From positions 1 to 41,483 of the forward strand of contig NZ_VAVZ01000034.1 in assembly GCF_005771525.1 (NCBI RefSeq): a DNA stretch of 41,483 bases, in the 5' to 3' direction. A model generated the notes under the pieces. It did no database searches. It was not told the origin of the DNA and worked only from the letters and a program-made list of their open reading frames with translations. This stretch comes from Nesterenkonia salmonea. Its GTDB lineage: Bacteria > Actinomycetota > Actinomycetes > Actinomycetales > Micrococcaceae. The position numbers and the translations under genes are program-made. Below, piece after piece: positions 1 to 41,483 of this stretch (its first letter is position 1; each line of letters opens with the position of its first letter).

Positions 1-50
1 CCCTGGCTGACCAACGAAAGCCTCGAAGAACAACAGGGCCAGCTACACCA

Positions 51-350
51 CTACACGGGACTTGACCTGACCATAGAGAATCCTGCGACAGCCACCCATA
101 GCAGAGCTGAGCTCCGTCGCGCGAGTATGAGCACTGCAGCCACCAGCTGGGTGCCGCCGACTATCGCGATGAGAATGATGCCAGGCCAGAGAAACGAGTC
201 AAAGGGACTGTTGTAGAGCATCGACGCTGACATCCCCAGACCTCCAGTCAGGATAATCGCAACACCCCCCGAAACAGCCGTGACTGCGTTAAAGACTGTG
301 ACGCCGACGGTAATCCGCCGAGCAAGTCTTATCAGCCAGGTGGTTGTCAT
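51..350 (-). CDS. small hydrophobic membrane protein, unknown function
   Basis: A 99-residue protein with two clear hydrophobic segments (about residues 12-37 and 50-75) and the start of a third at the C-terminus. The stretch around residues 46-60 (MLYNSPFDSFLWPGIIL) resembles small actinobacterial membrane proteins of unknown function that I recall as running for one or two helices more, so this copy may be shortened by a frameshift near position 80. The start is an ATG with a short AGG-type ribosome site about 5 bases upstream. It is not recognisably linked to the sulfur genes to the right. No function can be given; it could also be a decaying gene. Confidence 0.5.
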   Translation of the reverse strand: MTTTWLIRLARRITVGVTVFNAVTAVSGGVAIILTGGLGMSASMLYNSPFDSFLWPGIILIAIVGGTQLVAAVLILARRSSALLWVAVAGFSMVRSSPV

Positions 351-1025
351 CGAGACCTCGTATCACTCAGAATAAAGGGACTTTGCGAAACCAGCACATC
401 TGGCCTGAGTCATTATTCAACGCGCTTCAGGCGTTCTCAGGAAGGGCCAAAAGTCCTCTAGCGCTTCCGAACTCCCTCATCCCACTGAGTCTTTAGCCGA
501 ACATTTCCGTTGTCGTTGTGACACATGTCAGCGATTCCTGTGGCGTAACCGCTCTCGCTGGGAATCCAAAGATTGGCCTATTCGTCTCATTGGTTTGACA
601 TGCGGGACCTCTGGCCCCAGGGGTGAGTGCCGGGTCAGCGGAGAATGCGAGAACGACACTAGCGCTGCTGATCTCGTTCAGAGGCGAGGAATGGTGCTCT
701 TGGACGTATGGTCTGCATTGGCAGTGATCCCGCTCATCGTCCTGCAGATTGTCCTGCACGTTGTGTGGCCGCCACCCAGTTCAGTAGCAGGCCTTGACTT
801 CCTGCGCTTTAGCACGGGGCTACAAGTAGGCTCACTGCGGCACGCTCCACGGTGAAGCCCACGGGATCGTATGCCGGACAATTCTTCGATGTCCTTAGTA
901 TTCGCTCGACTGCCATCGAACCATCGGCTTGGGACGCCGCCGATAACCGCGGTGAACGACCGCAAGTGGCAGCATGGAACAGATTGGCCAACCTCGTGTT
1001 GCTCCGAAGCGCCCAAAGGCACTGA
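351..1025. other. gene-poor stretch without a convincing gene
   Basis: About 675 bases in which short open frames exist on both strands but none has a good ribosome site, a recognisable domain or protein-like composition. One plus-strand frame (about 690-775) encodes a hydrophobic run that could be a remnant of a membrane segment. I see no RNA gene, repeat or mobile element. It may be decayed coding sequence or a long intergenic region. Confidence 0.4.
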
Positions 1026-1304
1026 TCAGGCGAGGGAGAGAAAGAGCTTCTCCAGCTCTTCCACGGTCAACCCATCTTCGGTCTCTGCAGCGCGCTCTGG
1101 ATCGGCGACACAGAACTGCATGGCTGAGGACACCACAATGAATCCTGCTCGGTCCAGGGCGGTTGAGACTGCCGCCAATTGGGTCACTACATCCCGACAG
1201 CTTCCACCAGTTTCCACGGCGGTGATGACGGAGTCCAATTGTCCGCGGGCCCGCTTGAGGCGGTTGACTATGCGGCGTTGAGTCTCCAGGTCTGCTTGTC
1301 TCAT
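1026..1304 (-). CDS. cstR: CstR-type persulfide-sensing repressor (CsoR/RcnR family)
   Basis: A 92-residue all-helical repressor of the CsoR/RcnR/FrmR family (DUF156). The start is ATG 1304, which has a GAGGAG ribosome site 6 bases upstream; an earlier in-frame ATG at 1343 lacks one. Numbered from 1304, conserved cysteines fall at 36 and 65, the spacing of Cys36/Cys65 in M. tuberculosis CsoR and Cys31/Cys60 in S. aureus CstR. The position of the CsoR copper ligand His61 is alanine, which argues against copper sensing and for di/trisulfide formation with reactive sulfur species. It is the last gene of a minus-strand operon with a TauE exporter, a rhodanese and a CstB-like enzyme, the context of the staphylococcal cst operon. 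It probably binds the two ATACCCC palindromes at 4395-4443 and is released by persulfides. Confidence 0.82.
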   Translation of the reverse strand: MRQADLETQRRIVNRLKRARGQLDSVITAVETGGSCRDVVTQLAAVSTALDRAGFIVVSSAMQFCVADPERAAETEDGLTVEELEKLFLSLA

Positions 1305-1349
1305 CTTGAGCTCCTCAGGTCTTCTGCGTGCGGGGGACTTCACATGTCT

Positions 1350-2246
1350 TCAATGATGCTCCACCGGCGTCCGCCGGGCGTCCTCCACTGATCTCTTGCG
1401 CGCCTCCGCAGACCTGCTCCGGCGCCGCAGGACTAAAAGGATCACTAGCAGGATGACCACCATTGCGGCGGCGGCCAAGCCGAACGCGATCGGCAGCTCC
1501 TGGAGGAACACGACGACGCCCATGGCGAGAACGAGGTAGCCGAATGCTTTTTTCAGGGCCTTCTCAGGCACGTACTTCACCAGCGCCGAACCGATCAGGG
1601 CACCGACTACGGTGACGCTGGTGATCATGAGCACTGGACCCCAATCGATGCTCACAGTTGTTAGATATCCGGCCAGACCGGTGAAGGATTTCAAGGAGAT
1701 GATGAGCAGGGACGTTGCGACTGCTGCTGGCATTGAGAGCCCGCCGAGGAGAACCAGTGCGGGCACAATCAGAAATCCACCGCCGGCACCGACCATTCCG
1801 GTCACCACGCCGACGACCAGGCCTTCCAGGATGATCTTGATCAGTGGAAGTTTCTTCCGGCTCTTACCGGACTGTTTAGCTTTGCGGTCGAGAATCATGG
1901 CCAACGCGGTGGCGACCATCATGACTCCGAAGGCCACCATGAGCACCACACCGGGAAGTTGGCTGCCCAACAGTCCACCGCCGAAGGCCCCGACCATAGC
2001 GGCTGCGCCGAAGATGAATCCCGTGCGCCACTGCACGTTGCCGCGCCATGCGTGGGCGACAATACTGACCGCAGCGGTGACCCCGATGATGAACATGGAG
2101 GCAGCGATTGCTTCCTTCGGCGGCATGCCCGCCACGTAGGTCAGAAGGGGAACCGCGAGGATGGTGCCCCCGCCACCGAGCAGACCTAAGGAGAGTCCGA
2201 TCCCGACGGCGAGCACCATCGCGAGAATCAGGGCAGTGGACATCAC
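1350..2246 (-). CDS. tauE: TauE/SafE-family sulfite/organosulfur exporter
   Basis: A 298-residue integral membrane protein with about eight hydrophobic segments in two repeats. Each repeat starts with a glycine-rich GxxLGxxxGGGG-type motif (about residues 17-27 and 150-158), the hallmark of the TauE/SafE (DUF81) permeases. In cst-type operons this protein is thought to export sulfite or thiosulfate made by the persulfide enzymes. The start can be GTG 2246, giving a GTGA overlap with the upstream rhodanese stop, or the adjacent ATG 2243. Either implies translational coupling. A basic tail of about 30 residues (RRRSRSAEARKR) lies in the cytoplasm. The substrate is inferred from context only. 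Confidence 0.85.
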   Translation of the reverse strand: MMSTALILAMVLAVGIGLSLGLLGGGGTILAVPLLTYVAGMPPKEAIAASMFIIGVTAAVSIVAHAWRGNVQWRTGFIFGAAAMVGAFGGGLLGSQLPGVVLMVAFGVMMVATALAMILDRKAKQSGKSRKKLPLIKIILEGLVVGVVTGMVGAGGGFLIVPALVLLGGLSMPAAVATSLLIISLKSFTGLAGYLTTVSIDWGPVLMITSVTVVGALIGSALVKYVPEKALKKAFGYLVLAMGVVVFLQELPIAFGLAAAAMVVILLVILLVLRRRSRSAEARKRSVEDARRTPVEHH

Positions 2247-2875
2247 CGCGACGCCTTCACGTTAGGTACTCCCACCTGCAGTGACTGCGGGATCTCCGCC
2301 AGGAACTTCTCGACCGTCGGATCAGCCTCGACCTTATTCCACGGCATTTTGTTGAGTGCCGCCGCCATGGCGCAGGAGTCGGTCAGTGCCGAGAACGTCA
2401 GTCCCGCGCCGATCGCCCCGGCGAGGTAGCCCACCTTTGAGGAGATCAGCTTCCCTCCGAGGAAGCCTGTCAACACAAGTGATCCGGCTACCATACGCAC
2501 CTGACGGTCCATCGCCCATCGTTGCTTTCCCCTGCTGGTGTGCTGGCGGTGCTGCGCTTCCATAGCGACCACGCCGCCCTCCAGCACACGAGCAGTGTTT
2601 ACGCCCGCAGCGTTCAGGTGCTGAAGTGCCTGGTTGGCGCGGTTGCCGGTCTGACAGATGAGAACAACCTCGTCGGCAAACTGCTCTGCAAGCGTGTCCC
2701 GATGGCGCTGAAGCAGATCCAGGGGCACGTTGTGAGACTCAGGGACGCGCAGCGACTCGTACTCGGCCGGGGTGCGGACATCAACCAGCAGCGGTGCCTG
2801 CTGTGAACGCAGCTTCTCGGCCAATTCCGTGGGGCTCATAGGGGCAGTGTGTACAGCAGTTGTGGTGGTGCTCAT
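2243..2875 (-). CDS. membrane-anchored rhodanese with YgaP-type TM domain
   Basis: A 210-residue protein. Residues 13-108 form a single rhodanese domain with the active-site loop CQTGNRA (Cys74) and the typical VDVRTPAEYE entry motif. Residues about 119-180 match the YgaP transmembrane domain (formerly DUF2892), with a two-helix hydrophobic hairpin that holds the domain on the cytoplasmic face. The single-turnover cysteine would carry a persulfide, fitting its position between the persulfide dioxygenase and the exporter genes. The start ATG 2875 has an AAAGGGA ribosome site. A 97-bp gap separates it from the upstream cstB-like gene, and its stop overlaps the tauE start. It takes the place that CstA-like sulfurtransferases occupy in staphylococcal cst operons. 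Confidence 0.88.
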   Translation of the reverse strand: MSTTTTAVHTAPMSPTELAEKLRSQQAPLLVDVRTPAEYESLRVPESHNVPLDLLQRHRDTLAEQFADEVVLICQTGNRANQALQHLNAAGVNTARVLEGGVVAMEAQHRQHTSRGKQRWAMDRQVRMVAGSLVLTGFLGGKLISSKVGYLAGAIGAGLTFSALTDSCAMAAALNKMPWNKVEADPTVEKFLAEIPQSLQVGVPNVKASR

Positions 2876-2908
2876 GGGCGAATTTCCCTTTCAACAACAA
2901 GAAGTAGG

Positions 2909-2922
2909 CGACGCGCGCGTCG
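2909..2922. repeat. 14-bp perfect palindrome in the cstB-rhodanese gap
   Basis: CGACGCGCGCGTCG is self-complementary and lies in the 97-bp gap between the persulfide dioxygenase stop and the rhodanese start. It could form an RNA hairpin that stabilises or partly terminates the operon transcript. No T-run follows on the minus strand. Function is unknown. Confidence 0.45.
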
Positions 2923-2972
2923 ACACAGTGAGTTATTAGCAGATCTTCAGTGGTGGCGGTGCCGACAGCTGG

Positions 2973-4364
2973 TCAGTGTGATTGCTTCCACTCGGCCCAG
3001 CCTGCGTAGCTTCCAACGAGCTCCCGGACATCGTGGCCTTCTCGCCTCAGGGCGCTTGCGGCCACTGAGTTCCGCACTCCGGACTGGCAATAGGTCACGA
3101 TTGGGCCGGCGGTTGGCAGCTGATCCTGGTGCCAGAGAACACGGCCAGCGCTGATCTGCTCAGAGCCTGGAATGTGACCCTTTGAGTGTTCGGACTTGTT
3201 CCGGACATCCAGCAGCAGGGCCGGTTCAAAGTTTTCCAGCTCAGCGGGCGTGATGGTGGCCGGCTGTGTCTTCAACAGCCCTTCAATGCTGGTGATGTAG
3301 CCCTTGACCCGATCAATGCCGACCCTCATGAGATGCTCACGCAGGGACTCTGCCTGTTCCTGGTTTTCAGCAAGCAGGATCAGCGGCCGCGTCTCCCGCT
3401 CGGGATCGTAGGCCCATGCGCCGAAGCTTGCAGTTTTGCCTCCGGCGGGAATGTTCAGGGCGCCGACCGGGGTGCCGTGCTTAACCTTGTCCTGGGACCG
3501 GGTATCGACGAATACCGCCCGCTCCTCCTCCAAGGCACTGCGGACCTGGTCCACAGTCATCTCCACCAGGGGCCCCTGTGGACCCAGGACGACGGGACCG
3601 TCCTTGTTCTCCCGCTTCATGCGTCCGAAATATGCGTGCGCGTCGGGTTGGCCGTCGAGAAGTTCGTCGATGAAGCCCTGCTCGTCGTCGTTGCTCACGT
3701 ACTGCGACCACCAAGCGTTGGCACGTTCGTAGCCGACCGTGGTGGAGGGCAGTGCACCGAGTGCTTTTCCGCAGGCGCTGCCTGCACCGTGGCCGGGGTA
3801 CACCATGACGTGGTCCGGAAGAGTGACAAACTCGTTCCGGAGGCTGCTGAACAGCTGCTTGGCCCCCTCGAAGCGGGTGTCCTGTCCGCCTGCAGCCTCA
3901 TCCAGGAGGTCTGGGCGCCCTAGGTCACCTGCGAAGACAAAGTCTCCGGAGATCATGTATCCGGGGTCCTGGCTGAAGGCGCCGTCAGTGACAAGGAATA
4001 CAAGGTGCTCAGGGGTGTGGCCAGGAGTGTGGCGAGCCTCAATACGGATGTTTCCAATCGAGATCACATCTCCATGATTGAGCCGTTTGGCGTCAAAACC
4101 GTACTGCCAATCCTCGCCGCCCTCACCTGAAACATAAGCATCGGCGCCCGTGGCAGCGGCAAGCTCTCGCGTACCGGAGAGGTAGTCAGCGTGGATATGG
4201 GTCTCCGCCACAGCGGTGATGCGCATACCGTGGCGCTCCGCCAGGTCAAAGTAGTCGCTCAGATCGCGACGGGCGTCAATCACCACCGCTTCACCCTTGG
4301 ACTGGCAGCCGATGAAGTAGCTGGCCTGGGCTAGATCCTCGTCGTAAATGCGCTCGAGAAGCAT
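2973..4364 (-). CDS. cstB: persulfide dioxygenase-rhodanese fusion (CstB-like)
   Basis: A 463-residue multidomain enzyme. The N-terminal metallo-beta-lactamase fold (about 1-250) has THIHAD (His56, His58, Asp60), GHTPEH (His116), SGDFVFAGD (Asp141) and YPGHG (His192). By comparison with human ETHE1, His56, His116 and Asp141 would bind the catalytic iron. Two rhodanese domains follow: the first (about 265-360) lacks the active cysteine, the second (about 372-463) has YCQSGVR with Cys426. CstB enzymes oxidise persulfides, releasing thiosulfate or sulfite. ATG 4364 is chosen because GGAGAGGG lies just upstream; an in-frame ATG at 4436 lies inside the operator and would add 24 atypical residues. 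It is the first gene of the cst-like operon and is probably repressed by the CstR-type protein. Confidence 0.9.
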   Translation of the reverse strand: MLLERIYDEDLAQASYFIGCQSKGEAVVIDARRDLSDYFDLAERHGMRITAVAETHIHADYLSGTRELAAATGADAYVSGEGGEDWQYGFDAKRLNHGDVISIGNIRIEARHTPGHTPEHLVFLVTDGAFSQDPGYMISGDFVFAGDLGRPDLLDEAAGGQDTRFEGAKQLFSSLRNEFVTLPDHVMVYPGHGAGSACGKALGALPSTTVGYERANAWWSQYVSNDDEQGFIDELLDGQPDAHAYFGRMKRENKDGPVVLGPQGPLVEMTVDQVRSALEEERAVFVDTRSQDKVKHGTPVGALNIPAGGKTASFGAWAYDPERETRPLILLAENQEQAESLREHLMRVGIDRVKGYITSIEGLLKTQPATITPAELENFEPALLLDVRNKSEHSKGHIPGSEQISAGRVLWHQDQLPTAGPIVTYCQSGVRNSVAASALRREGHDVRELVGSYAGWAEWKQSH

Positions 4365-4394
4365 GAGATCGTTCCCTCTCCGTAGACAAACTGG

Positions 4395-4410
4395 ATACCC
4401 CGTGGGGTAT
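4395..4410. promoter_or_regulatory. CstR/CsoR-type operator, promoter-distal copy 1
   Basis: ATACCCC-GT-GGGGTAT, an inverted repeat with 7-bp arms just upstream of the cstB ribosome site. The pattern of TA flanks and a C-run/G-run dyad is the known operator style of CsoR-family repressors. It is the inner of two copies whose centres are 33 bp apart, about three helical turns, so two repressor tetramers could bind the same face. Confidence 0.8.
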
Positions 4411-4427
4411 TGATGTGAGTCTGCCAG

Positions 4428-4443
4428 ATACCCCATGGGGTAT
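4428..4443. promoter_or_regulatory. CstR/CsoR-type operator, copy 2
   Basis: ATACCCC-AT-GGGGTAT, a perfect 16-bp palindrome differing from the first copy only at the central base pairs. It lies 64 bp or more upstream of the cstB start codon and probably overlaps the promoter. A TTGCAT-like element borders it on the minus strand, but I cannot place the -10 with confidence. Confidence 0.8.
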
Positions 4444-4520
4444 GCAAATTAATCGGTCTCTCAAGGGATGTCCAGCTGAGGAAAGCCTGACCCGGCGCTG
4501 GGCGTAGCGCTGGAGCGCGC

Positions 4521-5516
4521 CTAGATCACGCAGCCGGAGAGGACTGCAGCTAATGCTGCGCCGTGGGCCGTAATACTCGTCACAACGAGGACCGCCATGA
4601 GCGCGACGATCGCCGCCGCGCCGAGGGCGCCCTGTCGCGGATCGAGGGGGGAAACCAGCTGCCGCACCCGTTCCGGGCCTGCAGCCAGCAGAATCCGCCG
4701 TGGGCCCCCGCGTTGGGCTGCAATTCTCTGCTCGTTGCTGGCCTGACCCATGATCAGCAGTGCCGAGGCCAAGGGTCGCGTGCCGACTCGGCGCTGCGCG
4801 GCATTGTCCGCCGAGATCTCCAAATAGTGCGGAATCGAGTCGGCAATCGCTGCGGCAAAGGGAACCCAGCGCAGAGGGCCGGTGATGCTGCCGATGAAAT
4901 CCAGAATGAGGTGGTGCCGCTCGCGCAGGTGCGCCGCCTCATGCTCGAGAACCGCGCGCAGCTCGTAGGCGCTCAGTTTCTCAAGTAGCCCCGTGGATAC
5001 GATAATCCCGCAGCGGCCTCGCCCCAGCGCGAAGGCAGCAGGCTGCGGATCAGCAACCACTGTGACCTGATATCCGGCCACGCTCTCGGTGCGCCCCACC
5101 GGCAGCAGGGACTGACAGGTCTCCCGAAGACGCGCATGGCGAGTCCGTACAGAGCGCAGACCCATCGCCGCCACCACCAGCACTGCCAGCACCGGCGCCA
5201 GCAGAAAGACGACGGATGGCACTGTGGTCTCGACAGCAAGGCCGGAGGAGAATGGGTTGGAAGCCTCCAAGCAGCGCTGACACACGTCGGCTATCGGCGA
5301 AGGAAGAGGACTGGGGCCGGTGATGGACCAGGCAAGGAACAGTCCTGCAGCCACCAAAGAGGCCATCCACAGCAACAGGCCACCGCTCAGAGAGACCACA
5401 GCGACGCGCGGAAATCGCATCAACATCGGTGTTGCTGCTCGGATCAGGGGGCGACCTACAGTGGCCACCGCCAGAACAATGCCCACCATCAGAAAAGCCA
5501 GCAGAAGAGAATTCAC
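4521..5516 (-). CDS. M56-family membrane metalloprotease (BlaR1-like, no sensor domain)
   Basis: A 331-residue membrane protease. Hydrophobic segments lie near 4-20, 38-64, 100-120 and 301-325. The zinc motif is HEAAH (192-196), with the third ligand in YLEISAD (Glu233). It would cleave and inactivate its partner BlaI-type repressor, encoded just upstream with a GTGA overlap; the start is GTG 5516. Unlike BlaR1 (about 600 residues) it ends after the last helix and has no penicillin-binding sensor domain, as in many actinobacterial M56 proteins. The loop between helices 2 and 3, extracytoplasmic by the BlaR1 topology, contains Cys79-Gln-Arg-Cys82, a CxxC pair. Since the divergent operon encodes a DsbA-like protein and CcdA, a redox signal is a reasonable guess but is not shown. 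Confidence 0.85.
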   Translation of the reverse strand: MNSLLLAFLMVGIVLAVATVGRPLIRAATPMLMRFPRVAVVSLSGGLLLWMASLVAAGLFLAWSITGPSPLPSPIADVCQRCLEASNPFSSGLAVETTVPSVVFLLAPVLAVLVVAAMGLRSVRTRHARLRETCQSLLPVGRTESVAGYQVTVVADPQPAAFALGRGRCGIIVSTGLLEKLSAYELRAVLEHEAAHLRERHHLILDFIGSITGPLRWVPFAAAIADSIPHYLEISADNAAQRRVGTRPLASALLIMGQASNEQRIAAQRGGPRRILLAAGPERVRQLVSPLDPRQGALGAAAIVALMAVLVVTSITAHGAALAAVLSGCVI

Positions 5517-5902
5517 GGGGTGCCTCGTGATGTGTCGTCATCGAGGTAGGCCCGCAGAAGGTCCCGTTCCTCATCCGGCATGGTGTCCACGAAGTGCAAA
5601 ATTGACGCTCTTCGATCACGACTGACACCTAAGGCCTGTCGCATCAGCGCCGCCGTATGCTGCTCGCGGGTGCAGCGTGGTTTGTAGCGGACTGACCTCC
5701 CGTCGCGCTGTGCTTCAACGAGGCCTTTGCGTTCGAGGTTTCCCATTACCGTGGCGATGGTCGTGTAGGCGGGCCTGCTGGAGAGCTGATCCATCACTTC
5801 GCGCACGGTGTGCGAGGAGTGATCCCACAGGAGGTCCATCACCCGCTGTTCCAAAGGGCCAAGCCGTTCACCGGTGACTGGGGGCTGGGGATCGGCATTC
5901 AT
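5513..5902 (-). CDS. BlaI/MecI-family transcriptional repressor
   Basis: A 129-residue winged-helix repressor. Residues about 11-75 carry the BlaI fold, with LGPLEQRVMDLLW, the recognition-helix region AYTTIATVMGNLERKGLV and a basic wing (RDGRSVRYKP). The C-terminal half (80-129) is the dimerisation and cleavage domain. The start is ATG 5902, which overlaps the preceding stop as ATGA; upstream codons in the same frame belong to that gene's shadow. It is encoded between a CPVC membrane protein and the M56 protease. It probably binds the tandem CATAGTTACTATG palindromes at 6503-6531, repressing both its own operon and the divergent dsbA-ccdA operon until cleaved by the M56 protein. Confidence 0.9.
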   Translation of the reverse strand: MNADPQPPVTGERLGPLEQRVMDLLWDHSSHTVREVMDQLSSRPAYTTIATVMGNLERKGLVEAQRDGRSVRYKPRCTREQHTAALMRQALGVSRDRRASILHFVDTMPDEERDLLRAYLDDDTSRGTP

Positions 5903-6471
5903 GCTGTGACGGTCACCTTCTGAACGGGCACCGCACACGCCACCTGACCTTTGAGCCGCCAGATCAGAGCCACCGCGGTCAGCACCATGGCACCCAAGGC
6001 GAGGAACGGCTGAATGGGAGCAAAATAAGTGATGGCTCCAGAGTATCCGAAGGCTACCAGTGCGATTTTGTTGCACACCGGGCAGCCCACGGCAAACCAC
6101 GCCATCACGCCGCCGACCATCCCGAATCGACTGCTGCGCCGATCCTCCGCCGCAGACGCTCCGGATGATTGAGCCTCAGCAGCAACTTCATCCGGCGCTG
6201 CCAGCTTGGACGCCCGAACATAGGTGCCCAGGAGCATGCCGCTGAGCACCGATGTCAGAAGCCATACTGGATAGTTCCACCACACCGGAGCGATGTCACG
6301 GGCGAACCATGGGTTGGGAATCAGCACCGTCGCCACACCAATAGCCAATCCGATAACCACAGCAGCTACTACAGCCACTAACACTTGACGAGTGGTCCAC
6401 GAGCGCAGGGCCTGAGCAGCCAACGCAGCAGATGCCCGCCAGGAGGCAAATCGAGTTGAGAGAGAAACCAT
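5899..6471 (-). CDS. four-helix membrane protein with CPVCNK motif
   Basis: A 190-residue integral membrane protein of unknown function. Hydrophobic segments lie at about 29-51, 66-86, 118-145 and 147-172, with a long polar, alanine-rich cytoplasmic or external loop (90-115) between the second and third. The third helix contains GCPVCNK (Cys130, Cys133), an intramembrane CxxC, and there is another cysteine at 179. Membrane CxxC motifs suggest dithiol redox chemistry or soft-metal binding. This is not a VKOR or MerT that I can recognise. It heads the operon with blaI-type and M56 genes and faces dsbA/ccdA-like genes across the shared operators, so a part in extracytoplasmic thiol traffic is inferred. 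Confidence 0.75.
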   Translation of the reverse strand: MVSLSTRFASWRASAALAAQALRSWTTRQVLVAVVAAVVIGLAIGVATVLIPNPWFARDIAPVWWNYPVWLLTSVLSGMLLGTYVRASKLAAPDEVAAEAQSSGASAAEDRRSSRFGMVGGVMAWFAVGCPVCNKIALVAFGYSGAITYFAPIQPFLALGAMVLTAVALIWRLKGQVACAVPVQKVTVTA

Positions 6472-6499
6472 GCGTCCACTATGCCTGACTTTTACTAAC

Positions 6500-6531
6500 T
6501 TGCATAGTTACTATGTCGCATAGTTACTATG
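6500..6531. promoter_or_regulatory. tandem BlaI-type operators over a divergent promoter
   Basis: Two identical palindromes, CATAGTTACTATG at 6503-6515 and 6519-6531, repeat with a 16-bp period. On the plus strand a possible -35 TTGCAT (6500-6505) and -10 TACTAT (6525-6530, 19-bp spacer) are embedded in them, so a bound repressor would block transcription of the dsbA-like gene at 6573. The minus-strand operon starts at 6471, so the same sites should also control the repressor's own operon. A further half-like TTACTAA lies at 6492-6498. Confidence 0.75.
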
Positions 6532-6572
6532 AACGGTAGTCAAATACTCTCTCCTCGAAAGGTACGCCCGTC

Positions 6573-7373
6573 ATGCCTGACACCACCCCCACTCGGCAGA
6601 AACCACCCCTGCGGGTATCCGCCGTTCTTCCGACCGTCGTCATCATCGTCGCCGCCGCGCTGACAGCGTTCGTCGTGTGGCAGGCCATTGGCGAGGACTC
6701 GGCCCAGCAAACGACGGATACAGCTGAGCAGCCACAAGGTGCGGGTGCCGCCGATGGTGGCGACTCGGAAACGGACGGGCCGGTAACCGTCCCTGAAGGT
6801 GGCGCAGAACCGGAACAGCCAGACATGAGTGACATAGAGCGTCGTGACCCTGAGGACTTGCTGGCTGTCGGCCCCGCGGATGCGCCGGTCGCGATCGTAA
6901 TGTTCACAGACTTTCAATGTCCCTTCTGTGCCACCTGGCATGAAGAGACTCTGCCCACCATGATGGACTACGTCGAAGCGGGTGAGCTCAGAATTGAGTG
7001 GCGCGACGTCAACGTCTTCGGTGAGGCCTCAGAGCGCGCCGCTCGCGCCTCCTACGCCGCAGCGCTGCAGGACGAATTCCTGAGCTATCACGAGCTGCTC
7101 TTCCCGGACGGCGAGACGCTCTCCGAATCTGAACTCAGCCAAGAGGGCCTCACAGCACTCGCGCAGCAGGTGGACCTGGATATCGCTCAGTTTGAAGAGG
7201 ACATGAATTCAGCAGAGGTCGCAGACCAGATCAATGCGAACGCAGAAGAGGGACTCGCTATAGGAGCCTACTCAACACCTGCGTTCATCGTTGCCGGAGA
7301 ACCGATTGTCGGAGCCCAACCCACTGATGTTTTCGTCACGGCTGTCGATGACGCCCTAGCAGAGAACGACTGA
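6573..7373 (+). CDS. membrane-anchored DsbA-family thioredoxin
   Basis: A 266-residue protein. One hydrophobic anchor (about 15-38) is followed by an acidic, low-complexity linker (40-95) and a DsbA-like thioredoxin domain (about 96-262). The active site is FQCPFC (Cys116, Cys119) and the cis-proline loop is YSTPAF (about 231-236). It is probably extracytoplasmic and either makes or reduces disulfides in exported proteins. The acidic linker fits a salt-adapted host. A CGAAAGG ribosome site precedes the ATG, and its stop overlaps the next start as TGATG. It leads the operon dsbA-ccdA-lipoprotein, divergent from the blaI/M56 operon, with BlaI-type operators at its promoter. CPFC is less oxidising than some DsbA motifs; the direction of electron flow cannot be told. 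Confidence 0.88.
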   Translation: MPDTTPTRQKPPLRVSAVLPTVVIIVAAALTAFVVWQAIGEDSAQQTTDTAEQPQGAGAADGGDSETDGPVTVPEGGAEPEQPDMSDIERRDPEDLLAVGPADAPVAIVMFTDFQCPFCATWHEETLPTMMDYVEAGELRIEWRDVNVFGEASERAARASYAAALQDEFLSYHELLFPDGETLSESELSQEGLTALAQQVDLDIAQFEEDMNSAEVADQINANAEEGLAIGAYSTPAFIVAGEPIVGAQPTDVFVTAVDDALAEND

Positions 7374-8248
7374 TGGAGATAAGTCTGGTCACCGCCTTCC
7401 TGGGCGGTATGCTCGCACTGCTCAGCCCGTGTAGTGCTCTACTGCTGCCCGCGTTCTTCGCCTCCACCATCGGGACTCGGCTGCAGCTCCTGACTCATGG
7501 TGCGACCTTCTACCTCGGGCTCATCATCACGCTAGTGCCACTCGGGCTGGGCTTGGGTGCGGTAGGCACACTCTTCGTCGAGCACCGGGAAGCTCTCATC
7601 ATCATTACCTCGCTGGTCCTCATAGTCCTGGGGGTCATTCAGATGGTGGGGTTGGGCTTCGACTTTTCGAAAGCCCTTCCCGGGAATCAGCGCCTGCAAC
7701 AGACTGCCCATGAACGAAAAGGGCTTCTCCGCACTTTTCTCTTAGGTGCAGCCAGCGGCGTAGCGGGCTTCTGTGCCGGGCCAATCTTGGGGGCGATCCT
7801 GACCCTCGCGATCGCGCAGGGCAGCGTCACGCAGGCAGGGCTCATGCTCGCCGTCTACGGTGCAGGCATGGTGGTGCCGCTGGTGATTTTGGCTGCGCTC
7901 TGGGAGCGCATTGGATCCCGGTCGATGAGACTGCTCAGAGGGCGCGGCTTCTCACTCTTCGGTCGCCGACTGCACACCACCTCAGTCGTCGCCGGAGCAC
8001 TGATCACCGGTGTCGGGGTGCTTTTCTGGACCACCAACGGCCTTGTGACAGCGCCTTCGCTAGTGCCCAGTGAAACCCAAGGATGGCTGCAGACGATTAG
8101 CTCCTCAGTCTCTGGGCCCGTGGCCGATATCCTGATGATCCTCGTGGTCACCGCGATCATCCTCCTCGTCTGGTCTGCCAGTCGCCGTTCCGGCCGACGC
8201 CGCGCGCAGCACGAGACCTCAGACATCCCAAAGGACACGCAGCAATGA
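7373..8248 (+). CDS. ccdA: CcdA/DsbD-type transmembrane electron carrier
   Basis: A 291-residue integral membrane protein with about six to seven hydrophobic segments. The CcdA redox cysteines are visible: LLSPCSALLLP in helix 1 (Cys20) and GFCAGPILG (Cys134) at the equivalent place in the second repeat. CcdA moves electrons from cytoplasmic thioredoxin to extracytoplasmic thiol proteins, here most likely the DsbA-like protein encoded 1 bp upstream. A polar, arginine-rich tail after residue 268 is cytoplasmic. The next gene starts inside its stop (ATGA). Cytochrome c maturation is an alternative role, but no other cytochrome biogenesis genes are nearby. Confidence 0.9.
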   Translation: MEISLVTAFLGGMLALLSPCSALLLPAFFASTIGTRLQLLTHGATFYLGLIITLVPLGLGLGAVGTLFVEHREALIIITSLVLIVLGVIQMVGLGFDFSKALPGNQRLQQTAHERKGLLRTFLLGAASGVAGFCAGPILGAILTLAIAQGSVTQAGLMLAVYGAGMVVPLVILAALWERIGSRSMRLLRGRGFSLFGRRLHTTSVVAGALITGVGVLFWTTNGLVTAPSLVPSETQGWLQTISSSVSGPVADILMILVVTAIILLVWSASRRSGRRRAQHETSDIPKDTQQ

Positions 8249-9483
8249 CTTCACCAGCTCTGTCGCGCCTGCCCACCAGTGGGATGGGGCTCCTTGGCGT
8301 CCTTGGACTCATCCTGGTCGCCTGCTCCTCAGATCCGGGCGAGGAGCCCACCACCGGTGAGGACAGAACCCAGCAGGAGGCTGACATTGACCCCGAACCG
8401 GTCAGCGTCCAGTCTCTCGCCTCCGAAGCCAGCCTGGACGACGTCCACCTTCCGACGCATCTGACAGATCGCGTCACAGTCGATCCGCAGTGGGACACTC
8501 CGCCGCAGATTCACGACGACGTTTTCCTCGCTCCCGGCGAGGAGGACGGCAAACTCGTATTCACAGCGGTGCACGCTGACGGAACCACACTGTGGACCGC
8601 AGAACGTCCACTCAGCTGCTCCGGGTTTGCTGTGACCACAGCCGATGATCGGCCACTGGCGGTGCTGACAAACCTCACAGACGACGACGCGACGCAAGAC
8701 TCGCTCGGCACAACAACGGCCAGCGCCTACGACCTGCGCACCGGCGAAGAAGTGTGGGGACCTGTCGACGTCCCTGGACCTCATCAGGGTCCGGGCCTGG
8801 TGTTCACTGAAAAACCTGATGAGCCTATGGGTGAGTCAGGCCAGCGGGTCGCTCTGGACTCTTCCACCGGCGAGCGCAGCGAGCACGACGCCCACCTCGT
8901 CGGAGAGTTCTTCGGAACCATTGTGGTCACTGATGGGGGTGAGCTCCTCGCGTCCACCGGGGATGGAGCGAATGAGCTGTGGCGAACGCCCGTACCTCAA
9001 ACCTTCGCAGAGACCGAGACCTCAGAGCTGGTGAGCCCACCCACCAACCGACTGCCCCCTGGGAATGCGCTGATCGGCTCACCGGACGAAGGGTACGGGC
9101 TCTGGGACCTCGCACAGGGCGAGCTGCTGGCCGAAGAGTTGGACGACGCACTGTTCGACCTCATGGCGGAGATCTGGGTCGGTGTTCGGGAGGACGAACT
9201 CATGGGCTTGGACTCCGGTGGTGAGGAGATGTGGTCAGAGGTTCTCGGCCCGGACGCCCGCCTGCTGGGGGCGGGCGGTGTGATGGCCTATGTCCTCACC
9301 GATGAAGGGGACCTGAGCATATTGAACACGGTCACTGGCAGCATCGCGCTAGTCTACGATCCCCTAGGAGAGGGCGCCACAGCTATACCAGTCGGCTTCA
9401 CAGACAGAGGTGCCACAGTGGTGGATACCGGCACGGAACTCCTGCTGGTCACCGAAGCCCCTCGCGCTGAGAACTCACCCTGA
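8245..9483 (+). CDS. secreted lipoprotein with PQQ-like beta-propeller repeats
   Basis: A 412-residue lipoprotein. The signal peptide ends in the lipobox LVAC (Cys27) and is followed by an acidic linker rich in Glu, Asp and Thr. The remainder has repeated beta-propeller-like units (for example LFTAVHADGTTLWTA-type and DLRTGEEVWG-type strands) like the PQQ/WD40-like lipoproteins that act as scaffolds or binding proteins outside the cell. No enzyme active site is recognisable. It overlaps ccdA by 4 bp and ends the operon, so it may be the client or sensor of the thiol system. Strong acidity is seen throughout. Confidence 0.7.
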   Translation: MTSPALSRLPTSGMGLLGVLGLILVACSSDPGEEPTTGEDRTQQEADIDPEPVSVQSLASEASLDDVHLPTHLTDRVTVDPQWDTPPQIHDDVFLAPGEEDGKLVFTAVHADGTTLWTAERPLSCSGFAVTTADDRPLAVLTNLTDDDATQDSLGTTTASAYDLRTGEEVWGPVDVPGPHQGPGLVFTEKPDEPMGESGQRVALDSSTGERSEHDAHLVGEFFGTIVVTDGGELLASTGDGANELWRTPVPQTFAETETSELVSPPTNRLPPGNALIGSPDEGYGLWDLAQGELLAEELDDALFDLMAEIWVGVREDELMGLDSGGEEMWSEVLGPDARLLGAGGVMAYVLTDEGDLSILNTVTGSIALVYDPLGEGATAIPVGFTDRGATVVDTGTELLLVTEAPRAENSP

Positions 9484-9486
9484 ACG

Positions 9487-9501
9487 TCAGAGAGGCTCTG
9501 A
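9487..9501 (+). terminator. short hairpin after the dsbA-ccdA operon
   Basis: TCAGAG-AGG-CTCTGA, a 6-bp perfect stem with a 3-base loop 4 bases after the lipoprotein stop, followed by TCTGGGGTTTC. It may end the operon, although it is short and the T-run is poor. Confidence 0.4.
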
Positions 9502-9559
9502 TCTGGGGTTTCATCGACCATTTGTGGCCATGCCGGTGCAAGTCCGGCACGTTAAGAAA

Positions 9560-9633
9560 TGGAGCGGCTGACGGGAATCGAACCCGCGTCGTCTGCTTGG
9601 GAAGCAGAAGCTTTGCCATTAAGCTACAGCCGC
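9560..9633 (-). tRNA. tRNA-Gly(CCC)
   Basis: A complete cloverleaf on the minus strand. The acceptor stem GCGGCTG pairs with CAGCCGC, the D stem GCTT with AAGC and the anticodon stem TCTGC with GCAGA around the loop TTCCCAA (anticodon CCC). The T arm has the TTCGATT loop. The discriminator is U and the CCA end is encoded (9562-9560). U73 is usual for bacterial tRNA-Gly. It stands alone between convergent and divergent protein genes. Confidence 0.95.
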
Positions 9634-9715
9634 TAGACCGCCGCCATGCGTGCGAGTGATCCCACCGTGGCGGCGTGCTGATCAGTCTACATCGCCACGA
9701 ATAGACTCTGTGCAC

Positions 9716-10336
9716 ATGACCAGTACAACACCTGCTTCCGAGATCACGTTTGTCCCGCTTCGCCCTCAAGATGACGACGACGCCGCCGCACTGACCGATT
9801 TCCTCACAGCTCAGAGTTATCCCTTCCACGTCAGGAATCAGGTGAACGCTGAGCAGGTCCGCAGAGCCATCGCTGAAGGGAATTATGGGCGCAACCCCGA
9901 GCACTACACCTCCGAGGAAGCGGCGGACACCGATCACAGGGCCTGGTGGATTCTGGCAGACCAGGCTGGGGGCACGAGGGCCCTGTTGGGCGTCGTCGTT
10001 CTTGAGGATCTGACGGACCAGGCGCCACTGTTTGACCTTCGACTGGCGGATGAGCACCGGGGGCAGGGATGGGGGACGACGGTCCTACGCGCTCTGACGC
10101 GCCTGGTGTTCGATACCTACCCTGAGGTGGAGCGTTTCGAAGGCCAAACTCGCGAGGACAACATTGCGATGCGCAAGGTGTTTCTGCGGTCAGGGTTCAT
10201 CAAAGAGGCGCACTACCGGCGCGGATGGCCGGTAGAGGGAGATGAGCCCGTGGCCTCAGTGGCATACGCGATTCTGCGTCAGGATTGGGAGTCTGGAACG
10301 ACGACGACCTTCGAGTGGGAAGACCTCAAGGCCTGA
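9716..10336 (+). CDS. GNAT-family N-acetyltransferase
   Basis: A 206-residue acetyltransferase. The acetyl-CoA-binding motif A is visible as LADEHRGQGWGTTVLRAL (about 115-132, RGQGWG), and motif B as NIAMRKVFLRSGFIKEAHYRR near the C-terminus. The pattern resembles RimJ/RimL-like transferases, but the acceptor substrate cannot be read from sequence. The start is ATG 9716; upstream in-frame sequence runs into the tRNA region, so the longer reading is unlikely. A strong hairpin terminator follows the stop. Monocistronic by layout. Confidence 0.85.
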   Translation: MTSTTPASEITFVPLRPQDDDDAAALTDFLTAQSYPFHVRNQVNAEQVRRAIAEGNYGRNPEHYTSEEAADTDHRAWWILADQAGGTRALLGVVVLEDLTDQAPLFDLRLADEHRGQGWGTTVLRALTRLVFDTYPEVERFEGQTREDNIAMRKVFLRSGFIKEAHYRRGWPVEGDEPVASVAYAILRQDWESGTTTTFEWEDLKA

Positions 10337-10350
10337 ATCCCCTCGGTGAG

Positions 10351-10395
10351 CACCAGGCAGTGGGCGCTGACTAGCAGGAAACCCACTGCCTGGTG
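10351..10395. terminator. bidirectional terminator hairpin
   Basis: CACCAGGCAGTGGG at 10351-10364 pairs perfectly with CCCACTGCCTGGTG at 10382-10395 around a 17-base loop. It lies between the convergent acetyltransferase and hydrolase genes, so it probably ends both transcripts. No T-run, as is common for actinobacterial terminators. Confidence 0.85.
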
Positions 10396-10401
10396 GGCGG
10401 A

Positions 10402-11214
10402 TTACCGCGCCAGGAAAGGGATCAGGGCTGCGTTGAACTCGGTGACATGGCTGACATTGAGACCGTGGGGTGCACCGTTGATGAGGGCGAGTTCGGCGTC
10501 TGCGAGCGCCTCGTGCGTCCGTTGGCCGGACCCTTCGAAGGGGACGGTGGCGTCACTGTCACCATGGATGACCAATGCTGGAACAGTCACCGCACCAAGG
10601 TCTGATCTGAAATCGGTGTGAGCCCATGCGTCCATGCAGGCCAGTGCTGCGGTCTGGTCAGACTGGTGGGCCATCTGCACGGCCTCTTGGCGCTGCTCTT
10701 CGCTGACCACGAGGTCCTCCCCCACGGAGAAGAATCCGGTGGTGAAGTCCTCGAAGAAGCTGTCACGGTCCTTCTCCAGTGAGCCGCGGAGGCCTTGGAA
10801 CGTCTCATCATCCAGTGGTCCGTCGGGGTTGTTGCTGCTTTGCTGAAGGAAGGGCGGCACTGCTGCGGCGAAGACGACCGAGTGGACGCGATCCAGCCCG
10901 TGCCGGGATGCGTAACGGGCCACCTCCCCACCACCCATGGAGAACCCCACCAGGGTCACATCGTGCAGATCCAAAGAACGAATCACATGGTCGAGGTCGT
11001 CGGCCAGAGTGTCATAGTCGTAACCGTCCTGGGGTTTCTCGGACCGGCCGAACCCGCGACGGTCGTAGGTGATCACACGGTGCCCAGCGTCCTGCAGAGG
11101 CCTGACCTGCTCGGACCAGGATTCGGAGGCGAGGGGCCAACCGTGGATGAGGACCACCGGCCTGCCCGTACCGCCGGTGTCGTCAATGTGGAGTTTCACT
11201 GCTTCAGTGCTCAT
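10402..11214 (-). CDS. alpha/beta hydrolase, cofactor-free haloperoxidase type
   Basis: A 270-residue alpha/beta hydrolase. It has the oxyanion HGWP (24-27), the nucleophile elbow GFSMGGGE (Ser92), an acid in HGDSDATVP (Asp219 or Asp221) and the catalytic His250 in APHG. The long match to YDRRGFGRSEKP and GFSMGGGEVARY is typical of the non-heme chloroperoxidase/arylesterase subgroup, whose in vivo job is usually ester or lactone hydrolysis. The start ATG 11214 has a GGAAAC-type weak ribosome site. It stands alone; the substrate is unknown. Confidence 0.88.
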   Translation of the reverse strand: MSTEAVKLHIDDTGGTGRPVVLIHGWPLASESWSEQVRPLQDAGHRVITYDRRGFGRSEKPQDGYDYDTLADDLDHVIRSLDLHDVTLVGFSMGGGEVARYASRHGLDRVHSVVFAAAVPPFLQQSSNNPDGPLDDETFQGLRGSLEKDRDSFFEDFTTGFFSVGEDLVVSEEQRQEAVQMAHQSDQTAALACMDAWAHTDFRSDLGAVTVPALVIHGDSDATVPFEGSGQRTHEALADAELALINGAPHGLNVSHVTEFNAALIPFLAR

Positions 11215-11332
11215 TGTTTCCTCTCACACAGGGTGAATCGCTCACGAGACGGGCATCTCCGCCCCGGGACCTTCACACTATTGGGGGTTCCCGAATGCCA
11301 GGTGAACGCTTGTTGAACGGGCAGGCAGACGC

Positions 11333-12097
11333 TCAGTCCAACAAGTGCCGAAAATAGCGTTCAGGCGCTTCGAGGAACCGACGGTGAGACTGCACAATGT
11401 CCAACTGATCCCAGGTGGTCTCTCTGATGCCCCAGTCACCGAGCTCCAAGATGGTGGCGCCCGGAAGGGCCGTGAGCAGTGGTGAATGTGTGGCGCATAT
11501 GACCTGTGTGCCCCGGGACCGCATTCTGTCCAGGGCCGCCAGCCAACCCAGGGTCGACGTGAAGGACAGGGCTGCTTCTGGTTCGTCCAAGCACACCAGA
11601 CCCTGGACGAACTGCTCATGATCCAGGTGTGACTCCAGCAGACTGTTGAACGACTCCCCGTGGCTCATGAGGTGCAGGTCCGGGCCTGGTCCGCGGATGC
11701 CCTGCCGCCAGGTGTAGTAGTTGTGCATCGTTTCCGACCGTAGGAAGAACCCGAACCGCGGAGCCCCCGGTCCACGAATGATGTTCAGCCACTCCCCCAG
11801 CGGTGACTCTGTGCTGCTGGTGCTGGCTCCTCCATTGCGCGTTCCGCCTTCGGCAGGCAGTCCGAACGCCTCAGCGATGCCTTCAACCAAGGTGGATTTC
11901 CCCGAACCGTTTTCCCCCACCAGGAAAGTCACTCCCGCTTGGAATTCGAATCCATCAGGCCATGGGTGGCTCTGCTCAAGGAAACTGGCGACGGCGGGCA
12001 CCGTTGCTGGCCAGGCCGCGTGGTCAATATCCGCGTCACTGGACACGCGGATGCCGCGAATGGGTCGCTCATCGTCTAACCAACTCTTCTTCGGCAC
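11333..12097 (-). CDS. small AAA-type predicted ATPase (COG3910-like)
   Basis: A 254-residue ATPase of the SMC/ABC-like AAA type. Walker A is VGENGSGKST (about residues 53-62), Walker B is VCLDEPEAAL, and the following ATHSPLL gives the H-loop-like histidine. It fits the family of predicted ATPases of about 250 residues found singly in many actinobacteria; function is unknown, and links to phage defence or nutrient stress are speculative. GTG 12097 is chosen because the frame upstream overlaps the next gene. A TATCCT lies 6 bases before it, so the message may be leaderless. No ribosome site is visible. No nuclease partner is adjacent. Confidence 0.78.
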   Translation of the reverse strand: MPKKSWLDDERPIRGIRVSSDADIDHAAWPATVPAVASFLEQSHPWPDGFEFQAGVTFLVGENGSGKSTLVEGIAEAFGLPAEGGTRNGGASTSSTESPLGEWLNIIRGPGAPRFGFFLRSETMHNYYTWRQGIRGPGPDLHLMSHGESFNSLLESHLDHEQFVQGLVCLDEPEAALSFTSTLGWLAALDRMRSRGTQVICATHSPLLTALPGATILELGDWGIRETTWDQLDIVQSHRRFLEAPERYFRHLLD

Positions 12098-12134
12098 AGC
12101 TACAGGATAGGCCGCACCCAGGATACGCACCGGG

Positions 12135-12485
12135 TCAGCTGCGCAGAATCTTCTCCAGGGCTTTGCCCCTGGCCAGTTCATCGATCATCTTGTCGAGGTA
12201 GCGGATTTCCTGCATGGTTGGCTCTTCGATGTTCTCCACCCGGATTCCGCAAATGACACCGGTGATTTTTCGGCGCATCGGATTCAGCTCAGGAGCCTCG
12301 GCGAAGAACGTCTCAAAATCTTGCCCTGCCTCGAGCAGTGCCTCCAGCTGATCCTGCGTGTAGCCCGTCAGCCAGCGGATGATGTGGTCGACCTCTTCTT
12401 TCGTTCGGCCTTTGCGCGCTGCCTTGTTCACGTAGTGCGGATAGACCTGCGCCACACTCATCGTGTAGATCGGGTGCTTGGCCAT
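12135..12485 (-). CDS. DUF2200 family protein
   Basis: A 116-residue protein that matches the DUF2200 family from end to end: a start like [19 protein letters not shown], a middle [17 protein letters not shown], and [27 protein letters not shown] near the end. The family is a small cytosolic alpha/beta protein of unknown role. The N-terminal serine/tyrosine-rich motif is strongly conserved. A GGAGAGGAAC ribosome site precedes ATG 12485. It sits 23 bp downstream of the transporter gene on the same strand and may share its transcript. Confidence 0.9.
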
Positions 12486-12508
12486 GATCCGTTCCTCTCC
12501 CTGGTCGG

Positions 12509-13537
12509 TCAGGTGGCAACCGGGGTGGTGCTGGCGTCGTCGTCATCTGTTTGTGGTGTTGTGGGGCGGCGTGATCCCCAGAATGAGGCCAGCAGGCCAC
12601 CGGAAATGTTGTGCCATACCGAGAATATCGCGCCCGGCAGGGCAGCTTCAGCGGAGAAGTGGGTGCCGGCCAGGCCCGCGGCGAGCCCGGAGTTCTGCAT
12701 ACCGACTTCCACCGAGACCGCGCGGCGGGTGGGGACGGGCGCTTTGGTGAGCATGGCGGCGCTGTACCCTATGGCGTAGCCCAGCAGGTTGTGCAGGATC
12801 ACGCCGAAGAGCAGCAGCGCTCCGGCTGAGGCTAGGACGTCCTGTGATCCGGCCACGACCGCCAGCACCACGTAGGTGATGCCCAGCACAGAGATCCACG
12901 GCAGGGCCGGTTGGATGCCCTGAACAATCCGCGGCAACAGCAGGCGGAGCACCAGACCACCGATCACGGGGATCAGCACAATCTGGACTATGTCCCACGC
13001 CATGGCACCGGCGGGCACGGGCAGGTACTGACCCGCCAGCCACAGTGCCAGCAGCGGAGTCAGCAGCGGGGAGAGCAGGGTGGAGATTGAGGTCATGGTG
13101 ACAGAGAGGGCGACGTCGCCCCGGGCCAGATATGTCACCACGTTGGAGCTGGTGCCGCCGGGCACTGAGCCGACCAGAATGAGGCCAGCTGCAAGAGCTG
13201 GAGGCAGTTGGAGGGCCCAGGCGATGCCGAAGGCCAGAAGCGGCATGAAGCCAAACTGGAAGGCCACACCGGCTAGCACCGGCAGCGGACGTTTGATGAC
13301 GAGTAAGAAGTCCGGAATGGTCAGGGTCAGGCCCATGCCAAACATGATGATCATCAGGGCGTAGGTGATGCCGGCGCCCAGAGGCGCAAAGGTGCCGGGC
13401 GCCAGTAACGCCAGTCCGGCGCCGGCGATAATCAGCAGGGGGAAGACTGTGACAGCAAGTTTTGCGCTGCGCGGGGACTGATCGGCCGGGGTGGACGGCT
13501 GGGTCTGAGATGCGGGTCGGTGAGCCATAGAGCTCAT
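12509..13537 (-). CDS. bile acid:sodium symporter (BASS) family transporter
   Basis: A 342-residue membrane protein with nine to ten hydrophobic segments. The BASS signature is clear: FGMGLTLT in helix 2 and [23 protein letters not shown]-type core with the crossed helices (about 118-140), then the second repeat [16 protein letters not shown] (about 288-303), which carries the sodium-site residues. Prokaryotic members import organic anions such as pantoate or other carboxylates with sodium. The substrate is not determinable here. It has a polar C-terminal tail rich in Asp and Thr. Sodium coupling would draw on the gradient that the Mrp system further right could build. Confidence 0.88.
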
Positions 13538-13670
13538 GTTCTGATCCGTTTATGCGGCAAGAAAAGCTGGCTGGCGGCGGTCTTAGCATGTGGACCACTA
13601 CGGATGGTCGCAATGATGTTTGGTCTTACCGGGTCGGGGGCATGTCGGTGCCTGCCGATAGCGTTGAGTC

Positions 13671-15017
13671 ATGGAGGCAGAGACCATGATTCCGGCACCG
13701 ATCCTGCCGGAACACTATGCGCATCTTGCCGGGGAGCCGGAGCTAGTCGAAGCCTGGGACCAAGAGGTCAGGCTCCGTCAGGCAGAGGCAGCCAAGCTGG
13801 GCATGCTGCTGGCGTACCGGTCACGGAAACTTCAGACGCACAGAGATCAGCATGCTTTCGCCAGGGCTGCGGTGGAAAAAGCTGTGGTGCGCGACGCCGC
13901 GATCATCCTCAGTGCCACTGAGTCATCCGCGCGTCGGCTTCTGACTTCGGCGGAGTTCCTGCAGAAGAAGCTGCCGCGGACCTGGGTTGCCTGCGGTGCC
14001 GGCAGTATGGATTTTGGCCGGGCCAGGAGAGTCGCCCAGGCCGCTGAGGATATCGCCCACCGTGATGACCTGTTGCCGATCCTCGATGAGGAAGTGATCC
14101 AGAAAGCACCAGCCATGAACCTTGCTGAGGTCGACCAATGGGTCAAACAGCGCATCCCGGAGTTAGACGCTGAGGCGTACAACTCGCGTTGCGAGAGGGC
14201 CCGCGCCAAGAGGTACGTGGCGTTCACCCACCATGATGATGGGATGACCAAGATTGATGCTCTGGTCCCCACCGTCTCAGTGGCATCGCTGGAGCGGGAG
14301 CTTTGGTCCAGTGCCAGGAAACAGACGGACGAGTCTGCTGAAGGTGACCGGACGTTTACTCAGCGTATGGCGGATGAATTTACTTCTCGGCTGCAACGCG
14401 GCACCACTGAGCAGCGTGAGGCAGAACGGGACCTGCAGCAGCCTGCGCCGGTCAACGCCAAGATCAGCATCCTGGTCACGGCCGACACTCTCGCAGGGCG
14501 AAGCAACGCCCCAGCGCTCAGCGAAGACAAGTCCTATGTTCTGCCCGCCTCAGATGTCCGGAGAATCGCGCGCGATCCCAGAGCCACACACGAATGGTTC
14601 GCCTCAGGGACAACCAGTGGTCCTGATGGTGAGGAACAGATCACCTCTGTGGTGCCGCTGGGTACGGGGTACCCGTCGAATGGATGGGATGAGGTTTCCG
14701 CATGGGAGCGCTCAGTAAATGCTCTCTCCAAGACCTCACAGGCCCGGTTCGTCACCGGACAGCTACGCGAAGCAATCCTCATTCGGGACAGAACCTGCCG
14801 GGCAGATGGGTGTACCCGACCAGCTTGGGCAGCCGATGTTGACCACAAGACTCCTCATGAACAAGGCGGAAAAACCGCGCCGGAGAACATCTGGGCACTC
14901 TGCCGGGCCCACCACATCATGAAGTCGCACGGACTACTGCCGTTCCCGGGGCACGACCCTCCTGAGGGTGACCTTCCGGGCCGAGTATTGGAACATGAAT
15001 CAAACGAGTCAGGCTGA
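13671..15017 (+). CDS. DUF222/HNH endonuclease-domain protein
   Basis: A 448-residue protein with an N-terminal DUF222-like helical domain (about 30-200) and a C-terminal HNH domain (about 368-425). The HNH parts are Cys376 and Cys381 (CRADGC), DVDHK with His392, ENIW with Asn406, and CRAHH with His414 and His415. Such proteins, the 13E12-repeat family of mycobacteria, occur in many copies in actinobacteria; they are presumed nucleases of mobile or intron-like history, with no settled role. ATG 13671 is used; ATG 13686 is possible. Its last 9 bp overlap the convergent next gene. Confidence 0.9.
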   Translation: MEAETMIPAPILPEHYAHLAGEPELVEAWDQEVRLRQAEAAKLGMLLAYRSRKLQTHRDQHAFARAAVEKAVVRDAAIILSATESSARRLLTSAEFLQKKLPRTWVACGAGSMDFGRARRVAQAAEDIAHRDDLLPILDEEVIQKAPAMNLAEVDQWVKQRIPELDAEAYNSRCERARAKRYVAFTHHDDGMTKIDALVPTVSVASLERELWSSARKQTDESAEGDRTFTQRMADEFTSRLQRGTTEQREAERDLQQPAPVNAKISILVTADTLAGRSNAPALSEDKSYVLPASDVRRIARDPRATHEWFASGTTSGPDGEEQITSVVPLGTGYPSNGWDEVSAWERSVNALSKTSQARFVTGQLREAILIRDRTCRADGCTRPAWAADVDHKTPHEQGGKTAPENIWALCRAHHIMKSHGLLPFPGHDPPEGDLPGRVLEHESNESG

Positions 15018-15482
15018 TGGTCGGGTGTGCCGGCGCTTATTCTCGCTCGTGACCTGCCACCAGGCGGCTGCCCCTGCCGCGAGCGCCATGGCAACCCGCG
15101 GTGCGGGCACGTGCAGCTTGCGGACCAGGTTCTCCGCAGCACCATCGGACCAGAAAGAAAGCCGCCAGCTCGCGTACATCGCGGTCCCTGCACCAACCGC
15201 CACAGCCGCCCGAGCCACCGGGTTGATCTCCGGGAACTGGACCTCCTCGGGGTTCTGACCCTGCAAGGCGCTGAGTTTGCGCAGCACTGCGGTCGGGGCA
15301 CCTGGGGTTGCGAGGACCGCGACGACGCCCACCGTGGGACCCCACACCATGACGTTCTTGAGCCAGGTCGGGTACTTCCGCGCTGGGACAAGTGTCAGCG
15401 TGCTGACAAGGGCGGCCTGACCCCACGGATCCTCTGAGAAGCGGTAGTCGGCACGATCCGGAGATTCGGATTTTTTCATCAT
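15009..15482 (-). CDS. small membrane protein, unknown function
   Basis: A 157-residue protein. After a charged N-terminus there are hydrophobic stretches at about 43-62, 89-106 and 125-142, with polar links. No family is recognised. It converges on and overlaps the HNH gene by 9 bp. The start is ATG 15482 (or ATG 15479). A stretch of charged residues (SENKRRHTRPSA) ends the protein. It looks like a genuine actinobacterial membrane protein by composition, but the role is unknown. Confidence 0.6.
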   Translation of the reverse strand: MMKKSESPDRADYRFSEDPWGQAALVSTLTLVPARKYPTWLKNVMVWGPTVGVVAVLATPGAPTAVLRKLSALQGQNPEEVQFPEINPVARAAVAVGAGTAMYASWRLSFWSDGAAENLVRKLHVPAPRVAMALAAGAAAWWQVTSENKRRHTRPSA

Positions 15483-15562
15483 GAATTCAGACTAGGGACG
15501 ACGACGCCGCCACACATCACCCCTGAGGATGAAAGGGAGGGTCAGCGGCGCACTCACCCATA

Positions 15563-16492
15563 TCAAGCAGGCGCGGGGGCCTTGTCAACGATCGGATCCG
15601 CTGAACTCTTCCGGCCACGCCAGCGCGGAGTGCGCCACTGGACAATCCCCACGCCGATCAGGCAAATGACGCCACCAATGATCGCCAGTCCTGGGGGCAC
15701 CTCGGAGAGGAAGATCCAAGCCATCACCACCACAATGGCGGGAACGCTCAGTGTACTGGCCGCTACTCGCCCGGCGGGGAAATGCATCATGGCGTAACCC
15801 CAGAAGATGAAGGCAATAGCAGTGGGCCCTACCCCCATGTATACGGCACCAATGATGCTGCCGAGCGAGGCCTCACCCACCTCCCCGATGGTCTGCGGGA
15901 TGAACGGCAGCAGAGCGACCACGCCCGCGCCGCAGGCAATCCAAGTGGCCGTCAGCGGGTCGGTGTGCCGAAGAGTCAGCTTTTGGATCATCATCCCAGC
16001 GGCGTAGAGCACCGCCGCGGTGAGGGCAATGAGCAGCCCAGCCAGTGAGAGTCTGCCAGTGGTTCCGGCGAAGGTGATCAGCCCGATACCCACCAATGAG
16101 ACAGCCATACCTGCGAACAGCTGGCGCGGGAAACCCTCCCCAAAGAACAGTCCGCCACCCAGAGCTATCAGCAGCGGAGCCAAATTGACCAGCATCGCGA
16201 TGGTTCCAGCGTCCAAGAAGTGACCAGCCCAGTTGAAGACCAAGGTATAGACGGCGAACCACACCACCCCGAAAGCCGCACCCAACAACAGGCCGCGGCG
16301 ACCAGGCAGTCGGAGCTTGCCCCGGCGCAGCCAGAGCAGCAGAGCGGAGAGGGTGATGACCCCGGACAGCAGCCGCAGAACAGCCAAGGGGCCGGGAGAG
16401 AGATCCTCCGCAAACGCACGGATGACAACGAACGACGAGGCCCACATCGCAACAGTGGCGATAATCGCCCCTACGGCCAGCTTCTTTTCCAC
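15563..16492 (-). CDS. EamA/DMT-family transporter
   Basis: A 309-residue membrane protein with ten hydrophobic segments in two EamA (DUF6) repeats (about 6-138 and 150-287). The first helix motif AIIATVAMWASSFVVIRA and the second-repeat start (GLLIALTAAVLYAAGMMIQKL) are typical of drug/metabolite transporters of the RhaT/YdcZ type. The start is GTG 16492 with a GAGG about 10 bases upstream. The substrate cannot be predicted; amino-acid or metabolite export is common in this family. It is divergent from the PfpI gene across 164 bp. Confidence 0.88.
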   Translation of the reverse strand: MEKKLAVGAIIATVAMWASSFVVIRAFAEDLSPGPLAVLRLLSGVITLSALLLWLRRGKLRLPGRRGLLLGAAFGVVWFAVYTLVFNWAGHFLDAGTIAMLVNLAPLLIALGGGLFFGEGFPRQLFAGMAVSLVGIGLITFAGTTGRLSLAGLLIALTAAVLYAAGMMIQKLTLRHTDPLTATWIACGAGVVALLPFIPQTIGEVGEASLGSIIGAVYMGVGPTAIAFIFWGYAMMHFPAGRVAASTLSVPAIVVVMAWIFLSEVPPGLAIIGGVICLIGVGIVQWRTPRWRGRKSSADPIVDKAPAPA

Positions 16493-16656
16493 AATGGTGG
16501 AACCTCACAGTCACGCAGTATGTTCCCGATCACGTCAGTATTCGGCGTCAGAACCATCAAGCCAACACCAAGGTTCTGTGCCCGGGCAGTGGAGGGTCGA
16601 GTCCTACGTTAGTCGTACACGCACGCTGTAGTCGTTCATTCGAAGGAGCATCCATC

Positions 16657-17214
16657 ATGTCTGACGTTTCCATTCCCGGCACCAAGATCGCCCTGCTGAC
16701 CACCAAGGGTGTGGAACAGCCGGAGCTGACTGAGCCGATCGCCGCCATCAAGGACGCCAGCGGGACCCCTGTGATCGTCTCTCCGGAGGAGACACAGATT
16801 CAGGCGATGAAGGGCGACTGGGAGCATGCTGACTACTTCGATGTGGACGTGCACCTGCCCTCCGCAAACCCTGAAGACTATGCGGGCCTTATTCTGCCCG
16901 GCGGCACTCTCAACGCCGATACTCTGCGCATCGATGAGGACGCCCAGAAGTTCGTGAAGGCGTTCTTCGACGCCGGGAAACCAGTCGCCGCGATCTGCCA
17001 CGGGCCGTGGATCCTGACTGAGATTGGGGCGGTCTCCGGCCGGACTGTGACCAGCTACCCGTCGCTAAAGACAGATCTCACCAACGCAGGGGCCACGTGG
17101 ATCGACGACGCCGCTGTGGTCTCCGACGGTCTGGTCACCTCTCGTAACCCCAAGGACCTTGACGACTTCAACCGCGCATTTCTCACTCTTGTCGCCGAAG
17201 CTGTGGGGTCCTGA
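16657..17214 (+). CDS. PfpI/DJ-1 family protein (type 1 glutamine amidotransferase-like)
   Basis: A 185-residue protein of the PfpI/YhbO branch of the DJ-1 superfamily. The nucleophile elbow is AAICHGPW, with Cys114 and His115. The conserved acid is Glu20 in KGVEQPEL, and LILPGG (78-83) forms the strand before the active site. Members act as stress proteins, and deglycase or glyoxalase activity has been reported for some. A GAAGGAG ribosome site lies 8 bases before the ATG. Monocistronic; the next gene is convergent, with about 100 bp between. Confidence 0.9.
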   Translation: MSDVSIPGTKIALLTTKGVEQPELTEPIAAIKDASGTPVIVSPEETQIQAMKGDWEHADYFDVDVHLPSANPEDYAGLILPGGTLNADTLRIDEDAQKFVKAFFDAGKPVAAICHGPWILTEIGAVSGRTVTSYPSLKTDLTNAGATWIDDAAVVSDGLVTSRNPKDLDDFNRAFLTLVAEAVGS

Positions 17215-17315
17215 GAAGGCGGGCCAACTCGTAGATCGCTATCTGACTCATGAAGCAGATGGCCTATAACCCTCATTCACCGAGGTCTTGAGGTTTCACA
17301 TCTGGTGAGATGGGC

Positions 17316-19022
17316 TCATCGCGTCGCGACCCACCTCACTCCGTAAGGTGGTAGTTCCACTTCTTCGATGACTGTGCCTGCGGTGATGAGATCAACCCCA
17401 CCATCGAACAGTCCTTCCAGGGGAACTGTTGTGTGCTGATCCCGCACATTATGAAGACAAGCGACGGTGCCAGAAACCCCCTTTCGCATGATCTGAATCA
17501 CGCCGGGTACTGGTTCGCTTCCTACACACGATGCTGCCGGGTCGAAAGCGTCGTGCTCACCCCGAGTCGTCACGAGCGCGCGCGTGGCTTCGAGCACCCG
17601 CCGGCGAATGCTCCTAGCGTCGCCGAGCTCAGCCTCCAATGCCTCTAGATCGAGAGTGGCGCGATTGATCGCTCGTGGGTAGCCCAGCTCTTCAGCGCCG
17701 GCGCGATCAGAACGTGAGCCGAGTAGCGAGTGGAGGTAGATCGCTGGAACCCCGGGGATCGCCATCATGAGAGACGTGGCGCATATGAAACGATCTATGT
17801 GTCGCGACACCGGTTCATTACTCGCCGGGTCCGAGAGCGCATCTATGAATGCGATGTTGAGTTCATAGGGCGCCGTCCCTCCATCGGACATTGACCGGTA
17901 GGACACGTAGCCCCCGTGCCGTTGAACCTGCGCCGCGAGCGCTGTGCGGTGTTCGTCGCTCAAGATATTTTCGGCACCTCGCATTCCGATGCCGTCGTGC
18001 GAGGCGAGGAAGTTCAAGAAAGTGCTGTTCGGGCCAACCGCTCTGAGCTCCCTGAGCCAGTCCAGAAACACCTCGGGCTCACCAGTGCGCAGCGTGTGGA
18101 GCACGAGCGGCGGCAGAGCGAAGTTGTACACCAGCTGTGCCTCGTCAACGCCGTCGCCGAAGAATGACACGTTCTGATCGTGCGGCACATTTGTCTCGGT
18201 GACGATGACCGTGCCCGGTGCCACTTCATCAAGCGCTGCACGGATCAGCTTGATCACGTTGTGAGTCTCTGGCAGGTTGCAGCTTGTTGTGCCGATTCTC
18301 TTCCACAGGTACGACACCGCGTCCAGCCTCAGCCATGACGCCCCGTGATGCACGTACCGGCACAGCACATCGAGTACAGCCAGCAGCACTTGCGGGTTGG
18401 CGTAGTTCAAGTCGACTTGGTCGTCACTGAACGTCGTCCATAGCCAGCGTGGCCCCTTGCTGCCCATAAAACGTGTCAGTAGAGGGCTGGTGCGTGGACG
18501 CACGACTTGCGAAAGGTCCGCCTCAGGATCGACGTCGATCGCGAAGTCGGCGAATCTTGCATCACCGTCAAGGAAACCTTGGATCCAAGGTGAGGATGCC
18601 GACACATGGTTGATGACCGCGTCAAACATGAGGCTGACGTCGTCAGCCAACCCTTCAATATCTTGCCATGAGCCCACATCATCACGAACCGCCAGGTAGT
18701 CCACAACGCCGAAACCGTCATCTGATGTGAACGGGTAGAACGGCAACAGGTGCAGGTTCGAAATGAACGGTGCGTAATCCGACATGAATCTCCGCAGAGT
18801 GACCAACGGGTACTCCCCCGGTGCGCGGATTTGGTCAGCGTAGGTGATGACTAGAGCGTCGGAACTCCGCAGTGTTCGCCGCCCCGATGATCGAGAGTCT
18901 TCTGCCGGAAGCCGGTACCTATCTATCACTTCCTTCACGCATTGCGAGACCTCCTCATGCTGTTCCGGGTATAGCTCCCGTAGCAGGCCGTGGATTTGGC
19001 TCTGAGGGTCAGGGATGATCAT
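17316..19022 (-). CDS. GH13_18 sugar phosphorylase (sucrose/glucosylglycerate phosphorylase type)
   Basis: A 568-residue alpha-retaining glycoside phosphorylase. It has the TIM-barrel start YPFTSDDGFGVVDY (about 96-109), which in this subfamily replaces the usual amylase motif. The nucleophile is Asp234 in WLRLDAVSYLWK, the acid/base Glu276 in VTETNVPH and the transition-state Asp343 in NFLASHDGIG. The segment LWKRIGTTSCNLPETH (239-254) resembles glucosylglycerate phosphorylases such as E. coli YcjM more than classical sucrose phosphorylase. The product would be alpha-glucose 1-phosphate plus a free acceptor. It overlaps the permease gene by ATGA, ending the ABC operon, so it probably acts on what that importer brings in. 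The exact acceptor (glycerate, glycerol, fructose or another) is unknown. Confidence 0.82.
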   Translation of the reverse strand: MIIPDPQSQIHGLLRELYPEQHEEVSQCVKEVIDRYRLPAEDSRSSGRRTLRSSDALVITYADQIRAPGEYPLVTLRRFMSDYAPFISNLHLLPFYPFTSDDGFGVVDYLAVRDDVGSWQDIEGLADDVSLMFDAVINHVSASSPWIQGFLDGDARFADFAIDVDPEADLSQVVRPRTSPLLTRFMGSKGPRWLWTTFSDDQVDLNYANPQVLLAVLDVLCRYVHHGASWLRLDAVSYLWKRIGTTSCNLPETHNVIKLIRAALDEVAPGTVIVTETNVPHDQNVSFFGDGVDEAQLVYNFALPPLVLHTLRTGEPEVFLDWLRELRAVGPNSTFLNFLASHDGIGMRGAENILSDEHRTALAAQVQRHGGYVSYRSMSDGGTAPYELNIAFIDALSDPASNEPVSRHIDRFICATSLMMAIPGVPAIYLHSLLGSRSDRAGAEELGYPRAINRATLDLEALEAELGDARSIRRRVLEATRALVTTRGEHDAFDPAASCVGSEPVPGVIQIMRKGVSGTVACLHNVRDQHTTVPLEGLFDGGVDLITAGTVIEEVELPPYGVRWVATR

Positions 19023-19936
19023 CCCTTCACCGCTCCTGCTGTCAGGCCGGCAGTGATACGCCGCTGCAGCACCAAGGCAAAGATGATCAGCGGTACTGAG
19101 ACCAGCACTGAGGCCGCCATTACCTGCCCGATGGGGTTCTCATAGCCCACGCGTTGGAAGGTGCCGATGAAGACGGGCACGGTTTGCACGTTCAGATCAC
19201 GCGGGGCGAAAGAGAACGCCAGCAAGAACTCATTCGTCGCATAGACGAACACGATGATCGCTGAAGTGCCCACACCTGGTGCGGCCAGGGGAAGAATAAT
19301 GCGCAGGAAGATCTGCCACGGTGTCGCCCCATCAATTTTTCCTTGTTCCTCCAGCTCCCGCGGAATACCCGAGAAGAACGTCACGAGGATGAAGATCGAC
19401 AGTGGCAACGTAAGCGCCACGTATGGGATCACCATGCCAGAGTATGAGTTGAGCAGCGATATACCGGTCCATGTCTGAATCTGTTGGTACATCTGGTAGA
19501 GCGGCGGGACGAGGGCAACGGGAGGAAACATTGTCGCCACGAGTGCCAGCGTCAGGATAACCGCTCTACCCTTCAGTGGTAGACGTGCGATCGCGTACGC
19601 AGCAAGCGAAGCGACCGGAATGCAGATCAGTGTTGCGAGGCCTGCGACTACAAGCGAGTTACGCAGAGCGAACTGAAAATCGAGTTCAAAAATTTGGATG
19701 AAGTTGTCCAGACTGAACGGCCCGACGAAGATATTCGGATTCGTCAGGGCTATCGCGCCCGAACGCAGACTCGTCATGAACATCCAGACGAATGGGAAGA
19801 GACACCACACGATCACCACGACCATGCCAAGCAGACGTAGGGTGTTGCTCAGCCAGTACGGGGTGTTCGAAGACCGAGGGGGCTCCTGTCCTGCCCCGCT
19901 GGTCTTGCGAGTCGAGGGATCCGTAGCCGTGTTCAT
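19019..19936 (-). CDS. carbohydrate ABC transporter permease, MalG type
   Basis: A 305-residue permease with six hydrophobic segments after a polar N-terminus of about 28 residues. The EAA loop that contacts the ATPase is ELEEQGKIDGATPWQIFLRIILP (about 195-217). It is the second channel subunit of the glucoside importer. The start ATG 19936 overlaps the first permease stop (ATGA), and its own stop overlaps the phosphorylase start. No ATPase gene is present in the cluster; a shared MsiK-type ATPase elsewhere in the genome is likely. Confidence 0.9.
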   Translation of the reverse strand: MNTATDPSTRKTSGAGQEPPRSSNTPYWLSNTLRLLGMVVVIVWCLFPFVWMFMTSLRSGAIALTNPNIFVGPFSLDNFIQIFELDFQFALRNSLVVAGLATLICIPVASLAAYAIARLPLKGRAVILTLALVATMFPPVALVPPLYQMYQQIQTWTGISLLNSYSGMVIPYVALTLPLSIFILVTFFSGIPRELEEQGKIDGATPWQIFLRIILPLAAPGVGTSAIIVFVYATNEFLLAFSFAPRDLNVQTVPVFIGTFQRVGYENPIGQVMAASVLVSVPLIIFALVLQRRITAGLTAGAVKG

Positions 19937-20859
19937 TTCTTCTTCCCCTTCTCTGATCCAACGGTCTGCTGCCCCATCAGTCGGATGAAGAAGATTCCGA
20001 CGATCATCACTATGATGAATGTTGCTGTAGAGAGCGCGTTTGCGTATCCCAGTTCAGGCTCTGCGTAGAGGTAACGCTGCGTGTACACGGACAATGTGGC
20101 AAGCGAATTGCTGTATCCAGCGAACACGTATGCGAAGTCGAACATCCGCAGCGCATCAACAGTGCGGAACAGCAGCGCAACAATGATTGCTGGGCGCAGC
20201 AGCGGCAACGTGATCGACCAGAACCGCCTCCATGCACCGGCCCCGTCAACCTCTGCCGCTTCGTAGTACTCACGAGGAATCGTCTGCAACCCTGCTAGGA
20301 GTAGTAGAGCCACGAATGGCGCGGTCTTCCACACATCGGCAGTGATGATACCCACCATCGACCACGTCGGGTCGTTGAGCCAATTAATGCTGGTACCCAA
20401 GAGCCCGTTGACGAACCCGGGGTTGTCACTGAACATGTACCGCCAAACCTGGGCGGCAACAGCAGTAGGGATCACCCAGGGCACAAGGATGATGGCTCGA
20501 GTGATTCCCTGACCCCGGAATGCTTGATTCATGATGAGTGCGAACATCAGCCCGATCACGAACTCAAACGCTACAGAAACAGTTGTGAATACGAAGGTGT
20601 TTCGGATGGCGTTGTAAAAACCGCCGTCGCTGAGTAACTGGCTGTAGTTGCCAAAGCCTGTGAACTCCTGCCGGAACCCCGTGATCTGGTACATGCTCAT
20701 CCATACGGCGTAGATCACCGGAAAAAGGGCGATCACCGCCATAAACGTGAACGAGGGTGTGAGGAAGATTTTTGCCAGGGCGCGTTCCCCTATGCCGGAT
20801 CCCTTAGAGCGGGGACCTCGCTGAGGGGTGCGCGCCTTAGAGCTCTGTGCGATCGCCAC
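19933..20859 (-). CDS. carbohydrate ABC transporter permease, MalF type
   Basis: A 308-residue permease with six hydrophobic segments. An extracytoplasmic loop follows helix 1 (about 56-80), as usual for the MalF/UgpA branch. The EAA loop reads YYEAAEVDGAGAWRRFWSITLP (about 199-220). The start is GTG 20859, 9 bases after the binding-protein stop at 20869. It pairs with the MalG-type protein to form the membrane channel for the glucoside taken up by the lipoprotein encoded just before it. Confidence 0.9.
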   Translation of the reverse strand: MAIAQSSKARTPQRGPRSKGSGIGERALAKIFLTPSFTFMAVIALFPVIYAVWMSMYQITGFRQEFTGFGNYSQLLSDGGFYNAIRNTFVFTTVSVAFEFVIGLMFALIMNQAFRGQGITRAIILVPWVIPTAVAAQVWRYMFSDNPGFVNGLLGTSINWLNDPTWSMVGIITADVWKTAPFVALLLLAGLQTIPREYYEAAEVDGAGAWRRFWSITLPLLRPAIIVALLFRTVDALRMFDFAYVFAGYSNSLATLSVYTQRYLYAEPELGYANALSTATFIIVMIVGIFFIRLMGQQTVGSEKGKKK

Positions 20860-20868
20860 GATGACGCA

Positions 20869-22146
20869 CTACTCTGCTGAGAGCGCGTCGGTTGCGGCCT
20901 CATCGACGGCCTGCAGTGCCTGCTCGGGATCTGTCTGTCCGAGGAACGCGGAGTGCAGGTTCTCCTGGATGGCTAGGGACAACGAGTTGTATCCCGCGAC
21001 CGCCGGTCGAGCCTGAGCCTCGGCGAGAATCTCGCCCAGCAATTGCACATTGGGATCATCGGCGCCATCGTAGGTTGACAGCATCGTCGACGGAAGGCTC
21101 ATGTCGAGTAGCGTCTGCTGAGCATCGGCATCAGTTGCAGCCCAAACCACGAACTCTTCCGCGACATCTTGATTATCACTCAACTCGCTGACGGCGTTAT
21201 TGAGGCCACCCAGCGCGCCAACGCCCGGGTTTTCGTCAAAGCCTGGGAGAGCAGCTACGTCGAAGTCTCCCGCGACATCGCTTTCTTCACCGTCTTCCCC
21301 CTCGAGCAATGGCAGAGCGTATGGCCAGTTATGCATATAGACAGAGTCCCCAGCTTGGAAGAGAGACCGTGCGTCGTCTTCGACCATCGAGTCGAAGCCA
21401 CTGGCAAACAGGCCCTGCTCGCGTCCGTCAATCAGGAAATCTAGCGCCCGCTCGGCCGCATCACCTTCGAGGAAGGTACTCTCTGTTTGATCATCGTTGT
21501 ACACCTCACCGCCGGCAGACCAAAACAGCTGCAGGAACGTCACGACGAATCCCTCATACTGGTTACCGAGCCCTGCATACCCGCCGATGCCAGCCTCATC
21601 ACCGACTTCGACTCCGCTCTCCAAGACTTCGTCCCACGTCGCGGGCGGTTCGTCCACCAGATCGGTGCGATAGTAGAGGTAGCCAGCATTCGACGAGTAC
21701 GGCATAGCGAATAGCTCGTTCTCCCACGAAGAACTCTCCACGGCGCCGTCTAAACTGACCCCCTCAACTTCGGCCCGATGATCTTCAAGGTTCATGATGT
21801 AGCCCGCTTCAGCGAATTCACCGGTCCACACCACGTCGAGCCCAAGAACGTCAAAAGCTCCCGTTCCACTCTGCAAGTCCTGGAACATTGCCTGACGCTG
21901 CTGGTCGGCTTCGGGCGAGAGGAACTCGACGTTCACCATCTGGTCAGGGTTCTGCTCGTTCCAGAGATCGGCGACCGCTTCATGGATTGCCTGGTCCGCT
22001 CCGGTGACGGCCCACGTGAACGCCGCTTCGCCGGCCTCGCCGTTGCCATTCTGGCTATCCGGAGAGCCGCAAGCCGCCAAGCCACCCCCCGCAACAACTA
22101 ACCCGGCCAGTAACGCCCCTGTCTTATGTACAGGTGTTGAACGCAT
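20869..22146 (-). CDS. sugar ABC transporter substrate-binding lipoprotein
   Basis: A 425-residue family 1 solute-binding protein. The signal peptide ends in the lipobox GLAAC (Cys26). The mature start is a short Gly/Asn/Glu linker. Typical motifs include YSSNAGYLYYRTDLVDEPPATWDE in the first lobe and GGLNNAVSE near the binding cleft. Acidic overall. It delivers an oligosaccharide or glucoside to the two permeases encoded downstream. ATG 22146 is chosen for its AGAGGGA ribosome site and clean signal peptide; the same frame runs open far upstream over the glucosidase gene as a shadow. An 82-bp gap separates it from the glucosidase gene and contains two inverted repeats. Confidence 0.9.
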   Translation of the reverse strand: MRSTPVHKTGALLAGLVVAGGGLAACGSPDSQNGNGEAGEAAFTWAVTGADQAIHEAVADLWNEQNPDQMVNVEFLSPEADQQRQAMFQDLQSGTGAFDVLGLDVVWTGEFAEAGYIMNLEDHRAEVEGVSLDGAVESSSWENELFAMPYSSNAGYLYYRTDLVDEPPATWDEVLESGVEVGDEAGIGGYAGLGNQYEGFVVTFLQLFWSAGGEVYNDDQTESTFLEGDAAERALDFLIDGREQGLFASGFDSMVEDDARSLFQAGDSVYMHNWPYALPLLEGEDGEESDVAGDFDVAALPGFDENPGVGALGGLNNAVSELSDNQDVAEEFVVWAATDADAQQTLLDMSLPSTMLSTYDGADDPNVQLLGEILAEAQARPAVAGYNSLSLAIQENLHSAFLGQTDPEQALQAVDEAATDALSAE

Positions 22147-22173
22147 TTTGAATCCCTCTACTCTCTTGTTGTG

Positions 22174-22219
22174 ATGCGAATTCGAATGACATGGCAAATA
22201 TGAGTCACTGTTGAGTGAC
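22174..22219. promoter_or_regulatory. inverted repeats before the binding-protein gene
   Basis: Two dyads sit in the 82-bp gap between the glucosidase stop and the binding-protein start. ATGCGAATTCGAAT (22174-22187) has one mismatched pair around the palindrome CGAATTCG and looks like a repressor site. GTCACT-GTTG-AGTGAC (22204-22219) has a perfect 6-bp stem and may be a weak terminator or an RNA stem that separates expression of the two parts. Which repressor would bind is not known; the divergent ROK protein is a candidate. Confidence 0.45.
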
Positions 22220-22228
22220 AAAGCGTCC

Positions 22229-23983
22229 TCATTGGGCTCCTGACCTCTTCGGAGAGCGCTGCCGAGGCTCAGGCATTCCGGTGACTGTCGCGTCAAGGGA
22301 AGTCCGGCGGATCCAGGCGGTGGCAGCGCCGGGCAGCATGCCGTCGTTGAGCTCGGCGCTGGTGAGCAGTACCTCACCTGCGGGCAGGGGTGCTTTGACG
22401 TCGCTGAAGTTGGTGACGGTGACCCAGCCGTTGGGACGCATGAAAGCGAGAACATCCTTATGGCCAGTCTTGAGCCACTCCAGAGACTCCTCAGTCTGCA
22501 GCTCCCGCCGCAGCCGCAGAGCGGCACGGTACAGTTCCAGCGTTGAGCCTTGCTGTCCTTCCTGCACCTCGACCGCGTAGTCGGCGAACCATCCCGGTTG
22601 GGGCAAGTGGGCCCCGTCTTCACCAAATCCGAAGGAACTGCCTGCGGAGGTCCACGGAAGTGGGACCCGGCAGCCATCCCGGCCGATCTCCGCACCCCGG
22701 CTGCGGAAGAACGTTGGGTCCTGTCTCGCCTCGGCGGGGATGTCACCGACCTCCTGCAGGCCTAGCTCCTCGCCCTGGTACAGGTATGAGGACCCGGGCA
22801 GCGCCAGCATGAGCAGGGTCGCGGCCCGGGCACGGCGCAGGCCTAGGTCGACGTCGACATCCTCCCGGTGCCCGCCGTTGAGCAGCCAAGCGTTGCCGGG
22901 CTTGCCGTTGTTGCCGTGCTCGGGGGTTACCGTGCTGTCCGAGAGGCCGAAGCGTGTGGCGTGACGGACCACATCGTGGTTGGAGAACACCCAGGTGGAG
23001 GACGCCCCGGAGGTCTCCGCCTCGGTGAGGTTTTTGGTGATGATCTGCTGAAACTTTCCGGCGTCGAACTCAGCCATCAGGAGGTCGAAGTTGAACGCCT
23101 GGCCCAGACCCTCTGGGCTGGCGTACCGTGCGCGGCGTTCGGGGTGGACCCAGGCTTCGGCGACGGCGGTGCGTGGAGGGTCGTACTCATCAAAGAGCTT
23201 GCGCCATTGCGCGTAGATCTCGTGCACCTCGTCGCGGTCCCAGTACGGGTGAGAGCCGTCAATGAAGCCGTCGGCGCCGGTGCCGAGCTGCCCCAGCTCA
23301 GCTTGCTTCGGTAATGTTTCCTCAAGGTTCTTGGTCAGGGCGTGGGCGACGTCGATGCGGAATCCGTCCACCCCGCGGTCGGACCAGAAGCGAAGGGTGG
23401 TCAGGAAATCCTCGCGCACCTCTGGGTTATCCCAGTTGAAGTCGGGCTGTTCCTTGGCAAAGAGGTGCAGATACCACTGCCCTGGGGAGCCGTCGGGTTC
23501 GGTGACGCGCTCCCATGCTGGACCTCCGAAGACCGATTCCCAGTCCGAGGGTGGCAGCTCACCGTGCTCGCCGAGCCCGTCACGGAAGATGTAGCGCTCC
23601 CGCTCCGGTGAACCAGGTCCGGCCGCAAGTGCCTGACGGAACCATTCGTGACGATCTGAGGAATGGTTCGGGACGATGTCCACCACCACTTTGATGCCCT
23701 CGGCATGCAGGGCAGCGACCATCTCATCAAAGTCCTCGAGTGTGCCGATCTTCGGGTCCACCTCGCGGTAATCGTCGACATCGTAACCGCCGTCGGCCAG
23801 CGCGGAGGGATAGAACGGGCTCAGCCAGACGGCGTCGATACCCAGCTCATTCAGGTAGGGGACTCGGGAAGTGATCCCCTGCAGATCGCCGATCCCGTTG
23901 CCGTCGGCGTCAGCGAAGCTGCGCGGATAGATCTGGTAGACAGCCGCCTGACGCCACCAGTTCGGGTCCTGGGAGATGCTCAC
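22229..23983 (-). CDS. GH13 alpha-glucosidase (oligo-1,6-glucosidase type)
   Basis: A 584-residue glycoside hydrolase. The start NWWRQAAVYQIYPRSF is followed by DADGNGIGDL (calcium loop), DIVPNHSS, GFRIDVAH (nucleophile Asp211), AVAEAWVHP (acid/base Glu276) and FSNHDVVRH (Asp337). These are the four conserved regions of GH13 alpha-glucosidases of the oligo-1,6-glucosidase/trehalose-6-phosphate hydrolase type. It would hydrolyse imported alpha-glucosides in the cytoplasm. I choose GTG 23983, which overlaps the stop of a small upstream ORF as GTGA and gives a normal N-terminus; a GTG at 24016 would add 11 unusual residues and has no ribosome site. It is the first enzyme gene of the glucoside cassette. 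Confidence 0.9.
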   Translation of the reverse strand: MSISQDPNWWRQAAVYQIYPRSFADADGNGIGDLQGITSRVPYLNELGIDAVWLSPFYPSALADGGYDVDDYREVDPKIGTLEDFDEMVAALHAEGIKVVVDIVPNHSSDRHEWFRQALAAGPGSPERERYIFRDGLGEHGELPPSDWESVFGGPAWERVTEPDGSPGQWYLHLFAKEQPDFNWDNPEVREDFLTTLRFWSDRGVDGFRIDVAHALTKNLEETLPKQAELGQLGTGADGFIDGSHPYWDRDEVHEIYAQWRKLFDEYDPPRTAVAEAWVHPERRARYASPEGLGQAFNFDLLMAEFDAGKFQQIITKNLTEAETSGASSTWVFSNHDVVRHATRFGLSDSTVTPEHGNNGKPGNAWLLNGGHREDVDVDLGLRRARAATLLMLALPGSSYLYQGEELGLQEVGDIPAEARQDPTFFRSRGAEIGRDGCRVPLPWTSAGSSFGFGEDGAHLPQPGWFADYAVEVQEGQQGSTLELYRAALRLRRELQTEESLEWLKTGHKDVLAFMRPNGWVTVTNFSDVKAPLPAGEVLLTSAELNDGMLPGAATAWIRRTSLDATVTGMPEPRQRSPKRSGAQ

Positions 23984-24165
23984 AGGGCCGACCCAATTGT
24001 CGACCCATCGGTCCACTCATCGGCGTTAGTGCCGCACAACGGGGTCGCAGAGGCATCCAACATCGTCGCATTGGCATCGACAACCTCGCTGCAGATTGTT
24101 GCCACCCCAGCATCGCACCCAGCCATCTGACTGCGGTGCGGAACTACTTGCGGACTCGTGCCCAC
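23980..24165 (-). CDS. small upstream ORF coupled to the glucosidase gene
   Basis: A 61-residue ORF with a good ribosome site (GGGAGG, 5 bases before GTG 24165). Its stop overlaps the chosen glucosidase start as GTGA, the same coupling seen across this genome. It lies in the leader of the predicted transcript starting near 24200. The product has three cysteines (17, 25, 44), a hydrophilic, threonine-rich C-terminal part and no signal peptide or known domain. It could be a genuine small protein or a translated leader that sets glucosidase expression. It may also be chance, because the first codons look ordinary and no homologue is recognised. Confidence 0.45.
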   Translation of the reverse strand: MGTSPQVVPHRSQMAGCDAGVATICSEVVDANATMLDASATPLCGTNADEWTDGSTIGSAL

Positions 24166-24206
24166 TGTGACCTCCCAAGGGCGAGTAGTGAAGTGACGTA
24201 GACCAC

Positions 24207-24237
24207 ATCATACAGCAAGTAAATTTATTATGTAAAT
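24207..24237 (-). promoter_or_regulatory. sigma70-like promoter of the glucoside operon with overlapping dyad
   Basis: On the minus strand, -35 TTTACA (24236-24231) and -10 TATGAT (24212-24207) are 18 bp apart in an AT-rich block that stands out from its surroundings. The dyad ATTTA-TTATG-TAAAT (24223-24237) covers the -35 and could be the site of the divergent ROK regulator. The expected start of transcription is near 24200. Confidence 0.6.
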
Positions 24238-24419
24238 CTACTAGGCTAGAAGCTTGCACCGCACCAACGACTGGCCCAGGACCCCGTTCCAGCCCGTGCT
24301 GGATCCTGATCACCGGACAGGAGCTGATCCGGTCTGCCCCCATGAAGACCAGCGCCGGGCATACTTACCCGAGGCACCCGCTCAAATTTTGCGGGCCACT
24401 TGACGTGAGGCACCACTAT

Positions 24420-24436
24420 GTAGGCGCACCTACAAT
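24420..24436 (+). promoter_or_regulatory. leaderless -10 and palindrome before the ROK gene
   Basis: TACAAT at 24431-24436 is a near-ideal -10, and it is followed by GTG at 24444 with only 7 bases between, as expected for a leaderless message. The inverted repeat GTAGG-CGCA-CCTAC (24420-24433) overlaps it, suggesting self-repression. No good -35 is seen at normal spacing. Confidence 0.5.
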
Positions 24437-24443
24437 TAGTGAG

Positions 24444-25655
24444 GTGGATGAAGTCAGAGAGCACCGAAGCATCACAGACCATCCTTTCCGCCGCCCGGTC
24501 AGCGCTCGGCGCTTGCTCAAAGTTGCATGGTCGGGCGAGGCACTGACTGCCACCGAGTTTATGGAGAAGACAGGGTTTACTCGCGCCACGGTACTCTCCG
24601 CTTGCCGCGAGCTGGTCGAGGCCGGCTGGTTCAAGAAAGAGGCCGATGCCCGAGCCGCCGGAGAGTACACCAAGGGCCGTCCCGCCCTGAGGCACACGTT
24701 CCGCCCCGATGCCGCGTTCGTAGTGGCCGGCGATGCCGACGAGGATATGTTCACCGTAGCGGTGGCGGACCTCCACGGCGTGGAGCGCAGTCGCGTAGCT
24801 TTGAAAGTTAGCTCATTGCGACAGGCCGCACAGCGACGCCGGACACTAAAGCAGCTGGTGGAGGAGGCTTTGGAAGCAGCCAACGTCCCCGCTGAACGCG
24901 TCGCAGCCGTCACTCTCGGCGTGCCCGCCCCTGTGGACACACGCGGCAGCTCACCGCCTCCGGATGGCCGCGAGCACTACTGGCCCACGGTGAACCCCGA
25001 TTTTGCCAGTTTGTTTCAGGACAAGGGGTGGGCCGTCCGGCTAGACAACGACGCTAACCTCGGAGCGCTCTGCGAATCCACCGACGGTGCTGGTGTTGGG
25101 GTCCGCTCGTTCGCGACGCTCCTCTCTGCCGAGCGCTTCGGCGCTGGCATCGTGGTGGATGGGAGATTGCTGCGTGGCGCCCGCGGCGGTGTCGGCGAGA
25201 TGCGCATCTTGGACATGGTCATGGGCGTAGAGGCGCCACATGGCCTAGAGCGCCGTGCACGATGGGAGATGAGGCAACTGGATGAAAAAAATCAGCTCGT
25301 CGGCGAGCTGGCCAGCATTCCTCCAGAGAAGCGCGATGCCTTGGCTGTCTTCCGCGCGGCGGAACGGCATGACACCACGGCGCTGGAGGTTGTTGACGCA
25401 CTCGCTGAACGCCTGGCGCGAGTGGTCCGGCTACTCTCCGAGCTCCTAGACCTGGACCGCATCATTATTGCTGGTGCCATTGCGCCATCCGTTGGGCCGC
25501 TGCTTCAGCGGACCCGCGAGATCTTGCAACGAGAGCCGACTCAACGGTGCGCAGAGCTCTTCGCCTCCCAGCATGGAGCCGACATAGTACTGCGTGGAGC
25601 TATCACGTCAGCAATAATCGACGTGCGCAAACGAGCATTACTTGAAGAAGAATAG
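24444..25655 (+). CDS. ROK-family transcriptional regulator
   Basis: A 403-residue repressor of the NagC/XylR (ROK) type. An N-terminal winged helix (about 18-65; ALTATEFMEKTGFTRATVLSACREL) is followed by a ROK sugar-kinase-like domain (about 95-395) with LGVPAPVD and RLDNDANLGALCE. The zinc motif CxCGxxGCxE found in most ROK regulators is missing: after GARGGVGEMRIL comes no cysteine cluster. So the protein may bind ligand differently or not depend on zinc. The start is GTG 24444 (possible leaderless); an ATG at 24342 would add 34 residues without a ribosome site. It is divergent from the glucoside cassette and presumably controls it. Confidence 0.85.
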   Translation: MDEVREHRSITDHPFRRPVSARRLLKVAWSGEALTATEFMEKTGFTRATVLSACRELVEAGWFKKEADARAAGEYTKGRPALRHTFRPDAAFVVAGDADEDMFTVAVADLHGVERSRVALKVSSLRQAAQRRRTLKQLVEEALEAANVPAERVAAVTLGVPAPVDTRGSSPPPDGREHYWPTVNPDFASLFQDKGWAVRLDNDANLGALCESTDGAGVGVRSFATLLSAERFGAGIVVDGRLLRGARGGVGEMRILDMVMGVEAPHGLERRARWEMRQLDEKNQLVGELASIPPEKRDALAVFRAAERHDTTALEVVDALAERLARVVRLLSELLDLDRIIIAGAIAPSVGPLLQRTREILQREPTQRCAELFASQHGADIVLRGAITSAIIDVRKRALLEEE

Positions 25656-25659
25656 ATCT

Positions 25660-25695
25660 TTAGCGCAGAAGGCGCCTGACTCTGTTGCGCGCTAA
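25660..25695 (+). terminator. possible terminator after the ROK gene
   Basis: TTAGCGC (25660-25666) pairs with GCGCTAA (25689-25695) around a 22-base loop that itself contains GGCGCC, 4 bases after the stop codon. No T-run follows. Moderate support. Confidence 0.45.
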
Positions 25696-26062
25696 GGACA
25701 CCAGTTCTTCCGTCGGATGAGTGATGTTGCCTGCTCGCGCTCTCGAGCACGATCGGTCGCCCTCACTCACCGTGACGATCAGGGGTCTCGGACCGGAGCC
25801 GTTCACATTTCTAAGCGCCCTGTGCTTTTGCGCTTGTTTTTCGCATTGTCATATGGCGTTGAAAACCACGTCATAGGTCGTGCTTGTCCCCTCGGCGAGT
25901 AAGCAAAAGCCTGCTCTCACCATCCCCGGTCCAAGCAACGCTCTGACAATATGTCCAACGGCCATCCACAGGGTCGTGAAGACAGAAGAAATGGTCCACC
26001 GAATGAGCTCTCCTCTTTGGACCCCAACTCAACCTTCTACAGACTTCGACGCCGATTCCGAG

Positions 26063-26093
26063 CCCCGAAGGGGGTGAACCCTCGGTTTCACCC
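26063..26093 (+). repeat. overlapping inverted repeats before thiE
   Basis: CCCC-GAA-GGGG (26063-26073) and GGGTGAA (26072-26078)/TTCACCC (26087-26093) share bases, so only one could form in RNA. The second lies 22 bases before the thiE start. If transcription begins at a -10-like TAGTCT (26104-26109), they would be upstream operator DNA rather than an attenuator. Function is unknown. Confidence 0.4.
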
Positions 26094-26115
26094 GGCCAGC
26101 CGATAGTCTGAAGGT

Positions 26116-26829
26116 ATGAGTTACAGCACACCGGAACCCACTCACTTGGGCCAGCTGCGCCGGGAGCGCCTGCTGACCTCACGGCTCTATGTCTGCACTG
26201 ACCTGCAGCGATTCATCGCCTACCCTGAGGCCGGGCCGGTCGAAGAACTCGGCCTTGAAGCCCTCCGAATGTTCTATGCGGACGCTTTCGCCGGTGGGGT
26301 GGACATTATCCAGGTGCGCGATAAGAACGTCTCTGTCCAGACTGAGATCGCAGCTCTCACCCTGTTGAAAGAGGTCGCCGATGAGTACGGCGGGCTGGCT
26401 GCGGCCAATGACCGGGCTGATCTTGCCGCCATCACCGGGGTAGATGTCTTCCACGTTGGTCAGGAGGACCTCTCCACGGAACAGGCCCGTTTCATCCTCG
26501 GTGACGATGTCATCATCGGACGTTCCTGCCGCACCTTTGAACAGGTCCGTGAGGCGGACTCAGACATCGGTGTCGACTACTACTGCACCGGTCCGGTCTG
26601 GGAAACCCCCACCAAACCAGGGCGCGCAGCAGTGGGCACCGAACTCGTCGCGCAGGCGGCCTCCCTGGAAACCGGGAAGCCTTTCTTCGCCATCGGTGGG
26701 ATCAACGTCACCAATGTTGAGGAGGTGACCTCCGCGGGCGCTGACCGAGTGGTCGTGGTCCGGGCGGTCACAGAGGCAGAAGACACCACCGCCGCGGCAC
26801 ACGATCTGCGAGCGAAACTTCCCGCCTAG
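26116..26829 (+). CDS. thiE: thiamine phosphate synthase
   Basis: A 237-residue TIM-barrel enzyme that joins HMP pyrophosphate and thiazole phosphate into thiamine phosphate. Family motifs appear in order: IIQVRDKN (65-72), AANDRADLAA (95-104), VFHVGQEDL (111-119), GRSC (about 135), YYCTGPVWETPTKPGR (about 155-170) and FFAIGGIN (about 195-202). The C-terminus is ordinary. It is somewhat longer than the usual 210-220 residues because of an N-terminal extension. No other thiamine genes are adjacent. Its TAG shares the palindrome CTAG with the stop of the convergent next gene. The start has only GAAGG directly before it, so it may be leaderless. Confidence 0.93.
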   Translation: MSYSTPEPTHLGQLRRERLLTSRLYVCTDLQRFIAYPEAGPVEELGLEALRMFYADAFAGGVDIIQVRDKNVSVQTEIAALTLLKEVADEYGGLAAANDRADLAAITGVDVFHVGQEDLSTEQARFILGDDVIIGRSCRTFEQVREADSDIGVDYYCTGPVWETPTKPGRAAVGTELVAQAASLETGKPFFAIGGINVTNVEEVTSAGADRVVVVRAVTEAEDTTAAAHDLRAKLPA

Positions 26830-27611
26830 CGGCGCCGCGGCTTCCGGGTCCGCCCGGGTTTCGCTGCACGTGCCGCAGGGCGTGACCTCGGCTTTTTCTC
26901 CGCAGGCTTGCGCTTGGGTTGTGGTGAGGTCTTCTGCTGGGCGAGCGCACTCCGGGGCGATCCGGCCTTGCGCCCCCTGGCGATCCCAATGAACTCCTGA
27001 ATCAGCTCCGAATCCTGCTGCCGTAGCCAGGCAAGCCCTGTCTCATAGCCGGGTGCGCCGGTGATGCTGCGGATCACCACATCTTTGCGGCTGAGCATTC
27101 GCGCCACAGAGTTCGGCAGTACGACGACGCCAGCACCAGTGGCTGCCACCTCAAGGGCCATGCGTTCTGCTGCAGCCAGATCCCCGCCGGCCAACGGCTT
27201 GTGGAACTCTGGCGCGTGATCCTCTGGCGCTCTGGTGGCCAGTTTCCCGGCTGCAGACTCTCCCCCAGTAGGGCCCCAGTCCTGGAGCATCCGCGCCGGG
27301 TCCAGGAACGTCTCATCGACAAGTTCTTCAGAGCCGACCGACTCATCAGCCGCGGCGATCCAGTGATCTGCGGCGGCGCACACCACCGGCTCTTCCCGGT
27401 ACAGCAGCACTCGGTGATGGACCTCGGTGTCTACCTCTACCTGGTACTCACGGAAACGGACGTAACCAATATCTACGGTGCCTTCGGTGATCCGGGCGAG
27501 CTGTCCGGCGTCGTCGTAATACTGCACGTCGAGGGCGTGTTCGGGGAACCGTTCGCGCCATCGCGCTGCCCATTTGTCCGGTGTGGCACCGGGTATCGCG
27601 CCCAGGATCAT
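26826..27611 (-). CDS. LysR-type effector-binding domain protein without HTH, with basic tail
   Basis: A 261-residue protein that matches the substrate-binding half of LysR regulators: MILGAIPGATPDKWAARWRERFPEH opening, GTVDIGYVRF, then ERMALEVAATGAGVVVLPNSVARM. The N-terminal helix-turn-helix is absent; the frame upstream of ATG 27611 overlaps the hydrolase gene and reads as its shadow. The last 30 residues are rich in Lys, Arg and Pro (KRKPAEKKPRSRP, then RTRKPRRR), like AT-hook or histone-like tails, and might bind DNA non-specifically. It follows the dienelactone hydrolase gene by 7 bp. A homologous stand-alone family exists in actinobacteria; its role is not known. Confidence 0.75.
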   Translation of the reverse strand: MILGAIPGATPDKWAARWRERFPEHALDVQYYDDAGQLARITEGTVDIGYVRFREYQVEVDTEVHHRVLLYREEPVVCAAADHWIAAADESVGSEELVDETFLDPARMLQDWGPTGGESAAGKLATRAPEDHAPEFHKPLAGGDLAAAERMALEVAATGAGVVVLPNSVARMLSRKDVVIRSITGAPGYETGLAWLRQQDSELIQEFIGIARGRKAGSPRSALAQQKTSPQPKRKPAEKKPRSRPAARAAKPGRTRKPRRR

Positions 27612-27618
27612 GGTGGAG

Positions 27619-28329
27619 TCAGACGACCTTTTTCCGCAGGAAGTCCACGCTGCGATCCCAGGCGAGCTCAGCCTTCTCGGCGTCATAGGTGCCGAGAAGG
27701 TTCTCGTCATTGTGGAAGGCGTGCCCGGCCTGGTAGTAGAAGAACTCGACCTCCGCGCCGGATTCCTCGCGGATCTGGGCCTCTTGGCGGCGGGCATCAG
27801 CTTCCGGGTACATCTCATCCTCGGTGGCGTAATGCCCTTGGACGCTGGCCTTCACCCCGGTGTAGGTCTCAGGCACTGCTTGGCCGACCCCGTAGAAGGG
27901 GACGGCGGCGGAGATCTTCTCCCCCTGCTGGGCGGCCAGTGCGAGCACGAAACCGCCACCCATGCAGAATCCGATGGCACCAACGGTGCGGGAGGTGACA
28001 TCATCATGGGCCAGCAGGAAGTCGGTGGCTCCTGCCAGTTGGCGGGCGCCCTCCTCAGCGGGCAGCTTGGACATCATCTGCCCGGCTTCCTCACCGTCGT
28101 GAGTGATCCACCCGCCGTAGAGATCTGGTGCCAGGGCCACAAAGCCCTGGGCTGCGAGACGGTCGGTGACCTCTTTGATGTGGTCGGTCAGCCCCCACCA
28201 CTCTTGGATGACAATCACCGCTGGGCCCGATCCGCTGGGCGGTGTGGCGAGGTACCCGTGCCCGGTGTCGGTCACCTGACCTTGTGGGAGTGGGAAGGTG
28301 ATGTTCTGATGTGGAGTTTTGTCAGCCAT
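27619..28329 (-). CDS. dienelactone hydrolase family protein
   Basis: A 236-residue alpha/beta hydrolase of the dienelactone hydrolase family. The nucleophile is a cysteine: IGFCMGGG (Cys122). The triad is completed by Asp171 and His203 (AGHAFHND), which match the spacing of Cys123, Asp171 and His202 in Pseudomonas DLH. QEWWGLTDHIKEVTDRLA at about 42-60 is the conserved early motif. It opens lactones in chloroaromatic breakdown or acts on other esters. No aromatic catabolic genes are adjacent, so the substrate here is open. Start ATG 28329 with a GGAGGA ribosome site. The next gene is 7 bp downstream. Confidence 0.92.
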   Translation of the reverse strand: MADKTPHQNITFPLPQGQVTDTGHGYLATPPSGSGPAVIVIQEWWGLTDHIKEVTDRLAAQGFVALAPDLYGGWITHDGEEAGQMMSKLPAEEGARQLAGATDFLLAHDDVTSRTVGAIGFCMGGGFVLALAAQQGEKISAAVPFYGVGQAVPETYTGVKASVQGHYATEDEMYPEADARRQEAQIREESGAEVEFFYYQAGHAFHNDENLLGTYDAEKAELAWDRSVDFLRKKVV

Positions 28330-28353
28330 GCGGTCCTCCTTTAACGTCGTCGA

Positions 28354-28392
28354 CCCTCCCCAGCGTACTGAAAATCAGCGTGCTGAGGAGGG
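28354..28392 (-). terminator. terminator hairpin after ugpB
   Basis: An 18-bp imperfect stem (four mismatches or wobbles) with an AAA loop: CCCTCC at 28354-28359 pairs with GGAGGG at 28387-28392, and CTGA (28368-28371) with TCAG (28375-28378) closes the loop. It lies 24 bases beyond the binding-protein stop. No T-run follows, as for many actinobacterial terminators. Confidence 0.75.
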
Positions 28393-28415
28393 CCGACGCC
28401 GTGGAGGCTGACAGA

Positions 28416-29744
28416 TCAGCCGTCGATCTCGTCTGCCAGATCAGTTTCGTAGAGGGATTCGAACTCTGCCTCAACCCGCTCCATCTCTTCGCGGACGTCA
28501 TCGCCGGAAGTCAGCAGGCTCTGCAGTGTGGTGGCCAGTTCAAGGTCAGCACCGGGCAGGAACACTCGGGCGAAGTCCTGGACCCGTGCGCGCTCCAGCT
28601 GCTCCACGGCAGTTTCAAACTGTGGAGTGTCGGCGTACACATCAGACATATCCGACTCCTGGTGGGAGGGGACGTAGCCTGTTTCCTCGGAGAACCTCGC
28701 CTGCACGTCGGCGGATGTCATGTATCCGACGAACATGGCGGAGGCCAGCTGCTCCTCCGGTGAGGAGGCGGCGGCGAGCATCAGGCCGGCACCACCTGTG
28801 GGAGTTTCACCTTCGGCTGCGGGACCGTCGGGCAGGAACGCGGTGCCGACCTCAAAGTCGGCAGTGTCCATGATGCCGCCGAGTGAACCGGTGGACTGGA
28901 TGGTCTGGGATGCCACACCTGATGAGAAGTCATCAGTCTGGGAGGTGGCGGCCACATTGGCCCATCCGTCTTCAACACCGGACTGGGCGAACTCGAGGGC
29001 TTCCACGGTCTCGTCGGAGGAGACGGTGGAGAAGTCCCATTCCTCAGACCATGCTCCGCCGTAGCCCCACACCAGGTTGGCCATGCCCCAGGCTGGGTAT
29101 TCATCCGAGGGTGGGAAGGCGTAGCCGAACTGGGCGAGGTCCTCATCGACGATGGTCTGGGAGATCTCAGCGACTTCCTCCCAGGTCTCCGGCGGCGCGT
29201 CAATACCGGCCTCTTCATAGTGCTCTACGTTGTAGTAGAACAGCGGGGTGGAGCGGGCGTAGGGCACACCGTAGTGGCTGCCTTCGTAAAGGTAGTCCTC
29301 GTAGAGTGCGTCCACGTATCCGCTGACGTCGATGTCCGCGGCTTCGAGCACATCATCCACGGGGATCAGCGCATCGTTGAGGTAGTTGGGGAACCAGGTG
29401 GCATCAGAAAGCACAACGACGTCCGCATTGGAGCCGCCACCGGTCTGGAACCACTGCGAGGTTTCTTCATAGTTGGCACCGGAGGTGATGACCTCCACCT
29501 CGATACCGGTCTCTTCGGTGAACTCGTCAATGAATTCAGCCTCGATATCCTCTGAGCCGCCGGGGTGGTTGGTGGCGAAGACGATTGATTCTGCGGGCTC
29601 AACATCTGCCCAATCGGTGTCGGCAGCTTCTTCGGCAGCGTCACCGCCATTGGTGTCCGGGCCGCAGGCGGTGATCGCCAGGGCGGCCACGCTGAACGCG
29701 GCGATGCCCTTCCAGCTGTGACTGATGGTGGATTGTTTCATCAT
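28416..29744 (-). CDS. ugpB: UgpB-like glycerol-3-phosphate ABC binding lipoprotein
   Basis: A 442-residue family 1 binding protein. The signal peptide ends in the lipobox AITAC (Cys27), and the mature protein is strongly acidic. GVPYARSTPLFYYNVEHYEEAGI (about 165-187), GGAGLMLA (about 340) and EETGYVPSHQ near the C-terminus match the UgpB class, in which these loops hold the phosphate and glycerol parts. Gene order A-E-B and a PHO-box-like array upstream support sn-glycerol-3-phosphate or a glycerophosphodiester as substrate. The start is one of two adjacent ATGs (29744 or 29741) after AAGGAG. The ugpC ATPase is not in the window. Confidence 0.75.
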   Translation of the reverse strand: MMKQSTISHSWKGIAAFSVAALAITACGPDTNGGDAAEEAADTDWADVEPAESIVFATNHPGGSEDIEAEFIDEFTEETGIEVEVITSGANYEETSQWFQTGGGSNADVVVLSDATWFPNYLNDALIPVDDVLEAADIDVSGYVDALYEDYLYEGSHYGVPYARSTPLFYYNVEHYEEAGIDAPPETWEEVAEISQTIVDEDLAQFGYAFPPSDEYPAWGMANLVWGYGGAWSEEWDFSTVSSDETVEALEFAQSGVEDGWANVAATSQTDDFSSGVASQTIQSTGSLGGIMDTADFEVGTAFLPDGPAAEGETPTGGAGLMLAAASSPEEQLASAMFVGYMTSADVQARFSEETGYVPSHQESDMSDVYADTPQFETAVEQLERARVQDFARVFLPGADLELATTLQSLLTSGDDVREEMERVEAEFESLYETDLADEIDG

Positions 29745-29846
29745 GGTGCTCCTTATTGAGTGATTCAGTCGATCTGGGCAAATAGGTCTGGACATATGAG
29801 GTGTGCGGGCTTTACTTGTCAGCGGTTCTGACTTCACAGCGCTGTC

Positions 29847-30773
29847 TCACTTCACAGCGCCCTGGGTGAGTCCTGAGACGATGTAGCGCTGCAGCATGGC
29901 GAAGATGATGAGCATCGGCACGATCACCAGCACTGCACCTGCCATGAGGATTCCGTAGCTGGAGACCTGATCTTCCACACTGCGGAGCTGGTTCAGCGCC
30001 ACCGGCAGGGTCATCCGGTCACGGCTGTCGGTGATGATCAGCGGCCAGAGGAAGCTGTTCCATTCGTTGACGATCGTGACCAGCGAGACCGTGGAGATCG
30101 CCGGCAGGGAGACAGGAACGGCGATTTGGAAGAGCTTCCGGAAGTGTCCGGCGCCGTCGAGTTCGGCGGCTTCGAAGAGCTCTTTGGGCAGCGATTTGAA
30201 GTGCTGGCGCAGCAGGAACGTGCCGAACGCGGTGCCGAGCCCGGGCAGGATGATCCCCCAGAGTGTATTGCGTCCGCCGAGGGCTTCAATGGTCATGAAG
30301 TTCGGCAACATGGACACCTCCGGCGGGACCATGAGCGCCACCAGGATGCCCAGGAAGATCAGGTTTGCCCCGGGTACCCGGATGAACACCAGCGCATAAG
30401 CGGTGGTGATGGCCAGCAGCACTTTGATGATTGAGCCGACCGAGGTGACGATCACGCTGTTCTGCAGCACCGTCATCAGCGGGATCCGCCGGTCCACCGT
30501 GGCGTAGTTCTCCGCGGTGGGGTCCTGCGGCAGCAGCTGCGGGGTCAGCGTGACAATCTCATTGACCGGCTTGAAGCTGGAGGAGACCATCCACACCAGG
30601 GGCAGCACAATGATGATCAGCGCGATCAGGATCGGCAGGTAGCCGGTGAGCATGGTGTCGGCGAGGTTCCGCGGGCTGAAGGCTTTGGTCCACTCCGGTG
30701 AACTCCGGCGCTTGGAGCGTGACTTCGCGGGTGCGGGGTCAGCCCGGGGGTGCGGTGGCACGGTGGTGCTCAT
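29847..30773 (-). CDS. ugpE: UgpE-like ABC permease
   Basis: A 308-residue permease with six hydrophobic segments after a basic N-terminus. The EAA loop is LFEAAELDGAGHFRKLFQIAVP (about 200-221). ATG 30773 overlaps the ugpA stop as ATGA. It forms the channel with the UgpA-like subunit. A 102-bp gap, holding the ugpB ribosome site, separates it from the binding protein gene. The name rests on gene order and on the UgpB assignment. Confidence 0.8.
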   Translation of the reverse strand: MSTTVPPHPRADPAPAKSRSKRRSSPEWTKAFSPRNLADTMLTGYLPILIALIIIVLPLVWMVSSSFKPVNEIVTLTPQLLPQDPTAENYATVDRRIPLMTVLQNSVIVTSVGSIIKVLLAITTAYALVFIRVPGANLIFLGILVALMVPPEVSMLPNFMTIEALGGRNTLWGIILPGLGTAFGTFLLRQHFKSLPKELFEAAELDGAGHFRKLFQIAVPVSLPAISTVSLVTIVNEWNSFLWPLIITDSRDRMTLPVALNQLRSVEDQVSSYGILMAGAVLVIVPMLIIFAMLQRYIVSGLTQGAVK

Positions 30774-31753
30774 TGGTAGTGCACCTTCCTCTCCACGAAT
30801 CGGAGTTGGACGGCGGTGATGATGAACAGGGTGAAGAACAGCACCACCGCGATCGCTGCGGAGTATCCGGCCCGGTTGAACTGGCCGAAGGACTGCAGGT
30901 AGATCTCAAAGATGATCGTGTTGGTGCCGTTGCCGGTGGGCGTCATGACCCGCAGGATGTCGAACGCGTTGGTCATGGAGAAGATGATGTTGGTGACCAG
31001 CAGGAAGAACACTGTGGGGGTCAGCAGCGGCAGCACAATGGAGAAGAACCGGCGCACTGGTCCCGCCCGGTCAATGGTGGCTGACTCCAACAGGTCTTTG
31101 GGGATGGACTGCAGCCCCGCTAGGAAGACCACCGCACAGTAGCCGAGGTTCTTCCACACGTAGACAATGATGACCATCAGTAGGTTCGCGTCCGGGTCAA
31201 GGAACCATTGGGGTGATTCAATGCCGATGCGGTCCAGGATGAACATCAGGGCCCCGCGCTGCGGGTCGAAGATGAACATCCACACCAGCGCCACACCGAC
31301 CCCGGAGAGCACATAGGGGCTGAAGACCGCGGTGCGGGCGAAGGTGCGTCCCGGGATCTTCTTGTTCAGCACCAGGGCGATCAGCAGACCCAGGATCATG
31401 GAGCCAAGCACCGCGCCTGCGGTGAAGATCCCGGTGACCCGCCAGACTTCAAGACCAGATGGTGAGGTGAAGAACCGCTGGTAGTTGGCCAACCCCACTG
31501 GGTCAGCCCGGGGCGCTCCCAGCCGCCAGTCCAGGCTGGAGAAGTACATGTTCATGGCCAGCGGGTAGTAGATGAAGGCCAGAATCAGCAGAATGTTGGG
31601 ACCGGCGAAGAGGAGGAACAGGGACCAGTTCTTGGAGTTCTTCCGCCGATGGGCCTTCTTCCGGGCCGCGGCAAGTTGGGCGTCATCAGGAGGGGCGGAC
31701 GCCTCAGGTTTGTCCTGCCCCACGTGCGCAGGACGTGAATCGGTGGTCGTCAA
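30770..31753 (-). CDS. ugpA: UgpA-like ABC permease
   Basis: A 327-residue permease. After a polar N-terminus of about 40 residues come six hydrophobic segments. The EAA loop reads LLESATIDRAGPVRRFFSIVLP, with Arg in place of the usual Gly of the DGA core. The start is TTG 31753, supported by GGAGGGGG just upstream; an ATG at 31798 has no ribosome site. It is first in the ugpAEB-like operon. Three 11-bp repeats that resemble a PHO box lie about 70-100 bases upstream, suggesting phosphate-starvation control. Confidence 0.82.
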   Translation of the reverse strand: MTTTDSRPAHVGQDKPEASAPPDDAQLAAARKKAHRRKNSKNWSLFLLFAGPNILLILAFIYYPLAMNMYFSSLDWRLGAPRADPVGLANYQRFFTSPSGLEVWRVTGIFTAGAVLGSMILGLLIALVLNKKIPGRTFARTAVFSPYVLSGVGVALVWMFIFDPQRGALMFILDRIGIESPQWFLDPDANLLMVIIVYVWKNLGYCAVVFLAGLQSIPKDLLESATIDRAGPVRRFFSIVLPLLTPTVFFLLVTNIIFSMTNAFDILRVMTPTGNGTNTIIFEIYLQSFGQFNRAGYSAAIAVVLFFTLFIITAVQLRFVERKVHYQ

Positions 31754-31820
31754 GCTTCCCCCTCCAGGTGTCTTGTGCGTGCAATGCCCCCACGCCATCG
31801 TGTGGGGCCTTACCGACTCA

Positions 31821-31859
31821 CAGGTGGATTCCAGGTAAACCTCAGGTGAATCTCACCTG
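31821..31859 (-). promoter_or_regulatory. PHO-box-like array of 11-bp direct repeats
   Basis: Read on the plus strand, CAGGT starts at 31821, 31832 and 31843, exactly 11 bp apart: CAGGTGGATTC, CAGGTAAACCT, CAGGTGAATCT. On the minus strand, facing ugpA, the units contain ATTCACC, GTTTACC and ATCCACC. Actinobacterial PhoP binds tandem 11-nt units with a GTTCACC core, so this looks like a PhoP site in front of a Pho-regulon transporter. The last unit also forms the perfect dyad CAGGTGA-ATC-TCACCTG (31843-31859). Confidence 0.7.
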
Positions 31860-31875
31860 TGACTGACAACACAAC

Positions 31876-31923
31876 TGGAGCGCTCCACATATCGTACCTG
31901 TAAGGGACTTCCCCCAAGGGGAA
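31876..31923. repeat. palindromes between ugpA and the Mrp operon
   Basis: TGGAGCGCTCCA (31876-31887) is a perfect 12-bp palindrome and TTCCCC-CAA-GGGGAA (31909-31923) has a perfect 6-bp stem. Both lie in the divergent promoter region and are candidate repressor sites or, for the second, an RNA stem in the Mrp leader. The binding proteins are unknown. Confidence 0.4.
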
Positions 31924-31997
31924 TGTGTAGGCGCGGCTGAGAAGTTGACCATATGGACTGTCGTTGCCCAGTGACCAGGCGCTGAGGAGGTAGACCC

Positions 31998-32351
31998 GTG
32001 GATCAGGTGATGATCGCCGTCGCTGCCTCCTGCCTGATTGTGCTTCTGCTCAACATTGGTGCAGCACTGTTCGCATTCGTTCGCCGGGGCTTCAGCGAGG
32101 ACTGGCTGCTGGTGGTGCTGCTCAGTGGGACCACCGGTGCAGGGTTGGTGGCGCTGCTGATCGTGTTGGAGTCCCTGCTAGGTAACCCCCTTGGCCCGCC
32201 GTTCCGGTTGATGGATGTAGCGCTGATCCTCACCGGGACCGCCGCCCTGACGGCCGCTGTGCGTGCCGCAGCCGGGGCCCGCACGCGTGAGGACGCCCGG
32301 GCCGGCCATGACACCAGCGGCTCCACCGCCTCCAGGGGTGAGCACTCATGA
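31998..32351 (+). CDS. mnhF: Mrp antiporter subunit F-like protein
   Basis: A 117-residue protein with three hydrophobic segments (about 7-27, 37-58, 72-92) and a polar tail. The DWLLVVLLSGTTGAGLVALL and LMDVALILTG patterns fit MnhF/MrpF, although the sequence is divergent and longer than the usual 85-95 residues. The start is GTG 31998 with GAGGAGG 7 bases upstream. It opens an eight-gene operon with tight overlaps; the next start overlaps its stop by ATGA. Assignment is helped by the following mnhG gene. Confidence 0.75.
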   Translation: MDQVMIAVAASCLIVLLLNIGAALFAFVRRGFSEDWLLVVLLSGTTGAGLVALLIVLESLLGNPLGPPFRLMDVALILTGTAALTAAVRAAAGARTREDARAGHDTSGSTASRGEHS

Positions 32352-32737
32352 GCCTGGTGTTGGACATTATTTCTGCAGCGCTGATGATCACCGGAGCGTT
32401 CTTCTTCACCGTCGGAACCCTCGGTTTGATCAGGTTTCCCGACGTCCGCTCCCGGCTTCACGCGCTGACCAAAGCAGACAATCTGGGCCTCGGGCTCGTC
32501 CTCAGCGGCGCGGCCCTCTGGTTGGCGGATTGGGGTGTGGCTGTGCTGATGCTGCTGTGTTGGCTGTTCGCTCTGGCGGGCGCCTCGGTGTCAGCACATG
32601 TCATTGCGGGTCTGGAGACCGACCATGCTGAACAGCGCCAACCGGTGCATCACACCGGAGAATTACCTGCCGTCGGCTCACCCACTGATGATGACGACGA
32701 CGCCGCCACCGCGCCGGGAGCGGATGATCGCCTGTGA
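32348..32737 (+). CDS. mnhG: Mrp antiporter subunit G
   Basis: A 129-residue protein with three hydrophobic segments. The MnhG signature is clear: ALMITGAFFFTVGTLGLIRFPDVRSRLHALTKADNLGLGLVL (about 10-51), with RFPD-xx-SRLHA-xxKAD. A polar acidic tail (DDDDDAATAPGADD type) follows. It is part of the membrane arm of the hetero-oligomeric sodium/proton antiporter. Overlaps both neighbours by 4 bp. Confidence 0.92.
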   Translation: MSLVLDIISAALMITGAFFFTVGTLGLIRFPDVRSRLHALTKADNLGLGLVLSGAALWLADWGVAVLMLLCWLFALAGASVSAHVIAGLETDHAEQRQPVHHTGELPAVGSPTDDDDDAATAPGADDRL

Positions 32738-33705
32738 TTTCACCTCTCGACATCACCCTAGGCTTGGCGGTGCTGGCTGTGACGGGGCTGAGCCTGATTC
32801 CGCGTTCCCGTCTGGTGATCTCCATGGGGTTCCTTGTCCTAGGGGTGCTGGCAGCGCTGGTGTGGTTGCGCTTAGATGCCTTGGATGTGGCGCTGGCTGA
32901 AGCGGCGATCGGTACCGGCCTGCTCTCCGGGCTCATCGTGTGGCTCGCGGTGCGCAGCCCTGTACCCCCGGGGGCCGGAGCTATGGAGACCAGCCCCCGG
33001 CTTCCCTGGCTCCGCCCAGCCATTGGGGTGCTCGCTGGCGCGTCCATGACCGTGGTGGTCGCCTCAGTATGGCTAAGGGCCGAACACCACTTACCGCAAT
33101 GGCGTGAAGCTGCGGAATCGCAGTTACCCGACACCGGTGTGGAGCACCCGATTACCGGTGTCCTGTTGGCTTTCCGCGCCTATGACACGTTATTGGAGTC
33201 TGGGATCCTGATGCTGACTGCGGCGGCCGTGCTGGCGCTCTCCCGCAACGGGGGGCTCTCCGCAGAGGGCGCCCACCGGTTGGGCGTGCACCAGACCTAT
33301 GTGCCGATGCCGCCGGTGCCCTCGGCCCTGAGTTGGGCGGCCCGCCTGCTGGCCCCGCCCCTGGTCCTGTTGGGCCTGTGGCTGCTGTTCGCTGGGTCCA
33401 CCGACTCCGGTGGAGCGTTCCAGTCCGGTGCGGTGCTTGCCGCCGCTCTGATTCTTCTGCGCTCCGCGCAGGTGGATATCAGCTCCTTGACTGCCCACTG
33501 GCTGCGTCCGCTGCTGGTGGGCGGCGTCGTCGTGTTTATTTCTGCTGGCCTGGTGGGTCCGCTGCTGGGTCTGCCGTGGCTGTCCTGGGAGCCGGAGTGG
33601 GCCTTCGCCGCCGTGCTGTCCGTGGAGATTCTGCTCACCGCCGGGATCACTGCCGGGCTCTACGCCCTGTTCCTCACTCTGGAGAATCCGGAAGGGGTGC
33701 GCTGA
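32734..33705 (+). CDS. mnhB: fusion of MbhD/DUF4040-like domain with Mrp subunit B
   Basis: A 323-residue membrane protein in two parts. Residues about 1-75 form an MbhD/DUF4040-type domain (three helices; DALDVALAEAAIGTGLLSGL). This domain is usually the C-terminal part of a large MrpA. Residues about 130-320 match MnhB: AFRAYDTLLESGIL, then PPLVLLGLWLLFAGSTDSGGAFQSGAV and a final helix pair. So the domain that is normally tied to MrpA is tied to MrpB here. The start is GTG 32734 in a GTGA overlap. It belongs to the proton/sodium pathway beside the antiporter-like subunits. Confidence 0.85.
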   Translation: MISPLDITLGLAVLAVTGLSLIPRSRLVISMGFLVLGVLAALVWLRLDALDVALAEAAIGTGLLSGLIVWLAVRSPVPPGAGAMETSPRLPWLRPAIGVLAGASMTVVVASVWLRAEHHLPQWREAAESQLPDTGVEHPITGVLLAFRAYDTLLESGILMLTAAAVLALSRNGGLSAEGAHRLGVHQTYVPMPPVPSALSWAARLLAPPLVLLGLWLLFAGSTDSGGAFQSGAVLAAALILLRSAQVDISSLTAHWLRPLLVGGVVVFISAGLVGPLLGLPWLSWEPEWAFAAVLSVEILLTAGITAGLYALFLTLENPEGVR

Positions 33706-34013
33706 TGGACGCCGGGATGGACACGATCACGTGGTACCTGCTGATTGCTACGTCTATGACAGTGTTCGGCATGGTGCGGTTGCTGTTGGTGCGGGACATG
33801 TTGGCCCGGCTGATCGCTCTGGATGTCACCGGCATCGGGGTGCTGGTGACCCTGGTGGCGTTGGCGGCGCGTTCGGAGTCCACGGATCCGGTGCTGCAGG
33901 CCCTGGTGATTACGGGTCTGGTGATCGCGGTGGCGTTCACTGGTCTGGGTGCGGTGCTCATCCGCCGCATTGAGGGTCAGCACGAGGACCCGCCGGGGGG
34001 TGAGCAGTCATGA
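33705..34013 (+). CDS. mnhC: Mrp antiporter subunit C (NuoK-like)
   Basis: A 102-residue protein with three hydrophobic segments, homologous to NuoK of complex I. The ND4L-like core is ARLIALDVTGIGVLVTLVALAA (about 34-55), then DPVLQALVITGLVIAVAFTGLGAVLIRR. The start ATG 33705 shares TGATG with the preceding stop; the frame upstream of it is a shadow of mnhB. The next gene overlaps by ATGA. The MrpC/NuoK subunit sits next to the antiporter-like subunits. Confidence 0.92.
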   Translation: MDAGMDTITWYLLIATSMTVFGMVRLLLVRDMLARLIALDVTGIGVLVTLVALAARSESTDPVLQALVITGLVIAVAFTGLGAVLIRRIEGQHEDPPGGEQS

Positions 34014-35527
34014 CGTGGACCCAGTTCAGCCTTGGTGCCCTGGTACTGCTGCCCATGCTGGGTGCTGCTGTTGCGATGCTGCTGCCGCACCGTGGGCGCC
34101 GGGTGCTCGGTGTGGGCACAGCGGTGGTGATTGCTGCGCTGACCGTCCCGGTGCTGGTCACGGTGACCGCCGGTGAGCTGACCGAACTGGTGCTCGGTGG
34201 TTTTGACGCCCCGCTGGGGATCCACCTGCGCGGCGATGGTCTGGCTGCAGTTTTCTTGGGCGCGACCTCTCTGGTGGGGCTGATCCTAACCAGTTATGCG
34301 GCCGTGTTGCCGAAGTCCACCGGGACGTACTTGAGCTCCACCGCCTGGGTGCCGGGCCACCCGGGGTTCTGGCCGCTGTGGCTGGGCTGCTGGTCGGGGC
34401 TGAACGCGGTGTATCTTTCCGGGGACCTGTTCAACCTCTATGTGGCCCTGGAGTTGGTGGGCCTGACCGCGGTGGCGCTGGTGGCCTTGGGTGGACGGTC
34501 CTCCTGGGAGCCGGCGCTGCGGTACTTGTTTATTGCGGTGCTGGGGTCACTGATGTTCTTAGCCGGGGTGGGGCTGCTCGCCTCCGTGACCGGGACTTTG
34601 GATCTGCAGCAGACCCGGCAGGCGCTCGAGGAGCTGGATGACCCCACGCTGTCACTGCTTGCGCTGACCCTGATGACCATGGGGCTCGGCATGAAGATCG
34701 CCTTGCTGCCGATGCACCGCTGGCTGGTGCCGGCCCATTCCTCGGCCCCCGGTGTGGTCTCTCCGATCCTTTCCGGTCTGGTGATCAAGGCCGCCCTGGT
34801 GGTGCTGCTGCGCTGCTGGCTGTGGGCGGTGCCGGTGCTGCCCGGCGCTGAGTGGTTGACGTGGCTGTTGGGTGGCTTGGGGGCTGCCGCGGTGGTGATC
34901 GGTTCGGTGCTGGCGCTGCGGCAGGACAGGTTGAAGCCCCTGGTGGCGTACTCAACGGTCGCCCAGATCGGCTACTGGTTCTTAGCGTTCCCGCTGCTGC
35001 TTCCGGGGGAGAACGACGACGCCGCACTCGCCTCAGGCGCCTATAGCGCAGTCATTGCCCTAGCCCTTGGGCATGCTCTGGCCAAGGCTGGCCTGTTCAC
35101 TGCCGCCGGGTTCCTCAAAGACCGGTGCGGCACTGATGAGATTGAGGCTCTGCGCGGCGCCGGAGCCCACCACCCCACCCTGATTTTGGCGATGGGCCTG
35201 TGCGCTGTGGGGCTACTGGGTTTGCCGATCAGCTTGGGGTTCACCGGCAAATGGCAGCTGGCCACGGCTGCGGTGGCCGCCGAGCACTGGTGGCTGATCC
35301 TGGTGCTCGGCGCGGGCACCCTGCTTTCGGCCGCGTATCTGCTGCGCGGGATCGCCCCGCTGCTGATGCAGGCCGAGGTGGATGACGACGCCCCGGCGGC
35401 GAACCCGGTGACCATCCGCGAGCGCGTAGGCGAGTTCGCGGTGCTGGCCCTAGGTGTGGCCACCCTAGCTACCGGCCTGCTGGGCGTCTGGCTCAGTGAC
35501 CTGTTGGAGGTGGGCTCATGGTGGTGA
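34010..35527 (+). CDS. mnhD: Mrp subunit D-like, first antiporter-type subunit
   Basis: A 505-residue protein of the ND2/ND4/ND5-MrpD family with about 14 hydrophobic segments. The conserved glutamate of helix 5 is in YVALELVGLTA (about 146-156). The channel lysine of helix 7 is in MGLGMKIALLPMHRWL (about 222-237), and the second lysine loop is RQDRLKPLVAYSTVAQIGY (about 304-322). This is the first of three such genes. The start overlaps mnhC as ATGA, and its end overlaps the next gene by 10 bp. Confidence 0.92.
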   Translation: MTWTQFSLGALVLLPMLGAAVAMLLPHRGRRVLGVGTAVVIAALTVPVLVTVTAGELTELVLGGFDAPLGIHLRGDGLAAVFLGATSLVGLILTSYAAVLPKSTGTYLSSTAWVPGHPGFWPLWLGCWSGLNAVYLSGDLFNLYVALELVGLTAVALVALGGRSSWEPALRYLFIAVLGSLMFLAGVGLLASVTGTLDLQQTRQALEELDDPTLSLLALTLMTMGLGMKIALLPMHRWLVPAHSSAPGVVSPILSGLVIKAALVVLLRCWLWAVPVLPGAEWLTWLLGGLGAAAVVIGSVLALRQDRLKPLVAYSTVAQIGYWFLAFPLLLPGENDDAALASGAYSAVIALALGHALAKAGLFTAAGFLKDRCGTDEIEALRGAGAHHPTLILAMGLCAVGLLGLPISLGFTGKWQLATAAVAAEHWWLILVLGAGTLLSAAYLLRGIAPLLMQAEVDDDAPAANPVTIRERVGEFAVLALGVATLATGLLGVWLSDLLEVGSWW

Positions 35528-37071
35528 ATGACCTGATCCCGCTGGGGCTGGTGCTGCTCTCGGTGGCGGTGGCGGTGGTGATCTTCCCGCTTCCGCAACG
35601 CCTGGCGCGGCTGCGCAGCACGGTCAACCTGGTCGGCGCGGTAACCAAACTGGTGCTGGTGATGCTGCTGGTCCCACCTGTGGTGGCCGATGGTGCGCGC
35701 CCGGAGTTCGCTGTCCCCTTCTTACCCGCCGGCGGTGGTGAGGCGATTTCGCTGGTGCTGCGGGTGGATCCGCTGGCGCTGTTCTTCGCCGGGCTCTCTG
35801 CGGTGCTGTGGCTGCTGACCACGATCTACGCCATCGGGTACCTGAAGGGCACCGCGTATCAGAGCCGATTCTTCGGGTTCTTCAGCCTGTGTGTGGCGGC
35901 CACGGTGGGCATCAGCTTCTCGGGGAACCTGATTACGTTTTTGGTGTTCTATGAGCTGTTGACCCTGGTGACCTACCCGCTGGTGGCGCATTGGGGGGAT
36001 GAGAAGTCGCTGAAGGCGGCCAGGCTGTATATGCGCTATGCGCTCGGCGGTGGCGTCGCCTTGCTGGTCGGTGTGGTGTGGCTGACCATGGAGGCCGGGC
36101 CAGCCGACTTCGCTGAGGGTGGCGCGGCTGATGTGGCTGAGTTCGCCGCCGGCTCCCCCACCGTGGCGGTGATCATCTTCGCCCTGCTGGTCGGCGGGCT
36201 GGGGGTGAAGTCTGCCCTGGTGCCGTTGCACTCCTGGCTGCCGGCGGCCATGGTGGCCCCAGCTCCGGTTTCCGCCCTGCTGCATGCAGTGGCGGTGGTC
36301 AAGGCTGGCGTGTTCGGCATTGTTCGGGTGGTCGATGACGTCTACGGTATTGAGGTCGCCTGGGAGCTGGGGGTTTTGACTCCGCTGCTGGTGGTCGCCA
36401 GCATCACCATTATTTACGGGTCCTACCAGGCGCTGCGGCAGACGGAGATCAAGCGCCGCCTGGCGTACTCCACCGTCTCCCAGGTCAGTTACGTGGTACT
36501 GGGGGTGACCATGTTCTCCATGGCAGGCACCGCCGGCGGGGTGGTGCACCTGGTGCATCAGGGCATCATGAAGATCACCCTGTTCTTCTGCGCCGGGCTG
36601 TTCGCCGAATCCATGGGTGCGCATAAGATCTCGGATCTGCGCGGGGCCGGCCGTCGCATGCCCTGGACCTCTGCGGCGTTCACTGTCGGGGCGTTCGGGA
36701 TGATCGGCCTGCCGCCGACTGCCGGGTTTATTTCCAAGTGGCAGTTGGGGCTCGGCGCACTGGACTCTCCGCACCCGTGGGTTTTGGTGGTGCTGGTGGT
36801 CTCCTCACTGCTCAACGCCGCCTACTTCCTGCCGGTGGTCTACAACCTGTGGTTCGGTGAGAAGAAGAATGAGCAGGAGAACGACGATGCCGACGCCCCG
36901 GCAATAGCCCATGAGCGGGAGCAGGTGCCTGAGCGGGTTCACGAACCTGGGCCGCTTCTAGTACCTGCCCTGTGCACTGCCGGGTTCACGCTTATAGTCG
37001 GCCTGGCTGCGTCGTTACCGTTCTCTCCGCTGGAAATTGCACAATTCATTGCCGAGGGGGTGTTCAGCTGA
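35518..37071 (+). CDS. second antiporter-type subunit, MnhA/ND5-like
   Basis: A 517-residue proton_antipo_M protein. Helix 5 glutamate lies in FYELLTLVTYPLV (about 142-154), the lysine helix in GVKSALVPLHSWLPAAMVAPAPVSALLHAVAVVKAGVF (about 228-265) and the next loop has RQTEIKRRLAYSTVSQVSYV. The LLHAVAVVKAGVFG segment resembles the ND5/MrpA branch, but the large MrpA C-terminus is absent, matching the separate MbhD-MnhB fusion. The ATG has an ideal GGAGG 7 bases upstream. Near the end a long polar stretch, rich in Glu and Asp, precedes the last helix. Confidence 0.85.
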   Translation: MVVNDLIPLGLVLLSVAVAVVIFPLPQRLARLRSTVNLVGAVTKLVLVMLLVPPVVADGARPEFAVPFLPAGGGEAISLVLRVDPLALFFAGLSAVLWLLTTIYAIGYLKGTAYQSRFFGFFSLCVAATVGISFSGNLITFLVFYELLTLVTYPLVAHWGDEKSLKAARLYMRYALGGGVALLVGVVWLTMEAGPADFAEGGAADVAEFAAGSPTVAVIIFALLVGGLGVKSALVPLHSWLPAAMVAPAPVSALLHAVAVVKAGVFGIVRVVDDVYGIEVAWELGVLTPLLVVASITIIYGSYQALRQTEIKRRLAYSTVSQVSYVVLGVTMFSMAGTAGGVVHLVHQGIMKITLFFCAGLFAESMGAHKISDLRGAGRRMPWTSAAFTVGAFGMIGLPPTAGFISKWQLGLGALDSPHPWVLVVLVVSSLLNAAYFLPVVYNLWFGEKKNEQENDDADAPAIAHEREQVPERVHEPGPLLVPALCTAGFTLIVGLAASLPFSPLEIAQFIAEGVFS

Positions 37072-37072
37072 G

Positions 37073-38896
37073 ATGCATGCACCTGAGATGAGTCCTGTTG
37101 AGATGCTCATAGCTCTGAGCCTGCTGATGCCCTTTGCGGTGACTGGGGTGATTGCTCTCGCCGGGACACTGGGTCCGGCCCGTGCCCACCGGGTCCGCCG
37201 TACCGCCGCCATGCTGTCTCCACTGACGGTGCTGCCCGCCGGTGTGCTGACCCTGGTGGCTCCGGATGCGGAGCTTGAGGTGCCGTGGCTGCTGTTCGGC
37301 ACAGCGTTCAGCATGGATGCTGCGGCCCGGGCGCTGACACTGATTGCGGTGCTGCTCTATGGGGCGGCTCTGATGGCGGTGACCTGGGTGAAGCTCCGGG
37401 ATGCCGAACGTGGATCCGGGGCGCTGAGCGCGTTCCTAATGGTGTGCTTCGCGGGCAATATCGGCACGTATCTGGCCGCTGATGCGGTGAGCTTCTACTT
37501 GGCGTTTGCGGTGATGAGCTTCTCTGCTGCCGGGTTGGTGATCCACTACCGACACCAGGCTGCGCGGCGGGCCACAAGGATTTACCTAGTGATGTCGGTG
37601 ATCAGTGAGACGGCGATCCTGGCCGGACTGATCCTCACAGCGAGCGCGGGCGGGTACCTGGTGGCCGATGCCCCTGCTGCGGTGGCTGCCTCCGAGCACA
37701 CGGGCCTGATTGTGGTGCTGCTGCTGATCGGGTTTGGGGTCAAGGCCGGCACGGTGCCGCTGCATGTGTGGCTTCCGCTGGCGCACCCGGCGGCTCCTCC
37801 GGCGGCCTCGGCCGTACTTTCTGGGGCGATGGTCAAGGCTGGGTTGATGGGCTGGATCCGGTTCCTTCCCCTGGGTGACCCGGCCATCCCTGCTGCTACG
37901 GGGCAGACCCTGTTGGCGTTGGCCTTGATCGGGGCGTTCGCCGCGGTGGTGGCCGGTGTGCTGCAGAGTGACCCCAAGGTGGTGCTGGCCTATTCGACGA
38001 TCTCCCAGATGGGGTTCATTACTGCCCTGGTGGCGGTGGCGATGCTCGTTCCTGAGGTGTCCGGAGCGGCCACTGCCGCCGCGGTGCTCTACGCGGTGCA
38101 CCATGGCCTGGCCAAGGGTGCGCTGTTCCTGGGAGTGCCGGTGGTCAAGCACTACGCCGGCGGTCGGACCGGGATCCTGGTCGCGCTCGGAATGGCCGGT
38201 GCGGCCCTGGCTGTGGCGGGTGCCCCGCTGACCTCGGGCGCCTACGGCAAGTATGTTTCCAAGGAGGCGGTCGAAGGCATCACCGTGCTGGGCCTGGGAC
38301 TTGATCAGATCCTGCCCTTGGTGGCCACCGGCTCCACCCTGCTGCTGATGCGCTTCGCCTGGGTGATCACCCGGGCCGAACGAGCCCCGCGCCGGAGGCC
38401 CGATGGTGAACTGTTCTCCTGGCTGGGCGTGTGCGCGGCCGGAGTGGCAGTGCCGTGGATAATCGGCCTCCGGTGGATCCCTCAGGCCGGGGACTTCAGC
38501 TGGACGGCGAGCGCACTGTGGGACGCCACCTGGCCCATTCTGCTCGGTGTCGGCTTGGGTGCTGCCGTGGCGTTCGCGGCGCGGCGAGGCCTGCTGCCGC
38601 AGCGGCTGAGCGCAGATGGTCAGACTGTGCCACCGGGCGACATTGTGGTCGCGGAAGAGTCCCTGCTGGTCCGTGGTGGACGTCGCACCTCCGCTGGGCT
38701 GGACGCCGCCCATGGCGTGACTGCGAGTGTGCGCTCACGTGGCGCGGGCGGTGCGCACCGGGTGGCTGAATGGACCCGTCGTGGTGCCTCCCGTGCTGAA
38801 GCTGCCGTGGGCAGCTGGGAAGGTTCGGGAGTGGTCATTGTGGCGCTGACCGCGGTCACTGTCGTGCTGGTGATGTGGGCAGGAGGTGCGTGGTGA
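37073..38896 (+). CDS. third antiporter-type subunit, HyfB/MnhD-like
   Basis: A 607-residue member of the same ND2/ND4/ND5 family, closest by eye to hydrogenase-4/formate hydrogenlyase subunit B-like proteins. The lysine helix reads IGFGVKAGTVPLHVWLPLAHPAAPPAASAVLSGAMVKAG (about 222-260), and SDPKVVLAYSTISQMGFITAL follows (about 299-319). The helix-5 glutamate position is replaced in FYLAFAVMSFSAAG, which has no acid, so this subunit may not pump in the usual way. A long arginine-rich cytoplasmic stretch (about 535-585) precedes the final helix. ATG 37073 is one base after the previous stop. Confidence 0.82.
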   Translation: MHAPEMSPVEMLIALSLLMPFAVTGVIALAGTLGPARAHRVRRTAAMLSPLTVLPAGVLTLVAPDAELEVPWLLFGTAFSMDAAARALTLIAVLLYGAALMAVTWVKLRDAERGSGALSAFLMVCFAGNIGTYLAADAVSFYLAFAVMSFSAAGLVIHYRHQAARRATRIYLVMSVISETAILAGLILTASAGGYLVADAPAAVAASEHTGLIVVLLLIGFGVKAGTVPLHVWLPLAHPAAPPAASAVLSGAMVKAGLMGWIRFLPLGDPAIPAATGQTLLALALIGAFAAVVAGVLQSDPKVVLAYSTISQMGFITALVAVAMLVPEVSGAATAAAVLYAVHHGLAKGALFLGVPVVKHYAGGRTGILVALGMAGAALAVAGAPLTSGAYGKYVSKEAVEGITVLGLGLDQILPLVATGSTLLLMRFAWVITRAERAPRRRPDGELFSWLGVCAAGVAVPWIIGLRWIPQAGDFSWTASALWDATWPILLGVGLGAAVAFAARRGLLPQRLSADGQTVPPGDIVVAEESLLVRGGRRTSAGLDAAHGVTASVRSRGAGGAHRVAEWTRRGASRAEAAVGSWEGSGVVIVALTAVTVVLVMWAGGAW

Positions 38897-39459
38897 TGCA
38901 GAGTATTGTCATGCGCTGGCTCCTAGCGGCAGTGCTGCGCGCTGGCATCCTAGGTGTGCTGTGGGCGGGGTTCACGTCCGCTTCCATGGACTACGCCGTC
39001 TATGGGCTGGTGTCCGTGCTGGCGTGCACGCTTATGAGTCTGTGGCTCATACCGCCGAAGTCTCCGACGCAGATTGCACGGTGGCCGCGTCGGGTCTGGT
39101 TCTCCGGTGCGCTGTGCCTGTGGTTCCTGTGGCAGTCGGTACTCGGCGGTGTTGACGTGGCGGTGCGCTCGCTGCGCCGCCCGGTGCGGATTGATCCGAC
39201 TGTGGTGCGCGCCCCGATCGATCTTCCTGAGGGTCACGCCCGCCAGCTAGCTATGGTGCTGATGAACTTGATGCCCGGCTCCATGATCCAGCGCACCACC
39301 GATGATGGCGGCGCCACCGCGCTAGTCACAACGGATCAATATTCGGCGGCCAGATGTGCCTCACCCCAGCAGGTTGAGCTGCACACTTTGGCCCCCGAGC
39401 TAGACCCCGCCCGCCAGTGGAAGCAGCTCCAACACCGCGTCTCCCGCGCCTTCGACTGA
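38896..39459 (+). CDS. mnhE: Mrp antiporter subunit E
   Basis: A 187-residue protein with two or three N-terminal hydrophobic segments and a cytoplasmic domain of about 90 residues. The MnhE motifs are SLRRPVRIDPTVVRAPIDLPEGHARQLAMVLMNLMPGSM (about 92-130), then the ELHTLAPELDP-type end. The start is ATG 38896 (TGATG overlap) or GTG 38893; both are served by AGGAGG at 38881. It closes the Mrp operon. MrpE helps assembly and sets activity in Bacillus. No obvious terminator hairpin is seen after it. Confidence 0.92.
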   Translation: MQSIVMRWLLAAVLRAGILGVLWAGFTSASMDYAVYGLVSVLACTLMSLWLIPPKSPTQIARWPRRVWFSGALCLWFLWQSVLGGVDVAVRSLRRPVRIDPTVVRAPIDLPEGHARQLAMVLMNLMPGSMIQRTTDDGGATALVTTDQYSAARCASPQQVELHTLAPELDPARQWKQLQHRVSRAFD

Positions 39460-39485
39460 TCTCCTCGCGCTGGAGTAAGTGCTTC

Positions 39486-39674
39486 ATGCCGCCCAAATCG
39501 AAAGCGCGCCTGAGCGGGGAAGCCGCCTGGTGGGCCGAACGCCTCAGTGATAACGAACCTGCGCCAGCAGATACTCGCTCAGGCTCGTTTCCGGTTGCCG
39601 ATCTGTCTCCCGAGTTTTGTTGGGGTCTCAATAAAGTGAAGAACCGAAGAGTGGTGCATCGACATCTTAGATGA
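39486..39674 (+). CDS. possible small protein, unrecognised
   Basis: A 62-residue frame starting with ATG 39486, with GGAG 11 bases upstream. The N-terminus is basic (MPPKSKARLSG) and the rest is mixed and hydrophilic, with no domain or signal peptide. It lies between mnhE and a helix-turn-helix remnant and overlaps the upstream part of that frame. It may be a degraded gene, perhaps once the partner of the helix-turn-helix protein, or may not be coding. Confidence 0.25.
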   Translation: MPPKSKARLSGEAAWWAERLSDNEPAPADTRSGSFPVADLSPEFCWGLNKVKNRRVVHRHLR

Positions 39675-39693
39675 CCTGGATGACCAGCGCGCT

Positions 39694-40023
39694 TTGCGTC
39701 AGTTCCGGCTAGTTGCCGGTCGAGAAGGGTACACCCAGCGATCTGTTGCTAGTGGTGTGGGGATCTCACAGCCGGCTTTGTCGAAGGCGTTGAAGGCTAC
39801 TGAGACGGTTCCGGAGCCAAGAGAGGGTTTCTCCGGAGCAAGTCCTTATGAGATCTGCGCCCGGTACGATGCGGGATTCATCGACCGGGACCAGCTGGTG
39901 GATGAACTCACCCGGTGGAGCTATGGCGCTCAGGGCGGGACGGATGGTTATGACTCCCTGATCGTTGATCAGCCGGGAAGCTGGACGCATGTGGAACTTG
40001 CGCTCTGCATCAAAAAGCCTTAG
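39694..40023 (+). pseudogene. helix-turn-helix regulator, 3' end lost next to IS3 element
   Basis: A frame encoding LRQFRLVAGREGYTQRSVASGVGISQPALSKALK (HTH about residues 13-33), then ASPYEICARYDAGFIDRDQLVDELTRW and SLIVDQPGSWTHVEL. This layout is that of small actinobacterial HTH proteins of about 110-120 residues. The frame has no ATG or GTG: the first possible codon after an upstream stop (39637-39639) is unusual, and TTG 39694 is the best candidate. The last residues (ALCIKKP) arise where the IS3-like sequence begins near 40005, so the natural C-terminus is probably cut off by the element. I call it broken. Confidence 0.55.
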
Positions 40024-40965
40024 CCGCAGATGCCCCAACAGCGACTATGGCGGCGCAGTGGAGCTGTTCGTACGCTATCGGGGTCAGATGGCCGATGCTG
40101 CTGTGGAGGCGTTGGTGGTTCCACCAATCGACCCACCCGGCAGCAGCGAATTCCACATCGGAAAGCGCCCGAAAGGGGCCTTCGTGGAAGACGTCGGTGC
40201 GGATGGCCCCGGTCTTGAACAATCGGCCACGTGGGATCTTGGGGTGGCGTACCCCGGCTGAGACTTTCGAGGATCAGTCACGCTCTGTTCAACAGTCGAC
40301 TGTTGCGACGATCGGTTGAATACGGCCTGAAACCCCGCATCCGAATGTGCCACTAGCTGCCCGCGTCCGACGGGGTGGCCCTCGCGTCCTCGCTGCCCCA
40401 GGCCCATCCGCAGGGACATGTCCACCAGCTCGGTGGCCTTGATGGTATCGGCGTGCCAGCCGATGATCCGCTGGGCGTAGACGTCGACGGTGAAGGCGAC
40501 GTAAGACGAACCCGGCCGAGGTGCGCACATGGGTGAAGTCCGCGATCCAGACCCGGTTCGGCGCCGTGGCGATGAAGTCACGATTGAGCAGATCCCCAGC
40601 CCGTGTGTCGTCCTTAGCCGGGACGGTGGTGCGAACGGCCTTACCCCGGCGGGGCTCCGGACAGGCCCAGGGACCTCATGGCCCGATCCACCGCGCCCGG
40701 GGTGGCCCCGGGCAGGCGACGGCGAATGGCCGCGGTCATCTTCCTGCGCCCGTAGAGGCCCTCAGCGGTGCGTTTGATGGTGCCGTCCTCCTTGCGCATA
40801 TAGGCCAGAGAGCGGATGGCTTCTTCGACCATCGCGTCGGTGATGGTCCTGATTGCCGGCTGGTGGTGGGCCTGTTTCCAGGCTCGGTAGGTCCTTGCCG
40901 CGACCGGCGTCCCCTCAGCGGTGAGGATGGCGCAGATCGACTCGACGGCATGACCATCAGGCGCA
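40010..40965 (-). pseudogene. IS3 OrfB transposase remnant (frameshifted)
   Basis: Homology to the IS3 OrfB/integrase runs through all three minus frames. Pieces in order: GHAVESICAILTAEGTPVAART, YGRRKMTAAIRRRLPGATPG, RVWIADFTHVRT (first catalytic Asp), YVAFTVDVYAQRIIGW, LVAHSDAGFQ (second Asp), then unrelated sequence, then RTDVFHEGPFRALSDVEF and WWNHQRLHSSIGHLTPIAYEQ. The part that normally holds the catalytic Glu (between GFQ and LFKT) is missing. Indels are seen near 40955, 40650 and 40507. Confidence 0.8.
40290..40305. repeat. 16-bp perfect palindrome inside the IS3 remnant
   Basis: CAACAGTCGACTGTTG is fully self-complementary. It lies in the roughly 110-base stretch that replaces the catalytic-Glu part of the OrfB remnant, and looks like an operator or recombination site carried in from elsewhere. 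Confidence 0.6.
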
Positions 40966-40969
40966 GCTG

Positions 40970-41298
40970 ATCGGTGAAAGCGCTGATCAGCGGGATCGGG
41001 GGTCGAGTTCCCCCGCGAAAAAATCGAAGCCTTACGCAGAATCTCGTTGGTCTCCTTCAACCTCTTGTTCTCGGCCTTCAACCGGCGGATCTCTTCGAGC
41101 TCATCGGTCAAGGTTCCCTCGTGGGTGCCGTGGTCGATCTCGTGCTGGGTGATCCATCGGCGCAAGGGAATCCCGGCCAACGCCCAGCTGGGCGAAGACG
41201 GCCTTGATGGTCGCGGTGCGGGATGACTACTCCGACTGGTGGTCCAGCACCAGACGGACGGCCCGCTGCTTCAGAGCGGGATCGGTGATTCGAGGCAT
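40970..41298 (-). pseudogene. IS3 OrfA remnant (frameshifted)
   Basis: ATG 41298 begins MPRITDPALKQRAVRLVLDHQSE and then meets a TAG. A different frame continues with RTATIKAVFAQLG-type sequence, and a third with WITQHEIDHGTHEG and ELEEIRRLKAENKRLKETNEILRKASIF (the leucine-zipper end of OrfA). The run of six T (41018-41023 on the plus strand as A6) is one base short of what would join to FAGELDPRSR. The protein is broken at least twice. Confidence 0.8.
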
Positions 41299-41483
41299 GA
41301 CTGCATCCTTTCAGCTTAGAAAGATGCGGCATCGAACCTGGGGCGCTTCACCCAACCTGACCTAGACCCGCCAGCCGATACGATGGAGACTTTAGCTAAA
41401 CGGTATCGAGGCTAAACCTTGATCCACCGATGAGGAGGGGCTGATGAGGGTGGGTTGATAGAGGAAATGCCCCTCTGACCTGG
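41299..41483. other. right edge: repeats resembling an operator, no complete gene
   Basis: No gene can be read in the last 185 bases. TTTAGCTAAA (41391-41400) is a perfect 10-bp palindrome, and GCTAAAC occurs twice (41395-41401, 41411-41417) 16 bp apart, followed by GAGGAGGGG and two ATGs near 41440. It looks like the promoter and operator of a gene, but the frames after the ATGs close within a few codons. Confidence 0.35.

Follow-up and report, generated by a model that had tools for sequence, protein, structure and literature searches.

A BlaI/M56 module with conserved cysteines as a candidate circuit for extracytoplasmic thiol stress in actinobacteria

What signal might a BlaI-type repressor and a neighboring membrane protease be responding to when the genes that they face are those of a DsbA/CcdA thiol pathway? 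This question is raised by the window, i.e., the whole stretch of 41,483 nucleotides of Nesterenkonia salmonea DNA that was analysed, in which two operons, CPVC-blaI-M56 (minus strand) and dsbA-ccdA-lipoprotein (plus strand), diverge from one operator region. The genes of the first trio overlap by 4 bp at each of their two junctions; with the second trio, the overlaps are 1 bp (DsbA/CcdA) and 4 bp (CcdA/lipoprotein). A first-pass annotation had described this gene order along with its motifs, overlaps, and operators, all of which were confirmed in position.

The six genes and their occurrence

The regulator operon begins with a membrane protein of 190 aa (5899..6471, minus strand) that is described here as CPVC. 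Its cysteines C130, C133, and C179 are present in all 67 of the non-redundant related loci, with a CPVCNK core that is invariant over the 50 rows of alignment A1. The window protein matches no Pfam family at E<=0.01. Two identities were considered for it and rejected: MerT (PF02411), for which the window protein has no match and thus none above cut-off, and a relative of CcdA, for which hhalign of alignment A1 against alignment A3 gave a probability of 0.4%.

Next is a BlaI-family repressor of 129 aa (5513..5902, minus strand), which matches PF03965 (Penicillinase_R; E=1.5e-25) over its whole length, with 90 bits versus a cut-off of 22.6. Its nearest solved chain is 2g9w (E=1.3e-16), which we take to be the mycobacterial BlaI Rv1846c. 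Published targets of Rv1846c include blaC, atpH, and sigC (PMC8265638), and the module's BlaI, though near to it by sequence, differs in its predicted targets.

The plus-strand operon starts with a DsbA/MdbA-like thiol oxidoreductase (6573..7373) of the thioredoxin fold family (Thioredoxin_4, 5e-23), with a CPFC motif, C116/C119, and with Pro 236 at the cis-Pro place; C116, C119, and P236 are invariant in 20 rows. The solved chains nearest to it, 7unn and 4pwo, are labelled ‘DsbA’, with MdbA presumably being the name that is applied to such chains. There follows a CcdA-type membrane electron carrier (7373..8248, plus strand; DsbD_TM, 1.4e-11), which matches the solved CcdA chain 5vkv at E=3e-14 and whose two membrane cysteines, C20 and C134, are invariant in 21 rows. 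Last is a propeller-like lipoprotein (8245..9483, plus strand) with a lipobox cysteine, C27, that is invariant in 13 rows. Its PQQ_2 match (6e-6) is just under cut-off, with 12 of 13 homologues matching that family at E<=0.01.

The six-gene arrangement is not unique to this strain, as seen upon searching actinobacterial genomes. Among the 67 non-redundant loci, BlaI is present in 57, BlaI together with M56 in 51, DsbA in 56, CcdA in 52, and the lipoprotein gene in 34, with the arrangement divergent in 49. The cluster is small, mobile, and carried by many actinobacteria. CPVC relatives nevertheless are often found without BlaI/M56: within about 1.5 kb of the best 30 class-wide CPVC loci, BlaI plus M56 are found in 5 and DsbA in 11 (12 if a partial match is included). 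A CPVC relative is found near a BlaI/M56 pair on a Mycolicibacterium plasmid as well, with that M56 lacking the CxxC considered below.

Operators and the predicted regulon

Between the two operons are two perfect 13-bp palindromes of the same sequence, CATAGTTACTATG, i.e., operator 1 (6503..6515) and, 16 bp from it, operator 2 (6519..6531), neither assigned to a strand. Allowing two or fewer mismatches, two such palindromes were found versus a mean of 0.43 over 100 shuffles, of which 3 reached at least two. The tandem pattern, at three or fewer mismatches, occurs but once in the 3.28-Mb genome.

Of 77 loci possessing BlaI plus M56, 62 have TAGT-N1-2-ACTA close to the start of CPVC; the strict operator is missing from the scanned region in the other 15, of which 6 have it elsewhere. 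Sites are concentrated, with 89 in the 44 kb of CPVC 5' regions versus 22 in the remaining 963 kb of the same loci, and 11 of those 22 accompany dsbA genes that are relocated or second (four genera), each no more than 89 bp from the start of the ORF. Such dsbA genes number 19, a count made without L104, a locus where dsbA has the usual divergent placement, and thus the operator is present at the start of 11 of 19; the strict operator is not near the start of the other 8 (Dietzia, 5; Gulosibacter, Brachybacterium, and Brevibacterium, 1 each). Over 14 whole genomes (about 63 Mb), exact sites total 14, that is, 11 in module intergenic regions, 1 at a second dsbA, 1 at a cstR-like gene, and 1 apparently inside of an unrelated gene, whereas a reversed-pattern control yielded 0 sites in the same genomes. 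The regulon of the predicted BlaI operator would seem, then, to be tight. The earlier suggestion that the repressor is wired to dsbA and ccdA is supported in so far as the layout is kept across loci and the predicted operator recurs at relocated or second dsbA genes.

The protease and its cysteines

The third regulator gene encodes an M56/M48-type membrane zinc protease of 331 aa (4521..5516, minus strand), with HExxH at 192-196 and with E233, both invariant in the M56 alignment (A2). As its M56 score (2.5e-4, 20.8 bits) is below the cut-off of 31 and the M48 model scores higher (3e-13, 50 bits), M56 membership is unproven by sequence, and a sequence-profile search of solved chains returned M48-type chains only, with no BlaR1. 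A fold search using a structure model (pLDDT 88.8) ranked an M48-type peptidase first and BlaR1 (8exr_A) second, the latter at E=0.033, probability 1.00, and TM-score 0.31. The protease, that is, combines HExxH, a distal Glu, an operon shared with BlaI, and a BlaR1 fold match of weak E-value; it works like an M56, with membership by sequence model falling short of proof.

The BlaR1 of S. aureus is described as a membrane zinc protease that has BlaI as its partner and whose helices 2 and 3 are joined by an extracellular loop (PMC9834060). The equivalent of that loop (EL1) in the window protease, between helices 36-64 and 101-137, carries C79-Q-R-C82 (codons 5271..5282, minus strand), a CxxC that is found in 51 of 51 module M56 proteins. 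In draws made by family and phylum, i.e., not chosen by CPVC, this CxxC was seen with 10/10 module versus 0/51 other M56 proteins. A third cysteine, C329 (codon 4530..4532, minus strand), follows the last long helix (293-326). Its column is Cys in 46 of 51 module proteins, and 48 of 51 have a Cys within their last 14 aa, with the reading frames of the other 3 cut by the locus end; no other column holds at least 10 Cys over these 51 sequences. These last residues are located where BlaR1 carries its beta-lactam sensor, and with Pfam no penicillin-binding sensor domain was found in the 331-aa protein. To have called this protease ‘sensor-less’ therefore was mistaken: The beta-lactam domain is absent, but an EL1-loop CxxC and a C-terminal Cys are conserved.

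Cleavage of S. aureus BlaI by BlaR1 is reported at Asn101/Phe102 (PMC9834060). Phe104 of the module's BlaI, taken as the place of that cleavage site, is present in 51/51 M56-partnered repressors, an invariance that is consistent with the predicted cleavage of BlaI by M56. For BlaI without M56, by contrast, positions 80 and 100 are both occupied by Cys in 6 of 8 rows versus 0/51 of partnered BlaI, though as these rows are mutually related their cysteines may stem from a single event. In this branch without a visible M56, BlaI probably senses directly, through its own two cysteines. The idea of thiol sensing thus is strengthened, both by the M56 cysteines and by those of M56-less BlaI, but copper, another soft metal, or persulfide would fit these cysteines as well.

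A proposed circuit and its competitors

On balance we think it somewhat more likely than not that actinobacteria possess, in this partly mobile module, a circuit dedicated to extracytoplasmic thiol (or persulfide) stress and built on the BlaR1/BlaI plan. The most likely input is thiol or persulfide state, with soft metals fitting the same cysteines. BlaI, on the pair of tandem palindromes that separates CPVC from dsbA, would shut both operons, as operator conservation suggests. The M56 would be membrane-embedded, with the zinc site facing the cytoplasm, and, going by sequence and model, would expose the EL1-loop CxxC as well as the Cys after the last helix, these replacing the beta-lactam domain and with sidedness taken from BlaR1. 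Disulfide, persulfide, or other change of these cysteines would render the protease active, and cutting of BlaI next to Phe104 would then release both operons. CcdA would pass electrons from cytoplasmic thioredoxin to DsbA, which, aided by the tri-cysteine CPVC protein and the lipoprotein, would reduce or isomerise extracytoplasmic thiols, with the system turning off once the M56 cysteines are re-reduced. The DsbA/CcdA pathway is read here, that is, as reductive, and DsbA very likely is co-expressed with M56.

Shared with BlaR1/BlaI are the zinc protease, the BlaI repressor, a Phe at the cleavage place, and divergent operons. The module's M56 differs in possessing, instead of a C-terminal beta-lactam sensor, three conserved cysteines (loop plus C-terminal end), and the predicted targets are thiol genes. 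The drug sensor of a BlaR1/BlaI relative thus apparently has been swapped for cysteines, which would be a new input for such switches. Actinobacterial M56 proteins without a penicillin-binding domain are common; an M56 subfamily with three Cys outside of its protease domain, and with an operator tie to DsbA/CcdA, supplies a concrete candidate for input. This suggests a route by which thiol chemistry beyond the membrane could be followed in Gram-positive actinobacteria, and the tri-cysteine CPVC family would gain a functional setting.

With ScsABCD, as is predicted for the module, a CcdA/DsbD-like membrane protein feeds a DsbA-like protein. So far as we know, those systems are regulated otherwise, i.e., with no BlaI/M56. 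ScsABCD are described as Dsb systems of copper tolerance (PMC5524982, PMC8900818). Also comparable is the CYT module of Antarctic Arthrobacter plasmids, in which a COG3682 regulator, DsbA, and CcdA-type proteins are listed beside sulfur genes, with energy gain from sulfur oxidation proposed (PMC6305408). One of those plasmids, pA58H2, is among the loci compared here (L149). In the parts of that article available, no M56 is annotated and DsrE is located where the window has its lipoprotein; CYT-type BlaI in related loci has two cysteines of its own. The supposition that such a circuit had not been described accordingly holds in part: An M56-less version was already listed as CYT, though there, in those same parts, without an M56 or a proposal of sensing. 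More tentatively, the module may represent a new class of transmembrane redox signaling, in which an extracytoplasmic CxxC plus C-terminal Cys of M56 replaces the beta-lactam sensor and drives BlaI cleavage toward an envelope thiol/persulfide response, in which the sensing cysteines shift to the repressor upon loss of the protease, and which travels by way of plasmids and islands in the company of genes for sulfide oxidation.

Possible though doubtful is a more specific version of the same explanation, namely a dedicated response to sulfide or persulfide (sulfane sulfur), in which M56 Cys would be persulfidated and DsbA/CcdA would strip sulfur from extracytoplasmic thiols in concert with SDO, rhodanese, TauE, and CstR. 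Just such genes adjoin the module in the window, i.e., a persulfide-dioxygenase/rhodanese-like fusion (2973..4436, minus strand; Lactamase_B plus Rhodanese), whose true start probably is near 4364, and, by domain search, a CstR-like regulator, a TauE exporter, and a rhodanese-TM protein (1026..2875, minus strand). The same SDO-rhodanese-TauE-CstR set is found in a mobile island. In Brevibacterium casei, a cstR-like gene is preceded by the operator; DsrE adjoins CcdA, replacing the lipoprotein, on one plasmid each of Arthrobacter and Rhodococcus; and a SUL module is reported to adjoin CYT (PMC6305408). The window's sulfide operon, however, has CsoR-type palindromes of its own by the fusion's start (ATACCCCGTGGGGTAT, 4395-4410; ATACCCCATGGGGTAT, 4428-4443). 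Sulfur families, furthermore, are near only 14 of 57 module loci (10 of 57 counting strong matches only, 4 of the 14 being weak), with none of those tested within about 6 kb at 43 of 57. Versus 0 of 20 control BlaI/M56 loci, the 14 of 57 represent a difference (Fisher p=0.009), in a pooled test that was assembled after the loci had been viewed and with single families at best at p=0.028. This neighborhood provides modest support for a thiol/persulfide input. CstR is a cytoplasmic sensor, whereas the module's circuit would be extracytoplasmic and would use proteolysis.

Rather unlikely is a sensor of soft metal (copper, mercury, or similar), with the M56 cysteines binding metal and DsbA, CcdA, and CPVC repairing or carrying metal-damaged thiols in an Scs-like manner. 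A CxxC plus a Cys would suit Cu(I), Hg(II), or Zn(II) as well, BlaI bears a resemblance to CopY/TcrY (NCBIfam; 5e-8, 33 bits, cut-off 122), and DsbA weakly matches chains labelled ‘suppression of copper sensitivity’, ‘copper resistance’, and ‘metal resistance’ (E 4e-6 to 6e-4). MerT is weakly matched by 14 of 50 CPVC proteins at E<=1 (best 6e-4), but among 100 family genomes PF02411 had no match at CPVC loci, with MerT found in 1 and there away from CPVC. A haloarchaeal CPVC relative sits among copper genes, and a heavy-metal P-type ATPase is near 3/57 module loci versus 0/20 controls, though sulfur families are commoner nearby. The window's CstR-like regulator (1026-1343), moreover, has Ala rather than His four residues before its second Cys, whereas four other CsoR-family genes of the same genome keep that His. 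This His presumably is the copper ligand of CsoR, its absence pointing to CstR, and it is absent in 11 of 12 rows of module-linked CsoR-family regulators, the twelfth being unreadable.

It is improbable that the role of the M56 cysteines is purely structural, i.e., that of a disulfide made by the co-regulated DsbA and involving no sensing. Their conservation, their extracytoplasmic location by comparison with BlaR1, and the very likely co-expression of DsbA would suit that idea, but other M56 proteins manage without these cysteines, and M56-less loci put cysteines in a cytoplasmic BlaI, out of DsbA's reach. Highly improbable is a BlaI/M56 response of the ordinary sort, to beta-lactams or at the cell wall, with dsb genes beside it by chance. 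Such pairs are of a known kind, with a second one in the N. salmonea genome whose M56 is without CxxC, but here no penicillin-binding domain was found, the operator is tied to dsbA, and among the M56 proteins drawn the CxxC is confined to those of the module.

Layout and spread of the module

The first-pass annotation described a six-gene divergent layout at 4521-9483, and these genes are indeed found in that arrangement. Genes for a tri-cysteine membrane protein (CPVC), a BlaI repressor and an M56-like membrane zinc protease lie on the minus strand, each overlap being 4 bp, and overlapping genes for DsbA, CcdA and a lipoprotein lie on the plus strand. A search of actinobacterial genomes for the divergent layout, as was suggested there, found DsbA divergent from CPVC at 49 of 67 loci. 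That set, which is skewed to close relatives, consists of the best 80 of 210 CPVC relatives scanned, minus CPVC proteins at least 85% identical. Within 5 kb of CPVC these 67 loci contain DsbA (56), CcdA (52), BlaI (57), BlaI together with M56 (51) and the lipoprotein (34), and nine have neither DsbA nor BlaI. CPVC, BlaI, M56, DsbA and CcdA, i.e., five of the genes, are seen in the divergent arrangement at 40 of the 67, and all six at 27. Hosts of BlaI plus M56 include, by name, Nesterenkonia, Leucobacter, Brevibacterium, Dietzia, Isoptericola, Corynebacterium, Amycolatopsis, Nocardia and Rhodococcus. The module is real, conserved and very likely co-regulated.

Its spread is patchy, with a CPVC match in 41 of 197 family genomes, including five among the 11 genomes listed from the same genus. 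A class-wide draw gives CPVC in 43 of 394 genomes. Among the best 30 of those loci, BlaI plus M56 are present within about 1.5 kb at 5 and DsbA at 11 (12 with a partial match), BlaI matches below about 140 bits being disregarded as the class-wide profile was contaminated by out-of-frame extensions. CPVC thus occurs more widely, in many cases together with DsbA/CcdA, with BlaI/M56 as one mode of its control. At two class-wide loci (L186, L198) an apparent TDT/tellurite-sulfite-type transporter, recognised by eye, adjoins the CPVC gene.

A form lacking M56 has been noted before, as the CYT module, in PMC6305408, where the CPVC-equivalent gene, as judged against the gene table of a plasmid locus (L149), is apparently filed as a second CcdA. 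Comparison of the CPVC alignment (50 of 74 available rows, i.e., 73 plus that of the window) with a CcdA alignment (hand-picked, as were alignments A4 and A5) gives a probability of 0.4% for CPVC as a CcdA half, and CPVC as MerT yields sub-threshold matches only; across 100 family genomes, MerT gave one weak match, not at a CPVC locus. A fold search with the CPVC model (pLDDT 81.5) returned nothing at E<=0.001, the best match being TSPO at E=1.

CPVC has C130, C133 and C179 at all 67 loci; C116, C119 and Pro 236 of DsbA are invariant over 20 rows, as are C20 and C134 of CcdA over 21. As is established for DsbD and CcdA, a DsbA/CcdA pair of this kind would carry electrons outward, so reducing or isomerising extracytoplasmic disulfides.

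A search of open-licence PMC text, largely the starts of abstracts and therefore weak evidence of absence, found neither a proposal of a BlaI/M56 thiol circuit nor the operator, regulon and cysteine patterns described here.

Operators and the candidate regulon

Two perfect palindromes, each CATAGTTACTATG, stand at 6503-6515 and 6519-6531, between the CPVC and dsbA start codons. The tandem pattern, with up to three mismatches allowed, has no second place in the 3.28-Mb genome. The more general form, TAGT-N1-2-ACTA, occurs at 89 sites in the 44 kb around CPVC starts vs. 22 sites in the 963 kb that make up the rest of the same loci, near-duplicate loci being included in this count. It is found near the CPVC start at 62 of 77 BlaI-plus-M56 loci, and 6 of the 15 others have a site elsewhere in the locus.

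Among those 22 other sites, eleven are at most 89 bp away from where the ORF of a relocated or second dsbA starts (Leucobacter, Yaniella, Agrococcus, Promicromonospora), two (L077, L104) are ordinary module sites placed ‘elsewhere’ by over-long ORF starts, five are near a CsoR-family gene (four of these in copies of a 12.5-kb mobile island), three, all in Yaniella, are near the start of BlaI or of the lipoprotein gene, and one is unplaced. Viewed from the genes instead, relocated or second dsbA genes have a site at their start in 11 of 19 cases, a count leaving out L104, the dsbA of which is the ordinary divergent one; near the remaining eight starts, five of them in Dietzia and the others in Gulosibacter, Brachybacterium and Brevibacterium (one apiece), the strict operator is absent. 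Over 14 whole genomes, which total about 63 Mb, ATAGTNNACTAT occurs at 14 places, three genomes having none: 11 in module intergenic regions, one at a second dsbA, one before a cstR-like gene and one apparently within an unrelated gene. The reversed pattern, as a control, occurs at 0 places in those genomes. From this distribution of operators, dsbA-ccdA would very likely belong to the BlaI regulon.

A promoter scan of 6380-6640 did not find a sigma-70-like site. Elsewhere in the genome there is a single further BlaI-family match, likewise beside an M56-like gene (L002). In Dietzia (L059, L076, L082, L093, L101) the first DsbA-CcdA pair is followed, on its own strand, by a second and different one without the strict operator. 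In the island, at position 10872 of L054 and near 11760 of L231, an additional operator of this type stands ahead of a 183-aa ORF annotated as hypothetical (P0001, three cysteines), which is possibly another member of the BlaI regulon. In Brevibacterium casei (L047:10612; L248:1501) a BlaI-type operator precedes a cstR-like gene and then an apparent SAM-methyltransferase, an arrangement that would connect extracytoplasmic with cytoplasmic sulfur sensors.

Cysteines of the protease and the repressor

The predicted M56 model (pLDDT 88.8, falling to near 50 over the last residues) has long helices at residues 3-32, 36-64, 101-137 and 293-326. In a fold search BlaR1 was the second match (Foldseek probability 1.00, E=0.033), behind an M48-type peptidase, with no match at E<=0.001; a sequence-profile search of solved chains gave M48-type matches only. 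The Pfam M56 model scores the protease below its cut-off, so that its putative M56 membership is based on the catalytic motif, the operon and a weak fold match. The weight given to the different readings comes from the cysteine and regulon evidence.

In BlaR1, helices 2 and 3 are joined by an extracellular loop (EL1) that extends to the partner subunit's C-terminal sensor domain (PMC9834060). The equivalent M56 loop contains C79-Q-R-C82, with C329 located past the last long helix. Among the M56 proteins of 51 loci with CPVC (‘module’ M56), all 51 have C79 and C82 and 46 have C329, with no further column having ten or more cysteines; the M56 alignment itself used 36 of 49 rows. A first draw of 31 M56 loci, not random but instead the best 30 matches to the Pfam M56 model plus L002 (found by its BlaI), has the CxxC in 7 of 7 module proteins vs. 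0 of 24 others. A phylum-wide draw, again not random but the best-scoring 30 matches, has the loop CxxC in 3 of 3 module proteins, that of the window included, vs. 0 of 27 others, one of which has a CxxC further upstream, outside of the loop as judged by distance to HExxH. The EL1-type loop is covered in both draws since at least 146 residues precede HExxH in every row. For these counts L117 was taken as module, CPVC being 2.4 kb upstream on the same contig, and the hand-added L150 stands outside of both draws. Also outside of the CxxC counts is a divergent module (L194), in which the two loop cysteines are spaced as CxxxxC. As a counter-example, a Mycolicibacterium plasmid has a BlaI/M56 pair without CxxC near a CPVC relative, though not in one operon. 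There is, overall, a strong case that module M56 carries a cysteine-based input, and the system would work like BlaR1/BlaI with a different sensor.

Phe104 is present in all 51 M56-partnered BlaI proteins. S. aureus BlaI is cleaved by BlaR1 between Asn101 and Phe102 (PMC9834060), and Phe104 would be equivalent to that position. Where BlaI is seen without M56 (8 of 13 rows, near-identical ones dropped), cysteines occur at both 80 and 100 in 6 of 8 vs. 0 of 51 partnered BlaI, and the remaining two have Cys at position 86. Phe104 is kept in 6 of these 8, and the residues preceding the putative cut site drift as well. The six two-cysteine rows share ancestry and so may represent a single event. 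These cysteines nevertheless fit a shift of sensing cysteines from protease to repressor.

Candidate signals and mobility

The next operon of the window encodes a persulfide dioxygenase (SDO)-type fusion, a rhodanese and a TauE with a CstR-like regulator lacking the copper His, this sulfide operon being under its own palindromes. The longest SDO ORF starts at 4436, within two CsoR-type palindromes (4395-4410, 4428-4443), and probably begins in truth close to 4364. The genome also has, along with four copper-type CsoR genes (L233-L236), a second CstR-like gene in which the copper His is missing (L238, G000:C94).

For sulfur and for copper, 57 of the 67 loci, those of at least 9 kb, were compared with 20 BlaI/M56 regions of that family taken as controls. 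At least one of five sulfur queries (SDO, two rhodanese types, TauE, DsrE) matched at 14 of 57 module loci vs. 0 of 20 controls (p=0.009), a pooling of queries chosen after the loci were seen, with single families reaching only p=0.028. Matches are strong at 10 of the 14 and weak at four. This neighbourhood is modest support for a thiol or persulfide input. Soft metals, as the other candidate, are suggested by a haloarchaeal CPVC relative (L147, pHTUR01) that has genes for a multicopper oxidase, a four-helix copper-binding protein and two thioredoxin-like proteins nearby, with heavy-metal ATPases seen at 3 of 57 module loci vs. 0 of 20 controls. From these sulfur and metal counts, thiol/persulfide therefore is ranked first and soft metals second.

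Copies of the 12.5-kb island in Cellulosimicrobium (L054) and on a Microbacterium plasmid (L231) share 99.94% identity; for Microlunatus the value is 99.0%, for Haematomicrobium 96.9% over 11.9 kb and for Thermocrispum 98.8% over 7.5 kb, copies across these five genera being L054, L055, L056, L058, L051 and L231. Such identity, 97-99.9% across genera, points to very recent horizontal transfer. On the L231 plasmid the island has, besides the module's six genes, those for lnt, trxA, TauE, rhodanese, an MBL-fold (SDO-type) protein, a methyltransferase and a CsoR-family regulator. The M56-less version is located inside a transposable element on an Arthrobacter plasmid (PMC6305408). In the window, a tRNA-Gly(CCC) gene is found at 9560-9633, just past the lipoprotein gene, and may be where the module integrated. 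On plasmids of Streptomyces, Rhodococcus and Arthrobacter (L145, L148, L149), CPVC relatives adjoin DUF302, lgt/lnt or DsrE genes, with DUF302 common to all three.
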